Shown: positions 1 through 64,000 of the stretch, piece after piece
Numbering within the stretch: position 1 is the first letter of the stretch
Layout of the letters: each line of letters begins with the position of its first letter
DNA from: Solobacterium sp.
GTDB lineage: Bacteria; Bacillota_I; Bacilli_A; Erysipelotrichales; Erysipelotrichaceae
NCBI GenBank assembly: GCA_017510405.1
Contig: JAFWNG010000028.1
Coordinates: 62,001 to 126,000 of the forward strand
Direction of reading: 5' to 3'
Length of the DNA: 64,000 nt
The notes under the pieces: model-generated
Databases searched by the model: none
Told to the model about the DNA's origin: nothing
What the model saw: the letters and a program-made list of their open reading frames with translations, nothing else
Translations under genes and position numbers: made by a program

Positions 1-1
1 G

Positions 2-2644
2 GCCTTTACAGATCATTCCAACTACTTTGATACAACAAGCGCTGCCAACCCGGCAGACGCCATGAACGATGCCAGCCTCATGACTGCAGCCAGCAAAGAA
101 CTGTGGGATACATACAAGGGCACAGTAGCAGAGTTCAATGAAAAGCATTCGGATATTCTGGCGATTGCCGGCTTTGAAATGACATGGTCCGGCGGTCCTG
201 GACATATCAACTCCTTCAACACGCAGGGTATCGTTTCCAGAAACAATGCGGAACTGAACAACAAGTCCGGTGATGCAGGTATGAAACTGTACTATGCGAC
301 AATGAACAAGGACAACGGTGAAACACTACACCAGTTCAACCATCCGGGAGCGACGTTCGGCAACTTCACAGACTTCTCGTACTGGGATGAAGAGACCGAC
401 AAACGCATGTTCCTGGTGGAAGTCGGAAACGGCGAAGGACAGATCGGCGCCGGCGGCTACTATCCGAGCTATGAGCAGTATATTATGGCTCTGGACAAAG
501 GATGGCACCTGGCTCCGACAAACAACCAGGATAACCATAAGGGACGCTGGGGCAACGCAAATGACGCAAGAGACGTCGTTCTGACCAACGACTTCAGTGA
601 GCAGGGCATCTATGATGCGATCCGCGCACTGCGTGTCTATGCGACAGAAGACAAGAACCTGCAGATCATTTACACCGTAAACGGCGAACAGATGGGAACG
701 ATTTTTGGTGAAGAAAATGCACCGGAGAAACTGGATATCAGCGTGAACCTGTTTGATCCGGACGGCACCGACAGCATTTCCAAGGTCGAAGTCGTCGTAG
801 ACGGCGGCGTCACCGCATACACCTGGGACGATCCGGAAGAACTGGAAGTCGGAAATCTGAGCGTTGAACTCGTTCCGGAATACAGCTACTACTTCATCCG
901 TGTTACCCAGAAAGACGGAGACCTCGCAGTTACCGCTCCGGTATGGGCATCGAGAGCAGTACGTCTCGGTATCGATGATGTGAAAGCAGATAAAGATCCG
1001 GCAATCGTCAACACCGAAGTTACACTGACAGCGACACTGTTCAACCATGAAGCAACAGCCGGAACCGTTAAATCCGTCATCTTCAAGACCGACGGCGATA
1101 AGGTCATCGCGTCCAATACAGACAGCCATGCTCTGGCAGCGAACGGAACAGTGGATGTATCCGCAGTATTCACACCGGACAAGGCAAAGCACATGACGAT
1201 CATCGCTGAAGCAGTGATCGAACTGGACGGCAAGGAAAGAACCTTCACGATGGAGTATGAATTCAGTGTTCGTGAAAACGAAGGAGAACTGCCGGTTACG
1301 TCAATCGATGTTGTCCGCAAGCAGGAAGAAGCCGGTATCGAATATGCGATCGAAGGCATCCTCACATCCAACGCATCCGGATATGACAAGGATACAGCGT
1401 TCTTCGATGCGGTCTATGTACAGGATTCCGAAGGCGGCATCTGTCTGTTCCCGGTATCCGGAAACTATAAGATCGGTGATAAAGTCCATGTAGAAGGATA
1501 TACAGACTTCTACCAGGGCGAACCTGAACTGCAGATCATAAATGACTCGATTCGAATCATCGGCAGCGGCGAAGCGGCACCGAAAGAAGTCAGCGCCGCA
1601 CAGATCAATGATCTGTCTGTCCTGGGTGAACTCGTCACCCTGAAGGGAACCGTGGAAAAGGTTGAAGAAGCCAATGGTCTCATCCAGACCATCATGGTCA
1701 AAGATGAGGCTGGCGACATTGCCCGTGTCTTCATTGATGGCTACATCACCACCGGCAACGAAGTGAAGAACTGCGTAGAAGGCGCGAAGATCACTGTTAC
1801 AGGTAATTCATCGTACGATAATACATGGCCGGATACAGACTACTTCCCGCGCATCCGCATCAGTAACCGTGCAAACGTGATCTGTGAGGCAGAAATCGAA
1901 GATCCGATCGATGCGTTCGTCACACGTCTGTATGAGATGTGCCTGAACCGTGAACCGGAAGAAGAAGGATTCGAGATGTGGACGACAATGCTCCGCGAAG
2001 GAACAGCCACAGCTGCACAAGTAGTGCAGGGATTCTTCAACAGTCCGGAAATGGAAGGTATGGGACTGACGGATGAAGAGTGGGTCGAGAAGTGCTACGC
2101 CGTGATCCTGGATCGTGAAAGCGAAGCGGAAGGCAAAGCATTCTGGGCAGATCTGCGCGGAAGCGGCGTGTCCAATAACTTCATCCTGAAGGGATTCGTG
2201 GAGAGCAAAGAGTTTGCGGAACTGAGCGCAAAATACGGCATCACACCGGGCAAGATCGAACTGACGGAATGGAGAGACCGGAATCCGGGCGTGACAAGGT
2301 TCGTGAACCGGTGCTATACCGAAGCTCTGGGCAGAAAAGCAGAAGCCGGCGGACTGAACGGATGGTGCAGAAGAATCCTGACTGCAGCGAACAAGAAAGC
2401 AGAAGCGATCTATACCGCAACGACAGGCTTCTTCCATTCACCGGAGTTCGTGAACAAGAAGACCTCCGATGAACAGTATGTAACGATCCTGTACCGTACA
2501 TTCCTTGGCAGAGAGCCGGAACCGGCAGGATTCAACGGCTGGGTAACCAGACTGAAGACCGGCATGAGCCGTGACGAAGTCATGATGGGATTCGCGAATT
2601 CGAAAGAATTTGCCGCAATCATGAAATCCTGCGGAATTGAATAA
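2..2644 (+). CDS. Secreted CehA/McbA-like PHP-domain protein with OB-fold and DUF4214 repeats (5' partial)
   Basis: The reading frame is open to the left edge, so the N-terminus is missing; the first ATG in view (62) is not the start. The visible N-terminal part has DHSNYFD, HQFNHPGA and NNQDNHKGRW stretches, which fit the metal-binding histidines and aspartates of the CehA/McbA branch of PHP metallohydrolases. A beta-rich middle follows. An OB-fold region of the kind fused to extracellular nucleases starts near GILTSNASGYD and contains IGDKVHVEGYTDFYQGEPELQI. The last ~240 residues hold about four DUF4214 units with the LNREPEEEGFxxW / LGREPEPAGFNGW pattern, a module common in large secreted Firmicute proteins. 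A terminator follows directly. The protein is probably an extracellular phosphoesterase-like enzyme; substrate unknown. Confidence 0.75.
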   Translation, partial: AFTDHSNYFDTTSAANPADAMNDASLMTAASKELWDTYKGTVAEFNEKHSDILAIAGFEMTWSGGPGHINSFNTQGIVSRNNAELNNKSGDAGMKLYYATMNKDNGETLHQFNHPGATFGNFTDFSYWDEETDKRMFLVEVGNGEGQIGAGGYYPSYEQYIMALDKGWHLAPTNNQDNHKGRWGNANDARDVVLTNDFSEQGIYDAIRALRVYATEDKNLQIIYTVNGEQMGTIFGEENAPEKLDISVNLFDPDGTDSISKVEVVVDGGVTAYTWDDPEELEVGNLSVELVPEYSYYFIRVTQKDGDLAVTAPVWASRAVRLGIDDVKADKDPAIVNTEVTLTATLFNHEATAGTVKSVIFKTDGDKVIASNTDSHALAANGTVDVSAVFTPDKAKHMTIIAEAVIELDGKERTFTMEYEFSVRENEGELPVTSIDVVRKQEEAGIEYAIEGILTSNASGYDKDTAFFDAVYVQDSEGGICLFPVSGNYKIGDKVHVEGYTDFYQGEPELQIINDSIRIIGSGEAAPKEVSAAQINDLSVLGELVTLKGTVEKVEEANGLIQTIMVKDEAGDIARVFIDGYITTGNEVKNCVEGAKITVTGNSSYDNTWPDTDYFPRIRISNRANVICEAEIEDPIDAFVTRLYEMCLNREPEEEGFEMWTTMLREGTATAAQVVQGFFNSPEMEGMGLTDEEWVEKCYAVILDRESEAEGKAFWADLRGSGVSNNFILKGFVESKEFAELSAKYGITPGKIELTEWRDRNPGVTRFVNRCYTEALGRKAEAGGLNGWCRRILTAANKKAEAIYTATTGFFHSPEFVNKKTSDEQYVTILYRTFLGREPEPAGFNGWVTRLKTGMSRDEVMMGFANSKEFAAIMKSCGIE

Positions 2645-2657
2645 TTCCCTGCGAAAG

Positions 2658-2692
2658 AAAGCGGAGTGGGTGAGCAGCCCATTCCGCTTTTT
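2658..2692 (+). terminator. Intrinsic terminator after the PHP/DUF4214 gene
   Basis: A 13-bp stem (AAAGCGGAGTGGG with CCCATTCCGCTTT, one G-T pair) encloses a 7-base loop and runs into a short T tract, 13 bases after the stop codon. Confidence 0.85.
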
Positions 2693-2752
2693 ATCCGGAC
2701 AGATGTGTAAAGAATCGGTTCGAAAATGAAAAAACCACCCGTAAACGGATGG

Positions 2753-3274
2753 TCAATCTGCAATTAGATCTTCTTCCAGCATGCCGTAAATATAGCTGTC
2801 AGTCCATTCCTCTTTATTCCAGTAATCCTGTATAAAGTGGGCTTCCAGCCGCATGCCGATACGCTCGCATACACGGGCAGACGGAATATTGCGGGCATCC
2901 AGACATGCCTGGATACGGTGCACATCATCCCGTGTGAACAGGTCTTCCACGACAGCGCGTGCTGCTTCTGTGGCATATCCCTTATGCCGGTAGGATTTGT
3001 GGAAGACAAAACCGATCTCCCATGTATCTTTCATCGCGGTATGCCATGCGGATATCGTCCCGATTCGCATGCCCTGCAGTGTAACGACATAGAAGAACGC
3101 ATCGCCCCGTTTGGCAAAACGAAGTTTTTTCCCGAATGCTTCATCCACATTGGAAGCTGTCCACGCTTCTTCCGGAAGATAGCGGACAGTGGAAGGGTCC
3201 CCGTATATAGCAAATAAGGATGTGCGGTCATCTTCCCGCAGCGGAAGAAGACGCAGACGTTCTGTACGAATCAT
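2753..3274 (-). CDS. GNAT acetyltransferase, RimJ/RimL type
   Basis: This 173-residue protein starts MIRTERLRLLPLREDD, the usual opening of RimJ/RimL-like N-acetyltransferases. It carries the acetyl-CoA binding stretch HKGYATEAARAVVEDLF and the family-typical HRIQACLDARNIPSARVCERIGM near the C-terminus. The length is normal. Its ATG overlaps the TGA of the upstream membrane protein gene by four bases, so the two are co-transcribed and probably translationally coupled. The acceptor (ribosomal protein, amino acid or small molecule) cannot be told from sequence. Confidence 0.85.
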   Translation of the reverse strand: MIRTERLRLLPLREDDRTSLFAIYGDPSTVRYLPEEAWTASNVDEAFGKKLRFAKRGDAFFYVVTLQGMRIGTISAWHTAMKDTWEIGFVFHKSYRHKGYATEAARAVVEDLFTRDDVHRIQACLDARNIPSARVCERIGMRLEAHFIQDYWNKEEWTDSYIYGMLEEDLIAD

Positions 3275-4446
3275 GATTTATCTTTCTCCAGTAAAAGTGC
3301 ACTGATGAAGGCAGTCAGCGGAATGGCCAGGATCATGCCGATACTGCTGGATATTCCGGAGATCACCTCAATGGCAGTATACGCAGACGGCATCAGCTGA
3401 TAGAAGGACAGGCCGAGGGAATACAGGTAGATAATTAATGTGAATCCGCTTCCCAGGAATGCAAGGATCAGTGTATTGGTCATTGTACCGACCATATCTC
3501 TTCCGATATTCATGCCGGAGCGGAAAAGTTCCTTTGCGCTCAAAGCAGGATTAGCAGTATGCAGTTCCTCCAGCGCGGAAGAGATACTCATGGCAACGTC
3601 CATGACCGCACCCAGTGCGCTGATGATAATACCACCGACCAGCAGTCCCTGTAAACCGATCGGAACACCCATCTGCCGCAGCTGCAGAAGCGGCTCAACG
3701 TCCGCCATGCGCAGGCCACTGATCCTTGCGGCAGACTGTGATGCCAGACCGAAGAGCATTGCCAGGGCAGTACCGGCGATCGTTCCAAGCGAAGCACAGA
3801 TCGTTTTGCGGTGCACGCCTCCCAGCAGAGTGAACGATACAACAGTGATATACGCACAGATCATAAATACTGTCGGCAGGGTCGGAGCTCCTTTCAGCAG
3901 AAGCGGTATGAGGATCTGAAACAGGATCAGGATCGTCAGGATCAGAGCAACCAGAGAACGGATCCCTGTCTTCCCGCCGATCAGAGCCGTGACAGCAAAG
4001 AATACTGCCAGTATACCGATCAGGGCAGGAATACGGTTGAATTCATATACTGTGGCACGCACATCGCCGCTGCTGTATGTATTGATAATGATCGAGGCCG
4101 TATCACCTTTTTTCAGCGGTGTGCCGTACAGCGGTCCGGTATAGTTATTGACCGACAGCGTCGAGCCTTTGTACTGGCCGCTTTGTACTTCCATTAACAG
4201 CAGCTGTTCTCCCCGGTACGCATTATCCGAAGCCGGATCGATCACCGTATTGTCGGACAGAACTTCCGCAACACGCGCTTTTTCATACTCTGCATATTCA
4301 GCAGGCTTTTCCCCGTCTTCCGGAGAAGTATGAAGACTCATCCTTATGCCGAAGAAGACCACAGCAGCGATAATCAGTATTACAAAAGACCATTTCTCTT
4401 TTTTCAGCCATGCAGCGATGTCGATCGGTTGTTTTTCGTTCTTCAT
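3271..4446 (-). CDS. YibE/F family membrane protein
   Basis: The start is placed at 4446 rather than at the upstream ATG (4476) because GGAG lies 6 bases before it and a TATAAT box lies between the two candidates. The protein has one N-terminal membrane span (WSFVILIIAAVVFFGIRM), then a ~100-residue extracytoplasmic part, then about seven spans. Typical YibE/F stretches are LLVGGIIISALGAVMDVAMSIS and GRDMVGTMTNTLILAFLGS. Members of this family are widespread in Firmicutes and their function is not established. It is the first gene of a two-gene unit with the acetyltransferase. Confidence 0.85.
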   Translation of the reverse strand: MKNEKQPIDIAAWLKKEKWSFVILIIAAVVFFGIRMSLHTSPEDGEKPAEYAEYEKARVAEVLSDNTVIDPASDNAYRGEQLLLMEVQSGQYKGSTLSVNNYTGPLYGTPLKKGDTASIIINTYSSGDVRATVYEFNRIPALIGILAVFFAVTALIGGKTGIRSLVALILTILILFQILIPLLLKGAPTLPTVFMICAYITVVSFTLLGGVHRKTICASLGTIAGTALAMLFGLASQSAARISGLRMADVEPLLQLRQMGVPIGLQGLLVGGIIISALGAVMDVAMSISSALEELHTANPALSAKELFRSGMNIGRDMVGTMTNTLILAFLGSGFTLIIYLYSLGLSFYQLMPSAYTAIEVISGISSSIGMILAIPLTAFISALLLEKDKS

Positions 4447-4464
4447 AATTGTCTCCGTATGTCT

Positions 4465-4470
4465 ATTATA
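4465..4470 (-). promoter_or_regulatory. Candidate -10 box for the YibE/F operon
   Basis: On the minus strand a perfect TATAAT lies 18 bases upstream of the chosen start and just before the GGAG ribosome binding site. No good -35 box is seen at the right spacing, so this is a weak call that mainly supports the shorter start. Confidence 0.4.
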
Positions 4471-4520
4471 CGGCATGAATGAAAAGGAAGGTGCAGAAAC
4501 CGCGACAGAGCTTTAATGCA

Positions 4521-4545
4521 AAAAGAAAAGACTGCTTTCGCAGTC
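4521..4545 (-). terminator. Intrinsic terminator after the Ltp-repeat gene
   Basis: On the minus strand GACTGC-GAAA-GCAGTC, a 6-bp stem with a GNRA tetraloop, is followed by TTTTCTTTTT a few bases past the stop codon at 4552. Confidence 0.85.
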
Positions 4546-4551
4546 CGTTGC

Positions 4552-5208
4552 TCAGTCATCTAAATGATCGACCGCATATTGTGCTTCTTCAGCAGTGAAC
4601 TTTTCTCCATATGAAGAGACCAGCTGGTCATAAATTGCACTTTTCGACATAGACATTGTATCCTGATAGGATTTTGCCTTCTGCAAAGCATTGTAGTTGT
4701 AATCCGCATCCAGATTGTCCACAGCATACTGTGCTTCTTCTGCAGTAAACTTTTCCCCGTACTCCGAAGTAAGCTGATCACGAATGGATTCTTTCGACAT
4801 ATTCATCAGAGATGAATAGCTTTCTGCTTTTTTCAGTGCATTTTTCTTGTAGTCCGCATCCAGATTGTCTATTGCATATTGCGCAGCTTCTGCCGAGAAC
4901 CCTTCCCCATATTCGGAAGTCAGCTGCTCATATATACCTGTTTCAGACATATACATCATATCACTGTAAGACTGTGCTTTTTTCAGCGCATTACGGTATT
5001 CTTTCGGGACATCATCTTTCGGTTCCGGTGTTTTCTCCGGTTCAGCAGTTTTGACTGGTTCAGGAGTTTTTTCTTCTTTTGCAGCAGACTCCTTAACGGT
5101 GCTCTGAGAACGCGATGATGTGCTTCCGCCGGAGTCTTTCCCGAAAACAGCTCCGATTACTGCCAGTGCAAATAGTACGATAAAAATACGTTTGATCAGT
5201 TTTTTCAT
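4552..5208 (-). CDS. Membrane-anchored protein with three Ltp-type repeats
   Basis: The protein has 218 residues. Residues ~6-24 form a membrane anchor (IFIVLFALAVIGAVFG) without a lipobox cysteine. A low-complexity Lys/Glu/Pro linker follows (TPEPVKTAEPEKTPEP). Then come three ~48-residue copies of the unit ALKKAxSYxxxMxMSxxxIxxQLxSEYGExFxAEEAQYAxDNLDADY. This is the 'host cell surface-exposed lipoprotein' (Ltp) repeat. Its founding phage TP-J34 member blocks DNA injection by other phages, but most chromosomal copies are untested. GGGGGG lies before the ATG. A phage-exclusion role is possible and unproven. Confidence 0.85.
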   Translation of the reverse strand: MKKLIKRIFIVLFALAVIGAVFGKDSGGSTSSRSQSTVKESAAKEEKTPEPVKTAEPEKTPEPKDDVPKEYRNALKKAQSYSDMMYMSETGIYEQLTSEYGEGFSAEAAQYAIDNLDADYKKNALKKAESYSSLMNMSKESIRDQLTSEYGEKFTAEEAQYAVDNLDADYNYNALQKAKSYQDTMSMSKSAIYDQLVSSYGEKFTAEEAQYAVDHLDD

Positions 5209-5233
5209 GTCATTACCCCCCTTGATCCGATTT

Positions 5234-5533
5234 TTATTTCTTCTTTTTCTTTACGACACACAGGATCCCATATTCCGTTACGGCAAGCACTTCTGCTTTT
5301 GCGGTCTTTCCGATCCGGTCATACAGGCGTCCGGCACTGAGACTGTCGCCGATCACTGTATATACACTGTTGGCAACGTATCCGATCTTTCCAAGACCTT
5401 CGCATTCCACACGGATCGCTTCTTTGTCATACTGGTTCTCCGGTTCTTTGACCAGCCGTACTTTCATTCCCGGATGAATGAATTCTTTTCCCAGGTAATA
5501 TCTTGTGCCTGTCAGAGTGAAATACTTTTTCAT
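5234..5533 (-). CDS. HIRAN-domain protein
   Basis: The protein has 99 residues. The core FTLTGTRYYLGKEFIHPGMKVRLVKEPENQYDKEAIRVECEGLGKIGYVANS fits the HIRAN domain, which binds DNA ends or unusual DNA in helicase fusions and also occurs alone in Firmicutes. The C-terminus ends in a run of lysines. AAGGAG lies upstream of the ATG. The stand-alone form has no assigned role. It is on the same strand as the Ltp-repeat gene, 25 bases apart, so the two may be one transcript. Confidence 0.75.
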   Translation of the reverse strand: MKKYFTLTGTRYYLGKEFIHPGMKVRLVKEPENQYDKEAIRVECEGLGKIGYVANSVYTVIGDSLSAGRLYDRIGKTAKAEVLAVTEYGILCVVKKKKK

Positions 5534-5663
5534 GGTCTACTCCTTCTTTCTTACAGGCATAGAATAATATACTGACAGTACAAAAAAACGATCCGTAAAG
5601 CTTCAAATTATGCTCTTTTTGCCTTTCTCGCATATAATAAACATCGTAAAAGGAGTAATACCT

Positions 5664-6899
5664 ATGGTAACTGAGAAAATGTATGAGAAACTGGCAGAAC
5701 TGGCTGTCAGAAGAGGTGTAAACGTCCAGAAAGGCCAGCCGCTTGTTCTTAGGGCAAGCGTTCGTGATGCGGAGTTTGCACGTATGGTAGTAAAGAAAGC
5801 GTATGAAGCAGGAGCTTCTTCCGTAACCGTCAACTGGATGGACCAGGAACTGACAAAGATGGATTACCAGTACCAGAGTGTCGAGACTCTGACAGATATT
5901 CCTGACTGGGTCTATGACCGTATGAAGCACCAGCATGACAACGGAGCCGCATATCTCGGCATCCTGTCCGAGAAACCCGGAGGACTGAAAGACGTCGATC
6001 CGAAGAAACTCGGTGCCTACCAGCAGGCGTATTATACGAAGGTGGCAGATCTGCAGGCATACACAATGAACAACGTCGGACAGTGGAGCCTGTTCGGCAT
6101 CCCGTCCGTGGAATGGGCAAAAGTAGTTTTCCCGGATCTTCCGGAAGAAGAAGCGTTTGAAAAACTCGGCGATGCGATCTTTGCTGTGACTCGTGTTACA
6201 GAAGACAACGATCCGGTCAAAGAGTGGGAAGAGCACGATGCAGAGCTCATGCGCCACGCAGAACAGCTGACAGAATACCAGTTCAAGGCACTGCATTTCA
6301 CCAGTGAGCTCGGTACCGATGTCACGGTGGAACTGGTTAAGGATCATGTATGGATGGGCGGCGGATGCTATACGCCGAAAGGAGTCTACTTTGATCCGAA
6401 TATGCCTACGGAAGAAGTCTTCTGTATGCCGCTGAAGACCGGCACAAACGGCATCGTCTACGCTTCCAAGCCGCTGAGCTACCAGGGCAAAGTCATCGAA
6501 GACTTCTGGTTCCGGTTTGAAAACGGCAAAGTCGTTGACTATGACGCAAAGAAGGAGAAAGAAGCACTGCAGGCATTGGTGGAATTTGATGAAGGTTCCT
6601 GCTATCTCGGCGAAGTAGCTCTGGTACCGTACGATTCCCCGATCTCACAGTCCGGCATCCTGTTCTTCAATACTCTGTACGACGAAAACGCAGCCTGCCA
6701 CCTGGCACTTGGACGTCCGTATCCGGAAAACCTCAAAGGCGGTACAGAGATGAGCGATGAAGAACTGAAAGCACACGGCGCCAACGCTTCGATGGAGCAC
6801 GAAGACTTCATGTTCGGCACAAAAGAAATGAACATTGACGGTATTCTGGAAGACGGTACGATCGTTCCTGTATTCCGCCATGGAAATTTCGTATTCTGA
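5664..6899 (+). CDS. M29-family metallo-aminopeptidase
   Basis: The start at 5664 (MVTEKMYEKLAELAVRRGVNVQKGQPL) is preceded by AGGAG; the in-frame ATG at 5610 lacks one. The 411 residues match the AmpS/AmpT/PepS family: an N-terminal substrate-positioning domain, then FTSELGTDVTVELVKDHVWMGGG, YLGEVALVPYDSPISQSGILFFNTLYDENAACHLALG, and a final HEDFMFGT. The Glu, His and Asp residues in the last two stretches are the expected ligands of the two-metal site. The enzyme releases N-terminal amino acids in the cytoplasm. It stands alone, with its own terminator. Confidence 0.9.
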   Translation: MVTEKMYEKLAELAVRRGVNVQKGQPLVLRASVRDAEFARMVVKKAYEAGASSVTVNWMDQELTKMDYQYQSVETLTDIPDWVYDRMKHQHDNGAAYLGILSEKPGGLKDVDPKKLGAYQQAYYTKVADLQAYTMNNVGQWSLFGIPSVEWAKVVFPDLPEEEAFEKLGDAIFAVTRVTEDNDPVKEWEEHDAELMRHAEQLTEYQFKALHFTSELGTDVTVELVKDHVWMGGGCYTPKGVYFDPNMPTEEVFCMPLKTGTNGIVYASKPLSYQGKVIEDFWFRFENGKVVDYDAKKEKEALQALVEFDEGSCYLGEVALVPYDSPISQSGILFFNTLYDENAACHLALGRPYPENLKGGTEMSDEELKAHGANASMEHEDFMFGTKEMNIDGILEDGTIVPVFRHGNFVF

Positions 6900-6922
6900 T
6901 TCCGATCAGACATATTTATAGG

Positions 6923-6945
6923 ATCCCGCTGAAGCGGGATTTTTT
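6923..6945 (+). terminator. Intrinsic terminator after the M29 aminopeptidase
   Basis: ATCCCGC-TGAA-GCGGGAT, a perfect 7-bp stem, is followed by five T, 23 bases after the stop codon. Confidence 0.9.
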
Positions 6946-7094
6946 ATCGGGAAAGAGAAGAAACTGCCTGTGTGGCGATGCGGAAAGATCTCTATGTGCT
7001 CCTCTGCGGAAAATAATGACCAATAACACAGAACGGTAACGATGTGTTGTACGGACATGTGCTACGATGAAGAAAAGCGCAGGAGGACATAATC

Positions 7095-8084
7095 ATGAAC
7101 TTACCAGTACAGGCTCATGTTGAGATCGACAAACTGTATCATAACCGTCACCATGTGGAACTTACGATCGGGATCCGGAAAGGCGGAGAGACCGAGATCA
7201 TTCACTTCGGTCCGGACAGAAAGATCGTTGACGGAGAACCGCTCATCTATCCGGTCGGTTCCATCTGTAAACCATTTACCGCTTCAATGCTGGCAAAATA
7301 TGTTTCAGAAGGGAAACTGGATCTGGATGCGCCCATAAATACGTATATCAGAGATCTTCCGGATCGTTACTACCCAAGTCTCCGCAAACTTGCGACCCAT
7401 ACATCGGGATTCGGCACGCAGCCCTATAATCTTGTGACAATGATCCCGTTCTTTGTCCGCATGAACCAGGAAGGCGGTCTGTTTCATACCAATCCGTTCC
7501 GCGGCAAACTGGATGAGGAAGGAATGCTGGAGATCATCCGGAAGACGCAGCTGAAGGATAAACCATACAAATTCGAATATTCCAACATCGGCATGAGTAT
7601 CGTCGGCTATATTGTCGGACAGGTAAACGGCAAAGGATTCTGGGATGCCATGACAGAATACATTACCGATGACCTTGGCCTGAAACACACGTTCCTTGGC
7701 AACACGGATATGACAGGATATGACAAAAAAGAAAACCCATGCCGGTGCTGGCAATGGGAAAAAGAAGACGTCATCGCTCCTGCCGGCGCACTGAATGCGA
7801 CTATAGAGGATCTGCTGGACTTTGCATCGATCCAGCTGGACGGATCCCGTCCGTATCTTGCCATGTGTCATGAGATCCACGGACCGTGTGAAGGCAGCTC
7901 CGATTCCGGACTGGCATGGCGTCTGGACCAGTCAATGCCGATCTCGTGGCATACCGGCGCTGCAGGACCGTATCACGCATGGCTCGGTCTGAACCGGGAG
8001 ACAGGCACATCCGTGGCAGTCGGCATCAATTACGGACTGGTCAATGCGGAAGAGATAGGTTTCGCTATTCTGCGAAATCAGTAA
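7095..8084 (+). CDS. Beta-lactamase-like serine hydrolase
   Basis: The protein has 329 residues with the three active-site elements of the class C beta-lactamase/esterase fold: SICK (Ser-x-x-Lys), the tyrosine motif FEYSNIG (Tyr-x-Asn), and HTGAAG near residue 285 in place of KTG. No signal peptide is seen, so the enzyme is likely cytoplasmic. Such proteins can be esterases, D-amino-acid peptidases or amide hydrolases rather than antibiotic-resistance enzymes. AGGAGG lies 8 bases upstream. A terminator follows. Confidence 0.8.
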   Translation: MNLPVQAHVEIDKLYHNRHHVELTIGIRKGGETEIIHFGPDRKIVDGEPLIYPVGSICKPFTASMLAKYVSEGKLDLDAPINTYIRDLPDRYYPSLRKLATHTSGFGTQPYNLVTMIPFFVRMNQEGGLFHTNPFRGKLDEEGMLEIIRKTQLKDKPYKFEYSNIGMSIVGYIVGQVNGKGFWDAMTEYITDDLGLKHTFLGNTDMTGYDKKENPCRCWQWEKEDVIAPAGALNATIEDLLDFASIQLDGSRPYLAMCHEIHGPCEGSSDSGLAWRLDQSMPISWHTGAAGPYHAWLGLNRETGTSVAVGINYGLVNAEEIGFAILRNQ

Positions 8085-8110
8085 CCAGTCAGGTCTTTCC
8101 AACGTATGTT

Positions 8111-8145
8111 AAGAGGCGTCAATACTCGCTGCTGCGCCTCTTTTT
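8111..8145 (+). terminator. Intrinsic terminator after the serine hydrolase
   Basis: AAGAGGCG pairs with CGCCTCTT across a 16-base loop, followed by a T-rich run. Confidence 0.7.
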
Positions 8146-8174
8146 CTTTTTATGCCTGTTCTGTAATGCCGACA

Positions 8175-8203
8175 GAAAAACTGCCCTGTTGTATCAGGGC
8201 AGT
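8175..8203 (-). terminator. Intrinsic terminator after the CotH-like gene
   Basis: On the minus strand ACTGCCCTG and CAGGGCAGT form a perfect 9-bp stem around a 6-base loop and run into TTTTT, 32 bases past the stop codon at 8235. Confidence 0.9.
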
Positions 8204-8234
8204 CTGCTGAAACTGGTAATATACCCGGTGTCCG

Positions 8235-10856
8235 TTATCTGTTCGCTCCGACATACTTTTTCTTTACAGCGAACAGCAGGAAGAACAGGATCAGAGAAGC
8301 CGCAAAGCATACCATCCACATCGTTCCGCCATGATCCCCTGTATCCGGTGCCGGTACAGGATCGCCAGCGGAGACTGTCAGTTTTATTTCCGCTGTGCCG
8401 TCATCGAACTCCACGGTAATGCTGTGTTCGCCAGCCGCCAGTCTTTCCAGAGCAGATGCATTGACCGTTACTACGGTACTGCCGGAAACCGCTGTATAGT
8501 CTTTCTCTATTTCAAGCAGCGCATCGTCGATCTTTACCTCTTTGAAATGACTGAAGCAGGTCTCATCCGCTTCGGAGCGCTTGACAGTAACTGTAATACT
8601 TTCTTTTGTTCCCTTTTTCCAGGTGATATTATCCTCGCCGGCAACAGTGTAAACGATCGGTTCCGGCTCCGGTTCTTCTTCAGTGACGATTACAGTGATC
8701 TCTGTATCAAAGCTCATATCATCCGGGTCGCTGTACGAAGTAGTATGCACACGAACAGTCGTCTGTCCCGGACCTACTGCTGTCAGAGCACCATATTCAT
8801 CCACTGTGACAATACTTTCGTCATCGGATTCATACTCATATACATTGATTTTTGCCGGAGACGGAACGGTGTCAACGGTAAACGGCTTAACCTGTCCCAC
8901 GGTCATATACACGGTCTCTTCCAGCGGATATACAGATTCCGGCACTGGTATATCTTCACTGGTGATCGTCAGTCGGAACTCCCTGACTGTTCCGTTTTTC
9001 AGCTTTGCGTAAACTGTTACTTCACCTGGGCTGTTGAAAGAGACAATACCGTCGCTTTCAACCGTCGCAAAGCTTTCATCGTCCGTTGACCATTCGATTT
9101 TCCTGTCGACGGCATCGACCGGAATCACTTCGTAATCGATCACATACTTTGGCGCCTGGGCAATGTAGAGGATCACATCACTGTTCTTGCGGAATGCGAT
9201 GTCTTCGCCGTGCGATACTTCGTCATCGCTCAGATATTTCGCCCGAAGGATCATATCTCTTGTGACCGGTATCTCATCTTCAACGATCTCTCCGTCTTCA
9301 TCTTCCCAGCCAATGTAGACGTATCCATCCTTTTCCGGCACCTCAATGTCGGTACGGACAGTGTCGCCGTTCACCTGGAACTCAACAGCATATTCTTCAT
9401 CATCCAGCAGGAACGTTACTCTGTGAACCGCATTATCCAGTACATCCAGATTCGCATCCACCCATGCAAGCCTATCTGTGATCCATGTCTTCAGTTCTTC
9501 CACTTCTGTTTTATAATCGAATCCAGGTTCATTAGATCTCCAGATCTTACTGTCTGCCGCAGCGGAAGATGCGGTCTCTTCATAATACTGATCAATGAGT
9601 CCTCCGTCCCGGATCATTTCAACGATATTTTCCCGGAATGCCGGCCACTGTTTTTTCAGCTCATCCAGAAAGCCGCCTTCCTCTCTGTCACAGAACATCG
9701 GGAGAAGCCATGTATGCCGTATTTCAAATCCTTCCGTTTTCGGTTTGTTGTCCCATGCAAAGTCGAAATCCCATAACAGTCCTGTGAACAGTTTTCCCGC
9801 GACTCCGTTTATATCCCGTTTTTTATAGACATAGTAACTGCCGGTCCCGTAAGAGTCCGCGTTCCGTGAGAACTCCTGTACCCACCAGTAAAGTGCCGCC
9901 GACCGCAGATCGAAGAGATCCCTGTATGCCTTTGTGCCGTCAAACAGTGTATCTTCCGTCATCTGCACATAATTCTGGATGTATTTCTGCTGAGCAGGAT
10001 TCTCATACGCATCCTCCAGCTGTGTTCCCGCATAGCTTTCTTCAAGGACAGGTTCTGTTTCTTCCGAACCGCCGGTCAGATTGTCCGCTTCCACGTCAAA
10101 GGAAGGCGTATGCGTTGCCCAGCTGACACCGCGCGATGTAAAGAATTTGTCAGGGGACCATGGCTTCACCTGCAGACCGTGCTGGATCAGATAACCGCCG
10201 GTAATTGCCGGTTCTTCCGTATCTTCTTCTGTGAGTTCATCGATCTCAAGACGATTTGTATCCACCCGGACATTCTCACTAAGATAATAACTGCCAAGAT
10301 ACTGTTCGCCATACTGTTCACCGCGCATGACAAGATCCACCGGCACACCTCTCGGCGTAAACTCAAATCCCAGCTGATCGCCAAGCCATGCTGTGATCCT
10401 GTCCCGGAGCAGTGTTTCATCCAGCGCATTCGCCAGCAGCACCCAGTGCTTGTTTTTGCCGAAGCCGAACAGATCCGCTTTCTTATCCAGCTTGATCTTG
10501 AAGGCTTTCTTATCTGCTTTCTGCCACGTAGAGTTGCCGCGTCCGCGGATGCTCATGACAAGGTCGTTGACGCTTTCGCACGGCATATCCGGGAAATCGG
10601 CATAATGGAATCCCTTCGGTACATCAATACTGACAGTACCGTAACAATACGCGCTGTGATCATCACTGCTGAGCATATCTTCAATAGTGCCCTGTGATTC
10701 ATCAATATTGATATACACGACTGGTATACCGTTGTCAGGGAGGTCTGTTTCCGTCTCTTCGGCATATGCTTTATGAGATCCTGCCAGAACTGACAAAATC
10801 ATTATGAATACAATTAACAGCACTGCCGCATGCTTTGTTAAATCAGATCTTTTCAT
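8235..10856 (-). CDS. Cell-surface CotH-kinase-family protein with bacterial Ig-like domains and a sortase-like anchor
   Basis: The protein has 873 residues. Residues 1-32 are a signal peptide ending in SHKAYA. Residues ~45-480 carry the CotH kinase fold: MSIRGRGNSTWQKADKKAFKIKLDKK, KHWVLLANALDETLLRDRI and the LLWDFDFAWDNK metal motif. Repeat-type and Ig-like (Big2-like) beta domains follow, with KIEWSTDDESFATVESDGIVSFNSPGEVTVYAKL as the clearest unit. The C-terminus has APDTG, a hydrophobic span and a KKK tail, which looks like a sortase anchor with A instead of L in the first motif position. CotH proteins are atypical protein kinases in Bacillus spore coats; many gut Firmicutes have surface versions of unknown target. 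AAGGA precedes the ATG. Confidence 0.88.
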   Translation of the reverse strand: MKRSDLTKHAAVLLIVFIMILSVLAGSHKAYAEETETDLPDNGIPVVYINIDESQGTIEDMLSSDDHSAYCYGTVSIDVPKGFHYADFPDMPCESVNDLVMSIRGRGNSTWQKADKKAFKIKLDKKADLFGFGKNKHWVLLANALDETLLRDRITAWLGDQLGFEFTPRGVPVDLVMRGEQYGEQYLGSYYLSENVRVDTNRLEIDELTEEDTEEPAITGGYLIQHGLQVKPWSPDKFFTSRGVSWATHTPSFDVEADNLTGGSEETEPVLEESYAGTQLEDAYENPAQQKYIQNYVQMTEDTLFDGTKAYRDLFDLRSAALYWWVQEFSRNADSYGTGSYYVYKKRDINGVAGKLFTGLLWDFDFAWDNKPKTEGFEIRHTWLLPMFCDREEGGFLDELKKQWPAFRENIVEMIRDGGLIDQYYEETASSAAADSKIWRSNEPGFDYKTEVEELKTWITDRLAWVDANLDVLDNAVHRVTFLLDDEEYAVEFQVNGDTVRTDIEVPEKDGYVYIGWEDEDGEIVEDEIPVTRDMILRAKYLSDDEVSHGEDIAFRKNSDVILYIAQAPKYVIDYEVIPVDAVDRKIEWSTDDESFATVESDGIVSFNSPGEVTVYAKLKNGTVREFRLTITSEDIPVPESVYPLEETVYMTVGQVKPFTVDTVPSPAKINVYEYESDDESIVTVDEYGALTAVGPGQTTVRVHTTSYSDPDDMSFDTEITVIVTEEEPEPEPIVYTVAGEDNITWKKGTKESITVTVKRSEADETCFSHFKEVKIDDALLEIEKDYTAVSGSTVVTVNASALERLAAGEHSITVEFDDGTAEIKLTVSAGDPVPAPDTGDHGGTMWMVCFAASLILFFLLFAVKKKYVGANR

Positions 10857-11428
10857 AGTTTTAATGTTCCTTTTATTGTCAAAATAGCGCTCTGAGATAG
10901 AATAGTTTTTTCTATCATAGCATCCGGCAGAACCCGTCTCAATTCCTGCACTCCGGATAGTTTTTTAGGATATGCGGGGGGATTCTGAACATCCTGCATA
11001 TATATGTAAGTGAAGGGGGTACCATGAGATGACTGCAGGAAACACATACAACAGCTGTTTTGTCTTATATATTTTCAGCGATCCGCCATAACAGCAAAGT
11101 ACTTTGCAACCTCAAATAAGATTTCAGACAGGAAACAGTTATTCTGTCACAGCGAAAACCAGGCTGCTGAATGCTTCTGTTACATCCTGACCGGAAATCT
11201 GCCACAGGAAATAAAGTTTTTGTTTTTGAACTGATTGAAAGATCAAGGTACCCGGGCTGGCCGGGGATCCGATAAGCCTGGAGAATCTGGATACACTGGT
11301 ATCCTTGACCAGGAAGAGGCTTTTGCCTCATAAATACTGTTTATTCTGTTCTTATATTGAGCAGTCAGAAAGACGGAGGCTTCATAATTCGTTATACTGA
11401 ACTTGAAACACAGTAATGGGAGAATTCT
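10857..11428. other. 572-base non-coding stretch with possible structured RNA
   Basis: No convincing gene is seen here; the only ORF of note (minus, 11065-11331) has no ribosome binding site and an unlikely composition. Next to the CotH gene, GATAGAA and TTCTATC form a 7-bp hairpin. Between 11243 and 11308 a 10-bp stem (TCAAGGTACC with GGTATCCTTGA, one bulged T) encloses smaller hairpins, including CCCGG/CCGGG. CCTGG (11277) can pair alternatively with CCAGG (11309). A GAGGC-TTTT-GCCTC hairpin follows at 11316-11329. A TATACT box lies near 11391. These could form a leader RNA for the flavodoxin gene, but no known riboswitch is recognised. Confidence 0.35.
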
Positions 11429-11878
11429 ATGAAGTCATTAGTTATATTTTTCAGCGCCGAAGGTACAACAGCTTCTGCCGCAAAACAGCTGGCAGAACTG
11501 AAACACGCAGATCTTTTTGAGATCCGTCCGGAAAAACCGTATACAGCCGCAGATCTGCGCTATACAAATCCGCTCGCCCGCTGCAACATTGAGTTTTTCA
11601 GAAAGAGAGATGTGCCGGTCATCGGAGCGGTTGATCATTTTGAAGCCTATGACACCGTCATGATCGGCTTCCCGATCTGGTACGGCTGTGCACCCAATGT
11701 CGTGAATACCTGTTGTAAAGCATATAACTGGACCGGTAAAACCGTATATCTGTTTGCGACAAGCGGCGGAAGCGGAATAGGTAAAACAGTTGAAAAACTG
11801 TCTCCGTATCTCAAAGGAGCTTCGATCAAAGATGCCCGTGTTATAACCAGCGTGCAGGAACTGGCGGACTGGCAGTAG
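11429..11878 (+). CDS. Flavodoxin-like FMN protein
   Basis: The protein has 149 residues. MKSLVIFFSAEGTTASAAKQLAE is the FMN phosphate-binding loop (T/S-x-G/A-x-T form), and later stretches YDTVMIGFPIWYGCAPNVV and YLFATSGGSGIGKTVEKL match the flavin isoalloxazine-binding loops of the Flavodoxin_4 group. It carries electrons between low-potential donors and flavoenzymes or acts as a small quinone/flavin reductase. GGGAG lies 7 bases upstream. The histidine phosphatase gene begins 1 base after its stop codon. In this genome it is a candidate electron donor for iron-sulfur enzymes, but no link is shown. Confidence 0.85.
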   Translation: MKSLVIFFSAEGTTASAAKQLAELKHADLFEIRPEKPYTAADLRYTNPLARCNIEFFRKRDVPVIGAVDHFEAYDTVMIGFPIWYGCAPNVVNTCCKAYNWTGKTVYLFATSGGSGIGKTVEKLSPYLKGASIKDARVITSVQELADWQ

Positions 11879-11879
11879 T

Positions 11880-12476
11880 ATGCTCTATATCGTCCGTCAT
11901 GGGCAGACTGCCCGTAATAAAGCAAATGTCCTGCTGGGACGCACCGACGTCCCGCTGAATGAGCTGGGTTTGCAGCAGGCCGGAATAACTGCCCGGCATT
12001 TTCAAGTCGCCGGCATCGTCTTTGACCGTGTCTATTCCAGCCCGCTTGTACGTGCTCTGGATACAGCACGGATCATTGCACCATATGCGGAGATCCGCAT
12101 CGATGACCGGCTGATCGAAATGGATTACGGCGAGTACGAAGGCTGTGACCTGAACGCTCCTCCTGCAGAAGTCCTTGCCTTTTTCCGTGACTTCGTTCAT
12201 GTGCCCGCACCGGACGGCATGGAACAGCTTCCCGCTGTCACTGCGCGCCTTGGCACATTCCTTGAAGAAATATGTAAAGACGCGGAGCAGAAAAACATAT
12301 TGCTTGCGACTCACGCGATTTCCATGAAAGGCGCCCTGGAATACCTGACGCCCGACAGTGCCGGCAGATACTGGTCCATGTATATCGGCAACTGCGATGT
12401 CTGGTGTGCAGAAGTAAAAGACGGCCATTATGCTGTCCCGAAAGCGTGGCTGCAGAGCAGATCACCATCTTTCTGA
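11880..12476 (+). CDS. Histidine phosphatase (phosphoglycerate-mutase-like)
   Basis: The protein has 198 residues and opens MLYIVRHGQTARNKANVLLGR, with the RHG phosphohistidine motif at residues 6-8. A conserved glutamate follows in MDYGEYEG, and the second active-site histidine is in LLATHAISMKGALEY. This is the branch that includes cobalamin phosphatase CobC-like and general sugar-phosphate phosphatases; the substrate is unclear. The start lies 1 base after the flavodoxin stop codon with only a weak ribosome binding site, which points to translational coupling. Confidence 0.88.
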   Translation: MLYIVRHGQTARNKANVLLGRTDVPLNELGLQQAGITARHFQVAGIVFDRVYSSPLVRALDTARIIAPYAEIRIDDRLIEMDYGEYEGCDLNAPPAEVLAFFRDFVHVPAPDGMEQLPAVTARLGTFLEEICKDAEQKNILLATHAISMKGALEYLTPDSAGRYWSMYIGNCDVWCAEVKDGHYAVPKAWLQSRSPSF

Positions 12477-12535
12477 AGCATCCGCTATGCTATGATGAGT
12501 ACAGAAAGCTGTATTGACTGAGGACAGGAATCGAT

Positions 12536-13375
12536 ATGAGAAGAATATGGATCATATGTCTGGCAGTACTTCTCTGCGGCTGTACAGCATCTGTATCAGA
12601 ACAGGGAAGTGCATCAGAAGCGGGAGGACAGGAAATGACCGAAGGACTGGAATTTACAAAAGATACGCAATTCGGAAGACTCTCACTCCGGTGGACTGTA
12701 CCGGAGAGCAGCTGCGTCTCAGAAATTGCCGTCATCAAAGATAACGGAAACGTACTGTATACGTACCAGACGAATGACACATACCAAAATGCCAGTCAGC
12801 TGCTTGGATATGCCTGTCAGGAAAACAGCTGGTACGGAGATACCGCATTTACCGTGACCGTTCGTGACAGAAACACAAACAAGAAACTTGAAGAATACCG
12901 TACAGAATTCTTTCCGGCTTCCGAATGGTATCCGGAAGCGGATACGGTCGATGTCAGCGGCAGAACCCTGAAAACCTTCAGCTGGAACCGCGAATCCCCG
13001 ACATCGTATATGGAAAGACTGAGTGACGTACTTCACAGTTTTTCCCTGTATGTACATACCGGGAAACCTGCAAAGTTCTATGCCGTCTATTACAATGAAT
13101 CCGGCAAACAGAAAGAAATCGAAAAAGAACTCAGTGATACAGATCTTCAGATATTGCTGGGCTATATCGAAGGCGGCATACTGAAAAAGGATCATATTCA
13201 GGATCCGGATCTGGTACTGCTGGACGGACCGAACCCCGAAAACATGAATGCAGTATACGAAGACGGCAATTATTTGGAGAAAAACTGGTATTCCTATGCC
13301 ATGTCAAAAGACGCAAAAGCCGTCTTGCTGGAGGCGGTAAAAACCTATTGCCGCACCGGCCGCTGGCCGTCCTGA
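12536..13375 (+). CDS. Predicted lipoprotein of unknown function
   Basis: The protein has 279 residues. The N-terminus MRRIWIICLAVLLCGC ends in a lipobox (L-C-G-C), so the mature protein is lipid-anchored outside the membrane. The rest is mixed alpha/beta with stretches such as TLRWTVPESSCVSEIAVIK-like strands; no family is recognised. GGACAGGAAT precedes the ATG. It follows the histidine phosphatase on the same strand after 59 bases and ends in a strong terminator. Confidence 0.7.
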   Translation: MRRIWIICLAVLLCGCTASVSEQGSASEAGGQEMTEGLEFTKDTQFGRLSLRWTVPESSCVSEIAVIKDNGNVLYTYQTNDTYQNASQLLGYACQENSWYGDTAFTVTVRDRNTNKKLEEYRTEFFPASEWYPEADTVDVSGRTLKTFSWNRESPTSYMERLSDVLHSFSLYVHTGKPAKFYAVYYNESGKQKEIEKELSDTDLQILLGYIEGGILKKDHIQDPDLVLLDGPNPENMNAVYEDGNYLEKNWYSYAMSKDAKAVLLEAVKTYCRTGRWPS

Positions 13376-13399
13376 TCTGAACTGAAACCAGGAAGAATA

Positions 13400-13436
13400 A
13401 ACACAGACTGTACCCCATAAACAGTCTGTGTTTTCT
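13400..13436 (+). terminator. Intrinsic terminator after the lipoprotein gene
   Basis: AACACAGACTGT pairs with ACAGTCTGTGTT over 12 bp with a loop of about 8 bases and runs into TTTCTTT. It insulates the following operon from upstream transcription. Confidence 0.92.
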
Positions 13437-13497
13437 TTATGCAAAAGACATAAAAAAATGACAGAATTATAAGGAAAGAGACTTAACAAATATTCTA

Positions 13498-13526
13498 TTG
13501 ATATTGTACATCTGTTAAAATATAAG
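13498..13526 (+). promoter_or_regulatory. Promoter of the 13-gene nickel/HGD-type operon
   Basis: TTGATA (13498-13503) and TATAAG (13521-13526) are separated by exactly 17 bases, close to the vegetative consensus. AGGAG at 13530-13534 lies 7 bases before the first ATG at 13542. No further promoter is evident before the terminator at 26531, because the internal gaps are 20 bases or shorter. Confidence 0.7.
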
Positions 13527-13541
13527 GACAGGAGCTATCAC

Positions 13542-14345
13542 ATGGAACATACAATAATCATTGCGGTTTCCGGCAAAGGAGGCGTCGGGAAAACGTCCGT
13601 TTCTGCGGCTTTCGTACGTCTTCTTACAGAATATCATCCGGGAGCCCGCATACTGGCTATTGATGCCGATCCCGCGATCGGCCTGTCCACGGCACTCGGC
13701 GTGGAAGTAACAGAAACACTGGATGATATCCGGAAAACGATCATCACACGAGTAGAAAACGGCGCCCCCAAAGCAGCCATAGAAATGCTGAATGAAGCGC
13801 GTTTCCGCATCTTTGACACCATGGTCGAAAACCGGACTTTTTCATTTCTTGCGATCGGCCGCCCCGAAGCGGCAGGCTGCTACTGCAAGGTCAATGCCTA
13901 TCTGAAAGAAGTCATAAACATGCTTTCCGACGATTTTGACTATGTCGTCATCGACGGAGAAGCTGGAATTGAACAGATCAACCGGAGAGTCATGGAAAAG
14001 GTCACCCACCTGATCCTGGTCTCCGATCCGTCCCGCAAGGGAATCCAGGTGATCCGAACCATCAAGCACGTTGCCGATGAACTCGTCATGTATGAGAAAT
14101 GCGGCGCTGTTTTAAATCGTGTAACGGACCCGTTAATGGCAGAAAACGCGCACATAGAAGAAGCACTGAAAGAAGACGGAATCGAACTGCTCACAGTGAT
14201 CGGAGCGGATGACCAGCACGCCCGAAACGATATCCGGGGAGACAGTGTATTTCAACTGGACCGGAACTCTCCGGTAATGCGCGGTGCAGAAGAAGTATTG
14301 CGAAAAATGAAACTTATACCTGAAGGAGGAGGCGATAAAAGTTGA
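13542..14345 (+). CDS. CooC/AcsF-type nickel-insertion ATPase
   Basis: This is a 267-residue MinD/ParA-fold P-loop ATPase with a deviant Walker A (GKGGVGKT, residues 11-18) and a DADPA switch (41-45). What sets it apart from partition proteins is GRPEAAGCYCKVNAYLKE, with C113-x-C115, the dimer-interface CxC motif of CooC and AcsF. DYVVIDGEAGIEQINRRV and LILVSDPSRKGIQVI also match that group. In known systems CooC inserts nickel into CO dehydrogenase and AcsF into acetyl-CoA synthase, with ATP hydrolysis. It is the first gene of the operon and overlaps the next start by four bases. I infer that it loads nickel (or another metal) into a partner encoded downstream. Confidence 0.85.
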   Translation: MEHTIIIAVSGKGGVGKTSVSAAFVRLLTEYHPGARILAIDADPAIGLSTALGVEVTETLDDIRKTIITRVENGAPKAAIEMLNEARFRIFDTMVENRTFSFLAIGRPEAAGCYCKVNAYLKEVINMLSDDFDYVVIDGEAGIEQINRRVMEKVTHLILVSDPSRKGIQVIRTIKHVADELVMYEKCGAVLNRVTDPLMAENAHIEEALKEDGIELLTVIGADDQHARNDIRGDSVFQLDRNSPVMRGAEEVLRKMKLIPEGGGDKS

Positions 14346-15565
14346 GAGACCTGAAACATTTGATCTACTTTGAAAACCTGCTCGACAATGCCGATAACGA
14401 ACTTGTTGAGCAGGCAAAGCGTGAAGGGAAACTGGCGGTCGGATATACCTGTTATCACATTCCGGAAGTACTGCTGAATGTGGATAACTGCTTTTCGGTA
14501 AGACTCCGGGCGCCGCGTACCGGCTCCATCGATATAGCGACATACTACATGTCGAACTATACGTGTGAGTTTGCACGCTCGCTTGTAGAGCGCGGCATTG
14601 AAGGAGGCTACCAGTTCCTCGACGGACTGGCAGGTGTGGATGCCTGTTCCATGATGAACCGGTTCTATGAGCACTTCGAAATTCTCAAAATGAACGAAAA
14701 AGAGAATTTCTTCGTAACACATACGGATATGCCCTACAAAGTGGAAGACTATTCCGTCCGTTCGTATGTGAAACAGATGCGGATCCGTCTGCTGGATGTA
14801 ATGAGTGACAAACTCGGTGTGGATACCAGCGACGCAGCCATCCGCAAAGCGGTAGAAGAACACAATAAAGTCTGCCGCATTCTGACAGAGATCGGCGAAA
14901 TGCGCAAAGCAGACAATCCCGTGATCACCGGGTATGAGTACCATGTATTGAATCTGGTCAGCTATACATGTCCCAAATACCTGATCCTGCCGTATCTGGA
15001 AGAAACCCTGGAAGAACTGAAAACCAGACAGCCCGATCCCAAACCGGCATTCCGCGCAAGAGTCGCCATCGTCGGAAGTGAGATCGACGATCCGTCCCTG
15101 ACAAAACTGCTGGAAGACTGCGGCGCCCTGGTCGTTTCCGACCGGTACTGCTATGGCTCGACCCCCGGCCGTGAAGTAATCGAACTGAAAGACGACGAAG
15201 ACGCGCTGGAACAGATCTGCCGCTTCTACATGGAACACAGCGAATGTGCCCGCTATATCTCAGACGAAAAAGTACAGCAGCGGCGCACGACCGCCGACCG
15301 TCTCGCCCGCGAGTTCAAAGCTGACGGCATTATTTATGAACAGATGAAATTCTGCGATTTCTGGGGCTTCGAAAGAGCACTGGTATCGCACATCATGAGC
15401 GAAGAAATGGGCTGGCCGGTACTGTCAATCGACCGTCCGTACAACGCCCGTTCTTCCGGACAGCTCAGAACCCGGTTCCAGGCCTTCGTAGAATCCCTCG
15501 AGATCAAGAAGATCCATAAGGCTCAGGAAGAAAAGAACCGGACAGAAAAGGAGGCAGCTGTATGA
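14342..15565 (+). CDS. HgdB-like 2-hydroxyacyl-CoA dehydratase family subunit (copy 1)
   Basis: The protein has 407 residues and starts with TTG at 14342, chosen because AAGGAGGAGG lies just upstream; the start overlaps the CooC-like stop. It matches the HGD-D family: GYTCYHIPEVLL (C37), a cysteine at 50, MSNYTCEFARSLVERG (C75), DACSMMNRFYE (C102), then DCGALVVSDRYCYGS and the final QLRTRFQAFVES. C37, C50, C75 and C102 are kept in copy 2 (19093-20304), and several are the likely [4Fe-4S] ligands. Family members are the site where a super-reduced cluster acts on substrate. Whether this one uses a CoA thioester is unknown. It overlaps its HgdA-like partner by four bases. Confidence 0.88.
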   Translation: MRDLKHLIYFENLLDNADNELVEQAKREGKLAVGYTCYHIPEVLLNVDNCFSVRLRAPRTGSIDIATYYMSNYTCEFARSLVERGIEGGYQFLDGLAGVDACSMMNRFYEHFEILKMNEKENFFVTHTDMPYKVEDYSVRSYVKQMRIRLLDVMSDKLGVDTSDAAIRKAVEEHNKVCRILTEIGEMRKADNPVITGYEYHVLNLVSYTCPKYLILPYLEETLEELKTRQPDPKPAFRARVAIVGSEIDDPSLTKLLEDCGALVVSDRYCYGSTPGREVIELKDDEDALEQICRFYMEHSECARYISDEKVQQRRTTADRLAREFKADGIIYEQMKFCDFWGFERALVSHIMSEEMGWPVLSIDRPYNARSSGQLRTRFQAFVESLEIKKIHKAQEEKNRTEKEAAV

Positions 15566-17346
15566 CCCGTGTGAAATATCCGAATCCGTCCTTCTTCCGC
15601 GCTAAGAATAAGATGGACTGGAAAGCACAGGGAGAGAATCTGAAAGAAATCGGCGGAATCATCTTAGACATGACCAAAGAAGCCGACTGGAAAGGATTCT
15701 TTGCAAAACAGGGCAGAAACATCGCCAGTGACGTCAGCCGCGTCAAAGAAGAGATGAAAGAACTGGCTGCCATGAGCCACAAAGAGCGCATGGACATCCT
15801 GCTTCACGGCGAAAAGAAACTCGGCAGACTGTACCGCGCCGGCGACATGGCTACCGTACGCAGAGAATGGAGAGGCATCCGGGACACCGGCGTCGACTTC
15901 TACGAATGGCTCCGCATGTGGGGCATGCTGCTGGGTACATTCTCCAAAGACCTGGTACCCGCCCTGAACTCGACCTTCTACTATCGCTGGATGATCTCCT
16001 ATATGTGCTGCGTCGGCTTCATGGACAAAAACACGATGGGACAGAGAGGCAACGCCCTCAAGATGTCTCACGAAATGATCTACTGCATCTTCCGTTACGT
16101 TGCCGAAAACCTCGTATTCCTCAGCAAATGCGACCACAAAAACGGAAACAGCGATGAACTGAATAAGAAAACCGTCCTGTTCGATGAAATGACCATGGGT
16201 CAGATCATGGCAGGCTTCCCCAAACTGCTCGGCATCCCGTACCAGCTGATGCCGGTATTCCTTGTTTCAGAAATCGACCAGCTGACATGCATCCCGTATC
16301 TGGATGCCGTCGAAAGCTTCGGCCTTCCGGCTGACACATGCCCGGTACCGTCCAGCGAATGCGGCGCCCTGGTCGTTGATGCACTCCCGCACATGGGCTC
16401 GTGCTTTATCTCCAGCTCCATGCCGTGCGACGGATCCGTCATGGCATCGTCCTATGTATCCCGCAGATTCCCGGATCTGCCGACCTTCCATCTGACCTTC
16501 CCGGTACGCTACGACTACGAAGAAACTGTGGAAGACGCCGCGGAAGATGTCAAAGAATGCATTAAGTTCGTCGAACGCATCACCGGCGAAAAATGGGACT
16601 GGGACAATTACTTCACATGCATGAAACGGTTCAACGAAGAGACCGCCTATGAACTCGAGAAGTGGGAAGTCAACAAAACTGCCTATCCGCAGATCATCGG
16701 ACCGAGCTATGAACTGTTCCGCAAATGGAATTACGAAATGGACGGCGGCAGTGACCCGCGCGTGATCAAATCCTGCAAAAAGGTACAGAAACTCATGCTG
16801 GACGCCTATGAACGCAAAGAAGAAGCGTGGCCCGGCAAGATGAAATACCGTGCGATCGTATGGTCATGCCCGGCGCACTACTATGCAAACTTCACGAACT
16901 GGCTGGCAAACTGCTGGGGCGTTGATGTACTGGTAGAAATGGAAAGCCTCAACTTTACCAAACCGCTGGAAACCGAAGACAAAGAAGAAGCGCTGAAAGA
17001 CCTGTCCCGCCTCTATGAGCGGATGGTCATGCGTCGTCATACCAACGGCGGCTACCAGAACGTCGTAGACGAACTGTGGAGACAGTGCGAAGCCTGGAAT
17101 GTGGACATCATAATCATGTACCAGCACGTATCGTGCAAAAACATGTCGACACTGCAGGGAATACTGGATGAACAGGCAAGGGAAAAAGGATACCACATGA
17201 TCTGGATCGAACACGACCTGATGGATCCGCGTACCGTTTCCCGCAAGAGCATGCGTGCGAAAGTAAACGAATACATGCGTACGGTCATGAAAGCAGAACC
17301 GTGTGACGCATCGCTGCTGGACTTTGATGATGAGAATGCAATGTAA
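15562..17346 (+). CDS. HgdA-like 2-hydroxyacyl-CoA dehydratase family subunit (copy 1)
   Basis: This 594-residue protein is longer than classical HgdA (~475 residues) because of a ~130-residue N-terminal extension. Recognisable stretches are FVLVSEIDQL-like core helices, TCPVPSSECGALVVDALPHMGSC, SSSMPCDGS, MKYRAIVWSCPAHYYANFTNWLANCWGVDVLVEMES and the C-terminal MIWIEHDLMDPRTVS. The clustered cysteines can serve an iron-sulfur site. It forms a pair with the gene at 14342, whose stop it overlaps. The second pair at 19093-21922 has the same order and aligned motifs, so the pair was duplicated. Substrate unknown. Confidence 0.85.
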   Translation: MTRVKYPNPSFFRAKNKMDWKAQGENLKEIGGIILDMTKEADWKGFFAKQGRNIASDVSRVKEEMKELAAMSHKERMDILLHGEKKLGRLYRAGDMATVRREWRGIRDTGVDFYEWLRMWGMLLGTFSKDLVPALNSTFYYRWMISYMCCVGFMDKNTMGQRGNALKMSHEMIYCIFRYVAENLVFLSKCDHKNGNSDELNKKTVLFDEMTMGQIMAGFPKLLGIPYQLMPVFLVSEIDQLTCIPYLDAVESFGLPADTCPVPSSECGALVVDALPHMGSCFISSSMPCDGSVMASSYVSRRFPDLPTFHLTFPVRYDYEETVEDAAEDVKECIKFVERITGEKWDWDNYFTCMKRFNEETAYELEKWEVNKTAYPQIIGPSYELFRKWNYEMDGGSDPRVIKSCKKVQKLMLDAYERKEEAWPGKMKYRAIVWSCPAHYYANFTNWLANCWGVDVLVEMESLNFTKPLETEDKEEALKDLSRLYERMVMRRHTNGGYQNVVDELWRQCEAWNVDIIIMYQHVSCKNMSTLQGILDEQAREKGYHMIWIEHDLMDPRTVSRKSMRAKVNEYMRTVMKAEPCDASLLDFDDENAM

Positions 17347-17366
17347 ATAAAGGGAGAGAGAAAACA

Positions 17367-18161
17367 ATGAAATATTTTGGTGGATGTGACGTAGGAAGTA
17401 CTTATACAAAAGCAGTCATTCTGGATGAAAACGGCAAAATGGTCGCTGATACAACGATCAAATCAAAGATCAATTCGGCTGAGAGCGCAAAGATCGCCAT
17501 GGAAGAAGTCCTCGGCAAAGTCGGACTGAAGTCCTCCGAAGAACTGGATTACCTGATCGGTACCGGTTACGGAAGAAACAAAGTTCCGTTCGCAGATGAG
17601 AACATCTCCGAGATCTCCTGCCACGCAATGGGCGTACACGTTACCGATCCGAGCGTCAAGGCGATCATCGACATCGGCGGACAGGACGTCAAAGGCATCA
17701 GCGTCGACACCGACGGAACCGTAAAGAACTTCGCAATGAACGACAAATGCGCTGCCGGTACAGGACGTTTCTACGAAGCAATGGCCCGTTCCTTTGAAAT
17801 GAGCCTGCCCGAGTTCTCCAAACTGTCCCTGAGCGCAAAGAACGTCATTCCGATCACAGCACAGTGCACAGTATTCGCAGAAAGCGAAGTCATCACACTT
17901 GTCGGTGAAGGAAAACCGATGAACGAGATCGCAGCCGGCATCCAGATGGCAGTCGCAAAGAGATGCTTCGTCATGGCCAAAAAAGCAGGCGCTACCGATT
18001 CCATCACACTGACCGGCGGCTGCGCAAAGAACGATGGACTCAAGCAGGCCATCGAACATGTACTCAAACTGAAAGTCATCGATCTTCCGATCGATCCGCA
18101 GCTGATGGGAGCCCTTGGGGCAGCGGAATTCGCCCGCCAGAAGGGTCTTGCCCAGGCATAA
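17367..18161 (+). CDS. HgdC-type activator ATPase (BadF/BadG/BcrA/BcrD family)
   Basis: The protein has 264 residues and the acetate/sugar-kinase ATPase fold. GCDVGSTYTKAVILD is the phosphate-1 loop, IDIGGQDVKGI phosphate-2, and LTGGCAKNDGL the adenosine motif. NDKCAAGTGRF (C128) and ITAQCTVFAESEV (C167) are the two cysteines per monomer that bridge a [4Fe-4S] cluster between subunits in HgdC. ATP hydrolysis lowers the cluster potential and drives single electrons into the HgdAB-type partner. It is the only activator gene in the operon, so it probably serves both HgdB/HgdA-like pairs. Length and motif spacing are normal. Confidence 0.93.
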   Translation: MKYFGGCDVGSTYTKAVILDENGKMVADTTIKSKINSAESAKIAMEEVLGKVGLKSSEELDYLIGTGYGRNKVPFADENISEISCHAMGVHVTDPSVKAIIDIGGQDVKGISVDTDGTVKNFAMNDKCAAGTGRFYEAMARSFEMSLPEFSKLSLSAKNVIPITAQCTVFAESEVITLVGEGKPMNEIAAGIQMAVAKRCFVMAKKAGATDSITLTGGCAKNDGLKQAIEHVLKLKVIDLPIDPQLMGALGAAEFARQKGLAQA

Positions 18162-18173
18162 AGAGGTACCGCC

Positions 18174-18341
18174 ATGGAGAAATTCCTGAAAGTACTTAAA
18201 ATCCTTCTCATCATACTTGGATGGGTCACCGGCATCCTGTTTGTCGTCTACTTCTGGAACATCGACCAGAAAGTACTCGGATGGGCATATGTCCAGGTGA
18301 ATAAGATCTTTGACCGGAAAAAGACCGATATCAAATTCTGA
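18174..18341 (+). CDS. Small single-span membrane protein (copy 1)
   Basis: This is a 55-residue ORF starting MEKFLKVLKILLIILGWVTG and ending KTDIKF. It has a short basic N-terminus, one membrane span (about residues 7-27), then an aromatic WNIDQKVLGWAYVQVNKIFDRKK tail. The ATG follows AGAGG and lies 12 bases after the activator stop. The gene at 21924-22133 encodes a similar protein with the same plan and the shared W-x-[DI]-D-x-K-x-L ... K-x-x-x-[KR]-K layout. Each copy lies downstream of an HgdB/HgdA-like pair. I infer a membrane anchor or assembly subunit for the complex. No known family is recognised. Confidence 0.7.
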   Translation: MEKFLKVLKILLIILGWVTGILFVVYFWNIDQKVLGWAYVQVNKIFDRKKTDIKF

Positions 18342-18349
18342 GGAAGCCC

Positions 18350-19096
18350 ATGGAATTGTATCAGTCAGTAACAGAGCGTGTTCAGAAACTGCTGGAAGAC
18401 CATCCGGAGCGGAAAGAATACGCCTGCGATACGGAGAAATGCTGGGAAGAGACCGAGCGCTTCGAACTGGTCATGGGACGTGAAAGTGCATATGAACTTG
18501 GCGGATCCGGAAACGGATCTGCCAACTTCACTGTCGTAACATCGGGATCGGAGTTCTTTTCCGAAAGCAAAGTCATCGTTATCGGAAAAGACCTGCAGGA
18601 CATCCGCTCCGATACCCCGTATGCCCGCATCGTCGTCCTTGCCCTGGATCCCGAAAAGATCCCGGACGCAAATGACCGGAAAGGCAGCGAAGCCGTCTTC
18701 CGTCTTCTGCAGAAACTGGACTTTATCAAATACCATGTATTTGCAAAAGGCTATATGATCCGTACCTCGACCGAAAACTATCGCGAACAGGTACGCGTGC
18801 AGAAACAGGCACTGAAAAACGGAATATCGTTCGAAAAAGTAGGAAACACGTTCCTGAAGCACTATCTCGAAGCAGACGGCGTGCTCGCAGCGACCATCTT
18901 TTTCCTGAGCGATCCTTCCATCGACTACGAAGCACTGCGGAAAGACGCCGCAAAAGTGCATGATATTACAATGACATTCTCGAAAATACTGGAGGGAATG
19001 CCGACAGACTGCAGTATGTGCAGCCTGAAACCGATCTGTGATGAAGTCGAAGGCATGCGCGAGCTGCACTTCGGCAAAGGAGAGACACCCTCATGA
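18350..19096 (+). CDS. Free-standing protein resembling the central domain of acetyl-CoA synthase (CdhC/AcsB)
   Basis: The protein has 248 residues. YELGG (48-52), SKVIVIGKDLQDI (73-85), RVQKQALKNGISFEKVGNTFLKHYLE (149-174) and ATIFFLSDPSIDYEAL (181-196) follow, in order, the pattern I know from the central (A2) domain of acetyl-CoA synthase and CdhC: ELGG, a V-x-V-x-G-x-D-[IL]-x-[ED]-I strand, a GF-x-x-x-x-x-GE helix and a TDPE turn. The end has C221-x2-C224-x5-C230-DEVEGMRELHF, comparable in place to the GCTLCQSFAPTHVC segment. Two more cysteines lie at 26 and 31. The CODH-binding and A-cluster domains are absent. The gene overlaps the next start by four bases. A role in CoA or metal handling is inferred. 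Confidence 0.6.
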   Translation: MELYQSVTERVQKLLEDHPERKEYACDTEKCWEETERFELVMGRESAYELGGSGNGSANFTVVTSGSEFFSESKVIVIGKDLQDIRSDTPYARIVVLALDPEKIPDANDRKGSEAVFRLLQKLDFIKYHVFAKGYMIRTSTENYREQVRVQKQALKNGISFEKVGNTFLKHYLEADGVLAATIFFLSDPSIDYEALRKDAAKVHDITMTFSKILEGMPTDCSMCSLKPICDEVEGMRELHFGKGETPS

Positions 19097-20304
19097 AAGA
19101 CCTGAAACATCTCATTGAGATGGAAGATCTTCTGCAGCAGGCATATAACAAGCTGGTGAAAGAGGCACAGGAAGAAGGCCGCAAAGCGATCGGCTACACG
19201 TGCTACTTCATGCCGGAAGTCCTGCTCGACCTGGAAGGATGCTTCGGTGTAAGACTGCGCGCACCGAACTGCACGTCCCCGGTCATGGCGACATACTACA
19301 TGTCCGGACGTACATGCCACTATGGCAGAAGCCTCATGGAACGCGCCCTGGAAGGTGGATTCAACTTCCTCGATGCCCAGATGGCGACCGAAACATGTAC
19401 CGTCACATGCCGTTTCCAGGAACACCTGGGACGCATGGACATCATTCAGAACCCGAACTTCTTCGTGGAATTCACCGACATTCCATTCAAGAAGACCGAA
19501 AACTCCGTACTGCACTACCAGAAACAGCTGCAGGCACATGTTCTCGACAAACTTCATGAAAAATTCGGAATCGACGTCAGTGACGAAGCACTGATGCGGG
19601 CAATCGAACGTCATAACGAAGTCTGCCGTCTTGTGCGTGAGATCGGCGAATACCGGAAACTGGATGTCCCGACGATCACCGGCTATGAATTTGCTGTGAT
19701 CCAGCTCACCACCCTGACCTGCCCGAAAGATAAGATCCTGGGCATGCTCAGAGAGACCGCGGAAGAAATGAAAACAAGAAAGCCGGATCTCAAGCCGACA
19801 TGGAAAGTAAAAGTCTGTGTTGCCGGCGCAGAAAACGACCATCCGGACTTCATTAAGCTGATCGAAAGCTGCGGCGCCCTGGTCGTAGCCGACCGCTACT
19901 GCTACGGATCACTGCCGGGACGCGAGGAAATCGTTGTGGAAGAAGGCCAGACACCGCTCGAAGCCATCGCCCGCCACTATCTGAACACCAGCTGCTGTCC
20001 GCGGTTCATGCCGCAGGACATCATGCGCGGCAGAAAGAAATATCTTGCGGACATCTGCGCTGAGTACAAGGCAGACGGCCTGATCATAGAATCCAATAAA
20101 TTCTGTGAATACTGGAGCTACGAACGCACCATCGACGCCCTGGTCATCCCGCGTGACTTCGGCATTCCGACGTGTTCGATCGAAAAAGAGTACATCAACT
20201 CTGCTTCCGGACAGCTGCGCACCCGCTTCCAGGCATTTGTGGAAAGCGTGGAACTGAAGAAACTTCATGCGGAGAAAGGAAACGATCATGACGAAACCGA
20301 ATAA
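19093..20304 (+). CDS. HgdB-like 2-hydroxyacyl-CoA dehydratase family subunit (copy 2)
   Basis: This 403-residue paralogue of the gene at 14342 opens with the same MxDLKHLIxxEdLL segment. GYTCYFMPEVLLDLEGCFGVRLRAPNC, MSGRTCHYGRSLMERALEGG, TCTVTC, ESCGALVVADRYCYGSLPGREE and SASGQLRTRFQAFVES align to copy 1 throughout. C37, C50, C75 and C102 are shared; C60 and C106 are extra. The ATG overlaps the stop of the acetyl-CoA-synthase-like gene, so translation is coupled. It pairs with the gene at 20288. Confidence 0.88.
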   Translation: MKDLKHLIEMEDLLQQAYNKLVKEAQEEGRKAIGYTCYFMPEVLLDLEGCFGVRLRAPNCTSPVMATYYMSGRTCHYGRSLMERALEGGFNFLDAQMATETCTVTCRFQEHLGRMDIIQNPNFFVEFTDIPFKKTENSVLHYQKQLQAHVLDKLHEKFGIDVSDEALMRAIERHNEVCRLVREIGEYRKLDVPTITGYEFAVIQLTTLTCPKDKILGMLRETAEEMKTRKPDLKPTWKVKVCVAGAENDHPDFIKLIESCGALVVADRYCYGSLPGREEIVVEEGQTPLEAIARHYLNTSCCPRFMPQDIMRGRKKYLADICAEYKADGLIIESNKFCEYWSYERTIDALVIPRDFGIPTCSIEKEYINSASGQLRTRFQAFVESVELKKLHAEKGNDHDETE

Positions 20305-21922
20305 GACCGGAAAAACCCTCCTGACCAGAACAAAGAAGCTGGCTTCGGATTTCTGGAACGGTAAGCCGCACGAAGAACGGCGGCTGGGTGATCTTTACAT
20401 TGATAAAACAGGCCTGTACAAACACCGTGAATGGCGCGGCGTAAAAGACACGATGTACTACTTCAACAACATCTGGCTTTACAACTATGCCCACATGATC
20501 GGCGACATGGTGAAGTACAGCGGCCCGAAGGGACCCATGCTCTTCCTCAAAGGCGTATGGAGATACCGCTGGCTCGGACAGACCTATCTGCCTGTTATGC
20601 ACTGGTTTGACAGAGGCCTTGAAGGAATGCGCGGCGAAGGACTGCGGGCTAGCGCGTGGCATTACCGTGCCATGGTTTCGGAAACGATCCGCCAGTTCAT
20701 GCGCATGCTGGAAGCCGACCAGAAGACCGGCGGTTCCAAAGAGATCTACGACAAGACCATTGCCCACGACGAGACCGTATGGGGCGGCATCTTCTATCCG
20801 TGGCGCGACCGCATGGACGATGTCCCGCTGCAGATGATCCCGTACTTCGTCACATGCCATGTTAACAACCACGTTGTTCTGAACTACATTGACGCAGCCC
20901 AGTCCATCGGACTTCCGGGCGACCCGTGTCCGATGTGCCAGGCAGAAGCCGGCATCTTCCTGCAGGATGACGTGCCGGAGTACTATCCGATCGTCATCAC
21001 ATCCAACGAAGCATGCGACGGTTCGGTAGGCACCTCCGTCCTGCAGGACTGGATGATGAACCGTCCGCTGTTTGCCATGCCGCAGCCGATGCAGTTCGAC
21101 GATCCGCTCGTACAGGAACACTGCGCCCGCGAGATCGAAGAATGCTGGAAGTTCATTGAAGAACAGACCGGTGAGCCGTTCAGCTGGAATGAACTGAAGA
21201 AACATCTGGAACAGCAGAACCAGCTCCAGGAATTCGAATGGGAGAAATGGGAAGTAGCCGCCAACACTGACTACTATCCGATCAACGGCGTTGCTCAGGC
21301 ACTCTATCGCATCTACCAGTCACAGGACGGTGACCGTGAGATCTGGCACGAGGTCGATGCCCGCGTCAAAAAAATCCTGGAAAAGTGCGTGGAAAAGAAG
21401 ATCAACAGCTTCCCGAAGACACGTCACAGAATGATCGCATGGAGCTGTGCACCGCTGTATTACTCCCACTGGTGCACATGGGCATATAACTGCTGGGGCC
21501 TCAACTGCATCATCAACATGGACTCCCTGATGTTCAACATGACCATCCGTACCGACAGCTACGAAAACACACTGCAGGACATGGCGCTTTACCATGAGTG
21601 GGCACCAATGCGGCGTATGGCAGTCGGCGGTATGCATCATATCTTTGAACTGTGGGAATACATGGAAAAATTCCACTGCGACATGGTCATGATGTATGAC
21701 CAGCTCCAGTGCAAAGGCATGCAGGGCGTACACGGACTCTTCGAAGACGAATTCCGTGCCCGCAACATCCATGCCATCTGGATGCCGCATGCACTGCCGG
21801 ACAAACGCACCGTCAGCCGCAGCGAGATCCGCGGCATCATCAACGACTATATGACCACCATCATGCATGAGGAACCCCTGGATCCGACACTGCTTGAATT
21901 TGACGACTCGGAGGGCTGGTAA
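20288..21922 (+). CDS. HgdA-like 2-hydroxyacyl-CoA dehydratase family subunit (copy 2)
   Basis: The ATG at 20288 is preferred to the in-frame ATG at 20267 because AGAAAGGA lies 7 bases before it; the gene overlaps its partner by 17 bases. The 544-residue protein aligns with copy 1 (15562-17346): EWRGVKDTMYYFNN, DPCPMCQAEAG, SNEACDGSVGTS, HRMIAWSCAPLYYSHWCTWAYNCWGLN, and the ending AIWMPHALPDKRTVSRSEIRGIINDYMTTIMHEEPLDPTLLEFDD. Copy 1 carries ~50 more residues, mostly N-terminal. Some copy-1 cysteines differ (ECGALVVDAL against EAGIFLQDDV), so the two pairs may not do the same job. Confidence 0.85.
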   Translation: MTKPNKTGKTLLTRTKKLASDFWNGKPHEERRLGDLYIDKTGLYKHREWRGVKDTMYYFNNIWLYNYAHMIGDMVKYSGPKGPMLFLKGVWRYRWLGQTYLPVMHWFDRGLEGMRGEGLRASAWHYRAMVSETIRQFMRMLEADQKTGGSKEIYDKTIAHDETVWGGIFYPWRDRMDDVPLQMIPYFVTCHVNNHVVLNYIDAAQSIGLPGDPCPMCQAEAGIFLQDDVPEYYPIVITSNEACDGSVGTSVLQDWMMNRPLFAMPQPMQFDDPLVQEHCAREIEECWKFIEEQTGEPFSWNELKKHLEQQNQLQEFEWEKWEVAANTDYYPINGVAQALYRIYQSQDGDREIWHEVDARVKKILEKCVEKKINSFPKTRHRMIAWSCAPLYYSHWCTWAYNCWGLNCIINMDSLMFNMTIRTDSYENTLQDMALYHEWAPMRRMAVGGMHHIFELWEYMEKFHCDMVMMYDQLQCKGMQGVHGLFEDEFRARNIHAIWMPHALPDKRTVSRSEIRGIINDYMTTIMHEEPLDPTLLEFDDSEGW

Positions 21923-21923
21923 T

Positions 21924-22133
21924 ATGAAGTCCGTATGGAAAACACTCGGGATCGTATTCGGAATACTGACCGGACTGTACATTGTCCTGTTCCTGGTCTT
22001 CTGGTTCGATCTGGACGGAAAGGCACTGTTCTACGGCGTGGAACCGTTTCTGAAAAATCACTATGACAAGATGAAACGGAAAGACCCGCTGGATGTGGAA
22101 TACCGCACTGACACCGAAAACTACGAATACTGA
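21924..22133 (+). CDS. Small single-span membrane protein (copy 2)
   Basis: This 69-residue protein starts MKSVWKTLGIVFGILTG. It has one span (about residues 7-27) followed by FWFDLDGKALFYGVEPFLKNHYDKMKRK and an acidic tail ending in ENYEY. The layout matches the 55-residue protein at 18174. The start is set 1 base after the upstream stop, with GGAGG 10 bases before it; an earlier in-frame ATG at 21867 lies inside the upstream gene. It follows the second HgdB/HgdA-like pair directly. Probable membrane partner of that pair; no family known to me. Confidence 0.72.
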   Translation: MKSVWKTLGIVFGILTGLYIVLFLVFWFDLDGKALFYGVEPFLKNHYDKMKRKDPLDVEYRTDTENYEY

Positions 22134-22147
22134 AAGAAGGCAGCTTC

Positions 22148-24004
22148 TTGAACGAACAGAAAGAATACCGGTTTCAGACTGAGACCGCAAAGCTTCTGCA
22201 GATGGTGATCCATTCGGTCTACACGAAAAAGGAGATCTTTCTGCGGGAACTCATCAGTAACGCTTCGGATGCCCTGGACCGCCGGTATGCCCTCGCTCTG
22301 GAACAGCCGGAAAAGAACCTGGGACCGCTGCAGCGGGAAGCCTACAGCATCAATCTCCTTCTGCAGAAAAACAAGCGTCTGCTGTGGATCCGTGACAACG
22401 GCATCGGTATGGACAGCGATGATCTGTACCGGTGCCTCGGTACCATCGCACACAGCGGCACAGGTGAAGAGGAAACGGACGAAGAACGCATCGGCCAGTT
22501 CGGCATCGGCTTCTACTCCCTCTTCATGGCTGCCGACCATGTACGCGTGGTCAGCCGCAAAGCCGGTACGAGCCAGGCATATGCATTTGAAAGCAGCGGG
22601 ATCGATTCCTATACGATCACGGAATCGAAGCGGGACACAGTCGGCACCGATATCATCCTGCATATCCGCGAAGACGACGGCAATGATACTTACAACCGGT
22701 ATCTGCGGGAATATACACTGTATAAACTCGTAAAGCAGTATTCCGATTACATCCGCTGGCCGATCCTTCTGTACATGCCCGTCCCGGTCCCCGGAAAAAA
22801 CGGCGAACCGGAAGAGCGGTGGGGATGGCAGAGACTGAACTCCATGGTTCCCCTGTGGCGCCGCAAGGCCGACAGTGTGACCGAAAAGGAATACAATGCC
22901 TTCTGGCTGGAACAGTATGCGAAAGACCTGGAGCCGGCCGCCAAAGACAGGGAAGTCTTTGCAAAACCGCTTAAAGTCCTGCATCTTCATGTCGAAGGCC
23001 GCACGGAATTCCGTGCCCTGCTCTACATACCTGCATGCGCGTGGCGCACGTACGATACCGAGCGTGACATGAAAGGACTTCAGCTGTACTCCGCCGGAGT
23101 CCGGATCAAAGAGAGGGAACCGGCTGTACTGCCGGAGGAATTCTCCTTTGTACAGGGGGCTGTCGACTGCAGTGACCTGCCGCTGAATCTTTCCCGGGAA
23201 ACCCTGCAGGCACAGGACAGTCTGAAAGCCATCCGCAGCGTACTGGCAAAGAAGATCACAGAAGCACTGCAGGACGTCCTGCAGGAAGACCGCAGCCGGT
23301 ACGAACGCTTCTATCAGGACTTCGGAAAATCCCTGAAGCTGTCCGCCATGGAATGTGAAGGAAAGCAGCGTGAACGGCTCAGCAGCCTGCTGTTATTTGC
23401 ATCGACCGGCGGAACGCTCACACTGGATGAATACATTCAGAAAGAACCATCGCAGATCCTGTTCGGAGCGGCAGAGAACGCAGACGCACTGAAAAAACTG
23501 CCCGAAGCGGAACGCCCGCTGCAGGATGGCAGAACGATCCTGTGTCTGTCAGACCTGACCGACCGGCTTATACCGGAAATGCTGGAAACATACCGCGGCG
23601 TACCGTTTGTCAGTATCAATTCTTCTTCCGCTTGCGAAACCAGTACACGCGGCTCAGACCTGTGTACATTTGCGGAAGAAGTACTGAAGAACGAGAATAC
23701 TGCAGTTCGTATGACCGACCGTCTGGTAACCGGACCGGTCGTACTGACAACAGAAAGCGGACTGTCTGCCGATCTGGAAGCACAGATGGCAGAAACCGAT
23801 TCCCGGTACGTATCCCGCTATGTGCTGGAACTCAATCCGGAACACAGATCTGTACAGATCCTCGACAAAGTCCGGATCGCCGATCCGGCACGGGCAGAAA
23901 AATACGTGCGTATTCTGTATACGCAGGCATGTCTGACCGCCGGGCTGAAGATTCCTGATCTGACAGAATATACTGCTCTGCTGGTCAGTCTGTTTGAAGA
24001 ATAG
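22148..24004 (+). CDS. htpG: HtpG, Hsp90-family chaperone
   Basis: The protein has 618 residues, the usual HtpG length, and starts with TTG at 22148 after AAGAAGG. All N-domain ATP motifs are present: ELISNASDALD, IRDNGIGMDSDDL, GTIAHSGTGE and GQFGIGFYSLFMAADHV. The middle domain has the LPLNLSRETLQ motif with the catalytic arginine. It is a general cytoplasmic ATP-driven chaperone. Its place between metalloenzyme subunits and nickel-chaperone genes, 14 bases after the small membrane protein gene, is unusual and suggests that it helps fold or mature the operon's complex. It may instead be the only htpG in the genome and simply be co-transcribed. Confidence 0.93.
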   Translation: MNEQKEYRFQTETAKLLQMVIHSVYTKKEIFLRELISNASDALDRRYALALEQPEKNLGPLQREAYSINLLLQKNKRLLWIRDNGIGMDSDDLYRCLGTIAHSGTGEEETDEERIGQFGIGFYSLFMAADHVRVVSRKAGTSQAYAFESSGIDSYTITESKRDTVGTDIILHIREDDGNDTYNRYLREYTLYKLVKQYSDYIRWPILLYMPVPVPGKNGEPEERWGWQRLNSMVPLWRRKADSVTEKEYNAFWLEQYAKDLEPAAKDREVFAKPLKVLHLHVEGRTEFRALLYIPACAWRTYDTERDMKGLQLYSAGVRIKEREPAVLPEEFSFVQGAVDCSDLPLNLSRETLQAQDSLKAIRSVLAKKITEALQDVLQEDRSRYERFYQDFGKSLKLSAMECEGKQRERLSSLLLFASTGGTLTLDEYIQKEPSQILFGAAENADALKKLPEAERPLQDGRTILCLSDLTDRLIPEMLETYRGVPFVSINSSSACETSTRGSDLCTFAEEVLKNENTAVRMTDRLVTGPVVLTTESGLSADLEAQMAETDSRYVSRYVLELNPEHRSVQILDKVRIADPARAEKYVRILYTQACLTAGLKIPDLTEYTALLVSLFEE

Positions 24005-24017
24005 GAGATATACGACT

Positions 24018-24242
24018 ATGCATGAACATCATCACCACCATCATGACCATGAAGTAAACAGCAGTGATGAAGCTGCTGCAATGCTTGCCTATATGGTGCA
24101 TCACAACGAACATCACATCGAAGAACTGGCAGACATTGCCGCAAAGCTTCCGGAAGAAGTCCGCGCTAAGATCACTGAAGCTGCAGAGATCATGAAAAAA
24201 GGCAACGAGCTTCTTCGTGAAGCAGCCGAGCAGGTGAAATGA
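24018..24242 (+). CDS. Histidine-rich small protein, likely metal (nickel) chaperone or store
   Basis: The protein has 74 residues. Residues 1-12 are MHEHHHHHHDHE. A second histidine group, HHNEHH, lies at 28-33, giving 12 histidines in the first 33 residues. The rest is a helical, charged ~40-residue segment (IEELADIAAKLPEEVRAKITEAAEIMKKGNELLREAAEQVK) that could form a coiled coil or helical hairpin. AGGAG precedes the ATG; the in-frame ATG at 23994 lies inside htpG. Histidine-rich tails bind nickel in CooJ, HypB and SlyD. With a CooC-like ATPase and a CooT-like protein in the same operon, a nickel store analogous to CooJ is the simplest reading, though it is not a CooJ homologue by sequence. 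Confidence 0.7.
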   Translation: MHEHHHHHHDHEVNSSDEAAAMLAYMVHHNEHHIEELADIAAKLPEEVRAKITEAAEIMKKGNELLREAAEQVK

Positions 24243-24243
24243 T

Positions 24244-24447
24244 ATGTGCCTGTCCGATGTATACGGCATTCGCGGCAGTGAAAAGGAACTGCTGTTCTCA
24301 AACGCTGCCAGCGTCACCCAGAACGGAGATACCCTGGTATTCACAAACATCCTGGGTGTGCCGTTCGAGACAAAAGGAACGATCCGGTCGGTAGATCTTC
24401 TGGAGAATGTGATCCTGATCGACCGGAAAGAGGAAGAGAGGAAATAA
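24244..24447 (+). CDS. CooT-like nickel-binding protein
   Basis: The protein has 67 residues and opens MCLSDVYGIRGSEKELLFSNAASVTQNGDTLVFTNILGVPFETKGTIRSVDLLENVILIDR. This is the pattern of the CooT family: an N-terminal Met-Cys, six or seven short beta strands, and a D-[IL]-[LF]-G turn before G-x-I-x-x-[IV]-D-L. In Rhodospirillum rubrum CooT, Cys2 of the dimer binds one Ni(II), and the gene sits in the CO dehydrogenase nickel-loading cluster. Here it starts 1 base after the histidine-rich gene. It supports nickel use by this operon. Confidence 0.75.
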   Translation: MCLSDVYGIRGSEKELLFSNAASVTQNGDTLVFTNILGVPFETKGTIRSVDLLENVILIDRKEEERK

Positions 24448-26499
24448 ATGGAAAAAGTATACGAACCCTTATTTACCCCCTGGAAGATCGGTAACTGTGA
24501 GATCAAGAACAGGATCGTTCTGACATCGATGGGCGGTACGGACCTGTTCGGATGGATGGAACCGAACCATTTTGACAAAGCCGGTGCTGAATTTATCTAC
24601 AATGTCGCAAAGAATAACGCCGGCCTTGTTCTGCCGGGCTGCCAGCCGGTATACAATCCGATGCGCGGCGAATGGCTGTACAAGAATAAAAAGATGTACG
24701 AGGACCTGGCACGGTGGATGCCGAAATTCCATGCGACAGGTGCCAAACTGTTCATTCAGCTGACTGCCGGCTTCGGCAGAAGCTTCACCATTTCGAAGAT
24801 GATGGAAGACCTCTATACCAATCCGGTACTGCGGAAAGTATCCAAACCGTTCATGGATCTGGATAAGATCACCGCTACGGCTTCCCCGTCTCCCAACCGG
24901 TGGAGCGACAAGGTGCCTTCCCGTGAAATGACCGTCGAAGAGATCCGCGAATTCATCGACGCATTTGCCAAAACAGCCGTCCTGCTGAAAGAAGCAGGTG
25001 TTGACGGTGTTGAGATCCACGCTGTACATGAAGGCTATCTGCTTGACCAGTTCACCCTGAAGTATGTCAACAAGCGTACCGACGAATACGGCGGATCGTT
25101 CGAGAACCGCTATCGTTTCGCAGTCGAGATCGTAAAGGCGATCAAGGAAGCCTGCGGTCAGGACTTCCCGGTTTCCCTGCGCTACAGTGTCGTTTCCAAG
25201 ACCAAGGGATTCCGCGAAGGCGCTGTTCCTGGTGAGGTATACACCGAAGTCGGCAGAGACATGGAAGAGTCTGAGAAGGCAGCGAAGTATCTGCAGGATG
25301 CCGGCTATGACATGCTCAACTGCGACAACGGTACATACGATGCATGGTACTGGGCACATCCGCCGGTATATATGCCGGAAAACTGCAACCTGGAAGACGT
25401 CGAGCATATCCGCAAATTCGTGGATATCCCGGTCGTATGCGCCGGCCGCATGGATCCGAAAGTTGCGGCGGAATCGATCGAAAAGGGCGGCATTGACGGT
25501 GCCGGCTTCGCCCGCCAGTTCCTTGCGGATACCGAATGGGTCACCAAGCTCATGAAGGGTAAGGAAGAAGACATCCGTCCGTGCATTCTCTGTCACAACG
25601 GCTGCTTCAACATGTGCCACTACAAAGGCGTCCCGAATGACCAGGATCTGATGGATTCCCTGCATCTGGCTAGATGCGCGGTCAACGCCGAAACCATGCA
25701 GACAAACAAGCACTACATCAAACCGGCAAAAGAACCAAAGAAAGTCGTCATTATCGGCGGCGGTATCGGCGGTATGGAAGCTGCGCGCGTACTGAAGCTG
25801 CGCGGTCATACACCGGTGATCTACGAACAGAGCGATAAGCTCGGCGGCACATTCATCCCGGCATCTGCGGAATCCTACAAAGGAAAGCTGCGTGACCTGC
25901 TTGCGTGGTACCGCAGACAGATGGAAGAACTCGGCATCGAAGTTCATCTCAATACAAAGATCGGAAACGTCGGCGAATTCGCGAAGTATCCGGTCATTGT
26001 CGCGACCGGTTCCACACCGCGCGTACTGCGCTTCGTTCCGGGACACGAAAAGATGATCGAAGCCTGCGAATTCCTGAACGGCGCCAAAGTCGGCCAGCGT
26101 GTTGCTGTGATCGGCGGCGGTCTGACCGGTTCCGAGATCGCATATGAACTGGCATTACAGGGCAAGACGCCGATCATCGTTGAGATGAAAGACGACCTTG
26201 TCAGCCAGACCGGTGTCTGCCTCGCAAACAGTTCCTATCTCAGAGAATGGTTTGCCTGGAAACATGTGGAAGTCCATCTTGAAACAACACTGAAGGAAGT
26301 ACAGGACGGAAAGATCATCTGTAAGACAAAAGACGGTGAGATCACCATCCCGTGTGATTCCGTCATCTCTTCCGCCGGCTATATGCCTGCACCGCTTGCG
26401 GCGAAGGGCAAGAACGTCTACCTGGTAGGCGACTGCAACAAAGTCGGCAACCTGCGTTCTGTTATCTGGGGTGCTTACGAAACAGCAATGAAGATCTGA
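24448..26499 (+). CDS. Iron-sulfur FMN/FAD enoate-reductase-like oxidoreductase
   Basis: The protein has 683 residues and the three-part plan of 2-enoate reductase, 2,4-dienoyl-CoA reductase (FadH) and BaiCD/BaiH. Residues ~1-370 form an old-yellow-enzyme TIM barrel (VDGVEIHAVHEGYLLDQFTLKYVNKRTDEYGGS). Then comes the [4Fe-4S] cysteine cluster RPCILCHNGCFNMCHYKG, followed by a dinucleotide-binding flavin domain (VVIIGGGIGGMEAARVL) and a second Rossmann motif (VAVIGGGLTGSEIAYELAL). It would reduce an activated C=C bond with NAD(P)H. Its ATG follows the CooT-like stop with no gap and GAGAGG upstream, so it belongs to the operon and could act on the product of the HGD-type step. A paralogue lies at 53353-55323. 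Confidence 0.88.
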   Translation: MEKVYEPLFTPWKIGNCEIKNRIVLTSMGGTDLFGWMEPNHFDKAGAEFIYNVAKNNAGLVLPGCQPVYNPMRGEWLYKNKKMYEDLARWMPKFHATGAKLFIQLTAGFGRSFTISKMMEDLYTNPVLRKVSKPFMDLDKITATASPSPNRWSDKVPSREMTVEEIREFIDAFAKTAVLLKEAGVDGVEIHAVHEGYLLDQFTLKYVNKRTDEYGGSFENRYRFAVEIVKAIKEACGQDFPVSLRYSVVSKTKGFREGAVPGEVYTEVGRDMEESEKAAKYLQDAGYDMLNCDNGTYDAWYWAHPPVYMPENCNLEDVEHIRKFVDIPVVCAGRMDPKVAAESIEKGGIDGAGFARQFLADTEWVTKLMKGKEEDIRPCILCHNGCFNMCHYKGVPNDQDLMDSLHLARCAVNAETMQTNKHYIKPAKEPKKVVIIGGGIGGMEAARVLKLRGHTPVIYEQSDKLGGTFIPASAESYKGKLRDLLAWYRRQMEELGIEVHLNTKIGNVGEFAKYPVIVATGSTPRVLRFVPGHEKMIEACEFLNGAKVGQRVAVIGGGLTGSEIAYELALQGKTPIIVEMKDDLVSQTGVCLANSSYLREWFAWKHVEVHLETTLKEVQDGKIICKTKDGEITIPCDSVISSAGYMPAPLAAKGKNVYLVGDCNKVGNLRSVIWGAYETAMKI

Positions 26500-26530
26500 T
26501 CTGACTGACCGGATCGAAACAAAACGAAAC

Positions 26531-26566
26531 GGCGCCGGCCTGTATGCGTACAGGACCGGCGCCTTT
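26531..26566 (+). terminator. Strong terminator at the end of the nickel/HGD-type operon
   Basis: GGCGCCGG-CCTGTA pairs with TACAGG-A-CCGGCGCC around a TGCG loop (14 bp, one bulged A), followed by TTTAT. It lies 31 bases after the enoate-reductase-like stop codon. Confidence 0.88.
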
Positions 26567-26591
26567 ATGTATTTGATGAAGCGGACTGCTT

Positions 26592-26975
26592 TTATCCGCG
26601 TTTCTTCGGTATGGTATAGGACTGCATGCCTTTGACGCATCCGTTTTTTTCATAGAACTTCTCTGCACCGGGCTGTGCTCCAAAATACAGTGTGGCAGGA
26701 GTATTCTCTTTTGCCAGCTGCAGAAGCTTACTGCCGATTCCCCGGTTCTGATACTCCGGAAGAACAAGCAGTTCCGTAATCGTTCCGAAATAATACCCAT
26801 CGGACAGGATGCGCAGACAGCCGACAAGCAGTTCGCCGTCACAGGCAGTGATATTGATCGTTTTTGATAACGCGGCGGATGTCCGCTGCTCATCATACTC
26901 CCCGGGCCAGACATTATTCACAAACGCAATAAAATCCGCTGCGTTCAGCTGTTTGTCATCAACCGTATATTTCAT
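26592..26975 (-). CDS. GNAT acetyltransferase
   Basis: The protein has 127 residues. The acetyl-CoA pyrophosphate-binding segment is ITELLVLPEYQNRGIGSKLLQLAKE (R/Q-x-x-G-x-G/A as QNRGIG), followed by the typical FGAQPGAEKFYEKNGCVKG end of small GNATs. AAAGGAGG lies before the ATG. It is convergent with the large operon, from which the strong terminator separates it. Acceptor unknown. Confidence 0.87.
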   Translation of the reverse strand: MKYTVDDKQLNAADFIAFVNNVWPGEYDEQRTSAALSKTINITACDGELLVGCLRILSDGYYFGTITELLVLPEYQNRGIGSKLLQLAKENTPATLYFGAQPGAEKFYEKNGCVKGMQSYTIPKKRG

Positions 26976-27014
26976 GTTCTGCCTCCTTTGATCCTGTGAT
27001 CCAGATCTGTTTTC

Positions 27015-27399
27015 CTATAGATACTTTTGCAGAAATTCTGCTGTATTCCGTTCTTTTTTTCTTTCAATGACAGTATACACGTTTTCCTTGTATTCTTTGA
27101 TCCAGCGGCTAAGAGTTCCATAATTTGATAGTTCAAGATCAGGAGATACTTCGCATATTGATTCTCTGTCAATCATAACTCTTTGGATAGCTTCTTTCTT
27201 GAATTCAGGACTGTAATACGTTTTTGGGTTTAAATGCTTCACTCCCATGATGATCTGCCAATTTGACCATATATCGGACAACTGTGTATGCAAGGTTTCT
27301 TTCTCCTGCAATCTGTCCGGGAGACTTGTGATTCAGTTTCCACTCATTGTAGATCTCGATTTTTTCTTGATTCCTGATTTCATAATAGAAAAAAAACAC
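27015..27399 (-). pseudogene. Remnant of an IS3-type transposase OrfA (frameshifted)
   Basis: Two overlapping minus-strand frames together read like an insertion-element helix-turn-helix protein. Frame 1 (27399-27205) holds IYNEWKLNHKSPGQIAGERN and AYTVVRYMVKLADHHG. Frame 2 (27311-27015) continues with YYSPEFKKEAIQRVMIDRESICEVSPDLELSNYGTLSRWIKEYKE. The switch falls around 27210-27240, where both frames cover the same bases. No OrfB/integrase catalytic part follows, and no terminal inverted repeats were found. It is a decayed element. Confidence 0.6.
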
Positions 27400-27429
27400 C
27401 CCTCAAGTTGTTGTTCAACTTTTGGGGTG
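27389..27429 (-). terminator. Terminator downstream of the GH32 gene
   Basis: On the minus strand CACCCC-AAAAGTTG and CAACTTGA-GGGGTG form a long interrupted stem followed by eight T, 55 bases past the GH32 stop. It also abuts the transposase remnant, so it may have come with the element. Confidence 0.75.
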
Positions 27430-27483
27430 CAGTTCACAGAATTCCCCTCACTTTTTAAGCTGTCTGGCAGTTTTTTCTGTACA

Positions 27484-29004
27484 TTAAACTTCAATATCGT
27501 CTTTCTCAATATTGCGGAATACAGCTTTTCCGCCTTCCGCGAAGAAGCGTATTCCCTGTTCCTGATCCAGATCCGGATAGACATTCCCGGTCATCGTATA
27601 TCTGCCGCCGTTGATAAACAGCTCAATGGAACTGACATCCAGGAAGATCTCCATCGAGATCTTATCACACGGTCCGATCGGGCATACGCGGACATTGACG
27701 ACATCTTCCTCACCGGTGATCTCAATGCCGGAATTTCTTCTGTCGAAGCCGACTTTTCCCGTCTCTCTGTCGTACGAGATCAGTGTTTCATGGGTGCCGT
27801 CACAGAATAGTTTCACACCTGCTTTTGAGGCAGTGCCCGGTTCCAGTTCAAAGGACAGTCTGATCACATCGCCAAAGATGCCCTCAACAGCAGCTTCTGA
27901 ATCATCGACTTCGAGCTTGTCTGCTCTGACCGGATTTGCCAGGAACTTTTCGATCTCACGAACAGGACGCTGGATCAGGAAATCACCGTCTGTGGACAGT
28001 TCCCGCGGCAATGTATAGGTGCCTGCCCATTCTTCTTTGGCAGTCGGGAAACTGCGTCCCCACATCTCTTTCCAGGCGATCATGACGACACGGCCGTCCG
28101 GCATCCGCATCGTCTGCGGGGCATAGATATCAAAGCCGGCGTCGATCTCACCCATCACACGCACTTTGAACTGCCCGGTCTCAAAATCCAGGTTTCCGAA
28201 CATATACATTGTTGAGTGAACATTCTGGAAATGATCACCGGACTGCGGCAGATTCTGGGGACTGGTGATCAGCACCTCTTCACCTGTATCCGCAACGAAA
28301 TAATCCGGGCATTCGTAGACACCGTTCAGCCGGTAGAAATCTTCCGCGAACTCCGGCTGCGGATAAAGCAGATGACCAACATACTCCCAGTGGAACAGAT
28401 CACTGCCTTTCAGAAGACACAGGTTGCCCCATCCTTCCTTTTTATGATCCGGGGAAGGACGATGCGGGTTTGTCACATCCCTCTGATTCACAGGCGCAGG
28501 TTCTTTTCTTTCGGCCCGATCAAGATAGCGGATGCCGGCGATCAGATAATACGTGCCGTCTTTTTTGAAGATGCGCGGATCACGGAAGTCTTCTTCATAG
28601 ATCTCACCCGACAGCATTTCCGCGGTCAGGATCGGATTTCCTTCAAACTTCGTAAAGTGATCACCGCCGTCCTCCGATACGGCAAGACACTGTCTCTGCA
28701 TCATATGCTGCGCCGCGGTATACATCAGCCAGAGCTTTCCGTCTTCTTCCACCGCCGAGCCGGAACAGCATCCGTTATTGACCTCATACGGATGATCCGG
28801 CCAGAGCGCTACAGGCCGCAGATCCCAGTGGATCAGGTCTTCTGTTGATACATGAAGCCAGTGCATCGGCCCCCATTCGGGCTTATGCGGATAGTGCTGA
28901 AAAAAGAGGTGGGCTCTGCCGTTGTAGAATATAGTGCCGTTGGGATCATTTCCCCAGCCGAAAGGAACGGAAACATGATAAAGCGGACGATAACTATTTC
29001 TCAT
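27484..29004 (-). CDS. GH32 beta-fructosidase (sucrose / fructan hydrolase)
   Basis: The protein has 506 residues. The N-terminal nucleophile motif is WGNDPNG (consensus WMNDPNG), the transition-state aspartate is in FRDPRIF, and the acid/base glutamate is in YECPDYF. The last ~140 residues form the C-terminal beta-sandwich usual for the family. No signal peptide is present, so it works in the cytoplasm on imported sucrose, sucrose-6-phosphate or short fructans. AAGGAG lies before the ATG. No transporter or regulator is next to it. Confidence 0.92.
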   Translation of the reverse strand: MRNSYRPLYHVSVPFGWGNDPNGTIFYNGRAHLFFQHYPHKPEWGPMHWLHVSTEDLIHWDLRPVALWPDHPYEVNNGCCSGSAVEEDGKLWLMYTAAQHMMQRQCLAVSEDGGDHFTKFEGNPILTAEMLSGEIYEEDFRDPRIFKKDGTYYLIAGIRYLDRAERKEPAPVNQRDVTNPHRPSPDHKKEGWGNLCLLKGSDLFHWEYVGHLLYPQPEFAEDFYRLNGVYECPDYFVADTGEEVLITSPQNLPQSGDHFQNVHSTMYMFGNLDFETGQFKVRVMGEIDAGFDIYAPQTMRMPDGRVVMIAWKEMWGRSFPTAKEEWAGTYTLPRELSTDGDFLIQRPVREIEKFLANPVRADKLEVDDSEAAVEGIFGDVIRLSFELEPGTASKAGVKLFCDGTHETLISYDRETGKVGFDRRNSGIEITGEEDVVNVRVCPIGPCDKISMEIFLDVSSIELFINGGRYTMTGNVYPDLDQEQGIRFFAEGGKAVFRNIEKDDIEV

Positions 29005-29121
29005 AATTCTCCTTATTGTGTCAAATTGACCAAATACGTATATGCTGTCTTAATAGTCTCAGAAAAACAGCCTTCCGTCCAGCATCCGTGATGTATTTCG
29101 GACAGTATATGCCGGATTCGG

Positions 29122-29164
29122 AAAAAAAGCGCCTCCCTGTACAAACTGTGTACAAAGCGGCGCT
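29122..29164 (-). terminator. Terminator after the small membrane protein gene
   Basis: On the minus strand AGCGCC pairs with GGCGCT around a loop that itself contains TGTACA twice, followed by seven T. It closes the transcript of the genes at 29185-30581. Confidence 0.75.
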
Positions 29165-29184
29165 CTGTCAGCTTAAGAAGAAAG

Positions 29185-29349
29185 CTATTCACCTTTTTTC
29201 CGAAGGTAATAGTACTGGCAGAAGCTGAATATTGTACAGACAGCGAGAATGCCGTCAACGTATGTCACATTCCTGAATACGAAGAATGAGATCAGGAATA
29301 AACATAATGTGAGCAGTCCGGATATCAGTGCAAGTGTGGATTTGTTCAT
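29185..29349 (-). CDS. Small two-span membrane protein
   Basis: This 54-residue protein starts MNKSTLALISGLLTLCLFLISFFVF and ends QYYYLRKKGE. It has two predicted spans joined by RNVTYVDG. The start is set at the internal ATG with AAAGGA upstream rather than at the longer frame (29469), which would overlap the phosphatase gene. It follows the phosphatase gene by 47 bases on the same strand. Function unknown. Confidence 0.6.
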   Translation of the reverse strand: MNKSTLALISGLLTLCLFLISFFVFRNVTYVDGILAVCTIFSFCQYYYLRKKGE

Positions 29350-29396
29350 GAATATATTTCCTTTATATCTGCAGACAAGTATACCACTGTTCTGTC

Positions 29397-30581
29397 TCAG
29401 TTCATGCCGGTCAGTCTGTCCGTCAGCCGGTTCAGTGCTTCTTCGCTCATACCGGCTTCGATCAGCCATTTCCGGGCAGCCTGGTACAGGTTCGCGGTGG
29501 TAATATCGGCGTCTGCGTCGCCGATCATGTACTGCAGCATTGCGTCGATATTCTTCTCTTTGATCGTCTTGTATTTGGCCGGATCCTCTTTCTCATTGAT
29601 CTTGTAGTAGTTGTCATAGGTGACCATGTAGTCATCCACGATCTCCGTATACGAAGCGTTCGTAAGTGCCTCCAGCACCATCATGACAAAACCGGTGCGG
29701 TCTTTTCCTTCGGTGCAGTGGACCAGATACGGACCGTCCATCATACTCATGGCAGTGAATCCCTGAGAGATCTTATACGCGAATTCCTCGGACAGATAAT
29801 TCATGTTCAGAGCGATGGGCAGTACGGAATCACTGTTGTAGAGCGTCAGGAAATAGGGACTGTTAAAGTCATCTTTCGTGATATAGCCTTCGATCTTGGC
29901 TGTGTTGTCGGAAAGATTCAGGATAGTCTTCACGCCGGCTGCCTGGATCAGCGCATCCACATACGGTGCGCGTTTGTGCTGGTTGTCGCACGGAGAGGCG
30001 GAGCGGTACAGCATGCCTTCTTTGAGACGTCCTGTCGTGACATTGCGGAAGTTGGCAAAGACAGCGTCACTTGGGAATTTCGTGCGTTCATCCGAATACT
30101 GGATATCGCGGGCTTCCTGCACATCTTGGTACTTTGCGCGTTCATTGAGCGTAACGGTCGCGGTGGAGTGTTCATCCAGAGCAGCGGTCAGCCACAGTTT
30201 TTCCTGCTTTGCGCCAAGCAGGTGCGTCTGGAGGCCGGCACGTTCCCACAGGTCGTCGCCGTAGTTGATCGCAGCCTTGATGTATTCATAGCCGGGATAG
30301 GCAATGAGCAGAGGCTGTCCGGCATCGACGTAGTAGCCGTTGTAATACGGGATATCTTCCAGCGTATAGCCGTTGGAGAAGGTGACGTTCACACTGTCGC
30401 CGTAAGCGAAGCCGAGTTTGTTGAAATCATCGATCGTTGTCGTGATATAGACGCCGCCGAACTCGGTCTCGTGCTTGACGCCGCAGTCTTTCAGTTCCGG
30501 GGAAGAAGACTTGCCGGCACAGGAAGATAAAGATGCCAGAAGGCATCCGGTAAGTATTCCGGTGATAAATTTTCTTTTCAT
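29397..30581 (-). CDS. Lipoprotein tyrosine/dual-specificity phosphatase
   Basis: The protein has 394 residues. The N-terminus MKRKFITGILTGCLLASLSSC is a lipoprotein signal with the lipobox cysteine at the end. The active site is VHCTEGKDRTGFVMMVLEAL, the C-x5-R P-loop of PTP enzymes in the HCxxGKDRTG form shared with bacterial Tyr/phosphoinositide phosphatases. MLYRSASPCD before it is the typical 'FRSG/YRSA' lead. The first ~170 residues are an extra domain. The mature enzyme would act outside the membrane. AGGAG lies before the ATG. Confidence 0.88.
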   Translation of the reverse strand: MKRKFITGILTGCLLASLSSCAGKSSSPELKDCGVKHETEFGGVYITTTIDDFNKLGFAYGDSVNVTFSNGYTLEDIPYYNGYYVDAGQPLLIAYPGYEYIKAAINYGDDLWERAGLQTHLLGAKQEKLWLTAALDEHSTATVTLNERAKYQDVQEARDIQYSDERTKFPSDAVFANFRNVTTGRLKEGMLYRSASPCDNQHKRAPYVDALIQAAGVKTILNLSDNTAKIEGYITKDDFNSPYFLTLYNSDSVLPIALNMNYLSEEFAYKISQGFTAMSMMDGPYLVHCTEGKDRTGFVMMVLEALTNASYTEIVDDYMVTYDNYYKINEKEDPAKYKTIKEKNIDAMLQYMIGDADADITTANLYQAARKWLIEAGMSEEALNRLTDRLTGMN

Positions 30582-30690
30582 GATGATGATCTCCTGAATT
30601 TCTTATACCACAGCCGGCGAAGAAGTGGAATAAAGCATGTTATATTAATACAGACAGGTTCATGTCAATAATCGTATAAGGGGGAAAAAC

Positions 30691-31374
30691 ATGAAAGAAT
30701 GGCTGCGAAAGATCCGCTCCATACCGAAATGGGGCGTTGCGGCAGGCATTATCTATTTTGCGCTGCAGTATGGACTGTACCGTCTCGGAAACACACTCAG
30801 TGTCGTGCTGGGGACGATCCGCTGGTCGTTTGACTGCAAGATCCCGTTCCTGGATGATCTGTTTCCGGTCATTCCGGCATTTGCTGTGATCTATCTGTTT
30901 TCGTATGTGTTCTGGATCTGCGGACCGATGGCGGTATCCCTGACCAGGAAGCGGAACTTCGTAAACTACATAAGCGGTCTTACGCTGGCCTACCTGATCG
31001 GTTTCCTGTGCTTCATCTTCGTGCCGACCTATATGGACCGGGTGAAGGAAGGGCTGATGCAGTATGGGACACAGCCGGGACTGTTCAATAGCCTTCTTCG
31101 GATCATCTATGCGGCAGACGGCGCAGAGAAAGCGTTCAATCTGATTCCTTCGTATCACTGTCTGATCAGTACGTACTGCTATCTCGGCGTACGGAAACAG
31201 CCGGAGATCTCAAAGGGATTCCGGATCTATTCCTTTGTGATGATGTGTCTGATCATCCTGTCCACACTGTATACCAAGCAGCACTATATCATTGACTGCA
31301 TCACCGGCGTCGGAATCGCCGTCGGCTGTTATATCCTGATGAACAGACTGGATCCCGGTAAAAAGTACGAATGA
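30691..31374 (+). CDS. PAP2-type membrane phosphatase
   Basis: The protein has 227 residues and about six membrane spans. The second and third PAP2 motifs are visible as IPSYHCLIST (PSxH form) and STLYTKQHYIIDCITG (H-x3-D). The first motif (K-x6-RP) is weak. Such proteins remove phosphate from lipid phosphates such as undecaprenyl diphosphate or phosphatidate. AAGGGGG precedes the ATG. It is divergent from the lipoprotein phosphatase gene and has its own terminator. Confidence 0.75.
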   Translation: MKEWLRKIRSIPKWGVAAGIIYFALQYGLYRLGNTLSVVLGTIRWSFDCKIPFLDDLFPVIPAFAVIYLFSYVFWICGPMAVSLTRKRNFVNYISGLTLAYLIGFLCFIFVPTYMDRVKEGLMQYGTQPGLFNSLLRIIYAADGAEKAFNLIPSYHCLISTYCYLGVRKQPEISKGFRIYSFVMMCLIILSTLYTKQHYIIDCITGVGIAVGCYILMNRLDPGKKYE

Positions 31375-31380
31375 TCAAAG

Positions 31381-31408
31381 ACCTGTGCATACCGATTGCA
31401 CAGGTTTT
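31381..31408 (+). terminator. Intrinsic terminator after the PAP2 gene
   Basis: ACCTGTGCA pairs with TGCACAGGT over 9 bp, with a 7-base loop and TTT after it, 6 bases past the stop codon. Confidence 0.88.
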
Positions 31409-31445
31409 CTGTATCCATTAGGATGCTTGTAAAGAGGTTCATTGT

Positions 31446-32849
31446 ATGACGTTAGAAGAATATTCCCGTTCCATCGAAGAAGGAACACGCACCTGTACGG
31501 AACTCACAGAAGAAGCGCTGCGGCGCATTGCGGAAAACGATCAGGACGGCAGACGGCTGAACAGCGTCGCTGCCCTGGATCCCGATGCACTTTTCCATGC
31601 CCGCGCGATCGATGAAGAGATCCGCCGGCACGGCCGCAAAAGCCCGCTGCACGGCATCCCGGTCCTGCTGAAAGACAATATCGACGCAGTCGGTTTTCCC
31701 ACGACAGCCGGTTCTCTTGCACTGGAAGATAATTATCCCGCAGAGGATGCGGAGATCGTGCGGCGGCTGAAGGAAGCCGGCGCATTGATCCTGGGAAAGG
31801 CAAATCTCTCGGAATTTGCCTATTTCATGTCCCGTCAGGAGATGCCCTCCGGATACAGCTCGTACAGCGGTCAGGTCGTGCATGCTTATGTGCCGGGCGT
31901 GGATCCCTCCGGCAGTTCCAGCGGCTCTGCGGTGGCAGTCAGCGCCCGCTTTGTGCCCTATGCGATCGGCACCGAAACGGACGGCTCCCTCATGTCGCCG
32001 GCTGCGGCGAATGCTGTCATATCGATCAAGCCGACGGTAGGCCTGGTGTCGCGTGCGGGCATCCTGCCGCTCAGTTCCCTGCAGGATACTGCCGGACCGA
32101 TGTGCACCTGTGTGCAGGACGCGGCAGATGTACTGCAGGTAATTGCCGGCAGTGATGAAAAAGACGCTTCGACACGCAATGCCGTCGTGCGCAAATACCG
32201 CGCATCTTTGAAGATAGAAGGCAGCGGACTGTCGGTCGGCATTCTGCGGAAAGACTGCGACGAGCAGGCAAACGCTGCGCTGGATCGTGCGGCGACGATT
32301 CTGCGTGATGCCGGGGCACAGGTTAAGGAAGTGACTATTGAAGTCATTGAACAGGACGAACTGGAATGCCTCATGCATGAGTTCAAACATGACCTTAACG
32401 TATACCTCCATACGCATGAGAGCAGATGCCGCAGTCTGGCAGATATCATTGCCTTTAACAATGCGCATCCGGAACAGTGCCTGGTACACGGGCAGGATCT
32501 GCTGGAAGAGAGCGAAACAAAAAGCGGACGCCTCATCGAAAGTGAGTACATCCGCCTGCGTACAAAGCTGCGCAATACCGCAAAGGAAATGCTGGAAGGC
32601 ACAATGGAAAAGGAACAGATCGATGTGATCCTGAGTGCCGGCGGAACACCGAAGGGCAACCTTGCGCCGGTCAGCGGCGATCCCTGTATGAGCCTTCCTG
32701 CCGTTGTCCCGGACACATCGGATTATAAACCGTGTTCGTGGTATCTGATGGCAGGTCCGTACCGGGAAGACATACTGCTTCATACTGCCTATATCCTGGA
32801 ACAGGCAGCCGGCATATGCCCGAAGCCGGACTGGTGCGAAGAGTTCTGA
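31446..32849 (+). CDS. Amidase-signature family hydrolase
   Basis: The protein has 467 residues. The Ser-cisSer-Lys triad is present: Lys in GIPVLLKDNIDA, the serine-rich segment PSGSSSGSAVAVSA, and GTETDGSLMSPAAANAVISIKPTVG. It belongs to the GatA/amidase group, but it stands alone without gatB or gatC, so a free amidase is more likely than a tRNA amidotransferase subunit. No signal peptide is seen. Its gene ends just before a palindrome array that can act as terminator. Confidence 0.9.
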   Translation: MTLEEYSRSIEEGTRTCTELTEEALRRIAENDQDGRRLNSVAALDPDALFHARAIDEEIRRHGRKSPLHGIPVLLKDNIDAVGFPTTAGSLALEDNYPAEDAEIVRRLKEAGALILGKANLSEFAYFMSRQEMPSGYSSYSGQVVHAYVPGVDPSGSSSGSAVAVSARFVPYAIGTETDGSLMSPAAANAVISIKPTVGLVSRAGILPLSSLQDTAGPMCTCVQDAADVLQVIAGSDEKDASTRNAVVRKYRASLKIEGSGLSVGILRKDCDEQANAALDRAATILRDAGAQVKEVTIEVIEQDELECLMHEFKHDLNVYLHTHESRCRSLADIIAFNNAHPEQCLVHGQDLLEESETKSGRLIESEYIRLRTKLRNTAKEMLEGTMEKEQIDVILSAGGTPKGNLAPVSGDPCMSLPAVVPDTSDYKPCSWYLMAGPYREDILLHTAYILEQAAGICPKPDWCEEF

Positions 32850-32865
32850 ACTGTTCTTCCGGGCA

Positions 32866-32890
32866 TAAAAAAACGATCAACGCTGATCGT
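32866..32890 (-). terminator. Minus-strand terminator beyond the palindrome array
   Basis: On the minus strand ACGATCA-GCGT-TGATCGT runs into seven T. It would end transcripts coming from the AraC gene (stop at 33148), so that the whole palindrome array lies in that mRNA's 3' untranslated region. Confidence 0.75.
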
Positions 32891-32900
32891 GAATCTGTAT

Positions 32901-33062
32901 ATATCCACATGAGCATCGCTCATGTCCTTGCTGTATTTACACATGGGCTCTGCCCATGTTTTTGTTATATATCTACATGAGTAAGACTCATGTTCTTGCT
33001 GTATTTACACATGGGCTCTGCCCATGTTTTTGCTGTATATCACATGAGGTTTTCCTCATGAC
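32901..33062. repeat. Array of five palindromes at 34-base spacing
   Basis: Five inverted repeats lie at 32907-32925, 32941-32959, 32975-32993, 33009-33027 and 33043-33060. Units 1 and 3 are ACATGAG[C/T]-3-[G/A]CTCATGT, units 2 and 4 are identical ACATGGGC-TCT-GCCCATGT, and unit 5 is CATGAGG-TTTT-CCTCATG. The two unit types alternate, so the array is about 2.4 copies of a 68-base repeat, with the linker CTTGCTGTATTTAC kept. On the plus strand units 2 and 4 are followed by TTTTTG and can terminate the amidase transcript. The array lies between convergent genes. Confidence 0.9.
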
Positions 33063-33147
33063 ATTAGTTATTATATGCATTCCAAAAGAAAGGTCAATAG
33101 GGAAAATTCAAGGTAACCGTTTACATTGAAAATTCTTTTTTTAAGCG

Positions 33148-34392
33148 TCAGGAAGCAGGTTCAGAACGCGCTTTGCGGTACTGGGCAGGGGTCCTGCCAA
33201 TGTCTTCTTTGAAGCACTGGATGAAGTAATTGACAGTATTGAAGGCGAGAAGATCCGCGATTGCCTGGACGGAAAGATCTGTGGATTCCAGAAGAACGCA
33301 TGCTCTCTGTATTTTTGCGCTGCGTATATATGTATTGACGGAGACACCGGTCTCTTTCCGGAATAGTTCACTGAGATAGTATTCGGAATAACCGGTGAGG
33401 GCAGCGATGTCGGAGATGCGGATCTTCCGTTCGACACTCAGCTCGATGTAATCACAGCATTTCTGCACAAGCGGTGAATAGGAACTGTTTCGATTCAGCT
33501 CATGAACACGATGAACGAAATCATGGAACATGGAGAGCGACAGTGTGTTCAGTTCACCGGAATCCCGGCAGTCTTCTGCCGCCTGAATATACGAATCACC
33601 GAGAGCGTAGGCGATCTCCGGGGACAGACCGCCTTCCATGGCGGCACGCGATACCAGCGTGGTAAACACAACGATACTGGTTTTCATCTGCCGCAGAGGA
33701 TCGCTGCCCTGCACCGGAACGCCGGGACTCTGCACAGAAGCCGTTCCGAGAATTCTCTGGTAGTTGATGTCGCCTCTGCGGACCAGGTCCAGCATTGCCT
33801 GTTCCACACGGTAGATTTTTGTGCGGTCACGTCTGCCTTCATGCCGGATCACAGCAGCGGCAGTCCCGGCTTTTGGGAGAACCATGGCGTCCGGACCGAG
33901 TTTTTCGCCGGTCAGTATATTATGAACAAGAATGACATAACGGGTAAAAATCGCATATGAAAGTACTGCGACTTCATTGATATTCTGTAATAATTCATCA
34001 AACCAGGATGTATCATACATACTGTTCGTATGGGTGCGCATTGCCTGCTGCACCTTTTTCACATCCGGGACATCATAGAAAACGGGACCGATCACATAGA
34101 ACAGCACGGATCTTCCGCCGGCAACACAGGTGACTGCCCACTGCATACCGATGGGTGACCCAAGCAGAACAGGAAAAGATGACGAAACAGAATCCGCTTT
34201 TTTCGGGTATTTATTCAGATTCTGAAACTGATGAAATGCCGTATCGAACAATGAACTCAGTGCATCCGGGCAGGTCGTGGAAAGAAGCCTGCCGCTGCTG
34301 TCACAGCACCAGAGATAGAGTTTTTCACTCTGCGGGATCAGAGAATTCAGAAAGGATAAATTTGCCGAACCGGGGTTATATTCACTGTTCAT
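33148..34392 (-). CDS. AraC-family regulator of the rhamnoside/glycan operon
   Basis: The protein has 414 residues. ATG at 34392 is preferred over GTG at 34398 because GAGAGG lies 5 bases before it. The last ~100 residues hold both AraC helix-turn-helix motifs: ISDIAALTGYSEYYLSELFRKETG and VQAIADLLAFNTVNYFIQCFKEDIGRTPAQYRK. The first ~300 residues are a large sensor part with no recognised ligand domain. It is divergent from the GPH transporter gene 133 bases away, the standard layout for a Firmicute regulator of a sugar operon. The inducer is probably an intracellular glycoside or sugar. Confidence 0.88.
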   Translation of the reverse strand: MNSEYNPGSANLSFLNSLIPQSEKLYLWCCDSSGRLLSTTCPDALSSLFDTAFHQFQNLNKYPKKADSVSSSFPVLLGSPIGMQWAVTCVAGGRSVLFYVIGPVFYDVPDVKKVQQAMRTHTNSMYDTSWFDELLQNINEVAVLSYAIFTRYVILVHNILTGEKLGPDAMVLPKAGTAAAVIRHEGRRDRTKIYRVEQAMLDLVRRGDINYQRILGTASVQSPGVPVQGSDPLRQMKTSIVVFTTLVSRAAMEGGLSPEIAYALGDSYIQAAEDCRDSGELNTLSLSMFHDFVHRVHELNRNSSYSPLVQKCCDYIELSVERKIRISDIAALTGYSEYYLSELFRKETGVSVNTYIRSAKIQRACVLLESTDLSVQAIADLLAFNTVNYFIQCFKEDIGRTPAQYRKARSEPAS

Positions 34393-34525
34393 ATACACCT
34401 CTCACACATTCCTTAATTTTTGTAATTTTAACGTAATTATTGCCTGTTTTCCATAGGTATGCAGTTCCTAAAATGTAAGCGTATACAACATTCGGCGGTC
34501 AGGTGCCGCAAAGAAAGGAAAACTT

Positions 34526-36040
34526 ATGGATAAGAAAGTCACAGAAACACAGAACACAGATGCTGTACAGTACCGGCGTGCAAAGCTCTGGCAGATCATT
34601 CTGATCGCATTCAACGCATTCAACGGCATGGCGGTATACTTCCTCATCGGTCTTGCCAGTTACTCTGCAAATATCGGCTACGGTATAGCGACACTGGTCG
34701 TCGGCGGACTTCTGACATTCACGCGTATCTTCGACGCTGTCACTGACCCGCTGCTGGCATTCCTGTATGACCGTGTCAATACACCGTTTGGCAAAGTGCG
34801 TCCGCTGATGATCGGCGGCTGGCTGATTCAGTGCCTCGGTCTTCTCTGCATGTTCAATTTCTTCTCCAGCAAGGGACACGGTGTTGCGGTATTCCTGCTG
34901 TTCTACATGCTCTATGTCATCGGTTATACCATCATCAATATGACAGCGCAGACACTGCCGGCACTGATGACAAACGATCCAAAGCAGCGCCCGACTGTCG
35001 GTGTATGGCAGACCGTATTGAACTATCTTACGCCAATGGTCCTGAATATCATCGTTTACCAGAAACTCATGCCTGCTTACGGCGGAAACTTCAATCAGGA
35101 ATTCCTGAATGTCGTTACGTGGTTATGCGTCGGTATCTCTTTTGTCGGTGTTATCCTGGTATGCATCGGCATCAGTGAATATGATAAGCCGGAGAACTTT
35201 GAAGGCATCGGCAAGACAGAACGTCTGAACATTCATGACATGATCGATGTCCTGAAGAACAACAAGCCGCTTCAGAGCTATATCATCTCCGCTTCTTCCG
35301 ATAAGATCGCCCAGCAGGCAGCTTCGGCTTCGATCGTCAGTACGATGCTGAATGGAATCCTCATCGGCAATATGGGACTTGCGACCATCCTGAGCGTTGT
35401 AGGAATGCTGCCGTCCATCCTGTTCGCTGTCGTCGGTGCACGCTATGCAGGAACACACGGAAACAAGGAATCCATCGTTACATGGACACGCAACAGCATT
35501 TATGCAAATATTGCGATCATCGCATTCTTTACCATCGTTCACTTTACAGTCGGAACACACAGTATTGCTAAAATGGGTATAACGATGATCCTGTTTGTAC
35601 TGCTCACATTCGCTGTCAACGGCTTTGCAATGTGCGTTACAACAGCAAACACAGGCTTCATGGCAGATATCATTGACTATGAACTGGACCGTGCCGGCAA
35701 GTATATCCCGGCAGTCGTAACCGGCACTTACAGCCTGGTCGACAAGATCGTTTCCTCCTTCTCGGCAGCCATCGCAACCGGATGTGTCGCGCTGATCGGC
35801 TACACAAGCACAATGCCGCAGCCAACGGATGAACTGACCGGCGGCGTATTCTTCATGACAATGTTCCTGCGCTATGGTCTGGCAATTCTCGGCTTCCTGT
35901 GCACATTATGGGCAATGAGCAGATGCACGCTGGATAAAGAAGAAATGGCAAATGTACAGAAACGTATTGCGGATAAAAAGGAAGCCGCAAAAGAAGAACT
36001 GTATGAAGAAGAACTGCATAAAGGAGATGTACATGCGTAA
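34526..36040 (+). CDS. GPH-family glycoside/sugar:cation symporter
   Basis: The protein has 504 residues and about 12 membrane spans. FDAVTDPLLAFLYDRVNTPFGKVRPLMIGG is the GPH signature between the second and third spans (the D-P-x-x-G/A-x-x-x-D/D-R motif). A second conserved stretch is FMADIIDYELDRAGKYIPAVVTGTYSLVDKI. It imports an unphosphorylated glycoside with sodium or protons. It is the first gene of the operon, with AAAGAAAGGA upstream, and overlaps the next gene by 8 bases. Confidence 0.92.
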   Translation: MDKKVTETQNTDAVQYRRAKLWQIILIAFNAFNGMAVYFLIGLASYSANIGYGIATLVVGGLLTFTRIFDAVTDPLLAFLYDRVNTPFGKVRPLMIGGWLIQCLGLLCMFNFFSSKGHGVAVFLLFYMLYVIGYTIINMTAQTLPALMTNDPKQRPTVGVWQTVLNYLTPMVLNIIVYQKLMPAYGGNFNQEFLNVVTWLCVGISFVGVILVCIGISEYDKPENFEGIGKTERLNIHDMIDVLKNNKPLQSYIISASSDKIAQQAASASIVSTMLNGILIGNMGLATILSVVGMLPSILFAVVGARYAGTHGNKESIVTWTRNSIYANIAIIAFFTIVHFTVGTHSIAKMGITMILFVLLTFAVNGFAMCVTTANTGFMADIIDYELDRAGKYIPAVVTGTYSLVDKIVSSFSAAIATGCVALIGYTSTMPQPTDELTGGVFFMTMFLRYGLAILGFLCTLWAMSRCTLDKEEMANVQKRIADKKEAAKEELYEEELHKGDVHA

Positions 36041-38216
36041 GATCACAGTACTGAAAGACGGCTGGAAGTTCCTGAAAGCGGACATTCCGGCAGAGACAGC
36101 AGTAAAGTATGCTGCGCAGGGGGAAGACGTTGTTCTCCCGCATACATGGAATGCGAAAGACGGCCAGGACGGCGGGAATGATTATCACCGCGGAACATGC
36201 TGGTATGTACGCACATTGTCAAAAGAAGAACTGGCAGGTGACCGGGTATTCCTCGAGATCAACGGTGCGAATCATACAGCGGAAGTGTGGTTCAACGGTG
36301 TACAGATCGCACATCACGAAGGCGGCTACAGTACATTCCGCGCGGAACTGACGGATATACAGGATGAAAACGTGCTGGCCGTCTCGGTAAACAATGCGGA
36401 CAGTGACCGTGTGTATCCGCAGAAGGCAGACTTTACCTTCTATGGCGGACTGTACCGGGAAGTACGCATCATTGCCGTACCGGAAGAACATTTTGAACTG
36501 CTGAAGGACGGCACACCCGGCATCAAAGTCACTCCGGTCGTGGATCCGGAAACCGGTACAGCGGAAGTTACCGTGGAAACATGGCATAACGCTGAAAGTG
36601 TCGAGATCACGGTCAACGGTGAAACAAAGCACGTACAGAACAAAGCTGTCTTTACGATCCCGCATGCGCATTTATGGGACGGCGTAAACGATCCGTATCT
36701 GTATACAGCTGAAGCGAAGCTGGCATCCGGGGACGCAGTAAGCGCACGATTCGGCTGCCGGTATTACCGGTGTGACCCGGAGAAAGGTTTCTTCCTGAAC
36801 GGAAAGAGCTATCCGCTGCGCGGTGTCTCCAGACACCAGGACCGCGCGGGAAAAGGCAATGCGCTGAGCATCGAAGATCATCGTTCTGACATGGAGATCA
36901 TCAAAGAGATCGGAGCGAACACCGTGCGCCTTGCCCACTACCAGCATGCACAGGAATTCTATGATCTGTGTGATGAGAACGGCATCGTCGTATGGGCAGA
37001 GATCCCGTACATTACGATGCATATGAAAAACGGCCGTGAGAATACTGTACAGGCCATGCGGGAACTGATCACACAGTGTTATAACCATCCGTCGATCGCT
37101 GTCTGGGGACTGTCCAACGAGATCACCGCAGCCAGTGCCGTGGATGAAGACCTGCTGGAAAACCACCGGATCCTGAACGATCTGTGTCATCACATGGATT
37201 CGACACGTCTGACGACAATGGCAAATGTATTCATGCTGGAGACAGACAGTCCGATCCTGGATATCCCGGATATCAACAGCTATAACCTCTATTTCGGATG
37301 GTATCTCGGAGATCTGGACCAGAACGATGAATTCTTTGATGAATATCATGCAAAGTATCCGGATCGTGTGATCGGATTCAGTGAGTACGGCGCAGATGCC
37401 AACCCTGCCTTCCATTCCTCACGTCCGGAGCGTTCGGATTATACCGAGGAATACCAGGCGCTCTATCACGAACATATCTGGAAGATGATCGAAGACAGAC
37501 CGTATCTCTGGGCAACGCATGTATGGAATCTGTTTGACTTTGCGGCAGACGGCCGTGATGAAGGCGGAAAGCACGGAGAAAACCAGAAGGGACTGGTAAC
37601 GATGGACCGCAGAACGCGGAAGGATGCGTTCTATCTCTACAAGGCAGCCTGGAATAAACAGGAAAAGTTCGTACATCTGTACGGCAGACGCTATGAGAAC
37701 CGGGCAGAAGATACGACGGAGATCAAAGTCTATTCCAACTGCGATACCGTGACACTGTTCGTGGACGGAAAAGAGATCGGTACGAAAAACGGTCATCTTG
37801 TATTCACGTTCCGGATCGATCTGAACGGTGAACATGAAGTACGCGCGGTCTCGGGAGAATATACCGATACGATGACCATACGCAGAGTCAGTGAACCGGA
37901 TGAAAGCTATATTTTCAACAAAGCAGCCGGCCAGGTGACCAACTGGTTCGATGCCGGTGAAAATGATCCGGCATGCTTCTCCGTGGAAGATACCTACGGT
38001 GAGCTGCTTGGCAATGAACAGACAAAAGCGATCATTAGCGGCATGATGGAAAAAGGCGCTTCAGAGCGCGGCGATGTTGCGGCGGCAGTGAAGGACAATC
38101 CGGCACTGATCCGCATGATGAGCAGAATGACAATGCTGTCTCTGCTGAAACAGGGCGGAGCTGATGAAGAAAGCGTACGGCAGCTGAACCGTATCCTGCA
38201 GGGGATCCGGAAATGA
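36033..38216 (+). CDS. GH2 beta-galactosidase/beta-glycosidase
   Basis: The start at 36033 (MRKITVLKDGWKF) has AAAGGAG 6 bases upstream; longer in-frame starts lie inside the transporter gene. The 727-residue protein has the GH2 order of sugar-binding domain, Ig-like domain and TIM barrel. The acid/base is in VWGLSNEITAA and the nucleophile in VIGFSEYGADANP. The TIM barrel opening LRGVSRHQDRAGKGNAL is beta-galactosidase-like. A ~130-residue extra C-terminal part follows. There is no signal peptide, so it cleaves imported substrate. It lacks the NxKG motif of glucuronidases. Confidence 0.9.
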   Translation: MRKITVLKDGWKFLKADIPAETAVKYAAQGEDVVLPHTWNAKDGQDGGNDYHRGTCWYVRTLSKEELAGDRVFLEINGANHTAEVWFNGVQIAHHEGGYSTFRAELTDIQDENVLAVSVNNADSDRVYPQKADFTFYGGLYREVRIIAVPEEHFELLKDGTPGIKVTPVVDPETGTAEVTVETWHNAESVEITVNGETKHVQNKAVFTIPHAHLWDGVNDPYLYTAEAKLASGDAVSARFGCRYYRCDPEKGFFLNGKSYPLRGVSRHQDRAGKGNALSIEDHRSDMEIIKEIGANTVRLAHYQHAQEFYDLCDENGIVVWAEIPYITMHMKNGRENTVQAMRELITQCYNHPSIAVWGLSNEITAASAVDEDLLENHRILNDLCHHMDSTRLTTMANVFMLETDSPILDIPDINSYNLYFGWYLGDLDQNDEFFDEYHAKYPDRVIGFSEYGADANPAFHSSRPERSDYTEEYQALYHEHIWKMIEDRPYLWATHVWNLFDFAADGRDEGGKHGENQKGLVTMDRRTRKDAFYLYKAAWNKQEKFVHLYGRRYENRAEDTTEIKVYSNCDTVTLFVDGKEIGTKNGHLVFTFRIDLNGEHEVRAVSGEYTDTMTIRRVSEPDESYIFNKAAGQVTNWFDAGENDPACFSVEDTYGELLGNEQTKAIISGMMEKGASERGDVAAAVKDNPALIRMMSRMTMLSLLKQGGADEESVRQLNRILQGIRK

Positions 38217-39058
38217 AGACCGGCATACAGCAGATCATGCTGGGAACGGTGACCGGTACCGAAACAAAAGCGGCACAGACGCTGAAACGGATCAAAGATG
38301 CCGGGTATGACGGGATCGAACTGAACCGGTTCATGATCCATCCTTCTCCGCTGGTCGTAAGAGTGCTTACGAAAGCAGCAGGGATGCCGACGGGAAACAG
38401 CGGAAAGCTGGACTGGCAGAAGCTGATCAAAGAGAGCGGACTGTTGGTTCTGACGCTTCATGCAGACCTTGGCTCTCTGGAACAGGATCTGTCCGGCGTT
38501 GTGGAAGATGCCCGTGCATTCGGTACCGATACCGTGGTCATTACCGGCATGTACCGGTTTGCCTATAACAATGAGAACGCTGTCCGGGAGCTGGCGAAAC
38601 GTCTTAACACTGCCGGGAAAGAACTGAAGCAGAACGGGATCTCCCTGCTGTATCACAACCACAATGCCGAACTGCTGAGAACAGAGTCCGGCAGACGCGC
38701 GTATGATATCCTGATCGAAGAGACCGATCCGGAATATGTAAACTTTGAGTTTGACAGCTACTGGTTCACCGATGCCGGGGCTGACGCAAAGATGTGGATG
38801 AAGAAGCTCGGCACACGGATGAAACTGTGGCATGTGACGGACCGCGGCGCCCGGCAGAAAGGAAGCTGTATGACGCCGATCCTGAAGGAAGACAGTATGG
38901 AACTGGGTACTGGCAATATGGACCTGAAGGGAATGCTGGATATTGCCCGGGAAAACGGCGTGCAGGCGGCTGTGCTGGAAAGCCACAGAAACTGGATCGG
39001 TAAAGACCCTCTTCGCAGTATGGAAGTCAGTGCCGAATGGCTGAAGGAGAATCTGTAA
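38213..39058 (+). CDS. Sugar phosphate isomerase/epimerase-like protein
   Basis: The protein has 281 residues and the xylose-isomerase-like TIM barrel (AP endonuclease 2 group). Metal-site candidates lie in GYDGIELNRFM, LLYHNHNAELLR, VNFEFDSYW, LWHVTDRG and AVLESHRNW. Such enzymes isomerise or epimerise free or oxidised sugars, and recent members act on 3-keto-glycosides. The ATG overlaps the GH2 stop by four bases and the TAA overlaps the next ATG, so it is tightly built into the operon. Confidence 0.85.
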   Translation: MKTGIQQIMLGTVTGTETKAAQTLKRIKDAGYDGIELNRFMIHPSPLVVRVLTKAAGMPTGNSGKLDWQKLIKESGLLVLTLHADLGSLEQDLSGVVEDARAFGTDTVVITGMYRFAYNNENAVRELAKRLNTAGKELKQNGISLLYHNHNAELLRTESGRRAYDILIEETDPEYVNFEFDSYWFTDAGADAKMWMKKLGTRMKLWHVTDRGARQKGSCMTPILKEDSMELGTGNMDLKGMLDIARENGVQAAVLESHRNWIGKDPLRSMEVSAEWLKENL

Positions 39059-41592
39059 TGCGTGCAGTGAATCTGAAAACTGAACATATGGTGACACCGC
39101 TGGGGATCTCAGCGGTATTGCCGGTTCTTTCGTGGAACACAGAAGACGGATGCCAGACCGCATTTGAGATCACAGCATCTGTAAACGGCAGAATCGTGTA
39201 TGAAAGCGGACGGACCGAAAGCGGAAAGATGCTTCATACATGCGGATATGCGGCCGGCTCCAAAGAGCGCGTGGACTGGAAAGTACGCGTGTATGACGCC
39301 GGCGGGAATGCCTCTGAATGGGCAGAGTCCTGGTATGAGACAGGCATTCTGAACAGGAATGACTGGTGCGCGGACTGGATCGAACCGGAACTGAAAACAC
39401 AGGATGATGTCCGCATGCCGGCAAGTGTGCTGCGGCGTACATTTACGGTAAGCGCACCGGGAAAAGCGCGCCTGTATATTACATGCCATGGGATGTATGA
39501 GGCAGAGATCAACGGACAGCGTGCCGGCGATTATGTACTGGCGCCGGGAGTCGATGATTACCGGAAACGCCTGCAGGTACAGACATACGATGTCAGTAAG
39601 CTGCTCAGATCCGGAAAGAATACGATCACAGTGACGATCGGAGACGGACTGTACCGCGGCAATAACGGTGTGGACGGTCTGAATCATTATTACGGAAGTG
39701 ACCTGGCACTGTTATGCCAGCTGGAAAATGACGGCGTACCGGTGCTGATCTCCAATAACCAGTGGGAAGCTTCTCAAAGCGGTCCGGTGCGCGAAAATGA
39801 TCCGCAGCTCGGTGAAACATACGATGCCCGGATGGAAGAGATTACAGAATGGCATTCTGTGAAGAAGGCCGAATATTCCTATGATGTACTGACCGGCGCC
39901 GACAGTGTTCCGCTCAGGGAACAGGAGCGCTTCGAAGGAAGGATCATGCGTACGCCGAATGGTGAGACAGTGATCGACTTCGGGCAGAATCTTGCCGGAT
40001 ATACCGAATTTACCGTGGAAGCGGAAGAAGGGCAGACGATCGTCCTCTGGCATGGGGAAACACTGGATGAAAACGGGAACTTCACCCAGAGCAACTTTGA
40101 TCCGGGCGACCGCAATAAAAACGGCGGTGTTCCGCAGAAGATCACCTATATCTGCAAAGCCGGCACAAACACGTATAAGCCGCACTTTGCGCTCTTCGGC
40201 TTCCGGTACGCAAAAGTGGAAACGGACGTGGATCTGACCGAAGCGAGGTTTACTGTTGTTGCCGTGTATTCCGCCATGGCAGAGACCGGTTTCTTCACCT
40301 GCGGCAATGAAGCGGTCAATCGTCTGTTCCACAACAGTGTCTGGAGTATGAAATCAAACTTCACGGACATTCCGACCGACTGTCCGACCCGGGAACGCGC
40401 CGGATGGACCGGGGATGCCGGTGTATTCGCTCCGACGGGCGTCATGCTTGCGGACTGCTGGACGGTATACCGGAAATGGCTGGCGGAATGCCGGCTGGCA
40501 CAGGGGGAAGACGGTCTGGTCGCGAATATTGCGCCGGTAAACAACAGCGGCAGTGCGGTCTCGAATATGCTGCAGGGATCCGCCGGCTGGGGAGACGCGT
40601 GCATCCTGGTGCCGTGGGCGCTGTATGAAGCCTGCGGGGATGCATCGATCCTGGAAGAAAACTACGATATGATGCGGAAATGGATCGCTTTCACCGAAAA
40701 GCGGGCTGCGAAAACACGGCTTGGCAATCGGAAGAATCCGTACCATAAGTATCTGGTCGACCATGGATTCCACTTCGGTGAATGGATGGAACCGGACGTC
40801 AGTTCCATGGATACGATGAAGAAGACCATGATGCACGGTGCTCCGGAAGTCGCTACGGCGTACTTCTTCCGTTCCGCGTCACTGCTGGCAAAAATCGCAG
40901 CTGTACTGGGAAAAGAAGAGGACGCTGCGTATTACCGGGAACTGGCGGAAAACGTACGCAGGGCGTACCGGTACTGTTGTTTGAAAGACGGCAGAATCAC
41001 TTCCGACCGACAGTGTGAATATGTCCGTCCGATGGCATTCGGACTTCTGGAAGACAGTGAGATGCCGGCTGCGGCGGAAGCGCTGAATGAACTGGTAAAA
41101 AACAATCACTGGCATCTGAATACGGGATTCCTGTCTACGGCGTATCTGTGCGAAGTACTGGCAGACAACGGATATACCGAAACAGCGTACCGTCTGCTGC
41201 TGCAGGAAGACTGCCCGGGCTGGCTGTATGCAGTAAAGAAAGGCGCCACAACGATCTGGGAGACATGGGACGGGATCCGTGAGGACGGTACCGTACATGA
41301 TTCCCTGAATCATTATTCCTACGGTGCGGTGTCCGGCTGGCTGCTGAAAGGCGTATGCGGCATCCGCATGAGCGAAGGAAAACTTCGCATCCTGCCAAAG
41401 CCGTCCAGAGAACTGGGATATGCGTCCGGTGAGTGGAGATCACCGTACGGTACGATCGCCAGTGCGTGGAAATATGAGGAAGACCGCATCGTCTTCCATA
41501 TCAAAGTGCCGTGTGCGGCGGAGATCGTTCTGCCGGACGGCATGGCAAGAACAGAAGAACAGGGAGAATATACGTATGAAGTACTACTGTAA
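39058..41592 (+). CDS. GH78 alpha-L-rhamnosidase
   Basis: The protein has 844 residues from the ATG at 39058 (GGAG upstream; TAATG overlap with the previous stop). Family landmarks in order are GETYDARMEE, the acidic segment TDCPTRERAGWTGDAGVFAPT, the catalytic-base region FGEWMEPD, and ATTIWETWDGIREDGTVHDSLNHYSYGAV. Domain order is N-terminal beta-sandwiches, (alpha/alpha)6 barrel, C-terminal sandwich. It removes terminal alpha-L-rhamnose inside the cell. With GH1 and GH2 enzymes it could dismantle rhamnosyl-glucosides such as plant flavonoid glycosides. Confidence 0.93.
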   Translation: MRAVNLKTEHMVTPLGISAVLPVLSWNTEDGCQTAFEITASVNGRIVYESGRTESGKMLHTCGYAAGSKERVDWKVRVYDAGGNASEWAESWYETGILNRNDWCADWIEPELKTQDDVRMPASVLRRTFTVSAPGKARLYITCHGMYEAEINGQRAGDYVLAPGVDDYRKRLQVQTYDVSKLLRSGKNTITVTIGDGLYRGNNGVDGLNHYYGSDLALLCQLENDGVPVLISNNQWEASQSGPVRENDPQLGETYDARMEEITEWHSVKKAEYSYDVLTGADSVPLREQERFEGRIMRTPNGETVIDFGQNLAGYTEFTVEAEEGQTIVLWHGETLDENGNFTQSNFDPGDRNKNGGVPQKITYICKAGTNTYKPHFALFGFRYAKVETDVDLTEARFTVVAVYSAMAETGFFTCGNEAVNRLFHNSVWSMKSNFTDIPTDCPTRERAGWTGDAGVFAPTGVMLADCWTVYRKWLAECRLAQGEDGLVANIAPVNNSGSAVSNMLQGSAGWGDACILVPWALYEACGDASILEENYDMMRKWIAFTEKRAAKTRLGNRKNPYHKYLVDHGFHFGEWMEPDVSSMDTMKKTMMHGAPEVATAYFFRSASLLAKIAAVLGKEEDAAYYRELAENVRRAYRYCCLKDGRITSDRQCEYVRPMAFGLLEDSEMPAAAEALNELVKNNHWHLNTGFLSTAYLCEVLADNGYTETAYRLLLQEDCPGWLYAVKKGATTIWETWDGIREDGTVHDSLNHYSYGAVSGWLLKGVCGIRMSEGKLRILPKPSRELGYASGEWRSPYGTIASAWKYEEDRIVFHIKVPCAAEIVLPDGMARTEEQGEYTYEVLL

Positions 41593-43393
41593 TCCGCTGA
41601 ATGTTCCATACCGCTATCAGTTCAATGCGGATCCCCGCAGACACGGTCTGCTGCAGATTTGCAGGGAAGCCGCAGATCCTTCCATGATCTGTTTCCATGA
41701 CCGGTACTATATCTTTGCATCGATGACGCTGGGCGTCTATGTGTCGGATGATCTGGCACAGTGGGAATTTCACCGGCTTCCGGAAGAACTGCCTCTGTAC
41801 GATTATGCGCCGGATGTCCGCGTGATCGGAGAATATGTTTACTTCTGCGCTTCGAACCGGGAACACAATTGTGACCGCTGGCGTACAAAGGATATCCTGC
41901 AGGGACCGTATGAGAAACTGACAGGCACGTTCCCGTACTGGGATCCCAATGTATTCCAGGATGATGACGGGCGGATCTACTTCTACTGGGGATGTTCCAA
42001 TATGACGCCGATCTATGGCACTGAGCTGGATCCGGTGACGATGGATCCGATCGGGGAAACAAAAGCGCTGATCGACGGACATCCGTTTGAGATCGGCTAT
42101 GAGCGCATCGGTGAAAACAACAGCAAATTCCCGAAATCCGAAGAGGAAGTGGAAGCGGCATATCAGTATTTTGTAAAAAAACAGGGAGTACCGGAAAGCG
42201 CGCTGCCGGACAATGTGAAGCCGCTGATCCGGGGAATGCTGTCGGACAGACCGTATATTGAAGGTGCCTGGATGGATAAGTTCAACGGCAGATATTATCT
42301 GCAGTATGCATGTCCGGGTACCCAGTACAACACATATGCGGACGGCGTATATACCGCAGACTCTCCGCTTGGACCGTTTACTCTGGCAGACAGCAACCCG
42401 TATTCGTTCAAACCGGGCGGATTTATTCCCGGAGCGGGACACGGTTCCACGATGGAAGACCGCAGCGGTCATCTCTGGCATACCGCTACGATGCGTATAT
42501 CCGTCAATCATGACTTTGAGCGCCGCATCGGAATCTGGGCAGCCGGCATGGATGCGCAGGGAAATCTCTTTGCAAACCAGCGCTACGGCGACTGGCCGCA
42601 GAATACGGAACTGCTTCAGAAAGATCCGTGGGCGGAACCGGAATGGATGCTGTTAAGCGCCGGGAAGAAAATGGACGCTTCCTCCTGCACAGACGGTCAT
42701 GAGGCGTCTCATGCAGCGGAAGAAAATGTGCAGACCTGGTGGCAGGCAGCCTCGAACAGCCGCAGTGAATGGCTCAGTATGGACCTTGGCGATGTATACG
42801 ATGTTCATGCGGTGCAGATCAGCTTCGCCGACGATCATATCGAAATCCCGTGTCCGGGTGAGATCCGTCCCGGCTCGCAGGCACGCTATATCGAAGAGCG
42901 TGATCTCTGCACCTGCTGGAAACTGGAAGGCTCAGAAGACGGTACGGAGTGGAAATGCATCGAAGACAAGAGTGAAGTGACCACCGATCTTTCCCATGAT
43001 CTGATCGTGCGGGAGGAAGGCATCCGCCTGCGGTATCTGCGCCTTTCAAATATGGCAGTACCGTATGAACAGAAACCGTGCATCAGCGGTCTGCGAGTGT
43101 TCGGCAGAGGCAGCGGCAGTGCACCGGATGTGCCGGATCATACAGCGGAACGCATCAGCGATCTCGATATGAATGTCACGATCCGCGAACAGGACAATGT
43201 GACCGGATACAATATCCTTTTTGGCAATACACCGGATACGCTGTACCACAGTCATATGGTATTCGAAAGCGGAAAACATACCGTTACCGCCCTGATCAAA
43301 GGAAGAGAGTATTACGTGCGGGTGGACGCGTTCAATGAGAACGGGATCACACACGGAAACTGCGTAAAAGTAAAGGAGACAGCGCATGAGTAA
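41576..43393 (+). CDS. GH43-type beta-propeller glycosidase with C-terminal discoidin-like and Fn3-like modules
   Basis: The protein has 606 residues from ATG 41576 (GGGAGAA upstream; 17-base overlap with GH78). The propeller shows the general acidic residues in AADPSMICFHDRYYIFAS, YAPDVRVIGEYVYFCAS, YWDPNVFQDDDGRIYFYWG and EGAWMDKFNGRYYLQYA. Residues ~410-545 look like an F5/8 type C (discoidin) sugar-binding module (AASNSRSEWLSMDLGDVYDVHAVQISFAD), followed by a fibronectin type III-like end. No signal peptide is present, which is odd for an enzyme with a binding module. Likely arabinosidase, xylosidase or galactosidase. Confidence 0.85.
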   Translation: MKYYCNPLNVPYRYQFNADPRRHGLLQICREAADPSMICFHDRYYIFASMTLGVYVSDDLAQWEFHRLPEELPLYDYAPDVRVIGEYVYFCASNREHNCDRWRTKDILQGPYEKLTGTFPYWDPNVFQDDDGRIYFYWGCSNMTPIYGTELDPVTMDPIGETKALIDGHPFEIGYERIGENNSKFPKSEEEVEAAYQYFVKKQGVPESALPDNVKPLIRGMLSDRPYIEGAWMDKFNGRYYLQYACPGTQYNTYADGVYTADSPLGPFTLADSNPYSFKPGGFIPGAGHGSTMEDRSGHLWHTATMRISVNHDFERRIGIWAAGMDAQGNLFANQRYGDWPQNTELLQKDPWAEPEWMLLSAGKKMDASSCTDGHEASHAAEENVQTWWQAASNSRSEWLSMDLGDVYDVHAVQISFADDHIEIPCPGEIRPGSQARYIEERDLCTCWKLEGSEDGTEWKCIEDKSEVTTDLSHDLIVREEGIRLRYLRLSNMAVPYEQKPCISGLRVFGRGSGSAPDVPDHTAERISDLDMNVTIREQDNVTGYNILFGNTPDTLYHSHMVFESGKHTVTALIKGREYYVRVDAFNENGITHGNCVKVKETAHE

Positions 43394-44666
43394 GTTCATG
43401 GTCGGCGCCGCTACGGCAGCGCACCAGGTCGAAGGAAATAATATTCACAGTGATTACTGGCTTCAGGAACAGATGCCGCACAGCAGCTTTACCGAGCCGT
43501 CCGGAATTGCCTGCGATCATTACAGACGCTACGAAGAAGATATCCGTCTGATGGCAGAGGCCGGACTCAACGCATACCGTTTCTCTGTGGAATGGGCGCG
43601 GATCGAGCCGGAAGAAGGCGTATATGACGAAAAGGAAACAGAACATTACCGGGATGTGATCCGCACATGCCGGAAATACGGACTGGAACCGGTCGTTACC
43701 CTGATGCATTTCACGTCACCGGCCTGGCTGATCCGCAAGGGCGGCTGGGAAGCCGAAAGCACTGTAGAAGACTTCCGCAGATATGCGGCGTATATAGCGG
43801 AACAGCTGGGGGATGATCTTCGTTATGTATGCACGATCAACGAAGCGAATATGGGACTGCAGCTGGCTGCGATCGCAAAACGTTTCCGCCTCATGGCAGA
43901 GATGGCCGCAAAGAACGCGGGGAGTGCCGAGGGTTCGGTACAGGTCGGCATGAATTTCCAGAAAATGATGGAAAACATGAAATACGCCGCGGCAGAAAAT
44001 GCGCAGGCATTCGGCACACCGGATCCGCAGATCTTTGTCAGTTCCCGCACACCGGAAGGCGATATTCTTGTGATTCGCGCACATCAGGCTGCGAAAGAGG
44101 CCATTAAAAAAGTCAGACCGGAGATCCGAGTCGGACTGACGCTTTCGATGCATGACATACAGACTGCGGAAGGCGGCGAAGCCTCTGCGGAAGCTGCCTG
44201 GGATGAGGAATTCCGTCACTATATACCGTATATTGCGGAGGATGATTTCCTTGGTGTGCAGAACTATACGCGAATGATCTACGGACCGCAGGGACAGATG
44301 CCGGCGCCGAAGGATGCGGAACTGACCCAGATGGACTATGAATTCTATCCGGAAGCCCTGGAACACGTGATCCGCAAAGTCCGGGAAGATTTCAAAGGCG
44401 ATCTCATCGTAACAGAAAACGGCACCGCCATGGATGATGACAGACGCCGTGAAGTGTTTATTGAGCGTGCATTAAACGGTGTGAAGAACTGCATCGATGA
44501 CGGCATTCCGGTAAAAGGCTATTTCTACTGGAGTCTGCTCGATAATTTTGAATGGCAGAAGGGATACGCCATGACATTCGGACTTGTCAGCGTAGACCGT
44601 GATACGATGGAACGCACTGCGAAGCCGAGCCTGGCAAAGCTTGGCAGTTATTCCAGAGCATTCTGA
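43386..44666 (+). CDS. GH1 beta-glycosidase
   Basis: The protein has 426 residues. It opens FMVGAATAAHQVEGNN as GH1 enzymes do. The acid/base glutamate is in CTINEAN and the nucleophile in IVTENGTAM; YRFSVEWARIEPEEG and YFYWSLLDNFEW are also typical. It overlaps the GH43 gene by 8 bases. Its last 19 bases overlap the end of the convergent MATE gene. Probably a cytoplasmic beta-glucosidase acting after the rhamnosidase. Confidence 0.93.
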   Translation: MSKFMVGAATAAHQVEGNNIHSDYWLQEQMPHSSFTEPSGIACDHYRRYEEDIRLMAEAGLNAYRFSVEWARIEPEEGVYDEKETEHYRDVIRTCRKYGLEPVVTLMHFTSPAWLIRKGGWEAESTVEDFRRYAAYIAEQLGDDLRYVCTINEANMGLQLAAIAKRFRLMAEMAAKNAGSAEGSVQVGMNFQKMMENMKYAAAENAQAFGTPDPQIFVSSRTPEGDILVIRAHQAAKEAIKKVRPEIRVGLTLSMHDIQTAEGGEASAEAAWDEEFRHYIPYIAEDDFLGVQNYTRMIYGPQGQMPAPKDAELTQMDYEFYPEALEHVIRKVREDFKGDLIVTENGTAMDDDRRREVFIERALNGVKNCIDDGIPVKGYFYWSLLDNFEWQKGYAMTFGLVSVDRDTMERTAKPSLAKLGSYSRAF

Positions 44667-45997
44667 GCAGCTTCTTCGCTCTTACGCATATGATGCAGAA
44701 CGTAGGGCACTTCAAATGCCAGCATGGCTGCCCAGCCGACACCGCTGGCAGCTGCGATACCGCGGATGCCCCAGGTACCGGCGAACAGGTAGGTGCCGAG
44801 CGTACGAAGCGAGATCTGAATAAATGTACATAAGATCGTGACCGGGATCTTTCCGGCACCGCGGCAGTAGCCCTGGAAGCCGTTCGTAAAGCCCGGCATG
44901 ACATAGAGAAAACCGATCACTGAGAGATAGGCGGCACCTTCCTGAATGACTTCGAGGGTGCCGTCTCCTTTTACGAAGAGACTGACGATCTGCCGGCCGA
45001 ACAGCAGCGCGATAATGCCGATCCCGATGCCGTAGCACAGTTCCATGAGGAGGCCGGCACGGAATCCTTTCCGGATACGCTCGGTCTTTCCGGCCCCGCG
45101 GTTCTGGGCAATACATGTCGCGATGGCCGCGGCGATGCCCTGTTCCGGGATGAACGCAAAGCTGTCCACGCGGCTGACTGCGTTATAGGCGGCGATGGAA
45201 CTGACACCGAGCAGATTGACCTGCGACTGGATCAGAAGCTTGCCGATCGGCTGTACCGCCTGCTGCAGAGCGGAAGGAACGCCGTAGCCGAGCACTTTCT
45301 TCAGCAGGGTGCGGTCCGTTGTCCATTCGCTTTCTTCCGGACGCAGCTCCGGCATGTGATGGAACAGCGCGTTTGCGGCAAGATACGCGGAAAGCAGCTG
45401 GCAGATCACTGTGGTCATCGCACTGGTGCGGATGCCGAAGTGGAAGATGCCCAGCAGGATGCCGTCCATGATGATGTTCAGGACGGAGCATACAGCAAGA
45501 AAACGCAGCGGCGTGCGGGAATCCCCGACGCTTTTCATGGCTGCGGAAAGAGCGTTGTACAGAAAGGTGAACGGGACACCGAGGAAGGTGATCTTGAGAT
45601 AGACCGAAGTAAGATCGAAGATCTCCGCCGGTACAGACATCATTTTCAGCAGGGCTGGCGCCATCAGGATGCCCGGGATCACGATCACAAGGCTCATGGC
45701 AAGACCGGCTTTGAGGATAGATGCCAGGGACTTGCGGAACGATACCATGTCCTTCGCGCCGTAGCATTCACTCATGAATATGCCGGCACCGATGCAGAGA
45801 CCGGAGATCGCCAGAATGACCAGATTCATGACCGGAGCCGCAATTCCTTCCGCCGCCAGTGCTTCTTTACCGATAAAACGGCCGGCAATGACCGAGTCCG
45901 CTGCGTTGTACAGCAGCTGGAGCCAGTTGGCCAGCAGGAGCGGCACGGCATAGCGCCATAAATGGGAATATAAGGATCCTTCTGTCATATCCTGCAT
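44648..45997 (-). CDS. MATE-family efflux transporter
   Basis: The protein has 449 residues from the ATG at 45997, which has GGAGG upstream (an upstream in-frame start at 46129 lies in the terminator region). It has twelve spans. The start MQDMTEGSLYSHLWRYAVPLLLANWLQLLYNAADSVIAGRFIG and the repeated PxxxG..NG patterns are typical of the NorM/DinF-like MATE group. Exports drugs or metabolites with sodium or protons. Its 3' end overlaps the end of the GH1 gene tail to tail. A link to aglycone export is possible but not shown. Confidence 0.9.
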   Translation of the reverse strand: MQDMTEGSLYSHLWRYAVPLLLANWLQLLYNAADSVIAGRFIGKEALAAEGIAAPVMNLVILAISGLCIGAGIFMSECYGAKDMVSFRKSLASILKAGLAMSLVIVIPGILMAPALLKMMSVPAEIFDLTSVYLKITFLGVPFTFLYNALSAAMKSVGDSRTPLRFLAVCSVLNIIMDGILLGIFHFGIRTSAMTTVICQLLSAYLAANALFHHMPELRPEESEWTTDRTLLKKVLGYGVPSALQQAVQPIGKLLIQSQVNLLGVSSIAAYNAVSRVDSFAFIPEQGIAAAIATCIAQNRGAGKTERIRKGFRAGLLMELCYGIGIGIIALLFGRQIVSLFVKGDGTLEVIQEGAAYLSVIGFLYVMPGFTNGFQGYCRGAGKIPVTILCTFIQISLRTLGTYLFAGTWGIRGIAAASGVGWAAMLAFEVPYVLHHMRKSEEAAQNALE

Positions 45998-46061
45998 GAT
46001 ACTGCCTCCGTGAGTTTGTCTGCAGTATAGGCGGTATTTCCGCATTATGCAAGGAACAGGC

Positions 46062-46091
46062 AAAAAAAGAGTGCAGCTTTTCGCTGCACTC
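46062..46091 (-). terminator. Terminator between uidA-like gene and MATE gene (distal)
   Basis: On the minus strand GAGTGCAG-CGAAAAG-CTGCACTC, a perfect 8-bp stem, is followed by seven T. Confidence 0.88.
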
Positions 46092-46104
46092 ATGGAGAAA
46101 GGGA

Positions 46105-46167
46105 AAAAACAGTCCCGCAGAATGGTCATGAGGCGGCAGTTCCTGAAGGCTTCATGAGTTCTGCGGG
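46105..46167 (-). terminator. Long-stem terminator directly after the uidA-like gene
   Basis: On the minus strand CCCGCAGAA and TTCTGCGGG pair across a 36-base interior that can fold further through CATGA/TCATG, and ACTGTTTTTT follows. With the hairpin at 46062 it makes a double terminator. Confidence 0.7.
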
Positions 46168-46183
46168 ATCTGTTCAGGATCTC

Positions 46184-47983
46184 TTACTTGTTTTCCCAGC
46201 GTCTCTTCAGAAGGAATGCGGAGGCCTTCGGCTGACGTGTTCTGGTGAATACGCCCTTCTTATTGCCGTTGACGCGCATGATGCCTTCCGTTGTCTGGAA
46301 GTCTGCGAAGTTCCATGTCAGTTCACCGGTGATGAAGTCATAGGAATCGAATACATTGAAGTTTCTCTCATAGTATTCTTCCTGGTATTCCTGGGACCAC
46401 ATGATGGACGGGAGCTTGTGCATGGAATCGAGAGTATCGGTTCCGAATTCTGTGAAGACGAACGGAACATTGAGGTTCTTTTTGGACCAGCGGTCCATTT
46501 CATCACGGAATTTCAGTTCTGCTTCTTCAATCGCTGTTCCGCCGCCGCTGATATACCAGCCGTAGTAGCGGTTCAGGCACAGGAAGTCGCACAGCGGATA
46601 GACCTGGCAGAGTTCCGGCTGGCTGTTCTTTTCGAACGCACCGGTCAGCGGACGCTTCTGCGGATCCAGAGGTCTTGCATGATCGAATACTGTCTTGAAG
46701 TAGTCGTGAGCTTCCTTGGAAGTGGTTTCCGGTTCATTGAACAGAGAGAAACTGAAGACACTCGGGTGGTTCTTGTCACGTGTGATCATCTCTTCGACCT
46801 GCTGCTTGTGGTTCTTCAGCAGTTCCGGAACTGTATCCGTCTCGAAGAAGTGCGTGAAGCCGCCTGTTCCTGCCTTGACGAAGTTTCTGGTGGAACGCAT
46901 CATACCGACTGCCGGTACTTCATCGATGATCAGGAAGCCTTCTTCATCGGCCAGCTGATACCATTCGTCCGCATACGGATAATGGGATGTACGGAAGCAG
47001 TTGGAGTTGATCCACTTCATGCATTCGTAGTCACGCTTGGCAACGCTGTAGTTGAACGCTCTGCCGAATACTTCGAAGTCTTCATGTTTGCCGAAGCCCT
47101 TGAGGTATACCGGTTCGCCGTTGACGAGGATCTTTGTGCCTTCGATCGCGATCGTACGGATACCGAGCTTTGCTTCATAGCAGTCGATCAGTGTATCTCC
47201 GTCGCAGATCGCCATAACGATCGTATACAGGTAGGCATTGCGTACCTGCCACAGCTTTGCGTCTTTGACATGGAGGACGCCTTCGGCACCGTCACATTCC
47301 GCGACGACATTGCCATCTGCGTCTTTCAGGCATACCTTGACGGCGTGGCTGCCGTTTGTACGCACTTTGTAGCAGACATCCGCGTCTTTGCCGTTCAGAA
47401 CAAACGCCGTATCGTAATCAACGATAGATTCCTGCGGCTTTGTAACAACGTAGACAGTACGCTGGATACCGGAATAGTTGAAGAAGTCGAAGTAGGGGGC
47501 TGCCAGTTTCTTTCCGCTGGACAGTGTCATGACGGAACCGCACGGCAGGGTGGATTCGTTCAGTTCGTTATTGGCTTTTACAACGACTGTGTTGACAGCG
47601 TTGAACTTCGCTGCGTCTGTAATGTCGCATACGACCGGCAGGAAGCCGCCTTCGTGCGAGCAGATCTCTTTGCCGTTGACATAGACGGTGCATCTGTGGG
47701 TAACGGAACCGAAACGGAGTTCGACACGCTCGCCTTCCTGTGCGTGCAGGAAGAATTCTTTCTCATACCAGAAGTCACCGGTATAGTCGCGGGAAGCGTG
47801 ATCGGTGAATACATCGGAGAACGATGCCGGTACCGGCATGGAGATGGAAGACGGAAGACCGTTCATCCAGTTATCTGCGCATCCTCTGCTTTCCGGATCA
47901 AAGCTGAATTTCCACATGCCGTCGAGGGAAGCTGCTGTTCTTTTTGCATTGTTAACAGGGTAAAGTACAGAATAATCTAACAT
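46184..47983 (-). CDS. uidA: Beta-glucuronidase (GH2, UidA type)
   Basis: The protein has 599 residues, the length of E. coli UidA, and aligns with it along the C-terminal half. The acid/base is in SLFNEPETT, the nucleophile in FVFTEFGTDTLDSMH, and the glucuronate-reading NxK-G motif is NGNKKGVFTRTRQPKASAFLLKRRW. The N-terminal jelly roll has GDFWYEKEFF and VYVNGKEICSHEGGFLP. It hydrolyses beta-D-glucuronides in the cytoplasm. GGAGG lies 5 bases before the ATG. It is the last gene after the PTS EIIB and EIIC genes, so the PTS may bring in a glucuronide or a related beta-glycoside. Confidence 0.92.
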   Translation of the reverse strand: MLDYSVLYPVNNAKRTAASLDGMWKFSFDPESRGCADNWMNGLPSSISMPVPASFSDVFTDHASRDYTGDFWYEKEFFLHAQEGERVELRFGSVTHRCTVYVNGKEICSHEGGFLPVVCDITDAAKFNAVNTVVVKANNELNESTLPCGSVMTLSSGKKLAAPYFDFFNYSGIQRTVYVVTKPQESIVDYDTAFVLNGKDADVCYKVRTNGSHAVKVCLKDADGNVVAECDGAEGVLHVKDAKLWQVRNAYLYTIVMAICDGDTLIDCYEAKLGIRTIAIEGTKILVNGEPVYLKGFGKHEDFEVFGRAFNYSVAKRDYECMKWINSNCFRTSHYPYADEWYQLADEEGFLIIDEVPAVGMMRSTRNFVKAGTGGFTHFFETDTVPELLKNHKQQVEEMITRDKNHPSVFSFSLFNEPETTSKEAHDYFKTVFDHARPLDPQKRPLTGAFEKNSQPELCQVYPLCDFLCLNRYYGWYISGGGTAIEEAELKFRDEMDRWSKKNLNVPFVFTEFGTDTLDSMHKLPSIMWSQEYQEEYYERNFNVFDSYDFITGELTWNFADFQTTEGIMRVNGNKKGVFTRTRQPKASAFLLKRRWENK

Positions 47984-48009
47984 GTTTTCCTCCTATGTAT
48001 ATTTAGAAT

Positions 48010-48039
48010 AGAATCCCGGACACTGAGTGCCGGGATTCT
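48010..48039 (-). other. Intercistronic hairpin between PTS EIIC and uidA-like genes
   Basis: AGAATCCCGG and CCGGGATTCT form a perfect 10-bp stem with a 10-base loop in the 68-base gap. There is no T run after it on the minus strand, so it is more likely an mRNA-stability or processing element, or a partial attenuator, than a full terminator. Confidence 0.6.
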
Positions 48040-48051
48040 GAAAGGGGCCTG

Positions 48052-49338
48052 TCAGGCAACGAGGTTAGCTGCTTCGTTTTCTTCCTGGACTTTCTTCTTT
48101 TCGGCCATCTTGAACCACGGATACCAGAGAACCGGAGAGATGACGAGCTGAGAAATGATCTGCCATACTACGATCGTCCAGTGGCCGCCGACCATTGCGT
48201 GGAAGCCGAGCGGGAGACCGAAGATGCACTGTACGCCGCTGCAGCGAGCGATGATGCCGATCGATGTCAGGAAGTAAGACAGAAGGATAATAATTACGTT
48301 GTTGAAGATATACGGGAAGAAGAAGCTGAAGTTGAATACCAGCGGGAGACCGAATACGAGCGGTTCAGTAATTCCGAGGATACCCGGGACAAGAGCGATC
48401 TTACCCATTTCACGATACTGCGAAGATTTGGATCTCAGCATGAGGAGGATCAGACCAAGAGTCGTAGCACCCCATGTGTTGATGGACCAGAATGCATTAC
48501 CGATAATGTGCGGAAGTGCCTGACCCGCAGCCAGAGCTGCCATGTTCTCAGCGTCGAGAGCGAGACGGAGCGGCTGTACGAGCGGGTTGATAACGTTTGT
48601 ACCGTGGATACCGAAGAACCACAGCAGCTGAGCAACTGTACCGAATACGAGAGTTGCCGGCAGAGATGTTCCGAGACCCTGCAGAGGTGTCTGGATCAGA
48701 GAATAGATGAACTGATGCAGATTGCCGAAGCTTGTGTTCTGGAAGATCAGACGGATGATGATGAATACGATGCCGATCGCGAATGCCGGAAGCAGGGAGT
48801 CGAAGGACTTTGTAACGACAGACGGAACGCTGTCAGGCATCTTGATCGTGATGTGTTTCTTAACAAAGAGCTCATAGATCTTTGCGGAGATGATTGCAAC
48901 GATGAATGCGGAGAAGACACCGGAAGCACCAAGCCACTGTGTCGGGATCGCATTGCCGCCGCCTTCGAGTGCGCCGAGCGGTGTGATGATCAGGAAGCTC
49001 ATGAGTGCCAGAGCGCCGATCAGTGTGCCGTCCTCATTCGGCAGAAGCATCGAAACGAGGTTCTTAGCCATGAGGAATACGACATACAGAGCCAGACCGC
49101 CGATCGTGATAGAGTTGACTGCAGCGAGGATCGGTGTCAGACCGATTGCTGCGATAGCATCCTTGACACCCTGGATCGGGAATGCAAGGAAGAGAACTGC
49201 GATAGAACCGACCATCAGAGGTCCGATCGTTCCCATCATTGTGTTGGAGATGGAACGAAGATAGATGTTATTACCGAGTTTGTTAATTGTCGGTGCAAGC
49301 TTGTCGAAGAAGCTTGTCATTTTGTCCTGAACAGACAT
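48052..49338 (-). CDS. PTS EIIC component, lactose/cellobiose family
   Basis: The protein has 428 residues and about ten membrane spans. It opens MSVQDKMTSFFDKLAPTINKLGNNIYLRSISNTMMGTIGPLMVGSIAVLF and contains GIHGTNVINPLVQPL and a GITEPLVFGLPLVFN motif typical of CelB/LacE EIIC. It forms the sugar channel that passes substrate for phosphorylation. AAGGAG lies before the ATG. The EIIB gene is 12 bases upstream. No EIIA of the lactose/cellobiose type is present nearby. Confidence 0.93.
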   Translation of the reverse strand: MSVQDKMTSFFDKLAPTINKLGNNIYLRSISNTMMGTIGPLMVGSIAVLFLAFPIQGVKDAIAAIGLTPILAAVNSITIGGLALYVVFLMAKNLVSMLLPNEDGTLIGALALMSFLIITPLGALEGGGNAIPTQWLGASGVFSAFIVAIISAKIYELFVKKHITIKMPDSVPSVVTKSFDSLLPAFAIGIVFIIIRLIFQNTSFGNLHQFIYSLIQTPLQGLGTSLPATLVFGTVAQLLWFFGIHGTNVINPLVQPLRLALDAENMAALAAGQALPHIIGNAFWSINTWGATTLGLILLMLRSKSSQYREMGKIALVPGILGITEPLVFGLPLVFNFSFFFPYIFNNVIIILLSYFLTSIGIIARCSGVQCIFGLPLGFHAMVGGHWTIVVWQIISQLVISPVLWYPWFKMAEKKKVQEENEAANLVA

Positions 49339-49350
49339 TCTTTTCTCCTT

Positions 49351-49659
49351 TTATTCGTTTAGCATTTCGAGAATACTTTCAAATACATGCTCTGCGTCCA
49401 TCCTGCCGTAGTCCGTCATTGCGATCATGCCGACCTTGACGTGAGTCCCCTTGTACTTTTCTTTCAGTTTGTCGTACATGTAGCTCAGCTGAGGTCCCAG
49501 CAGTAGGACATCCACAGGGTCTCTGTAGTTTTGAAAGTTCCATTCAGACATGGCTTTGAGATCTCCGTCAAACTCATGTTTTTCCATAGCTTTCCGGATC
49601 AGGCTGCCCATAATATTGGCCGAGAAGCCGCCTGCACAGATCAATACGATGTGCTTCAT
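49351..49659 (-). CDS. PTS EIIB component, lactose/cellobiose family
   Basis: The protein has 102 residues. The phosphorylated cysteine is Cys8 in MKHIVLICAGGFSANIMGSLI, followed by the P-loop-like Gly/Ser residues, and PVDVLLLGPQLSYMYDKLKE is the conserved later part. It takes phosphate from EIIA and passes it to the sugar in EIIC. GGGAGG precedes the ATG. First gene of the PTS-uidA unit. Confidence 0.93.
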   Translation of the reverse strand: MKHIVLICAGGFSANIMGSLIRKAMEKHEFDGDLKAMSEWNFQNYRDPVDVLLLGPQLSYMYDKLKEKYKGTHVKVGMIAMTDYGRMDAEHVFESILEMLNE

Positions 49660-49722
49660 AGAGAATCCTCCCGGATTCTATTGTACATGAATTTGTTTCC
49701 ACGCTGAATGAGCGCGTATGCC

Positions 49723-49753
49723 GTAACAGTTGTTATCGCGATGGTTTTGTTAC
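49723..49753. promoter_or_regulatory. Imperfect palindrome upstream of the PTS unit, candidate operator
   Basis: A 31-base element has matching outer arms (GTAACA / TGTTAC) and a perfect 8-base centre (ATCGCGAT). It lies between the PRD regulator gene and the EIIB gene, about 64 bases before the EIIB start, with a TACAAT box downstream of it on the minus strand. It is a good candidate binding site for the regulator encoded at 49839. Confidence 0.45.
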
Positions 49754-49793
49754 ACTTATAATATAGAAGGGTGTTCTGTAAATCTCCATTTAT

Positions 49794-49824
49794 AAAAGTT
49801 CCGCAATATTACGGAACTTTTTTT
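49794..49824 (-). terminator. Terminator after the PRD regulator gene
   Basis: AAAAGTTCCG and CGGAACTTTT pair around an 8-base loop. T runs on both strands make it potentially bidirectional. It lies 15 bases after the regulator stop codon. Confidence 0.85.
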
Positions 49825-49838
49825 CAACAGTCAGGTTT

Positions 49839-51722
49839 TCAGAGTGTGCTGATCAGCCGCATGAATGTATCGTAGGAAGGATGCGACAATAATTCGGTGA
49901 TCTGATCAAATCCGACGAACAATTGGGTGGTTACACGATAGAATTCTTCGTCATCCGGATCGTGTTCTTTGCCGGTCGATGCCAGGATGACCAGTTGTAC
50001 TTCGTTTCTGGACCACAGTACCGGATGATCCAGTACAGCGACGCATACGATCGTCTTATCGGTAACGGTGCGGTACGGGTGGGGCAGGGCTATGTAGTTG
50101 CCGAAGTCCGTCGGCGCGAGCGCTTCCCGCTTCAGTACGGCATCGACGAAGCCTTCCGGCAGTTCGGTATCGGCACCGATGCGGCTGCACATCTGCTGGA
50201 TGATCTCTTCTTTGGTCGTTCCGGTAATGTCGGTATAGAAGGCGGAACGGCGGAAATATTTCTGTAAGAGGGATGGTTCGCCTTTCTCCAGCAGTTCCTG
50301 GACGGCATTGCGGTCCGTTTCACTGAAGAAGTAGCCGACCTCCATGATCGGCTTCGGCACATGGACGGCGACGTTGACCGTGGTCAGGATATAATCGACC
50401 TTATCGTAATCAAAGGTATTCAGTTCGGAGAGATCGCACAGATAGATCTGATCGATATACTGGCTGAATTCCCGCTTGTAGCGGTTCGCCAGAAGACGCG
50501 AGGATGCTTTGCCGGCAGCGCATACGATCAGGATATTTGCCTTTCTTTCTTCTTTTGTGCTGTCCATGGCAAGGGCAAAGATCAGCGCCAGGTAGCCGGT
50601 CTCGTCTTCGCTGACCGGTTTGTGATAGTGCTCGGAAAGGAGCGCGCTGGCGTGGGAAGCGACAACAAATGCCTTCATATTGTAGCGCTTGATTTCGTCC
50701 AGCATCGGATTTACCGACTGGATATCAAACTGAATGCGGATATCCATCGGTACCAGATGATGGTTCAATAACATCCGGATCTCAAAGTTGTTGCGGAAGT
50801 CCAGATGGAAGTCCTGATAGACCATCTCCAGGATCTGGGTGGTCAGTTCATCCACATCCTCGTGAATGACAAAGTTGGCTTCATCACCGGAAACACTGAC
50901 GCTGCGGCGGGCTGCCAGCAGATAGATCAGCATATACCAGGCTTCGTCCTCCGGCGCTTCGAAGTGATATTCCCTGCGGAACGCATCCAGCAGGTCCTGG
51001 ACAAAGCGGATATCCTGTTCGGCAGCGCCGGCAAAGGCGCCGCTGTTGACTTCGATAAAGTGACCGCCGCGCATCCGCTCCAGTGCCGCGTAGGACTGGA
51101 AGAGGAAGGATGCGAAGGAGACTTCGGTCAGATGGATGTCATACTGTTCCATCCGGGACTTGATGATCTCCGCTGCGGAGTGCAGGGTCTCTTCCATATC
51201 GCTGCGGTACAGCAGGTTATTGCGGCGGACGAAGCAGCTGACGATGCAGCGGCGGATATCAAATTCATTTCCCTCCACCTTGATGCCGTAGGAAGGACGG
51301 CGCTTCAGATGCAGGTTGTACTGGTGCAGGATGCCTTCGACTTCCCGGACTGCGCCCTGCAGAGTCGGCCGCGAAACATACAGCTGGTCAGCGATATCGC
51401 CGATCCGGATGTAATCCTTTGTTTCCAGCAGTTCCTTGAGCAGGTAGTACAGTCTGGCATTCGGAGAATCGAGATTGACCGTTCCGGCGGAAGAGAGCGA
51501 TTTGGTGAACCGCTCCAGACTGTCGCTGTCACTGCACTGCAGGATATAGCCGTAGTGGGGACGGGACTCCACGGTGACGCCGTACGCTTCTCCTTCATCG
51601 TTCAGCGTACGTACCCAGGAACGGATGGTCTTCTGAGAAACGTGAAAAAACGATGACAGCTGGGATGCCGTCACATAATCATCGCACGATAATGTTTTCA
51701 GCAGTTCAATCGTATAGTCCAC
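49839..51722 (-). CDS. PRD-type transcriptional regulator with PTS EIIB and EIIA domains (LicR/MtlR type)
   Basis: The protein has 627 residues and appears to start with GTG at 51722 after GGAG. Residues ~1-60 hold a DeoR/Mga-like helix-turn-helix (VTASQLSSFFHVSQKTIRSWV) and a second one follows (IRIGDIADQLYVSRPTLQGAV). Two PRD domains span ~165-385. An EIIB-Gat-like domain has ANILIVCAAGKASSRLL with its cysteine. The last ~140 residues are an EIIA(Fru/Mtl) domain with the phospho-histidine in YIALPHPYR. PTS phosphorylation state switches such proteins between activator and inactive forms. It lies directly upstream of the EIIB-EIIC-uidA genes and likely controls them. Confidence 0.92.
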   Translation of the reverse strand: MDYTIELLKTLSCDDYVTASQLSSFFHVSQKTIRSWVRTLNDEGEAYGVTVESRPHYGYILQCSDSDSLERFTKSLSSAGTVNLDSPNARLYYLLKELLETKDYIRIGDIADQLYVSRPTLQGAVREVEGILHQYNLHLKRRPSYGIKVEGNEFDIRRCIVSCFVRRNNLLYRSDMEETLHSAAEIIKSRMEQYDIHLTEVSFASFLFQSYAALERMRGGHFIEVNSGAFAGAAEQDIRFVQDLLDAFRREYHFEAPEDEAWYMLIYLLAARRSVSVSGDEANFVIHEDVDELTTQILEMVYQDFHLDFRNNFEIRMLLNHHLVPMDIRIQFDIQSVNPMLDEIKRYNMKAFVVASHASALLSEHYHKPVSEDETGYLALIFALAMDSTKEERKANILIVCAAGKASSRLLANRYKREFSQYIDQIYLCDLSELNTFDYDKVDYILTTVNVAVHVPKPIMEVGYFFSETDRNAVQELLEKGEPSLLQKYFRRSAFYTDITGTTKEEIIQQMCSRIGADTELPEGFVDAVLKREALAPTDFGNYIALPHPYRTVTDKTIVCVAVLDHPVLWSRNEVQLVILASTGKEHDPDDEEFYRVTTQLFVGFDQITELLSHPSYDTFMRLISTL

Positions 51723-51854
51723 AGATCTCCACCCAAATATTGTTACAGACAGTTATTATTCTCACATGACGGATGTCATGCATAATGTGCAAATACACAC
51801 TTATCATACCATTTTCTGCACATATTAAGACGGTTTTTTTGAACGGGTACGGAT

Positions 51855-53225
51855 CTATGCGGTCATATGATGTTTCACCATGTAATTGCGGTATACGGCA
51901 GCCGACAGTGCTACCGTCAGGATGTCCGCGGCCAGCTGCGACCATACGATGCCGTACATCCCGAAGAAATGATGCAGAAGAAACAGCATGGGAATATTAA
52001 AGGCAAGCCAGCGCATGACGCCCAGGAAGAAGGCTTCGCCGCCCCGTCCGTAGCTGTTGAACAGATGCACATGGAAGAAACTGAGAAACATCAGTACGGT
52101 TGCCAGAGACCGTGCCCGCAGGAAGTCTGTGCCGAGTGCGACCGTCTGTGCTTCGTTGATAAAGAAGCGCATGATGTACGGGGAAAACAGTTCGTACATC
52201 AGAATACTGATCAGGGCGCAGGCAATGCCCAGATTCCGGGAATAGCTTACGGTGTCGTTCATGCGCCGGTAATTCTTAGCGGAATAGTTATAGGCAATGA
52301 TCGGCACCATGCCCTGGCATATGCCGACGCCGATATTCAGCGGCAGACGTTCTGCTTTCAGAACGATCCCGATGGCTGCGACCGGGATATCACCGTATCC
52401 GGACATCAGCCGCTGGATGATCATATAGTCGAGATCAAACAGGAACCCGGCAACGGACGAGACGATACCGATACTGAAGACTTTCTTCAGATGATCCGCC
52501 TGCGGCAGAAGCAGCGGGGAATACATCCGGATCACGGAGTCCCTGCCGAGGCTGCGGATCATGAAAATGAAAAAGATACAGGAGATGCAGTTGGATACAC
52601 AGGTAGCTGCTCCGGCGCCGACGATCTCCATGCCCTTTGGAAACAGAACGAACATGAACAGGGGATCCAGAGCGATATTGATGAGTCCGCCCAGCATGAT
52701 GCCGAAGCTTGCCATCCGTGATTCTCCCGTACTGCGCAGAAGATTCGCCATGACGTTTGCCATGACCGTCGGTATGCCGCCGCACACGATCACGCACATC
52801 GCATATGCCTTTGCATAGGCAAGCACTTCCGCCTTTGCGCCTAAAAGACGCATTAAAGGATCCATAAACAGCAGTACGCCCAGCGCAAACACCAGTCCTG
52901 TCAATAATGCGAACCAGAGAGAGAAACTGCTCACTCTGCGGGCGCCTTCGGGATCCTTTTCGCCCAGCAGCCGCGACACCTGCGCACCGCCGCCGACACC
53001 GGAAATGCCCGCCAGCGCGGTACAGACATTGAATACCGGCAGAACCAGAGAAGCGCCTGCCACCATCAGCGGATTGTTTGTGCGGCCGACAAAAAAGGTA
53101 TCTGCGATGCTGTACAGCAGGATGATAAGCTGCCCCATGATCGTCGGGATCACCATGGTGCGCACGGCTTTCGGGACCGGCATCTGTTCAAATACTGCAA
53201 TGTTCCTGTTTTCTGCTTCTGACAT
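51855..53225 (-). CDS. MATE-family efflux transporter
   Basis: The protein has 456 residues and twelve spans. MPVPKAVRTMVIPTIMGQLIILLYSIADTFFVGRTNNPLMVAGASLVLPVFNV and GVGGGAQVSRLLGEKDPEGARRVSSFSLW are the usual MATE openings, of the MepA-like branch. It exports cationic compounds with sodium or protons. It is not closely related to the MATE protein at 44648. A weak AGG precedes the ATG. No obvious partner genes. Confidence 0.92.
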   Translation of the reverse strand: MSEAENRNIAVFEQMPVPKAVRTMVIPTIMGQLIILLYSIADTFFVGRTNNPLMVAGASLVLPVFNVCTALAGISGVGGGAQVSRLLGEKDPEGARRVSSFSLWFALLTGLVFALGVLLFMDPLMRLLGAKAEVLAYAKAYAMCVIVCGGIPTVMANVMANLLRSTGESRMASFGIMLGGLINIALDPLFMFVLFPKGMEIVGAGAATCVSNCISCIFFIFMIRSLGRDSVIRMYSPLLLPQADHLKKVFSIGIVSSVAGFLFDLDYMIIQRLMSGYGDIPVAAIGIVLKAERLPLNIGVGICQGMVPIIAYNYSAKNYRRMNDTVSYSRNLGIACALISILMYELFSPYIMRFFINEAQTVALGTDFLRARSLATVLMFLSFFHVHLFNSYGRGGEAFFLGVMRWLAFNIPMLFLLHHFFGMYGIVWSQLAADILTVALSAAVYRNYMVKHHMTA

Positions 53226-53300
53226 ATGTCTAACCTGCTGTTATCGTACCATATCCATGCCGCACAGCAGTTCCGGATGCCCGGTGACTGTTGGGTACAG

Positions 53301-53328
53301 AAAAAGATGCAGGTCATTGACCTGCATC
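53301..53328 (-). terminator. Terminator after the enoate-reductase-like gene
   Basis: On the minus strand GATGCAGGTCA and TGACCTGCATC form an 11-bp stem with a one-base centre (effective loop of a few bases) and run into TTTTT, 25 bases after the stop at 53353. Confidence 0.88.
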
Positions 53329-53352
53329 CTCTGCAGAGTAAGTGATCTCTGA

Positions 53353-55323
53353 TCAGATGCCGTTGGCAGCTTTGTATCCTTCCGCAACTGCCTTGAGAAT
53401 GTTGGCGGCACCGTTGACATCGCCGACTGCGCAGACATTTGCACAGCCTTCGAGTTCTTTCGCCAGAGCATTGTCCGGACGGAAGCCGAGTGCGTTGATC
53501 ATAGTGTCAGCCGGGATCTTTTCCGTTGTTCCGTCTTCTTTTTCAACCATGATGCCGTCGTCGCAGAATTCTGTGACTTTTGTCTTTGTCAGAACACGGA
53601 CATTTCTGGCCGCGAATTCTGCTTTGATCATCATGATATTCGGGAGCGGTGCTGCGGCGCCGGCTGCCATGATGTCGCCCATCAGTTCAACGACCGTGAC
53701 CTGCTTGCCTTTGAGCACTTCATCATATCCGATCTCACAGCCGACCAGACCGCCGCCTGCGATCACGATGTTACTGCCGAGCTTTTCCGGATGGTTGATG
53801 GCATCGAGCGCGGAGATCGCTTTTTCGATGCCTGGGATCGGCGGAACGGATGTAACAGAACCGGTCGCGATGATGACTGCGTCCGCACCGGAGTTCTTCA
53901 GTGTTTCCGCATTCACATCACAGTTCAGGACGACTTTGACGTCGTATTCCTTCAGTTCTCTCTGATACCAGTCATTGAGCTGTTTGATCTCTTTCTTGAA
54001 CGGGTGAGCGCCTGCTTCGACGATATGACCGCCGAGATGACCGCTCTTTTCATACAGAGTAACGTCATATCCACGTCTTGCGGCAGTTCTTGCGGCTTCC
54101 ATACCTGCTACACCGCCGCCCACAACAGCTACGTTCTTTTTGCCGTTTCCGGGTTTGAGATCCAGTTCGATCTCATTGGCTGCGATCGGGTTGACCGCAC
54201 AGGTCATCGGTGCAGCATCCATACATACGGATTTGAAGCAGCCGGCGTTGCACGCGATGCACGGACGGATCGTTTCGATCTTTCCGGCAATTGCCTTGTT
54301 GGGATACTCCGGATCCGCAATGCCCGGACGTCCCAGTGTTACAGCAGTGAATTTGCCTTCTTCGATCGCCTTTGCACAGGCCGCTGCGTCATTCATACGG
54401 CCGCCGCAGATGACCGGTATATTGACTGCCTTCGTGCACTTTTCCGCCATATCAAACATGAAGGACTGCGGAATGTACATCGGTGAGCAGGCATACCAGA
54501 AGGAATCATAGACACCGGTATCTACGCTCAGATAGTCATATCCGTAGCTTTCCAGCATCTTGGTGCACATAATGCTTTCTTCCAGTGTTCTTCCTCTTTC
54601 ACCTTCTGCGGTCAGAAGACCCTGGTTTGCGTCTTTGACATAAGTCTCCAGACTGAAGCGCATGCCGACCGGGAAGTCTTTGCCGTTGACTGCCTTGATG
54701 CCTTCCACGATCTCTTTCGCAGCTCTCAGCATGTTTTCCCACGATCCGCCGTATTCATCGGTTCTGCGGTTGAAGCACTTCATGGCAAACTGATCCAGCA
54801 GATAGCCCCAGTGCATGGCATGTACTTCAATGCCGTCCCAGCCGCATTCCTTGACGAAGGCAGCCGCTTCCACCAGCTGACGGATCTTCTCTCTGATCTG
54901 TTCTGTTGTCAGTTCCGGAGAGATCTGATCTGCCGTACCGAAAACGATATTCTCTGAGGTGGAAGGCAGACCCGGATAGTTTCTGCCAAGACCCAGAGTC
55001 AGCTGGGCAAACATCTTCGTATTCTGGGCATGGACTGCGTCGAGCAGTACCCTGGATGTTTCCCGGAAAGCCTCCGGAGCAGCCATCAGGGCAGCTCCTG
55101 TCGCGGCATACGGATCAACGGTCCGGTCCGTTGTCAGCGCACCGGTGAGCAGAAGACCAAATCCCCCCTTGGCCCGATCTTCCATATAACGGATAAACTT
55201 CGGCGTAATATTGCCTTTCTCATCCCACATCGTGGCTGTTGTTACAGGCGAAAAGGCATAGCGGTTCCGAATCGTCACACCGGCAATACTGAACGGTGTT
55301 CCAAGAATCTTATAATTAGTCAT
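53353..55323 (-). CDS. Iron-sulfur FMN/FAD enoate-reductase-like oxidoreductase (BaiCD/BaiH-like)
   Basis: The protein has 656 residues and the same plan as the one at 24448: old-yellow-enzyme barrel (WDGIEVHAMHWGYLLDQFAMKCFNRRTDEYGGS), [4Fe-4S] cysteines in RPCIACNAGCFKSVCMDAAPMTC, an FAD domain (VAVVGGGVAGMEAARTAARRG) and a second Rossmann fold (IVIAGGGLVGCEIGYDEVLKG). It reduces an activated C=C bond; the natural substrate could be an enoate, a bile-acid intermediate or a plant phenolic. It is divergent from a TetR gene with a palindrome between them, so it is likely controlled by that regulator. GAGGAG lies before the ATG. Confidence 0.9.
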   Translation of the reverse strand: MTNYKILGTPFSIAGVTIRNRYAFSPVTTATMWDEKGNITPKFIRYMEDRAKGGFGLLLTGALTTDRTVDPYAATGAALMAAPEAFRETSRVLLDAVHAQNTKMFAQLTLGLGRNYPGLPSTSENIVFGTADQISPELTTEQIREKIRQLVEAAAFVKECGWDGIEVHAMHWGYLLDQFAMKCFNRRTDEYGGSWENMLRAAKEIVEGIKAVNGKDFPVGMRFSLETYVKDANQGLLTAEGERGRTLEESIMCTKMLESYGYDYLSVDTGVYDSFWYACSPMYIPQSFMFDMAEKCTKAVNIPVICGGRMNDAAACAKAIEEGKFTAVTLGRPGIADPEYPNKAIAGKIETIRPCIACNAGCFKSVCMDAAPMTCAVNPIAANEIELDLKPGNGKKNVAVVGGGVAGMEAARTAARRGYDVTLYEKSGHLGGHIVEAGAHPFKKEIKQLNDWYQRELKEYDVKVVLNCDVNAETLKNSGADAVIIATGSVTSVPPIPGIEKAISALDAINHPEKLGSNIVIAGGGLVGCEIGYDEVLKGKQVTVVELMGDIMAAGAAAPLPNIMMIKAEFAARNVRVLTKTKVTEFCDDGIMVEKEDGTTEKIPADTMINALGFRPDNALAKELEGCANVCAVGDVNGAANILKAVAEGYKAANGI

Positions 55324-55396
55324 TTCAGTGTCTCCTCTTCTTTAAATTCAGTATGCAAACTGTATGGATCAAATTCAATTATCATATTTTTACGCA

Positions 55397-55412
55397 TGTG
55401 CAATAATGCACA
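55397..55412. promoter_or_regulatory. Palindromic candidate TetR operator
   Basis: TGTGCA-ATAA-TGCACA is a perfect 6+6 inverted repeat between the divergent flavoenzyme and TetR genes. It covers the -35 position (17 bases upstream) of the TATAAT box at 55430-55435 that serves the TetR gene, so binding there would block the regulator's own promoter. Confidence 0.55.
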
Positions 55413-55429
55413 CATGAGAAAATTATGAG

Positions 55430-55435
55430 TATAAT
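55430..55435 (+). promoter_or_regulatory. -10 box for the TetR-HD-TIR-pyrophosphatase operon
   Basis: A perfect TATAAT lies 22 bases before the TetR ATG. The -35 hexamer is poor (TGCACA) and lies in the palindrome. Confidence 0.5.
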
Positions 55436-55456
55436 GTTTTCAGGGTATATACAGCG

Positions 55457-56044
55457 ATGGACAGAAGAATCCGGAAAACAAAAGACGCAATCAAAAAGAC
55501 TCTGCTGAAACAGATGCTTGTACTGAAATACAATGAACTGTCTGTCAGCGGGATCTGTGAGGAGGCAGACATCAGCCGCCGCACTTTTTATCTGCATTAT
55601 CAGGATATTGATGATGTGTTCCGGCAGATCTTTGAGGAGATCAACGCCCCTCTGTACCGGGGAATGGAAGAGTTGGAGCGTTTATACGGTTACGGTGAAA
55701 ATGAAGAGTATGAACTCGGTGAGATTTTCCGTCTGATCAATGAAACGATCGAAAACAATACTGCGTATCTGACAAGACTTGCGACAGAGCCTTCTTATGC
55801 GGCAGTACAGACAAGGCATATCGTACTGATGAAGAAGCTGATCACAACGCATCTGAAATATACAGAGACGGAAAAAGACATGCACTCTGTATATCTCGAT
55901 TACTATATATCCGGGATCCTGGAACTGTATTTCCAGTGGTACCGCCATGATCACGAGCTGTCTCTGAATGATATCCGCAGTTTCGCTCTGGATATGCTGA
56001 GAGCGGAACGCACGTATCTGAGAAACCGCAGCACAGAGGAATAA
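55457..56044 (+). CDS. TetR-family regulator
   Basis: The protein has 195 residues. The N-terminal DNA-binding part reads KTKDAIKKTLLKQMLVLKYNELSVSGICEEADISRRTFYLHYQDIDDVFRQI, the TetR helix-turn-helix in the form common in Firmicutes (R-x-T-F-Y-x-H-Y). The C-terminal ~130 residues form the ligand-binding helical domain. It is divergent from the flavoenzyme gene and upstream of the HD gene by 24 bases. Ribosome binding site weak (AGGG). Confidence 0.9.
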   Translation: MDRRIRKTKDAIKKTLLKQMLVLKYNELSVSGICEEADISRRTFYLHYQDIDDVFRQIFEEINAPLYRGMEELERLYGYGENEEYELGEIFRLINETIENNTAYLTRLATEPSYAAVQTRHIVLMKKLITTHLKYTETEKDMHSVYLDYYISGILELYFQWYRHDHELSLNDIRSFALDMLRAERTYLRNRSTEE

Positions 56045-56068
56045 CATATAGATGAAAGGACAGGAATC

Positions 56069-56575
56069 ATGAAAGATCATCAGTATACAGAACTGGTCAA
56101 AGCGATGACAGAATGGGATAAGGGATCCCCGAAGCGGATCCAGCATTTCCTCAAAGTACATGCCTTTGCGAAGACGATCGGTGTGCAGGAGGGACTGGAC
56201 GAAGAGACATTGTACATCCTGGAGACAGCTGCCCTGGTGCACGACATCGGGATCCGTCCGGCTCTGGAAAAGTACGGAAGCGAAGCAGGACCGTATCAGG
56301 AAGCGGAAGGACCGGCCGAAGCGGAAAAACTGCTGCGGAGAGTCGGAGGCTATACAGAAGCGCAGATCGAAAGGATCTGCCGGCTGGTCGGTCACCATCA
56401 TACCTATACCGGTATCGACGGCATGGACTACCGGATCCTGGTGGAAGCGGACTTCCTTGTGAACCTGTACGAAAGCAGCGTGAAATACAAAGGGATCCTG
56501 GCGGCGGAAAAGAATATCTTTGAAACAGAGACCGGCAGGTATTTCCTGCATGCCATGTTTGAAGATCTTCAGTAA
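56069..56575 (+). CDS. HD-domain phosphohydrolase
   Basis: The protein has 168 residues. The metal motif is LETAALVHDIGIRPALEKYG (HD), with an upstream histidine in IQHFLKVHAFAK and later GHHHTYTGIDGMDYRILVEADFLVNLYE. Such stand-alone HD proteins hydrolyse nucleotides or phosphoesters in the cytoplasm. AAAGGA lies before the ATG. The TIR gene follows after 12 bases, so the two are likely made together. Confidence 0.88.
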   Translation: MKDHQYTELVKAMTEWDKGSPKRIQHFLKVHAFAKTIGVQEGLDEETLYILETAALVHDIGIRPALEKYGSEAGPYQEAEGPAEAEKLLRRVGGYTEAQIERICRLVGHHHTYTGIDGMDYRILVEADFLVNLYESSVKYKGILAAEKNIFETETGRYFLHAMFEDLQ

Positions 56576-56587
56576 CAGGGACGAATC

Positions 56588-58441
56588 ATGAAAGAAACAC
56601 TTGGAAATTTATTCATTGTTTACGGGATCCAGTACAGACCTGCTGCACTGTATCTTGCGCACAAACTGAAAGAAATGAAGATATGTGTACAGAACAGTGA
56701 GCTGAAAGAGTATAAAGCGGATGCGTTATTTGAGGATATTACGCTATACAGTACCATTCAGCCGTTTAATACTGAACCGGATTCCCCGGAATACCGCGCA
56801 ATGCTGAAAAAAAGCGATACTGTAGTGATCCTGTTTGGACATACAGCCAGTATCGATCCGGATTATCAGAATACCGTTGCGGCGTATATACGTCAGGCAC
56901 AGGACCGCGCGAAACAGGTCATTATCATAACGGATGCGCCCCGCTGGATGTATAAAGACGTACTGCCCGCAGAAGAGAGATATTTATTCTTCAAAGATGA
57001 AAATATCTGGCTGTTTGCAGAAGACGGATTGATCGTCCATAGTATGACGCTTATCAGTGCAATGATCTATAACCGGATCACACAGAGTACAGAAAAGGAG
57101 AAACTGTACGAAAAGCTTACACGTTTCAGCGAAATGGATTATACCGACGGCATTCTGGAAACACAGAGTGATCTAATCGAAGCACTCTGGAAGGAATGGG
57201 AAAGTGCGGCAGAAGCGGAAAAACGCGGTATCTGTAAGGAAGTGCTTCGGCTGATGAGCAGAATGCAGCAGAAATATCCTTCATTCAGTCAGGACAGTTC
57301 CAGAGTGACACACCGGCAGCTGAATGTTCTTGCGCCGGTACACAGCGCAGCCGCGGAACAGAAACTCCCGGAACAGGATCTGTATTATGACGCATGGGCT
57401 GTGACGGAGATCTATCTGTTTGCGCTGATCCAGCATGTCTGTGTGGAAGCGATAACGAACGACGATATTCATCTCCTGCGGGAACCGGAACGGATCAATG
57501 CTTTTGTACAGCAGCAGGAACCGTATTATGTCCGGATCCATGCGTCGGAAGCAGAGATCGGCAGCTATCCGGAGGACGAACAGAAACTGATTCGGGAATG
57601 CGGTAAATATCGAATGGATCAGATCTTCTGTGATTCGCATGGTGTCATATTACGGAGACGGGAAGATGGTAAATGTGATTCACCGTTTACTGTCCGGACA
57701 GAAGAAGAAAAACAGGAAGCGGATACAGCAGAATTAAAGCTGCTGAAAAGCGCTGCCGAGATTCTGAATAACGGCATGGATCTGCTGAAGGAAGTCTCCG
57801 ACAACGGGAAAGCAGCGGAATACCTGCGCTGTCTGAAGACCGGATATGAACGTCTGAAGAATTACAGTGAGATCATCGGCGCAAAGAAGACCGCCGCCGA
57901 ATGCATCACACAGATGGTCGAAGTACAGAACCGTCTGGACAGGATCACCGCAGACAGCGATCCTGCAGATCCGGCAGAAAAGGGGATCCGTTCTCTTCTC
58001 GGACTGAAACAGCCGGCGGATCATGAATACGATGTATTCCTGAGCTATAAACATGAAGATGCGGACATTGCCCGATCGGTATACCACTATCTGCAGGAAA
58101 ACCACCGTAAACCGTTCTTCGATCAGATCACTTTGCCGGAGCTGTCACAGTCGGATTATGAAGAAGCCATCATGAACTCACTGGATCATGCACAGCACTT
58201 CGCAGTGATCATAACGGATCTTTCACAGCTGCAGTCCCACTGGATCAAACTGGAGATGAAGATCTTTGAACATGAGATGTCCGAAGGAAGAAAACTCGGC
58301 AGTAATTTCATCTTTATCGTTTCTGATGATGTCTATGCAAAGGTGAACGCAGACAAGAAGCTTCTGCCGATCCAGTACCGCGGTTTTGAAATCATGTCGG
58401 TTCGGGAATACCGAAGCAAACTGATCAATTATGTGCAATGA
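56588..58441 (+). CDS. TIR-domain protein with an additional N-terminal TIR-like region
   Basis: The protein has 617 residues. The C-terminal TIR domain spans ~478-600: EYDVFLSYKHEDADIARSVYHYLQE, then KPFFDQITLPELSQSDYEEAIMNSLDHAQHFAVIITDLSQL, and W552-IKL-E556. The W-x3-E position matches the catalytic glutamate of NAD-cleaving TIR domains such as SARM1. Residues ~1-150 (NLFIVYGIQYRPAALYLAHKLKEMK, KKSDTVVILFGHTA) look like a second, divergent TIR-like fold lacking the glutamate motif. The middle ~300 residues are helical and unrecognised. GGGACG precedes the ATG. It may be a NADase effector or signalling protein. Confidence 0.78.
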   Translation: MKETLGNLFIVYGIQYRPAALYLAHKLKEMKICVQNSELKEYKADALFEDITLYSTIQPFNTEPDSPEYRAMLKKSDTVVILFGHTASIDPDYQNTVAAYIRQAQDRAKQVIIITDAPRWMYKDVLPAEERYLFFKDENIWLFAEDGLIVHSMTLISAMIYNRITQSTEKEKLYEKLTRFSEMDYTDGILETQSDLIEALWKEWESAAEAEKRGICKEVLRLMSRMQQKYPSFSQDSSRVTHRQLNVLAPVHSAAAEQKLPEQDLYYDAWAVTEIYLFALIQHVCVEAITNDDIHLLREPERINAFVQQQEPYYVRIHASEAEIGSYPEDEQKLIRECGKYRMDQIFCDSHGVILRRREDGKCDSPFTVRTEEEKQEADTAELKLLKSAAEILNNGMDLLKEVSDNGKAAEYLRCLKTGYERLKNYSEIIGAKKTAAECITQMVEVQNRLDRITADSDPADPAEKGIRSLLGLKQPADHEYDVFLSYKHEDADIARSVYHYLQENHRKPFFDQITLPELSQSDYEEAIMNSLDHAQHFAVIITDLSQLQSHWIKLEMKIFEHEMSEGRKLGSNFIFIVSDDVYAKVNADKKLLPIQYRGFEIMSVREYRSKLINYVQ

Positions 58442-58462
58442 TGCTTCATGGGAGAATGATTT

Positions 58463-59593
58463 ATGAATAAGAAAATACTTACAGGCGCGCTTGCCGTCCT
58501 GCTGGCAGCGGGAACAGGTTATGCATCCTACACATCCGGTTACAGCAAAGGTCAGCAGACCGGACAGGAAACAGCGCAGAAAGAGCAGGAAACACTGCAT
58601 ACACTGAACCGTGCCGAACTGGAACACCTGGATATCAAGAACGATAAATTCTATGTCATCGGTCATAAGAGTCCCGATGCGGATACCGTGATGAGCGCTA
58701 TTGCCTGCGCAAGACTGATGAATGCGCTCGGCTATCACGCGGAACCGGCACTGTCGGAGAAAGCAGATCTGGAAAGTCTGTACATACTGGAACAGGCAGG
58801 CGTGGAAGTGCCGCCGGTGCTGGAAGACGCGTCCGGCGAAGACATCCTGCTGGTGGACCACAGTGAATACACCCAGGCAGCGGAAGGCATGAAAGATGCG
58901 CACATCATCGGAATCATCGATCACCATGGCGTGGGCAGCGTTACGACCGGCAATGTCGTCTACTACAACGCGCGGCCGATCGGTGCCACCGCAACGATCA
59001 TCTGGCTGAATTATCTGAACTACGGCGTGGAGATCGACAAGTCCACAGCACATATCCTGCTGGGTGCGATCCTCTCCGATACCGCCAATCTCACAACGAC
59101 CTATACCACCAGTGCGGATAAAGAAGCTGTCAGTGCCCTGAGCAGGATCAGCGGCGTGGAAGACCCGACCGGTTTCTACAAGGCAATGTATGCAGAAAGG
59201 CTGTCCTACAGGGGAATGAGCGACCTGGATATCCTGCTGGCAGACTATAAGTCCTATGAGGCATCGGGTGTGAAATTCGGCATTGCTTTAGCCAGTGCGA
59301 TCGACGAAGAACATGCGGCGGAACTGGCAAAGCGTCTTGCGAAAGTATTGCCGGAGGGACACAGTCAGAAAGATGTGGAACTGATGTATGCCGAAGTAAG
59401 CATCCGTGAAGAAGGCGTCAAGATCGACTATGTCGTCTGCGCGGATGAACACTCCAAAGAAGTCTTTGAAGAAGCGTTCCCGGAATACGATGAGTTCGAT
59501 GGTACGTCCTATATCTTCCGGAAGGGACTTGGCCGCAAGACCAAACTGGTGCCCGGTCTAACCGACTTCCTGGCACAGTATCCGCACGAATAA
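58463..59593 (+). CDS. Membrane-anchored DHH-family pyrophosphatase-like protein
   Basis: The protein has 376 residues. Residues 62-78 (KFYVIGHKSPDADTVMSA; H68, D72, D74) are the first metal motif of manganese-dependent family II pyrophosphatase. LLVDHSEYTQ and IGIIDHHGVG follow, and the DHHA2 end has GLGRKTKLVPGLTDFL. Standard enzymes are ~310 residues and cytosolic. This one has an extra N-terminus, MNKKILTGALAVLLAAGTGYASYTSGYSKG, that looks like a signal anchor without a lipobox, plus a Gln/Glu-rich linker. The catalytic part would then lie outside the cell. GGGAGAA lies before the ATG, 21 bases after the TIR gene. Confidence 0.82.
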   Translation: MNKKILTGALAVLLAAGTGYASYTSGYSKGQQTGQETAQKEQETLHTLNRAELEHLDIKNDKFYVIGHKSPDADTVMSAIACARLMNALGYHAEPALSEKADLESLYILEQAGVEVPPVLEDASGEDILLVDHSEYTQAAEGMKDAHIIGIIDHHGVGSVTTGNVVYYNARPIGATATIIWLNYLNYGVEIDKSTAHILLGAILSDTANLTTTYTTSADKEAVSALSRISGVEDPTGFYKAMYAERLSYRGMSDLDILLADYKSYEASGVKFGIALASAIDEEHAAELAKRLAKVLPEGHSQKDVELMYAEVSIREEGVKIDYVVCADEHSKEVFEEAFPEYDEFDGTSYIFRKGLGRKTKLVPGLTDFLAQYPHE

Positions 59594-59642
59594 GAGCACA
59601 TCGGTATGTATCTGATAAGGCATAGATAAGGAAGATACAAGT

Positions 59643-60077
59643 ATGAAAAGGTTATTGAAAGTATTTACGGCACTCATGATGACTGCGGCAGTGACATCGT
59701 GCAGTTCATCCGCGAAGCCGTCCTCTTCTTCAAAAGCAGAAGAAGAGAAGACCGCGGAAGTCACTCCCACACCCGAACCAACACCTGAACCGACTCCCGA
59801 GCCGACACCGGAAGCGGATCAACTGGCAGAAGAGATCGAAGCAGCACTTGCCGGGACATGGGCAAAAGGACAAGCCACAACCTTTACGTTTGATAACGGC
59901 ACCGTGACCCGCAATACGAACGGTAAAATCTCCGAAGGAACGTATGAGATCATAACCAGGAATTCTGAGATACGGATGAGGATCGTTGAATCGGTCGGCA
60001 GCACGAATGTCCATCTTCCATATACATTCGAGGATGGAGTACTGACTCTGGATAACGGCGCTCTTGTGAAACAATAG
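59643..60077 (+). CDS. Small lipoprotein with PTPE repeats
   Basis: The protein has 144 residues. MKRLLKVFTALMMTAAVTSC is a lipoprotein signal with lipobox VTSC. A serine-rich stretch and a repeated Pro-Thr-Pro-Glu linker (TPTPEPTPEPTPEPTPE) follow. The ~85-residue C-terminal beta domain begins LAGTWAKGQATTFTFDNGTVTR, like the lipocalin-type 'DUF5640/DUF4923' small domains that start with a G-x-W motif. Role unknown. AAGGAAG precedes the ATG. Confidence 0.75.
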   Translation: MKRLLKVFTALMMTAAVTSCSSSAKPSSSSKAEEEKTAEVTPTPEPTPEPTPEPTPEADQLAEEIEAALAGTWAKGQATTFTFDNGTVTRNTNGKISEGTYEIITRNSEIRMRIVESVGSTNVHLPYTFEDGVLTLDNGALVKQ

Positions 60078-60221
60078 GAATCCGGAGAACTGCTGAAAGT
60101 GATCCGATAATATTTAAAATTCACGGATAATTCCAAAGGATGTTACGCATTATTACTTGAACGGGAATGTTCGGAGACAGATAATAATTGTATTTGTAAA
60201 GGGGAAAAGGAGGATAATCTA

Positions 60222-60887
60222 ATGCGCTTTCCAAATGCCTATAAAGGCTTAAAGAAAATCTACAGATCTGAAATTCTCATGCTGATCGTTGGTATTCTCA
60301 CCGGTATCGCCGGCTTCTTCGGCGCACAGGCTGCTTCACAGATCGCAGAACAGGGTGAGGAAGGCATCACAGCCGCTACGGCTTTCGGTGTCATGATCCC
60401 GATCATGGTGTCAGGCATCATTACGATCATCGCTGCGTTCATGCAGTTCCTGGGACTCAAGAACGCTGCGAAAGACGATGCAGAGTTCAAGAAGGGCTAT
60501 ACCTATGCTCTTATCGGTCTGGCACTTGCCATCGTGTTTGGTATTCTTTCGATTATGAAAATCGAAAATGCGATGATAACGGACTTAAGCAAAATACTCA
60601 GCAACTTCATTGAGATCGTAATCACCTTCTACATCATTACCGGCATCATCAGTCTCTCCGAAAAACTCGATGATCCGGAAATGGCAGCACGCGGCAAAAA
60701 GATCTTCTATATGTACGCTGCAGGCGTTATTCTTGCCAGTCTTGTAGATCTGATCTGCACTGTCATGAACTTAGATAAGAGCGGTACCATTGCCGTCGTT
60801 CTTGGCGGTCTCTCAGCTCTTCTTGCAGTTATCGCGTATGTTCTTTACCTTGGCTATCTCGGCAAGGCAAAGAGAATGCTTGCCTGA
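60222..60887 (+). CDS. Six-span membrane protein of unknown function
   Basis: The protein has 221 residues and about six hydrophobic spans: ILMLIVGILTGIAGFFG, AFGVMIPIMVSGIITIIAAF, YALIGLALAIVFGILSI, IEIVITFYIITGIIS, IFYMYAAGVILASLVDL, IAVVLGGLSALLAVIAYVLY. No family motif is recognised. AAAGGAGG lies 7 bases before the ATG. It has its own terminator and no clear partner. Confidence 0.75.
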   Translation: MRFPNAYKGLKKIYRSEILMLIVGILTGIAGFFGAQAASQIAEQGEEGITAATAFGVMIPIMVSGIITIIAAFMQFLGLKNAAKDDAEFKKGYTYALIGLALAIVFGILSIMKIENAMITDLSKILSNFIEIVITFYIITGIISLSEKLDDPEMAARGKKIFYMYAAGVILASLVDLICTVMNLDKSGTIAVVLGGLSALLAVIAYVLYLGYLGKAKRMLA

Positions 60888-60906
60888 ACACTTCAGCAAA
60901 ACCGAT

Positions 60907-60957
60907 AAAAAACAGCCATACCAGACGAATTTCGTGAATTCTCCGGTATGGCTTTTT
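60907..60957. terminator. Bidirectional terminator between convergent genes
   Basis: AGCCATACC and GGTATGGCT pair across a 21-base loop that holds a further GAATTTCGTGAATTC palindrome. A and T runs flank both sides, so it can serve both the membrane protein gene and the convergent LUD gene. Confidence 0.8.
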
Positions 60958-60991
60958 AAATTCTGATAAAAGCGGGCAATGATGCAATGGC

Positions 60992-61621
60992 TCAGAAGCC
61001 AAGCGAATCGTTGACCAGGATCACGTGGATGCGGTCCGCGTGACGGGAATAGCGGGTAACCAGGAACTGGCAGCAGATCGTATCTGGGGACTTGCAGTTG
61101 GCGCAGGCACCGGTGCGGACACACGGATTATTTCCGCCGAAGCGCTGGTTGTTGATGGGAGCGGCGACGTTGCGGGCACGCTTCATGGCACCGTCCACGT
61201 CACTGCATACTTTATTCATACCAACGATGAACAGCACATGTTTTGGACCATAGGCGATTGCGGATACACGGTTGGCATTGCCGTCGATGTTGACGAGAAC
61301 GCCGTCTTCGGTAATAGCGTTGCAGCTGGCGAGGAAGAAGTCCGCGTCATATGCCTGCAGCATTGCTGCTCTGCGGTCAGCTGCTGCTTCACGGTCGATG
61401 TAATTGTAATTGCCTTCCTTCAGTGCCTGGACAAGACCGATCTCACTGACGGACATGCCGCCGCCCATGGTAGCGGTGCTTCCTTCGGGAATCAGGGATA
61501 ATGCGATCTTCAGTGCTTCTTCTTTGTTGGCCGCATAGTAGCCTGTCATATTGCGGGATGCGAGTCCCTTGATGACTTTCTGGGCAAGCTTTTCATTTCT
61601 GACTGTGATATTGACATCCAT
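60992..61621 (-). CDS. LUD-domain protein (lactate utilisation family)
   Basis: The start at 61621 (MDVNITVRNEKLAQKVIKGL) has AGGAG 9 bases upstream; the longer frame to 61648 would place ATGs too close to it. The 209-residue protein carries STATMGGGMSVSEIGLVQAL, ADFFLASCNAITEDGVLVNIDGNANRVSAIAYGPKHVLFIVGMNKV and a cysteine-bearing PCVRTGACANCKSPDTICC. This is the LutC/YkgG (DUF162) family. No lutA or lutB iron-sulfur partner lies next to it, so the role in lactate oxidation is not established. Confidence 0.87.
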   Translation of the reverse strand: MDVNITVRNEKLAQKVIKGLASRNMTGYYAANKEEALKIALSLIPEGSTATMGGGMSVSEIGLVQALKEGNYNYIDREAAADRRAAMLQAYDADFFLASCNAITEDGVLVNIDGNANRVSAIAYGPKHVLFIVGMNKVCSDVDGAMKRARNVAAPINNQRFGGNNPCVRTGACANCKSPDTICCQFLVTRYSRHADRIHVILVNDSLGF

Positions 61622-61822
61622 ATTCATACACTCCTTTATTGTCCTCATTATGCCATAATGGAGGATAGAAGACCAAAAGCATGCTTTTTTACGGCAGATA
61701 CAGCAGAATTCCCTGGGACACAGTGTGTCTCATGGCGGAAAACAGGGCAATTGCCCGCTTTGTGTCCTGTTCGCTGTACGAATAAACCGCAATACTGAAG
61801 GTGCAAGGCAGGGAGGTGCCAC

Positions 61823-62335
61823 ATGGAACTGCAGAAAATCGGAGGATTCCTGAAAGAACTGAGAAATGAACAGGAAATGACCCAGGAACAGCTGGCGGAG
61901 AAACTGAATGTATCAAGAAGAACAGTGTCCCGCTGGGAGACAGGCAATAACATGCCGGATCTGGATCTTCTGATCGAACTGGCAGATCTGTACAAAGTGG
62001 ACCTGAGAGAACTGCTGAACGGCGAAAGGAAAGGCGGAAACATGGATAAAGAAATGGAAGAGACTGTACTGCAGGTAGCAGAATACAGCAACGCGGAAAA
62101 ACAGCGCAGCGCAAAGATCGTAACGGTATACTTCGTAGTCGGCATTATCGCATTGTTCGTAAATGCCATCGTGAACTTTATGGAACTGGGAGATACGTTC
62201 TGGATCGGCTTTGTGAAAGGAAGCACCTTCGGACTTGCTCTGGGAGCGATGCTGCTGGGACTTCTGTATATCACCGGAAGAATGGAAAAGATGCGCGCAT
62301 TCAAGATGCGTCTGATCGGAAAGGAGCAGAAATGA
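61823..62335 (+). CDS. XRE-family regulator with membrane spans
   Basis: The protein has 170 residues. Residues 5-65 are a Cro/C1-type helix-turn-helix (IGGFLKELRNEQEMTQEQLAEKLNVSRRTVSRWETGNNMPDLDLLIELADLYKVDLRELL). Two membrane spans follow (VTVYFVVGIIALFVNAIV and FGLALGAMLLGLLYI), so the regulator is membrane-bound. GGGAGG precedes the ATG. The next small ORF overlaps its stop by four bases, as expected for a regulator co-made with a small membrane partner. Confidence 0.88.
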   Translation: MELQKIGGFLKELRNEQEMTQEQLAEKLNVSRRTVSRWETGNNMPDLDLLIELADLYKVDLRELLNGERKGGNMDKEMEETVLQVAEYSNAEKQRSAKIVTVYFVVGIIALFVNAIVNFMELGDTFWIGFVKGSTFGLALGAMLLGLLYITGRMEKMRAFKMRLIGKEQK

Positions 62336-62355
62336 AGCGTACAGGGAATATCTAG

Positions 62356-62508
62356 ATGATGCTGGGATTACTTCTTACAGCGTCCGTTATCCTGATCGAC
62401 CGGTTCATTATGCCGCTTTCCGATACCGTTGCGATCATCATTGCATGTGCCGGTATCGCTATGAGTGGATACGGAATATGGTCGGAAAGAAAAAAGAGGA
62501 ACGCTTAG
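62356..62508 (+). CDS. Small membrane protein, possibly interrupted by an in-frame amber codon
   Basis: A 50-residue ORF (MMLGLLLTASVILIDRFIMP...GIWSERKKRNA) has two predicted spans. The same frame starts earlier at 62332 with an ATG that overlaps the XRE stop (ATGA) and reads seven codons (MKRTGNI) to a TAG at 62353-62355, directly before the ATG at 62356. The likely ancestral protein is ~58 residues. The present start at 62356 has only a weak AGGGA upstream. It is either a fresh nonsense mutation with reinitiation or a start shifted downstream. Confidence 0.5.
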   Translation: MMLGLLLTASVILIDRFIMPLSDTVAIIIACAGIAMSGYGIWSERKKRNA

Positions 62509-62813
62509 TCGTCCTCCAGTCCGCGAAGAAGCAGATCGTTATATGCCGCATTGGCAGCTTCTGCTTCTTTTTTTCGTTTCCAGGCATCTACTTCGCTCAT
62601 GATCGCCAGCATCTCATCGGCGATCATTTCCGGTTTCTTCGGCCGTACCTGCCGCACATAGCTGCACATGCGGCGGATGGCTTTGGGACTGCCGAGATTC
62701 TTAGCGATCACCGTGCCGAAATCAGCAGGATATCCCAGTTTCTGCAGTTCATGGATCAGTTCTTCCCGGGCGGCTTTCCATTCCGCCTGTACCGGTGTCA
62801 AAGGTCTATTCAT
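62505..62813 (-). CDS. Small hypothetical protein
   Basis: The protein has 102 residues, all helical in appearance and charged: TPVQAEWKAAREELIHELQKLGYPADFGTVIAKNLGSPKAIRRMCSYVRQVRPKKPEMIADEMLAIMSEVDAWKRKKEAEAANAAYNDLL. No ribosome binding site is clear. The 3' end overlaps the end of the small membrane protein gene by four bases, tail to tail. The protein-like composition supports a real gene. No family recognised. Confidence 0.55.
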   Translation of the reverse strand: MNRPLTPVQAEWKAAREELIHELQKLGYPADFGTVIAKNLGSPKAIRRMCSYVRQVRPKKPEMIADEMLAIMSEVDAWKRKKEAEAANAAYNDLLLRGLEDD

Positions 62814-63058
62814 ATGCCATAAGAATATCGAAGCAGTACAGCCTCGTCAAAAGAAAATGATCCTGCAGTTCAGGATTCTGCATTCCGTTCTGCTTTCAGC
62901 ACACGGCGGTGCGTTCAGCTAAATTCGCTGCGCAGTGCGCAGCCTTTTGGAAATATCAGATCAAACTGCTGCATGTATTTCAGATTCGTATCCGTAAGCC
63001 CATTGTCATTCTTTTCAACATTGCCTGGATCAGGAAGCATCCGTATTCCGCACGGTCT
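62814..63058. other. Intergenic stretch with open frame downstream of the next gene
   Basis: On the minus strand the frame of the gene at 63059 continues past its TGA for about 48 codons to a TGA at 62915 (ATG at 63040; MLPDPGNVEKNDNGLTDTNL...). The composition is protein-like. GCTGCGC-ACT-GCGCAGC at about 62928-62944 can form a 7-bp hairpin, but it lies within that open frame. No other feature is seen. Confidence 0.3.
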
Positions 63059-63859
63059 TCACCATCTGGTCTTCAGAATGTCGCCTTTGGAATACAAGGT
63101 TCCTCGGACTTCTTTTCGAACAGGTACCAGCTGTTCGGTGCGTGTGAGATATGCAAGATTCTGTCGGGAACATTCCAGTAATTCACAAGCTTCTGCAGTA
63201 TCCAGGATCGTGTTCCGGAGGAAAGAGAAAAAGTCTTCTTTCTGTAATGGAACAGGCTGTCCCAGAGTATATAGCTCATGAGCCATGAGATCGATAGAAT
63301 TATTGAATGTTACAGCATATCCGCCGGGTGTGATCTGTGCAGAAGCAAACAAAGCGCTGCTGCGAAGTATTTTTGCAATTTCCCCGCTATCATCAGGAAT
63401 ATCCTTTAATTGCACTTTCCGGATGGTGTCATCCCTGAAAAAACATAATAAAGAGTAATCGCTGCACAGAGTGCAGTCCGTAAGATTCCTTTTGAATCGT
63501 TCTTTCACATAAGAAGGTATTTCTTTTGTCTTACGGATATAAAAAAAATCCTGAGAACATCTGCCAGAGGAGATCTCCAGAAATCGTCTTTCATCGTATT
63601 TCGGAAGATGATGTGTATCCAGAATACTCTGGATATTCTGTCGGTTCGAGGGAATGATGCGTTCCTGTACCCAGAGCAGACTGATATCCCGCGGAATCGT
63701 ATAAATATGTTTCTTAACGTAAGATGTCAGAAGGAGAGGGGCAGTCCATTCATCAAGATCTTGCTGAAGCTCAATGATCCAGGATGAATCCTTTTCAAAA
63801 TACAGCAGTGTTCCAATCAGATCAGAACGCTCTTCGTCGAATATGTTATAAGCTTTCAT
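63059..63859 (-). CDS. Putative DNA-binding protein with DUF2442-like and helix-turn-helix regions
   Basis: The protein has 266 residues. The central part (LCFFRDDTIRKVQLKDIPDDSGEIAKILRSSALFASAQITPGGYAVTFNNSIDLMAHELYTLG) resembles DUF2442, in which a beta unit reads out D-G-x-x-x-x-v-D-l. The C-terminal ~55 residues (ILDTAEACELLECSRQNLAYLTRTEQLVPVRKEVRGTLYSKGDI) look like a MerR/Excisionase-type helix-turn-helix. The N-terminal 100 residues are unrecognised. It ends at a TGA after which the frame stays open for ~48 codons, so it may be truncated. Probably a regulator. Confidence 0.6.
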   Translation of the reverse strand: MKAYNIFDEERSDLIGTLLYFEKDSSWIIELQQDLDEWTAPLLLTSYVKKHIYTIPRDISLLWVQERIIPSNRQNIQSILDTHHLPKYDERRFLEISSGRCSQDFFYIRKTKEIPSYVKERFKRNLTDCTLCSDYSLLCFFRDDTIRKVQLKDIPDDSGEIAKILRSSALFASAQITPGGYAVTFNNSIDLMAHELYTLGQPVPLQKEDFFSFLRNTILDTAEACELLECSRQNLAYLTRTEQLVPVRKEVRGTLYSKGDILKTRW

Positions 63860-64000
63860 AAAAAGTATATCGCCTCCAGATCATATTCCAGATTGCCTCG
63901 CAATAGGTATTATTATCATAATATTTGACGTGCGTAAAATAAAACGGAAAGATGTACTCTCTCCGTTATTTGATCAATGATTTACTGAGTATGAAGTTCC

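Follow-up and report, generated by a model that had tools for sequence, protein, structure and literature searches.

A small histidine-rich protein (HIS) and a CooT family protein, encoded side by side towards the end of an array of 13 genes, probably form a nickel-handling unit which would work with the array's own CooC family ATPase to supply an acceptor made by the array, judging from sequence and gene content in a 64,000-nucleotide stretch of Solobacterium sp. DNA (the window). A role of the two proteins in nickel supply appears well supported by their genomic context. Together they represent a variation on the known CooC/CooT/CooJ theme, and what is new is their attachment to an array of HGD subunits and an ACS fragment in a genome with no detectable CODH. 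Full-text searches of an open-access library found no paper combining CooC/CooT/HIS, HGD and ACS-fragment components.

Both genes lie on the forward strand where the sequence-only reading had placed them, HIS at 24018..24242 and CooT at 24244..24447, 1 base apart; the next gene, OYE, starts at 24448 and abuts the CooT stop, leaving gaps of 1 and 0 bases around CooT. HIS has 74 residues, an ATG start, no cysteine and 12 histidines, all within residues 2-33 (binomial probability of at least 12 histidines in 33 residues at 2.5% histidine, ~1e-11). An alternative TTG start at 23994 would add 8 residues, but HIS orthologues begin MSEHH and the ATG is therefore the correct start. No Pfam or NCBIfam family matched HIS above its cut-off, and the candidate assignments to DUF948 and urease gamma were rejected as matches that fall below theirs. 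The neighbouring ORF, of 67 residues, begins MCLS 1 base past the HIS stop and matches Pfam PF10133 at 51.3 bits (cut-off 27) over residues 1-59, which bears out its earlier description as a CooT-like protein with an N-terminal Met-Cys. Cys2, the nickel ligand of R. rubrum CooT, is present, and Met-Cys is found in 58/58 CooT of related loci; the sequence alignment to the solved CooT structure 6fan is weak (E 0.096). This is the only CooT in the window's genome. Four related genomes (G530, G548, G594 and G536) keep HIS and CooT in the same order and the same frame, and the order of the entire array is kept in the first two and in the available pieces of the other two. Judged by similarity, the organism stands close to rumen Erysipelotrichaceae/Solobacterium MAGs.

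The predicted model of HIS is a high-confidence two-helix hairpin (residues 16-41 and 46-73) preceded by a loose histidine tail (residues 1-15), with the motif YMxxHNxHHxEEL in the hairpin core. A fold search returned generic helical hairpins only, none at E<=0.001. Histidines number between 3 and 41 per ORF across the family, whose members may lack the tail (L090). Recurrent positions in the relatives are H29, N30 (or S), H33 and an acidic residue; the scan was selected on YM..H and N-x-HH-x-EEL, and invariance there stems partly from this selection, though H-N-x2-H is still kept in six relatives reached by other routes. Five relatives, some adjoining CbiM or ACS genes, carry HWIEHN[RK]SH, where the window HIS reads YMx2Hx3H. 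HWx2Hx3H is the putative nickel motif at the N-terminus of R. rubrum CooJ. As a lead only, a correspondence between the two would make HIS a relative of CooJ with its histidine tail moved to the opposite end. The histidine-rich C-terminal domain that is a trait of CooJ is absent from HIS, its C-terminal helix being devoid of histidine, and no CooJ chain was among the matches of PDB searches with the HIS profile and with an HW-type relative. Whereas the 74-residue window HIS has its histidines at the N-terminus, those of R. rubrum CooJ, a protein of 12.6 kDa, are C-terminal (PMC6006190).

The array consists of 13 colinear genes on the forward strand (13542-26499). It opens with the CooC family ATPase (13542..14345), followed by HGD1 (14342..15565; PF06050, 303 bits), an HGD-D subunit whose nearest model is the double-cubane reductase NF040772 (E 2.8e-40; 138.5 bits, below the equivalog cut-off of 350), and by the long HGD-D subunit HGD2 (15562..17346; PF06050, 126 bits). 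Then come ACT, an ATP-dependent activase of the BcrAD/BadFG/HgdC type (17367..18161; PF01869, 191 bits; TIGR00241, 220 bits), sm1, a protein of 55 residues with one hydrophobic segment and a conserved place beside ACT and the CdhC-like gene (18174..18341), and the CdhC-like gene itself (ORF 18350, 18350..19096). The second half holds the HGD-D subunit HGD3 (19093..20304; PF06050, 282 bits), the long HGD-D subunit HGD4 (20267..21922; PF06050, 97 bits), sm2, another small protein with one hydrophobic segment, which is conserved after HGD4 and whose true start probably lies inside the ORF (21867..22133), an HtpG/HSP90 paralogue (22148..24004; NF003555, 468 bits), HIS, CooT and, lastly, OYE, a BaiCD/2-enoate-reductase-like flavo-iron-sulfur oxidoreductase (24448..26499; PF00724, 182 bits, and PF07992; below the BaiCD cut-off). 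None of the HGD subunits reaches the cut-off of any named member, and no corrinoid protein was found in the array. With its two pairs of HGD-D subunits and its BcrAD/HgdC activase, the array resembles the double-cubane, 2-hydroxyacyl-CoA dehydratase and benzoyl-CoA reductase systems, to which it adds CooC, CooT, HIS and the CdhC-like protein.

Several features of these neighbours are worth recording in their own right. Proteins of the sm1 and sm2 type come after HGD/activase genes in almost every cluster and are possible membrane anchors. The HSP90/HtpG paralogue diverges much faster than the neighbouring HGD4 (49-66% versus 88-95% identity in the same genomes). A second HGD pair, accompanied by a small membrane-type protein, is found in the same genome at L033 (G000:C39, 8339-11372); its subunits share 54% identity with HGD1 and 38% with HGD2. 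ORF 18350, the most telling neighbour of all, had been absent from the sequence-only reading, and many gut Bacillota conserve it alongside HGD/activase genes.

ORF 18350 (248 residues) is a previously unannotated homologue of the ACS middle domain. Although its score against Pfam CdhC (PF03598) is just below the cut-off (20.7 bits versus 24), that family is matched by 10/16 of its relatives at E<=0.01, and a PDB search with a profile built from these 16 relatives brings up ACS chains (E 6.5e-7). Structure prediction gave an AlphaFold2 model with a pLDDT of 86.7, for which Foldseek returned ACS alone below E 0.001 (best 2.7e-9), while a structural aligner superposed it on residues 316-495 of Mt ACS with Z 16.7 and 2.5 A over 172 residues, the next unrelated row having Z 3.6. 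The likeness to ACS (AcsB/CdhC) is limited to this middle domain: the N-terminal domain is missing, the protein ends before the A-cluster domain, and it lacks the CGC with which ACS binds nickel, leaving the array without any recognisable set of known nickel ligands. Its tail carries the motif C221-x2-C224-x5-C230-x9-H240, invariant in 27/27 sequences, and the ACS of L058 has C-x2-C-x8-C-x9-C just past its middle domain; this likeness in spacing is suggestive only. We also considered selenocysteine in the CdhC-like proteins of G1124 and G1251 and rejected it, the in-frame stops being the ordinary stop after ...LHLKKKN.

The array's CooC has C. hydrogenoformans CooC (3kje) as its best PDB match (E 3.3e-17), shows the MinD-class deviant Walker A motif GKGGVGKT and carries C113-x-C115, which is invariant in 44/44 related arrays and corresponds to Cys112/Cys114 of C. 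hydrogenoformans CooC-1 (PMC6006190). In a tree of 51 CooC sequences, all 32 from an HGD context, including that of the window, form one group with the CooC of five stand-alone loci (100/98). CooC2 and the CooC1 of CODH/ACS operons (a group of its own, 97/90) fall outside it, the CooC1 of these acetogen operons being its sister. The trio of the sequence-only reading (CooC, CooT and a histidine-rich protein) is thus real. In an assembly that is 96.6% complete, which makes absences likely and not certain, no CODH was found, the sole Prismane/CODH match being a contig-end fragment that reads as a hybrid-cluster protein, and neither the catalytic C-terminal domain of ACS (ACS_CODH_B_C) nor a [NiFe]-hydrogenase was found. 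Given that no CODH was found in this genome, we assign the array protein to the CooC family without calling it a CODH maturase. The genome also has a CbiM-type Ni/Co uptake gene; CbiM can serve as a cobalt transporter too.

A profile scan of 84,980 species genomes found 123 HIS relatives, the best 80 of which were kept; such a scan is biased towards the query's own kind, and additional sampling was hence done from the CooT side. Among the best 80 of the 123, 40 have CooT directly downstream of HIS and 11 have it at some other place in the surrounding sequence, which in 27 contains no CooT. HGD/activase genes are in reach at 54/80 of these loci, CODH/ACS genes at 8, CooC only at 6 and none of these at 12, and in the CODH context CooT is adjacent to HIS in 8/8 (again among the best 80 of the 123). 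The clearest such locus, L058 from Cuneatibacter sp., reads HIS-CooT-MetF-CooC-CooS-CooC-AcsB-AcsD-AcsC, with CooS and AcsB confirmed by Pfam. Wood-Ljungdahl operons of this kind in Lachnospiraceae and Oscillospiraceae (L058, L115) share with the window the HIS and CooT families and their order, as well as a related CooC (34% identity), but their client is CODH/ACS. At the stand-alone CooC-HIS-CooT loci the CooC falls in the HGD group of the tree, and a CdhC-like gene stands elsewhere in 4/4 genomes searched; no such gene was found in the three acetogen genomes searched (L058, L115 and L108). These findings uphold the earlier proposal of a two-gene module that belongs with CooC, given its relatives in CODH/ACS operons and the CxC and deviant Walker A motifs of the array's CooC.

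Among 295 Lachnospirales genomes sampled from the CooT side, 11 CooT scored above the cut-off, and HIS lies directly upstream of 10/11; six of these ten pairs stand in Wood-Ljungdahl surroundings and four in genomes with a CdhC-like gene (in this sample, the Acs gene near L257 is visible in L236). CooT and CdhC-like genes overlap in 4 Lachnospirales genomes versus 0.5 expected (Fisher p 9e-4), a result that lends weak support, one of the four genomes being the sample centre and two being near-copies. CooT is lacking in 10/14 of the CdhC-like genomes of this sample, so that the pair is dispensable for the CdhC-like system as such. Nor is the HIS-CooT pair specific to the HGD operon. Its presence in many genomes without the rest of that operon had been named beforehand as a point against nickel supply, and this is borne out in part; these other homes are nickel-enzyme operons, however, and the nickel reading is thereby strengthened rather than refuted.

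The most serious rival to dedicated supply, although an improbable one, is that HIS and CooT serve general buffering, storage or detoxification of nickel (or cobalt), with no particular client in the array and an incidental place in the operon. Several features of the wider families fit this explanation. HIS occurs without CooT or nickel genes nearby at three loci (L083, L119 and L081), and the histidine content spreads over 3 to 41 per ORF. In 398 genomes of the wider phylum, CooT scored above the cut-off in 118, and the surroundings of 80 sampled CooT include CbiM in 31, DUF3842 in 21, CODH/ACS in 7 and HypA/HypB in 3, so that CooT of the wider family is mostly found beside Ni/Co uptake genes and DUF3842. 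The same surroundings also count in favour of a nickel-handling unit. Against buffering stand the repeated siting of the pair by CooC and CODH/ACS or CdhC-like/HGD genes and its tight coupling in the window.

Some observations on these families stand apart from that question. CooT is mostly of the MCE type in the wider-phylum sample and of the MCL type in 58/58 of the scanned HIS-linked loci. MCE-type CooT lies beside CbiM-type transport genes and/or DUF3842 at six loci across Bacillota, which suggests that DUF3842 is part of nickel handling. Within the class and phylum to which the window belongs, HIS scans gave almost no matches. In three proteins of 163-180 residues (L049:10215-10757, L079:3053-3592 and L072:10191-10682), a His-rich linker joins CooT to a further domain. 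A GenBank record labelled 'Bacteriophage sp.' (MT836106.1, our L026) holds HGD3, HGD4, HIS and CooT, the last nearly identical to that of Firmicutes bacterium CAG:176; the record is a bacterial contig, and the phage link was dropped.

Dedicated supply to the array also has to account for related clusters that do without the pair. Co-conservation with HGD-type genes, anticipated by the sequence-only reading, is strong with respect to HGD and CdhC-like genes but not obligatory, and it is the clusters lacking HGD3 and HGD4 that lack the pair. Lachnospirales clusters with HGD3/HGD4 occur in genomes that also encode HIS and CooT (L270, L274 and L275, the last with the pair on another contig, L252), and the reduced clusters CooC-HGD1-HGD2-ACT-small-CdhC-like are without the pair. 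In five pair-less clusters, apparently of one lineage, HypA is found ~3 kb past the CdhC-like gene. Gene-by-gene reading of two of the five (L264 and L268, the latter with a HypA of 102 bits) shows an IsrA-like flavo-Fe-S oxidoreductase between the CdhC-like gene and HypA. HypA is known to travel with IsrA homologues (PMC10134865), and because it accompanies IsrA-like proteins anyway, its presence in the pair-less clusters is consistent with nickel and no independent proof of it. The putative isoprene reductase (isr) operon of Acetobacterium wieringae (PMC10134865) is like the array in joining nickel chaperones to an anaerobic reductase without a [NiFe]-hydrogenase, and the sister clusters share with it the IsrA-like protein and HypA that follow their CdhC-like gene; unlike the array, it relies on HypA/HypB, not on CooC/CooT/HIS, and has no HGD subunits.

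A module tuned to another metal, zinc or cobalt, whose kinship of CooC and CooT to nickel proteins is historical, seems to us a doubtful explanation, and one somewhat less probable than buffering. Histidine tails bind Zn, Co and Ni alike, the array has no ligand set diagnostic of nickel, and C. hydrogenoformans CooC was crystallised with Zn (PMC6006190); on the other side, the close relatives of the pair sit in CODH/ACS operons, the array is free of corrinoid proteins, and HypA lies near the sister clusters. Equally doubtful is the proposal that CooC, HIS and CooT help to build a double-cubane-type iron-sulfur cofactor of the HGD subunits in an enzyme that ends up nickel-free, for despite four HGD subunits with many invariant cysteines, the kinship of CooC to the NifH/MinD class and an HSP90 paralogue in the array, R. 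rubrum CooT binds nickel (PMC6006190) and HIS has no cysteine. Characterised HGD-type enzymes, moreover, are not known to require CooC or CooT.

Nickel delivery to an acceptor made by the array is hence the reading we carry forward, and R. rubrum offers its closest template. As there, a CooC with GKGGVGKT and CxC, a Met-Cys CooT and a small histidine-rich protein are co-encoded; unlike there, CODH is missing, and the clients in the array would be HGD subunits, the activase and the CdhC-like protein. R. rubrum CooT is a dimer that binds one Ni(II) through Cys2 with a Kd of 9 nM (PMC6006190), and CooT and CooJ-like genes in CODH operons have been described already, in a study with 68 CooJ candidates (PMC13056359). 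The histidine tail of HIS could capture and buffer Ni(II), with one ion held at the helical H29/H33/E36 core; a CooT dimer with its two Cys2 thiolates would take Ni(II) from HIS at higher affinity; and CooC, driven by ATP, would use its C113-x-C115 interface to insert the nickel into the acceptor. The likeliest acceptor would be an Fe-S site of the CdhC-like protein, with its invariant C-C-C-H, or of an HGD subunit, for which the HgdC-type activase might then provide ATP-driven low-potential electrons. The assignments to families and the gene contexts are seen directly in the sequences; we infer the metal's identity, the order of transfer and the acceptor alike. Mutants of R. rubrum in CooC, CooT or CooJ are rescued by nickel, and cells without CooT or CooJ need added nickel for growth on CO (PMC6006190), and by analogy HIS and CooT would matter most under nickel scarcity. 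A need arising mostly when nickel is scarce fits the absence of the pair from some related clusters that keep CooC.

Taken further, and here we are tentative, the array may encode a nickel enzyme of an undescribed type: an ATP-driven HGD-type reductase with a Ni cluster in the CdhC-like protein and/or an HGD subunit, matured by CooC, HIS and CooT and reduced by the HgdC-type activase. Nickel enzymes are few. A full nickel-insertion set linked with HGD-type, ATP-driven reductases and a fragment of ACS, in a genome where CODH, the catalytic domain of ACS and [NiFe]-hydrogenase all escaped detection, hints at a nickel enzyme that has not been assayed, and the genes of this candidate are carried by many rumen and gut Bacillota. 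If true, the enzyme would fall outside the nickel enzyme classes known so far while having its maturation set in common with CODH/ACS, and it would establish an evolutionary link between ACS and the HGD/double-cubane world.
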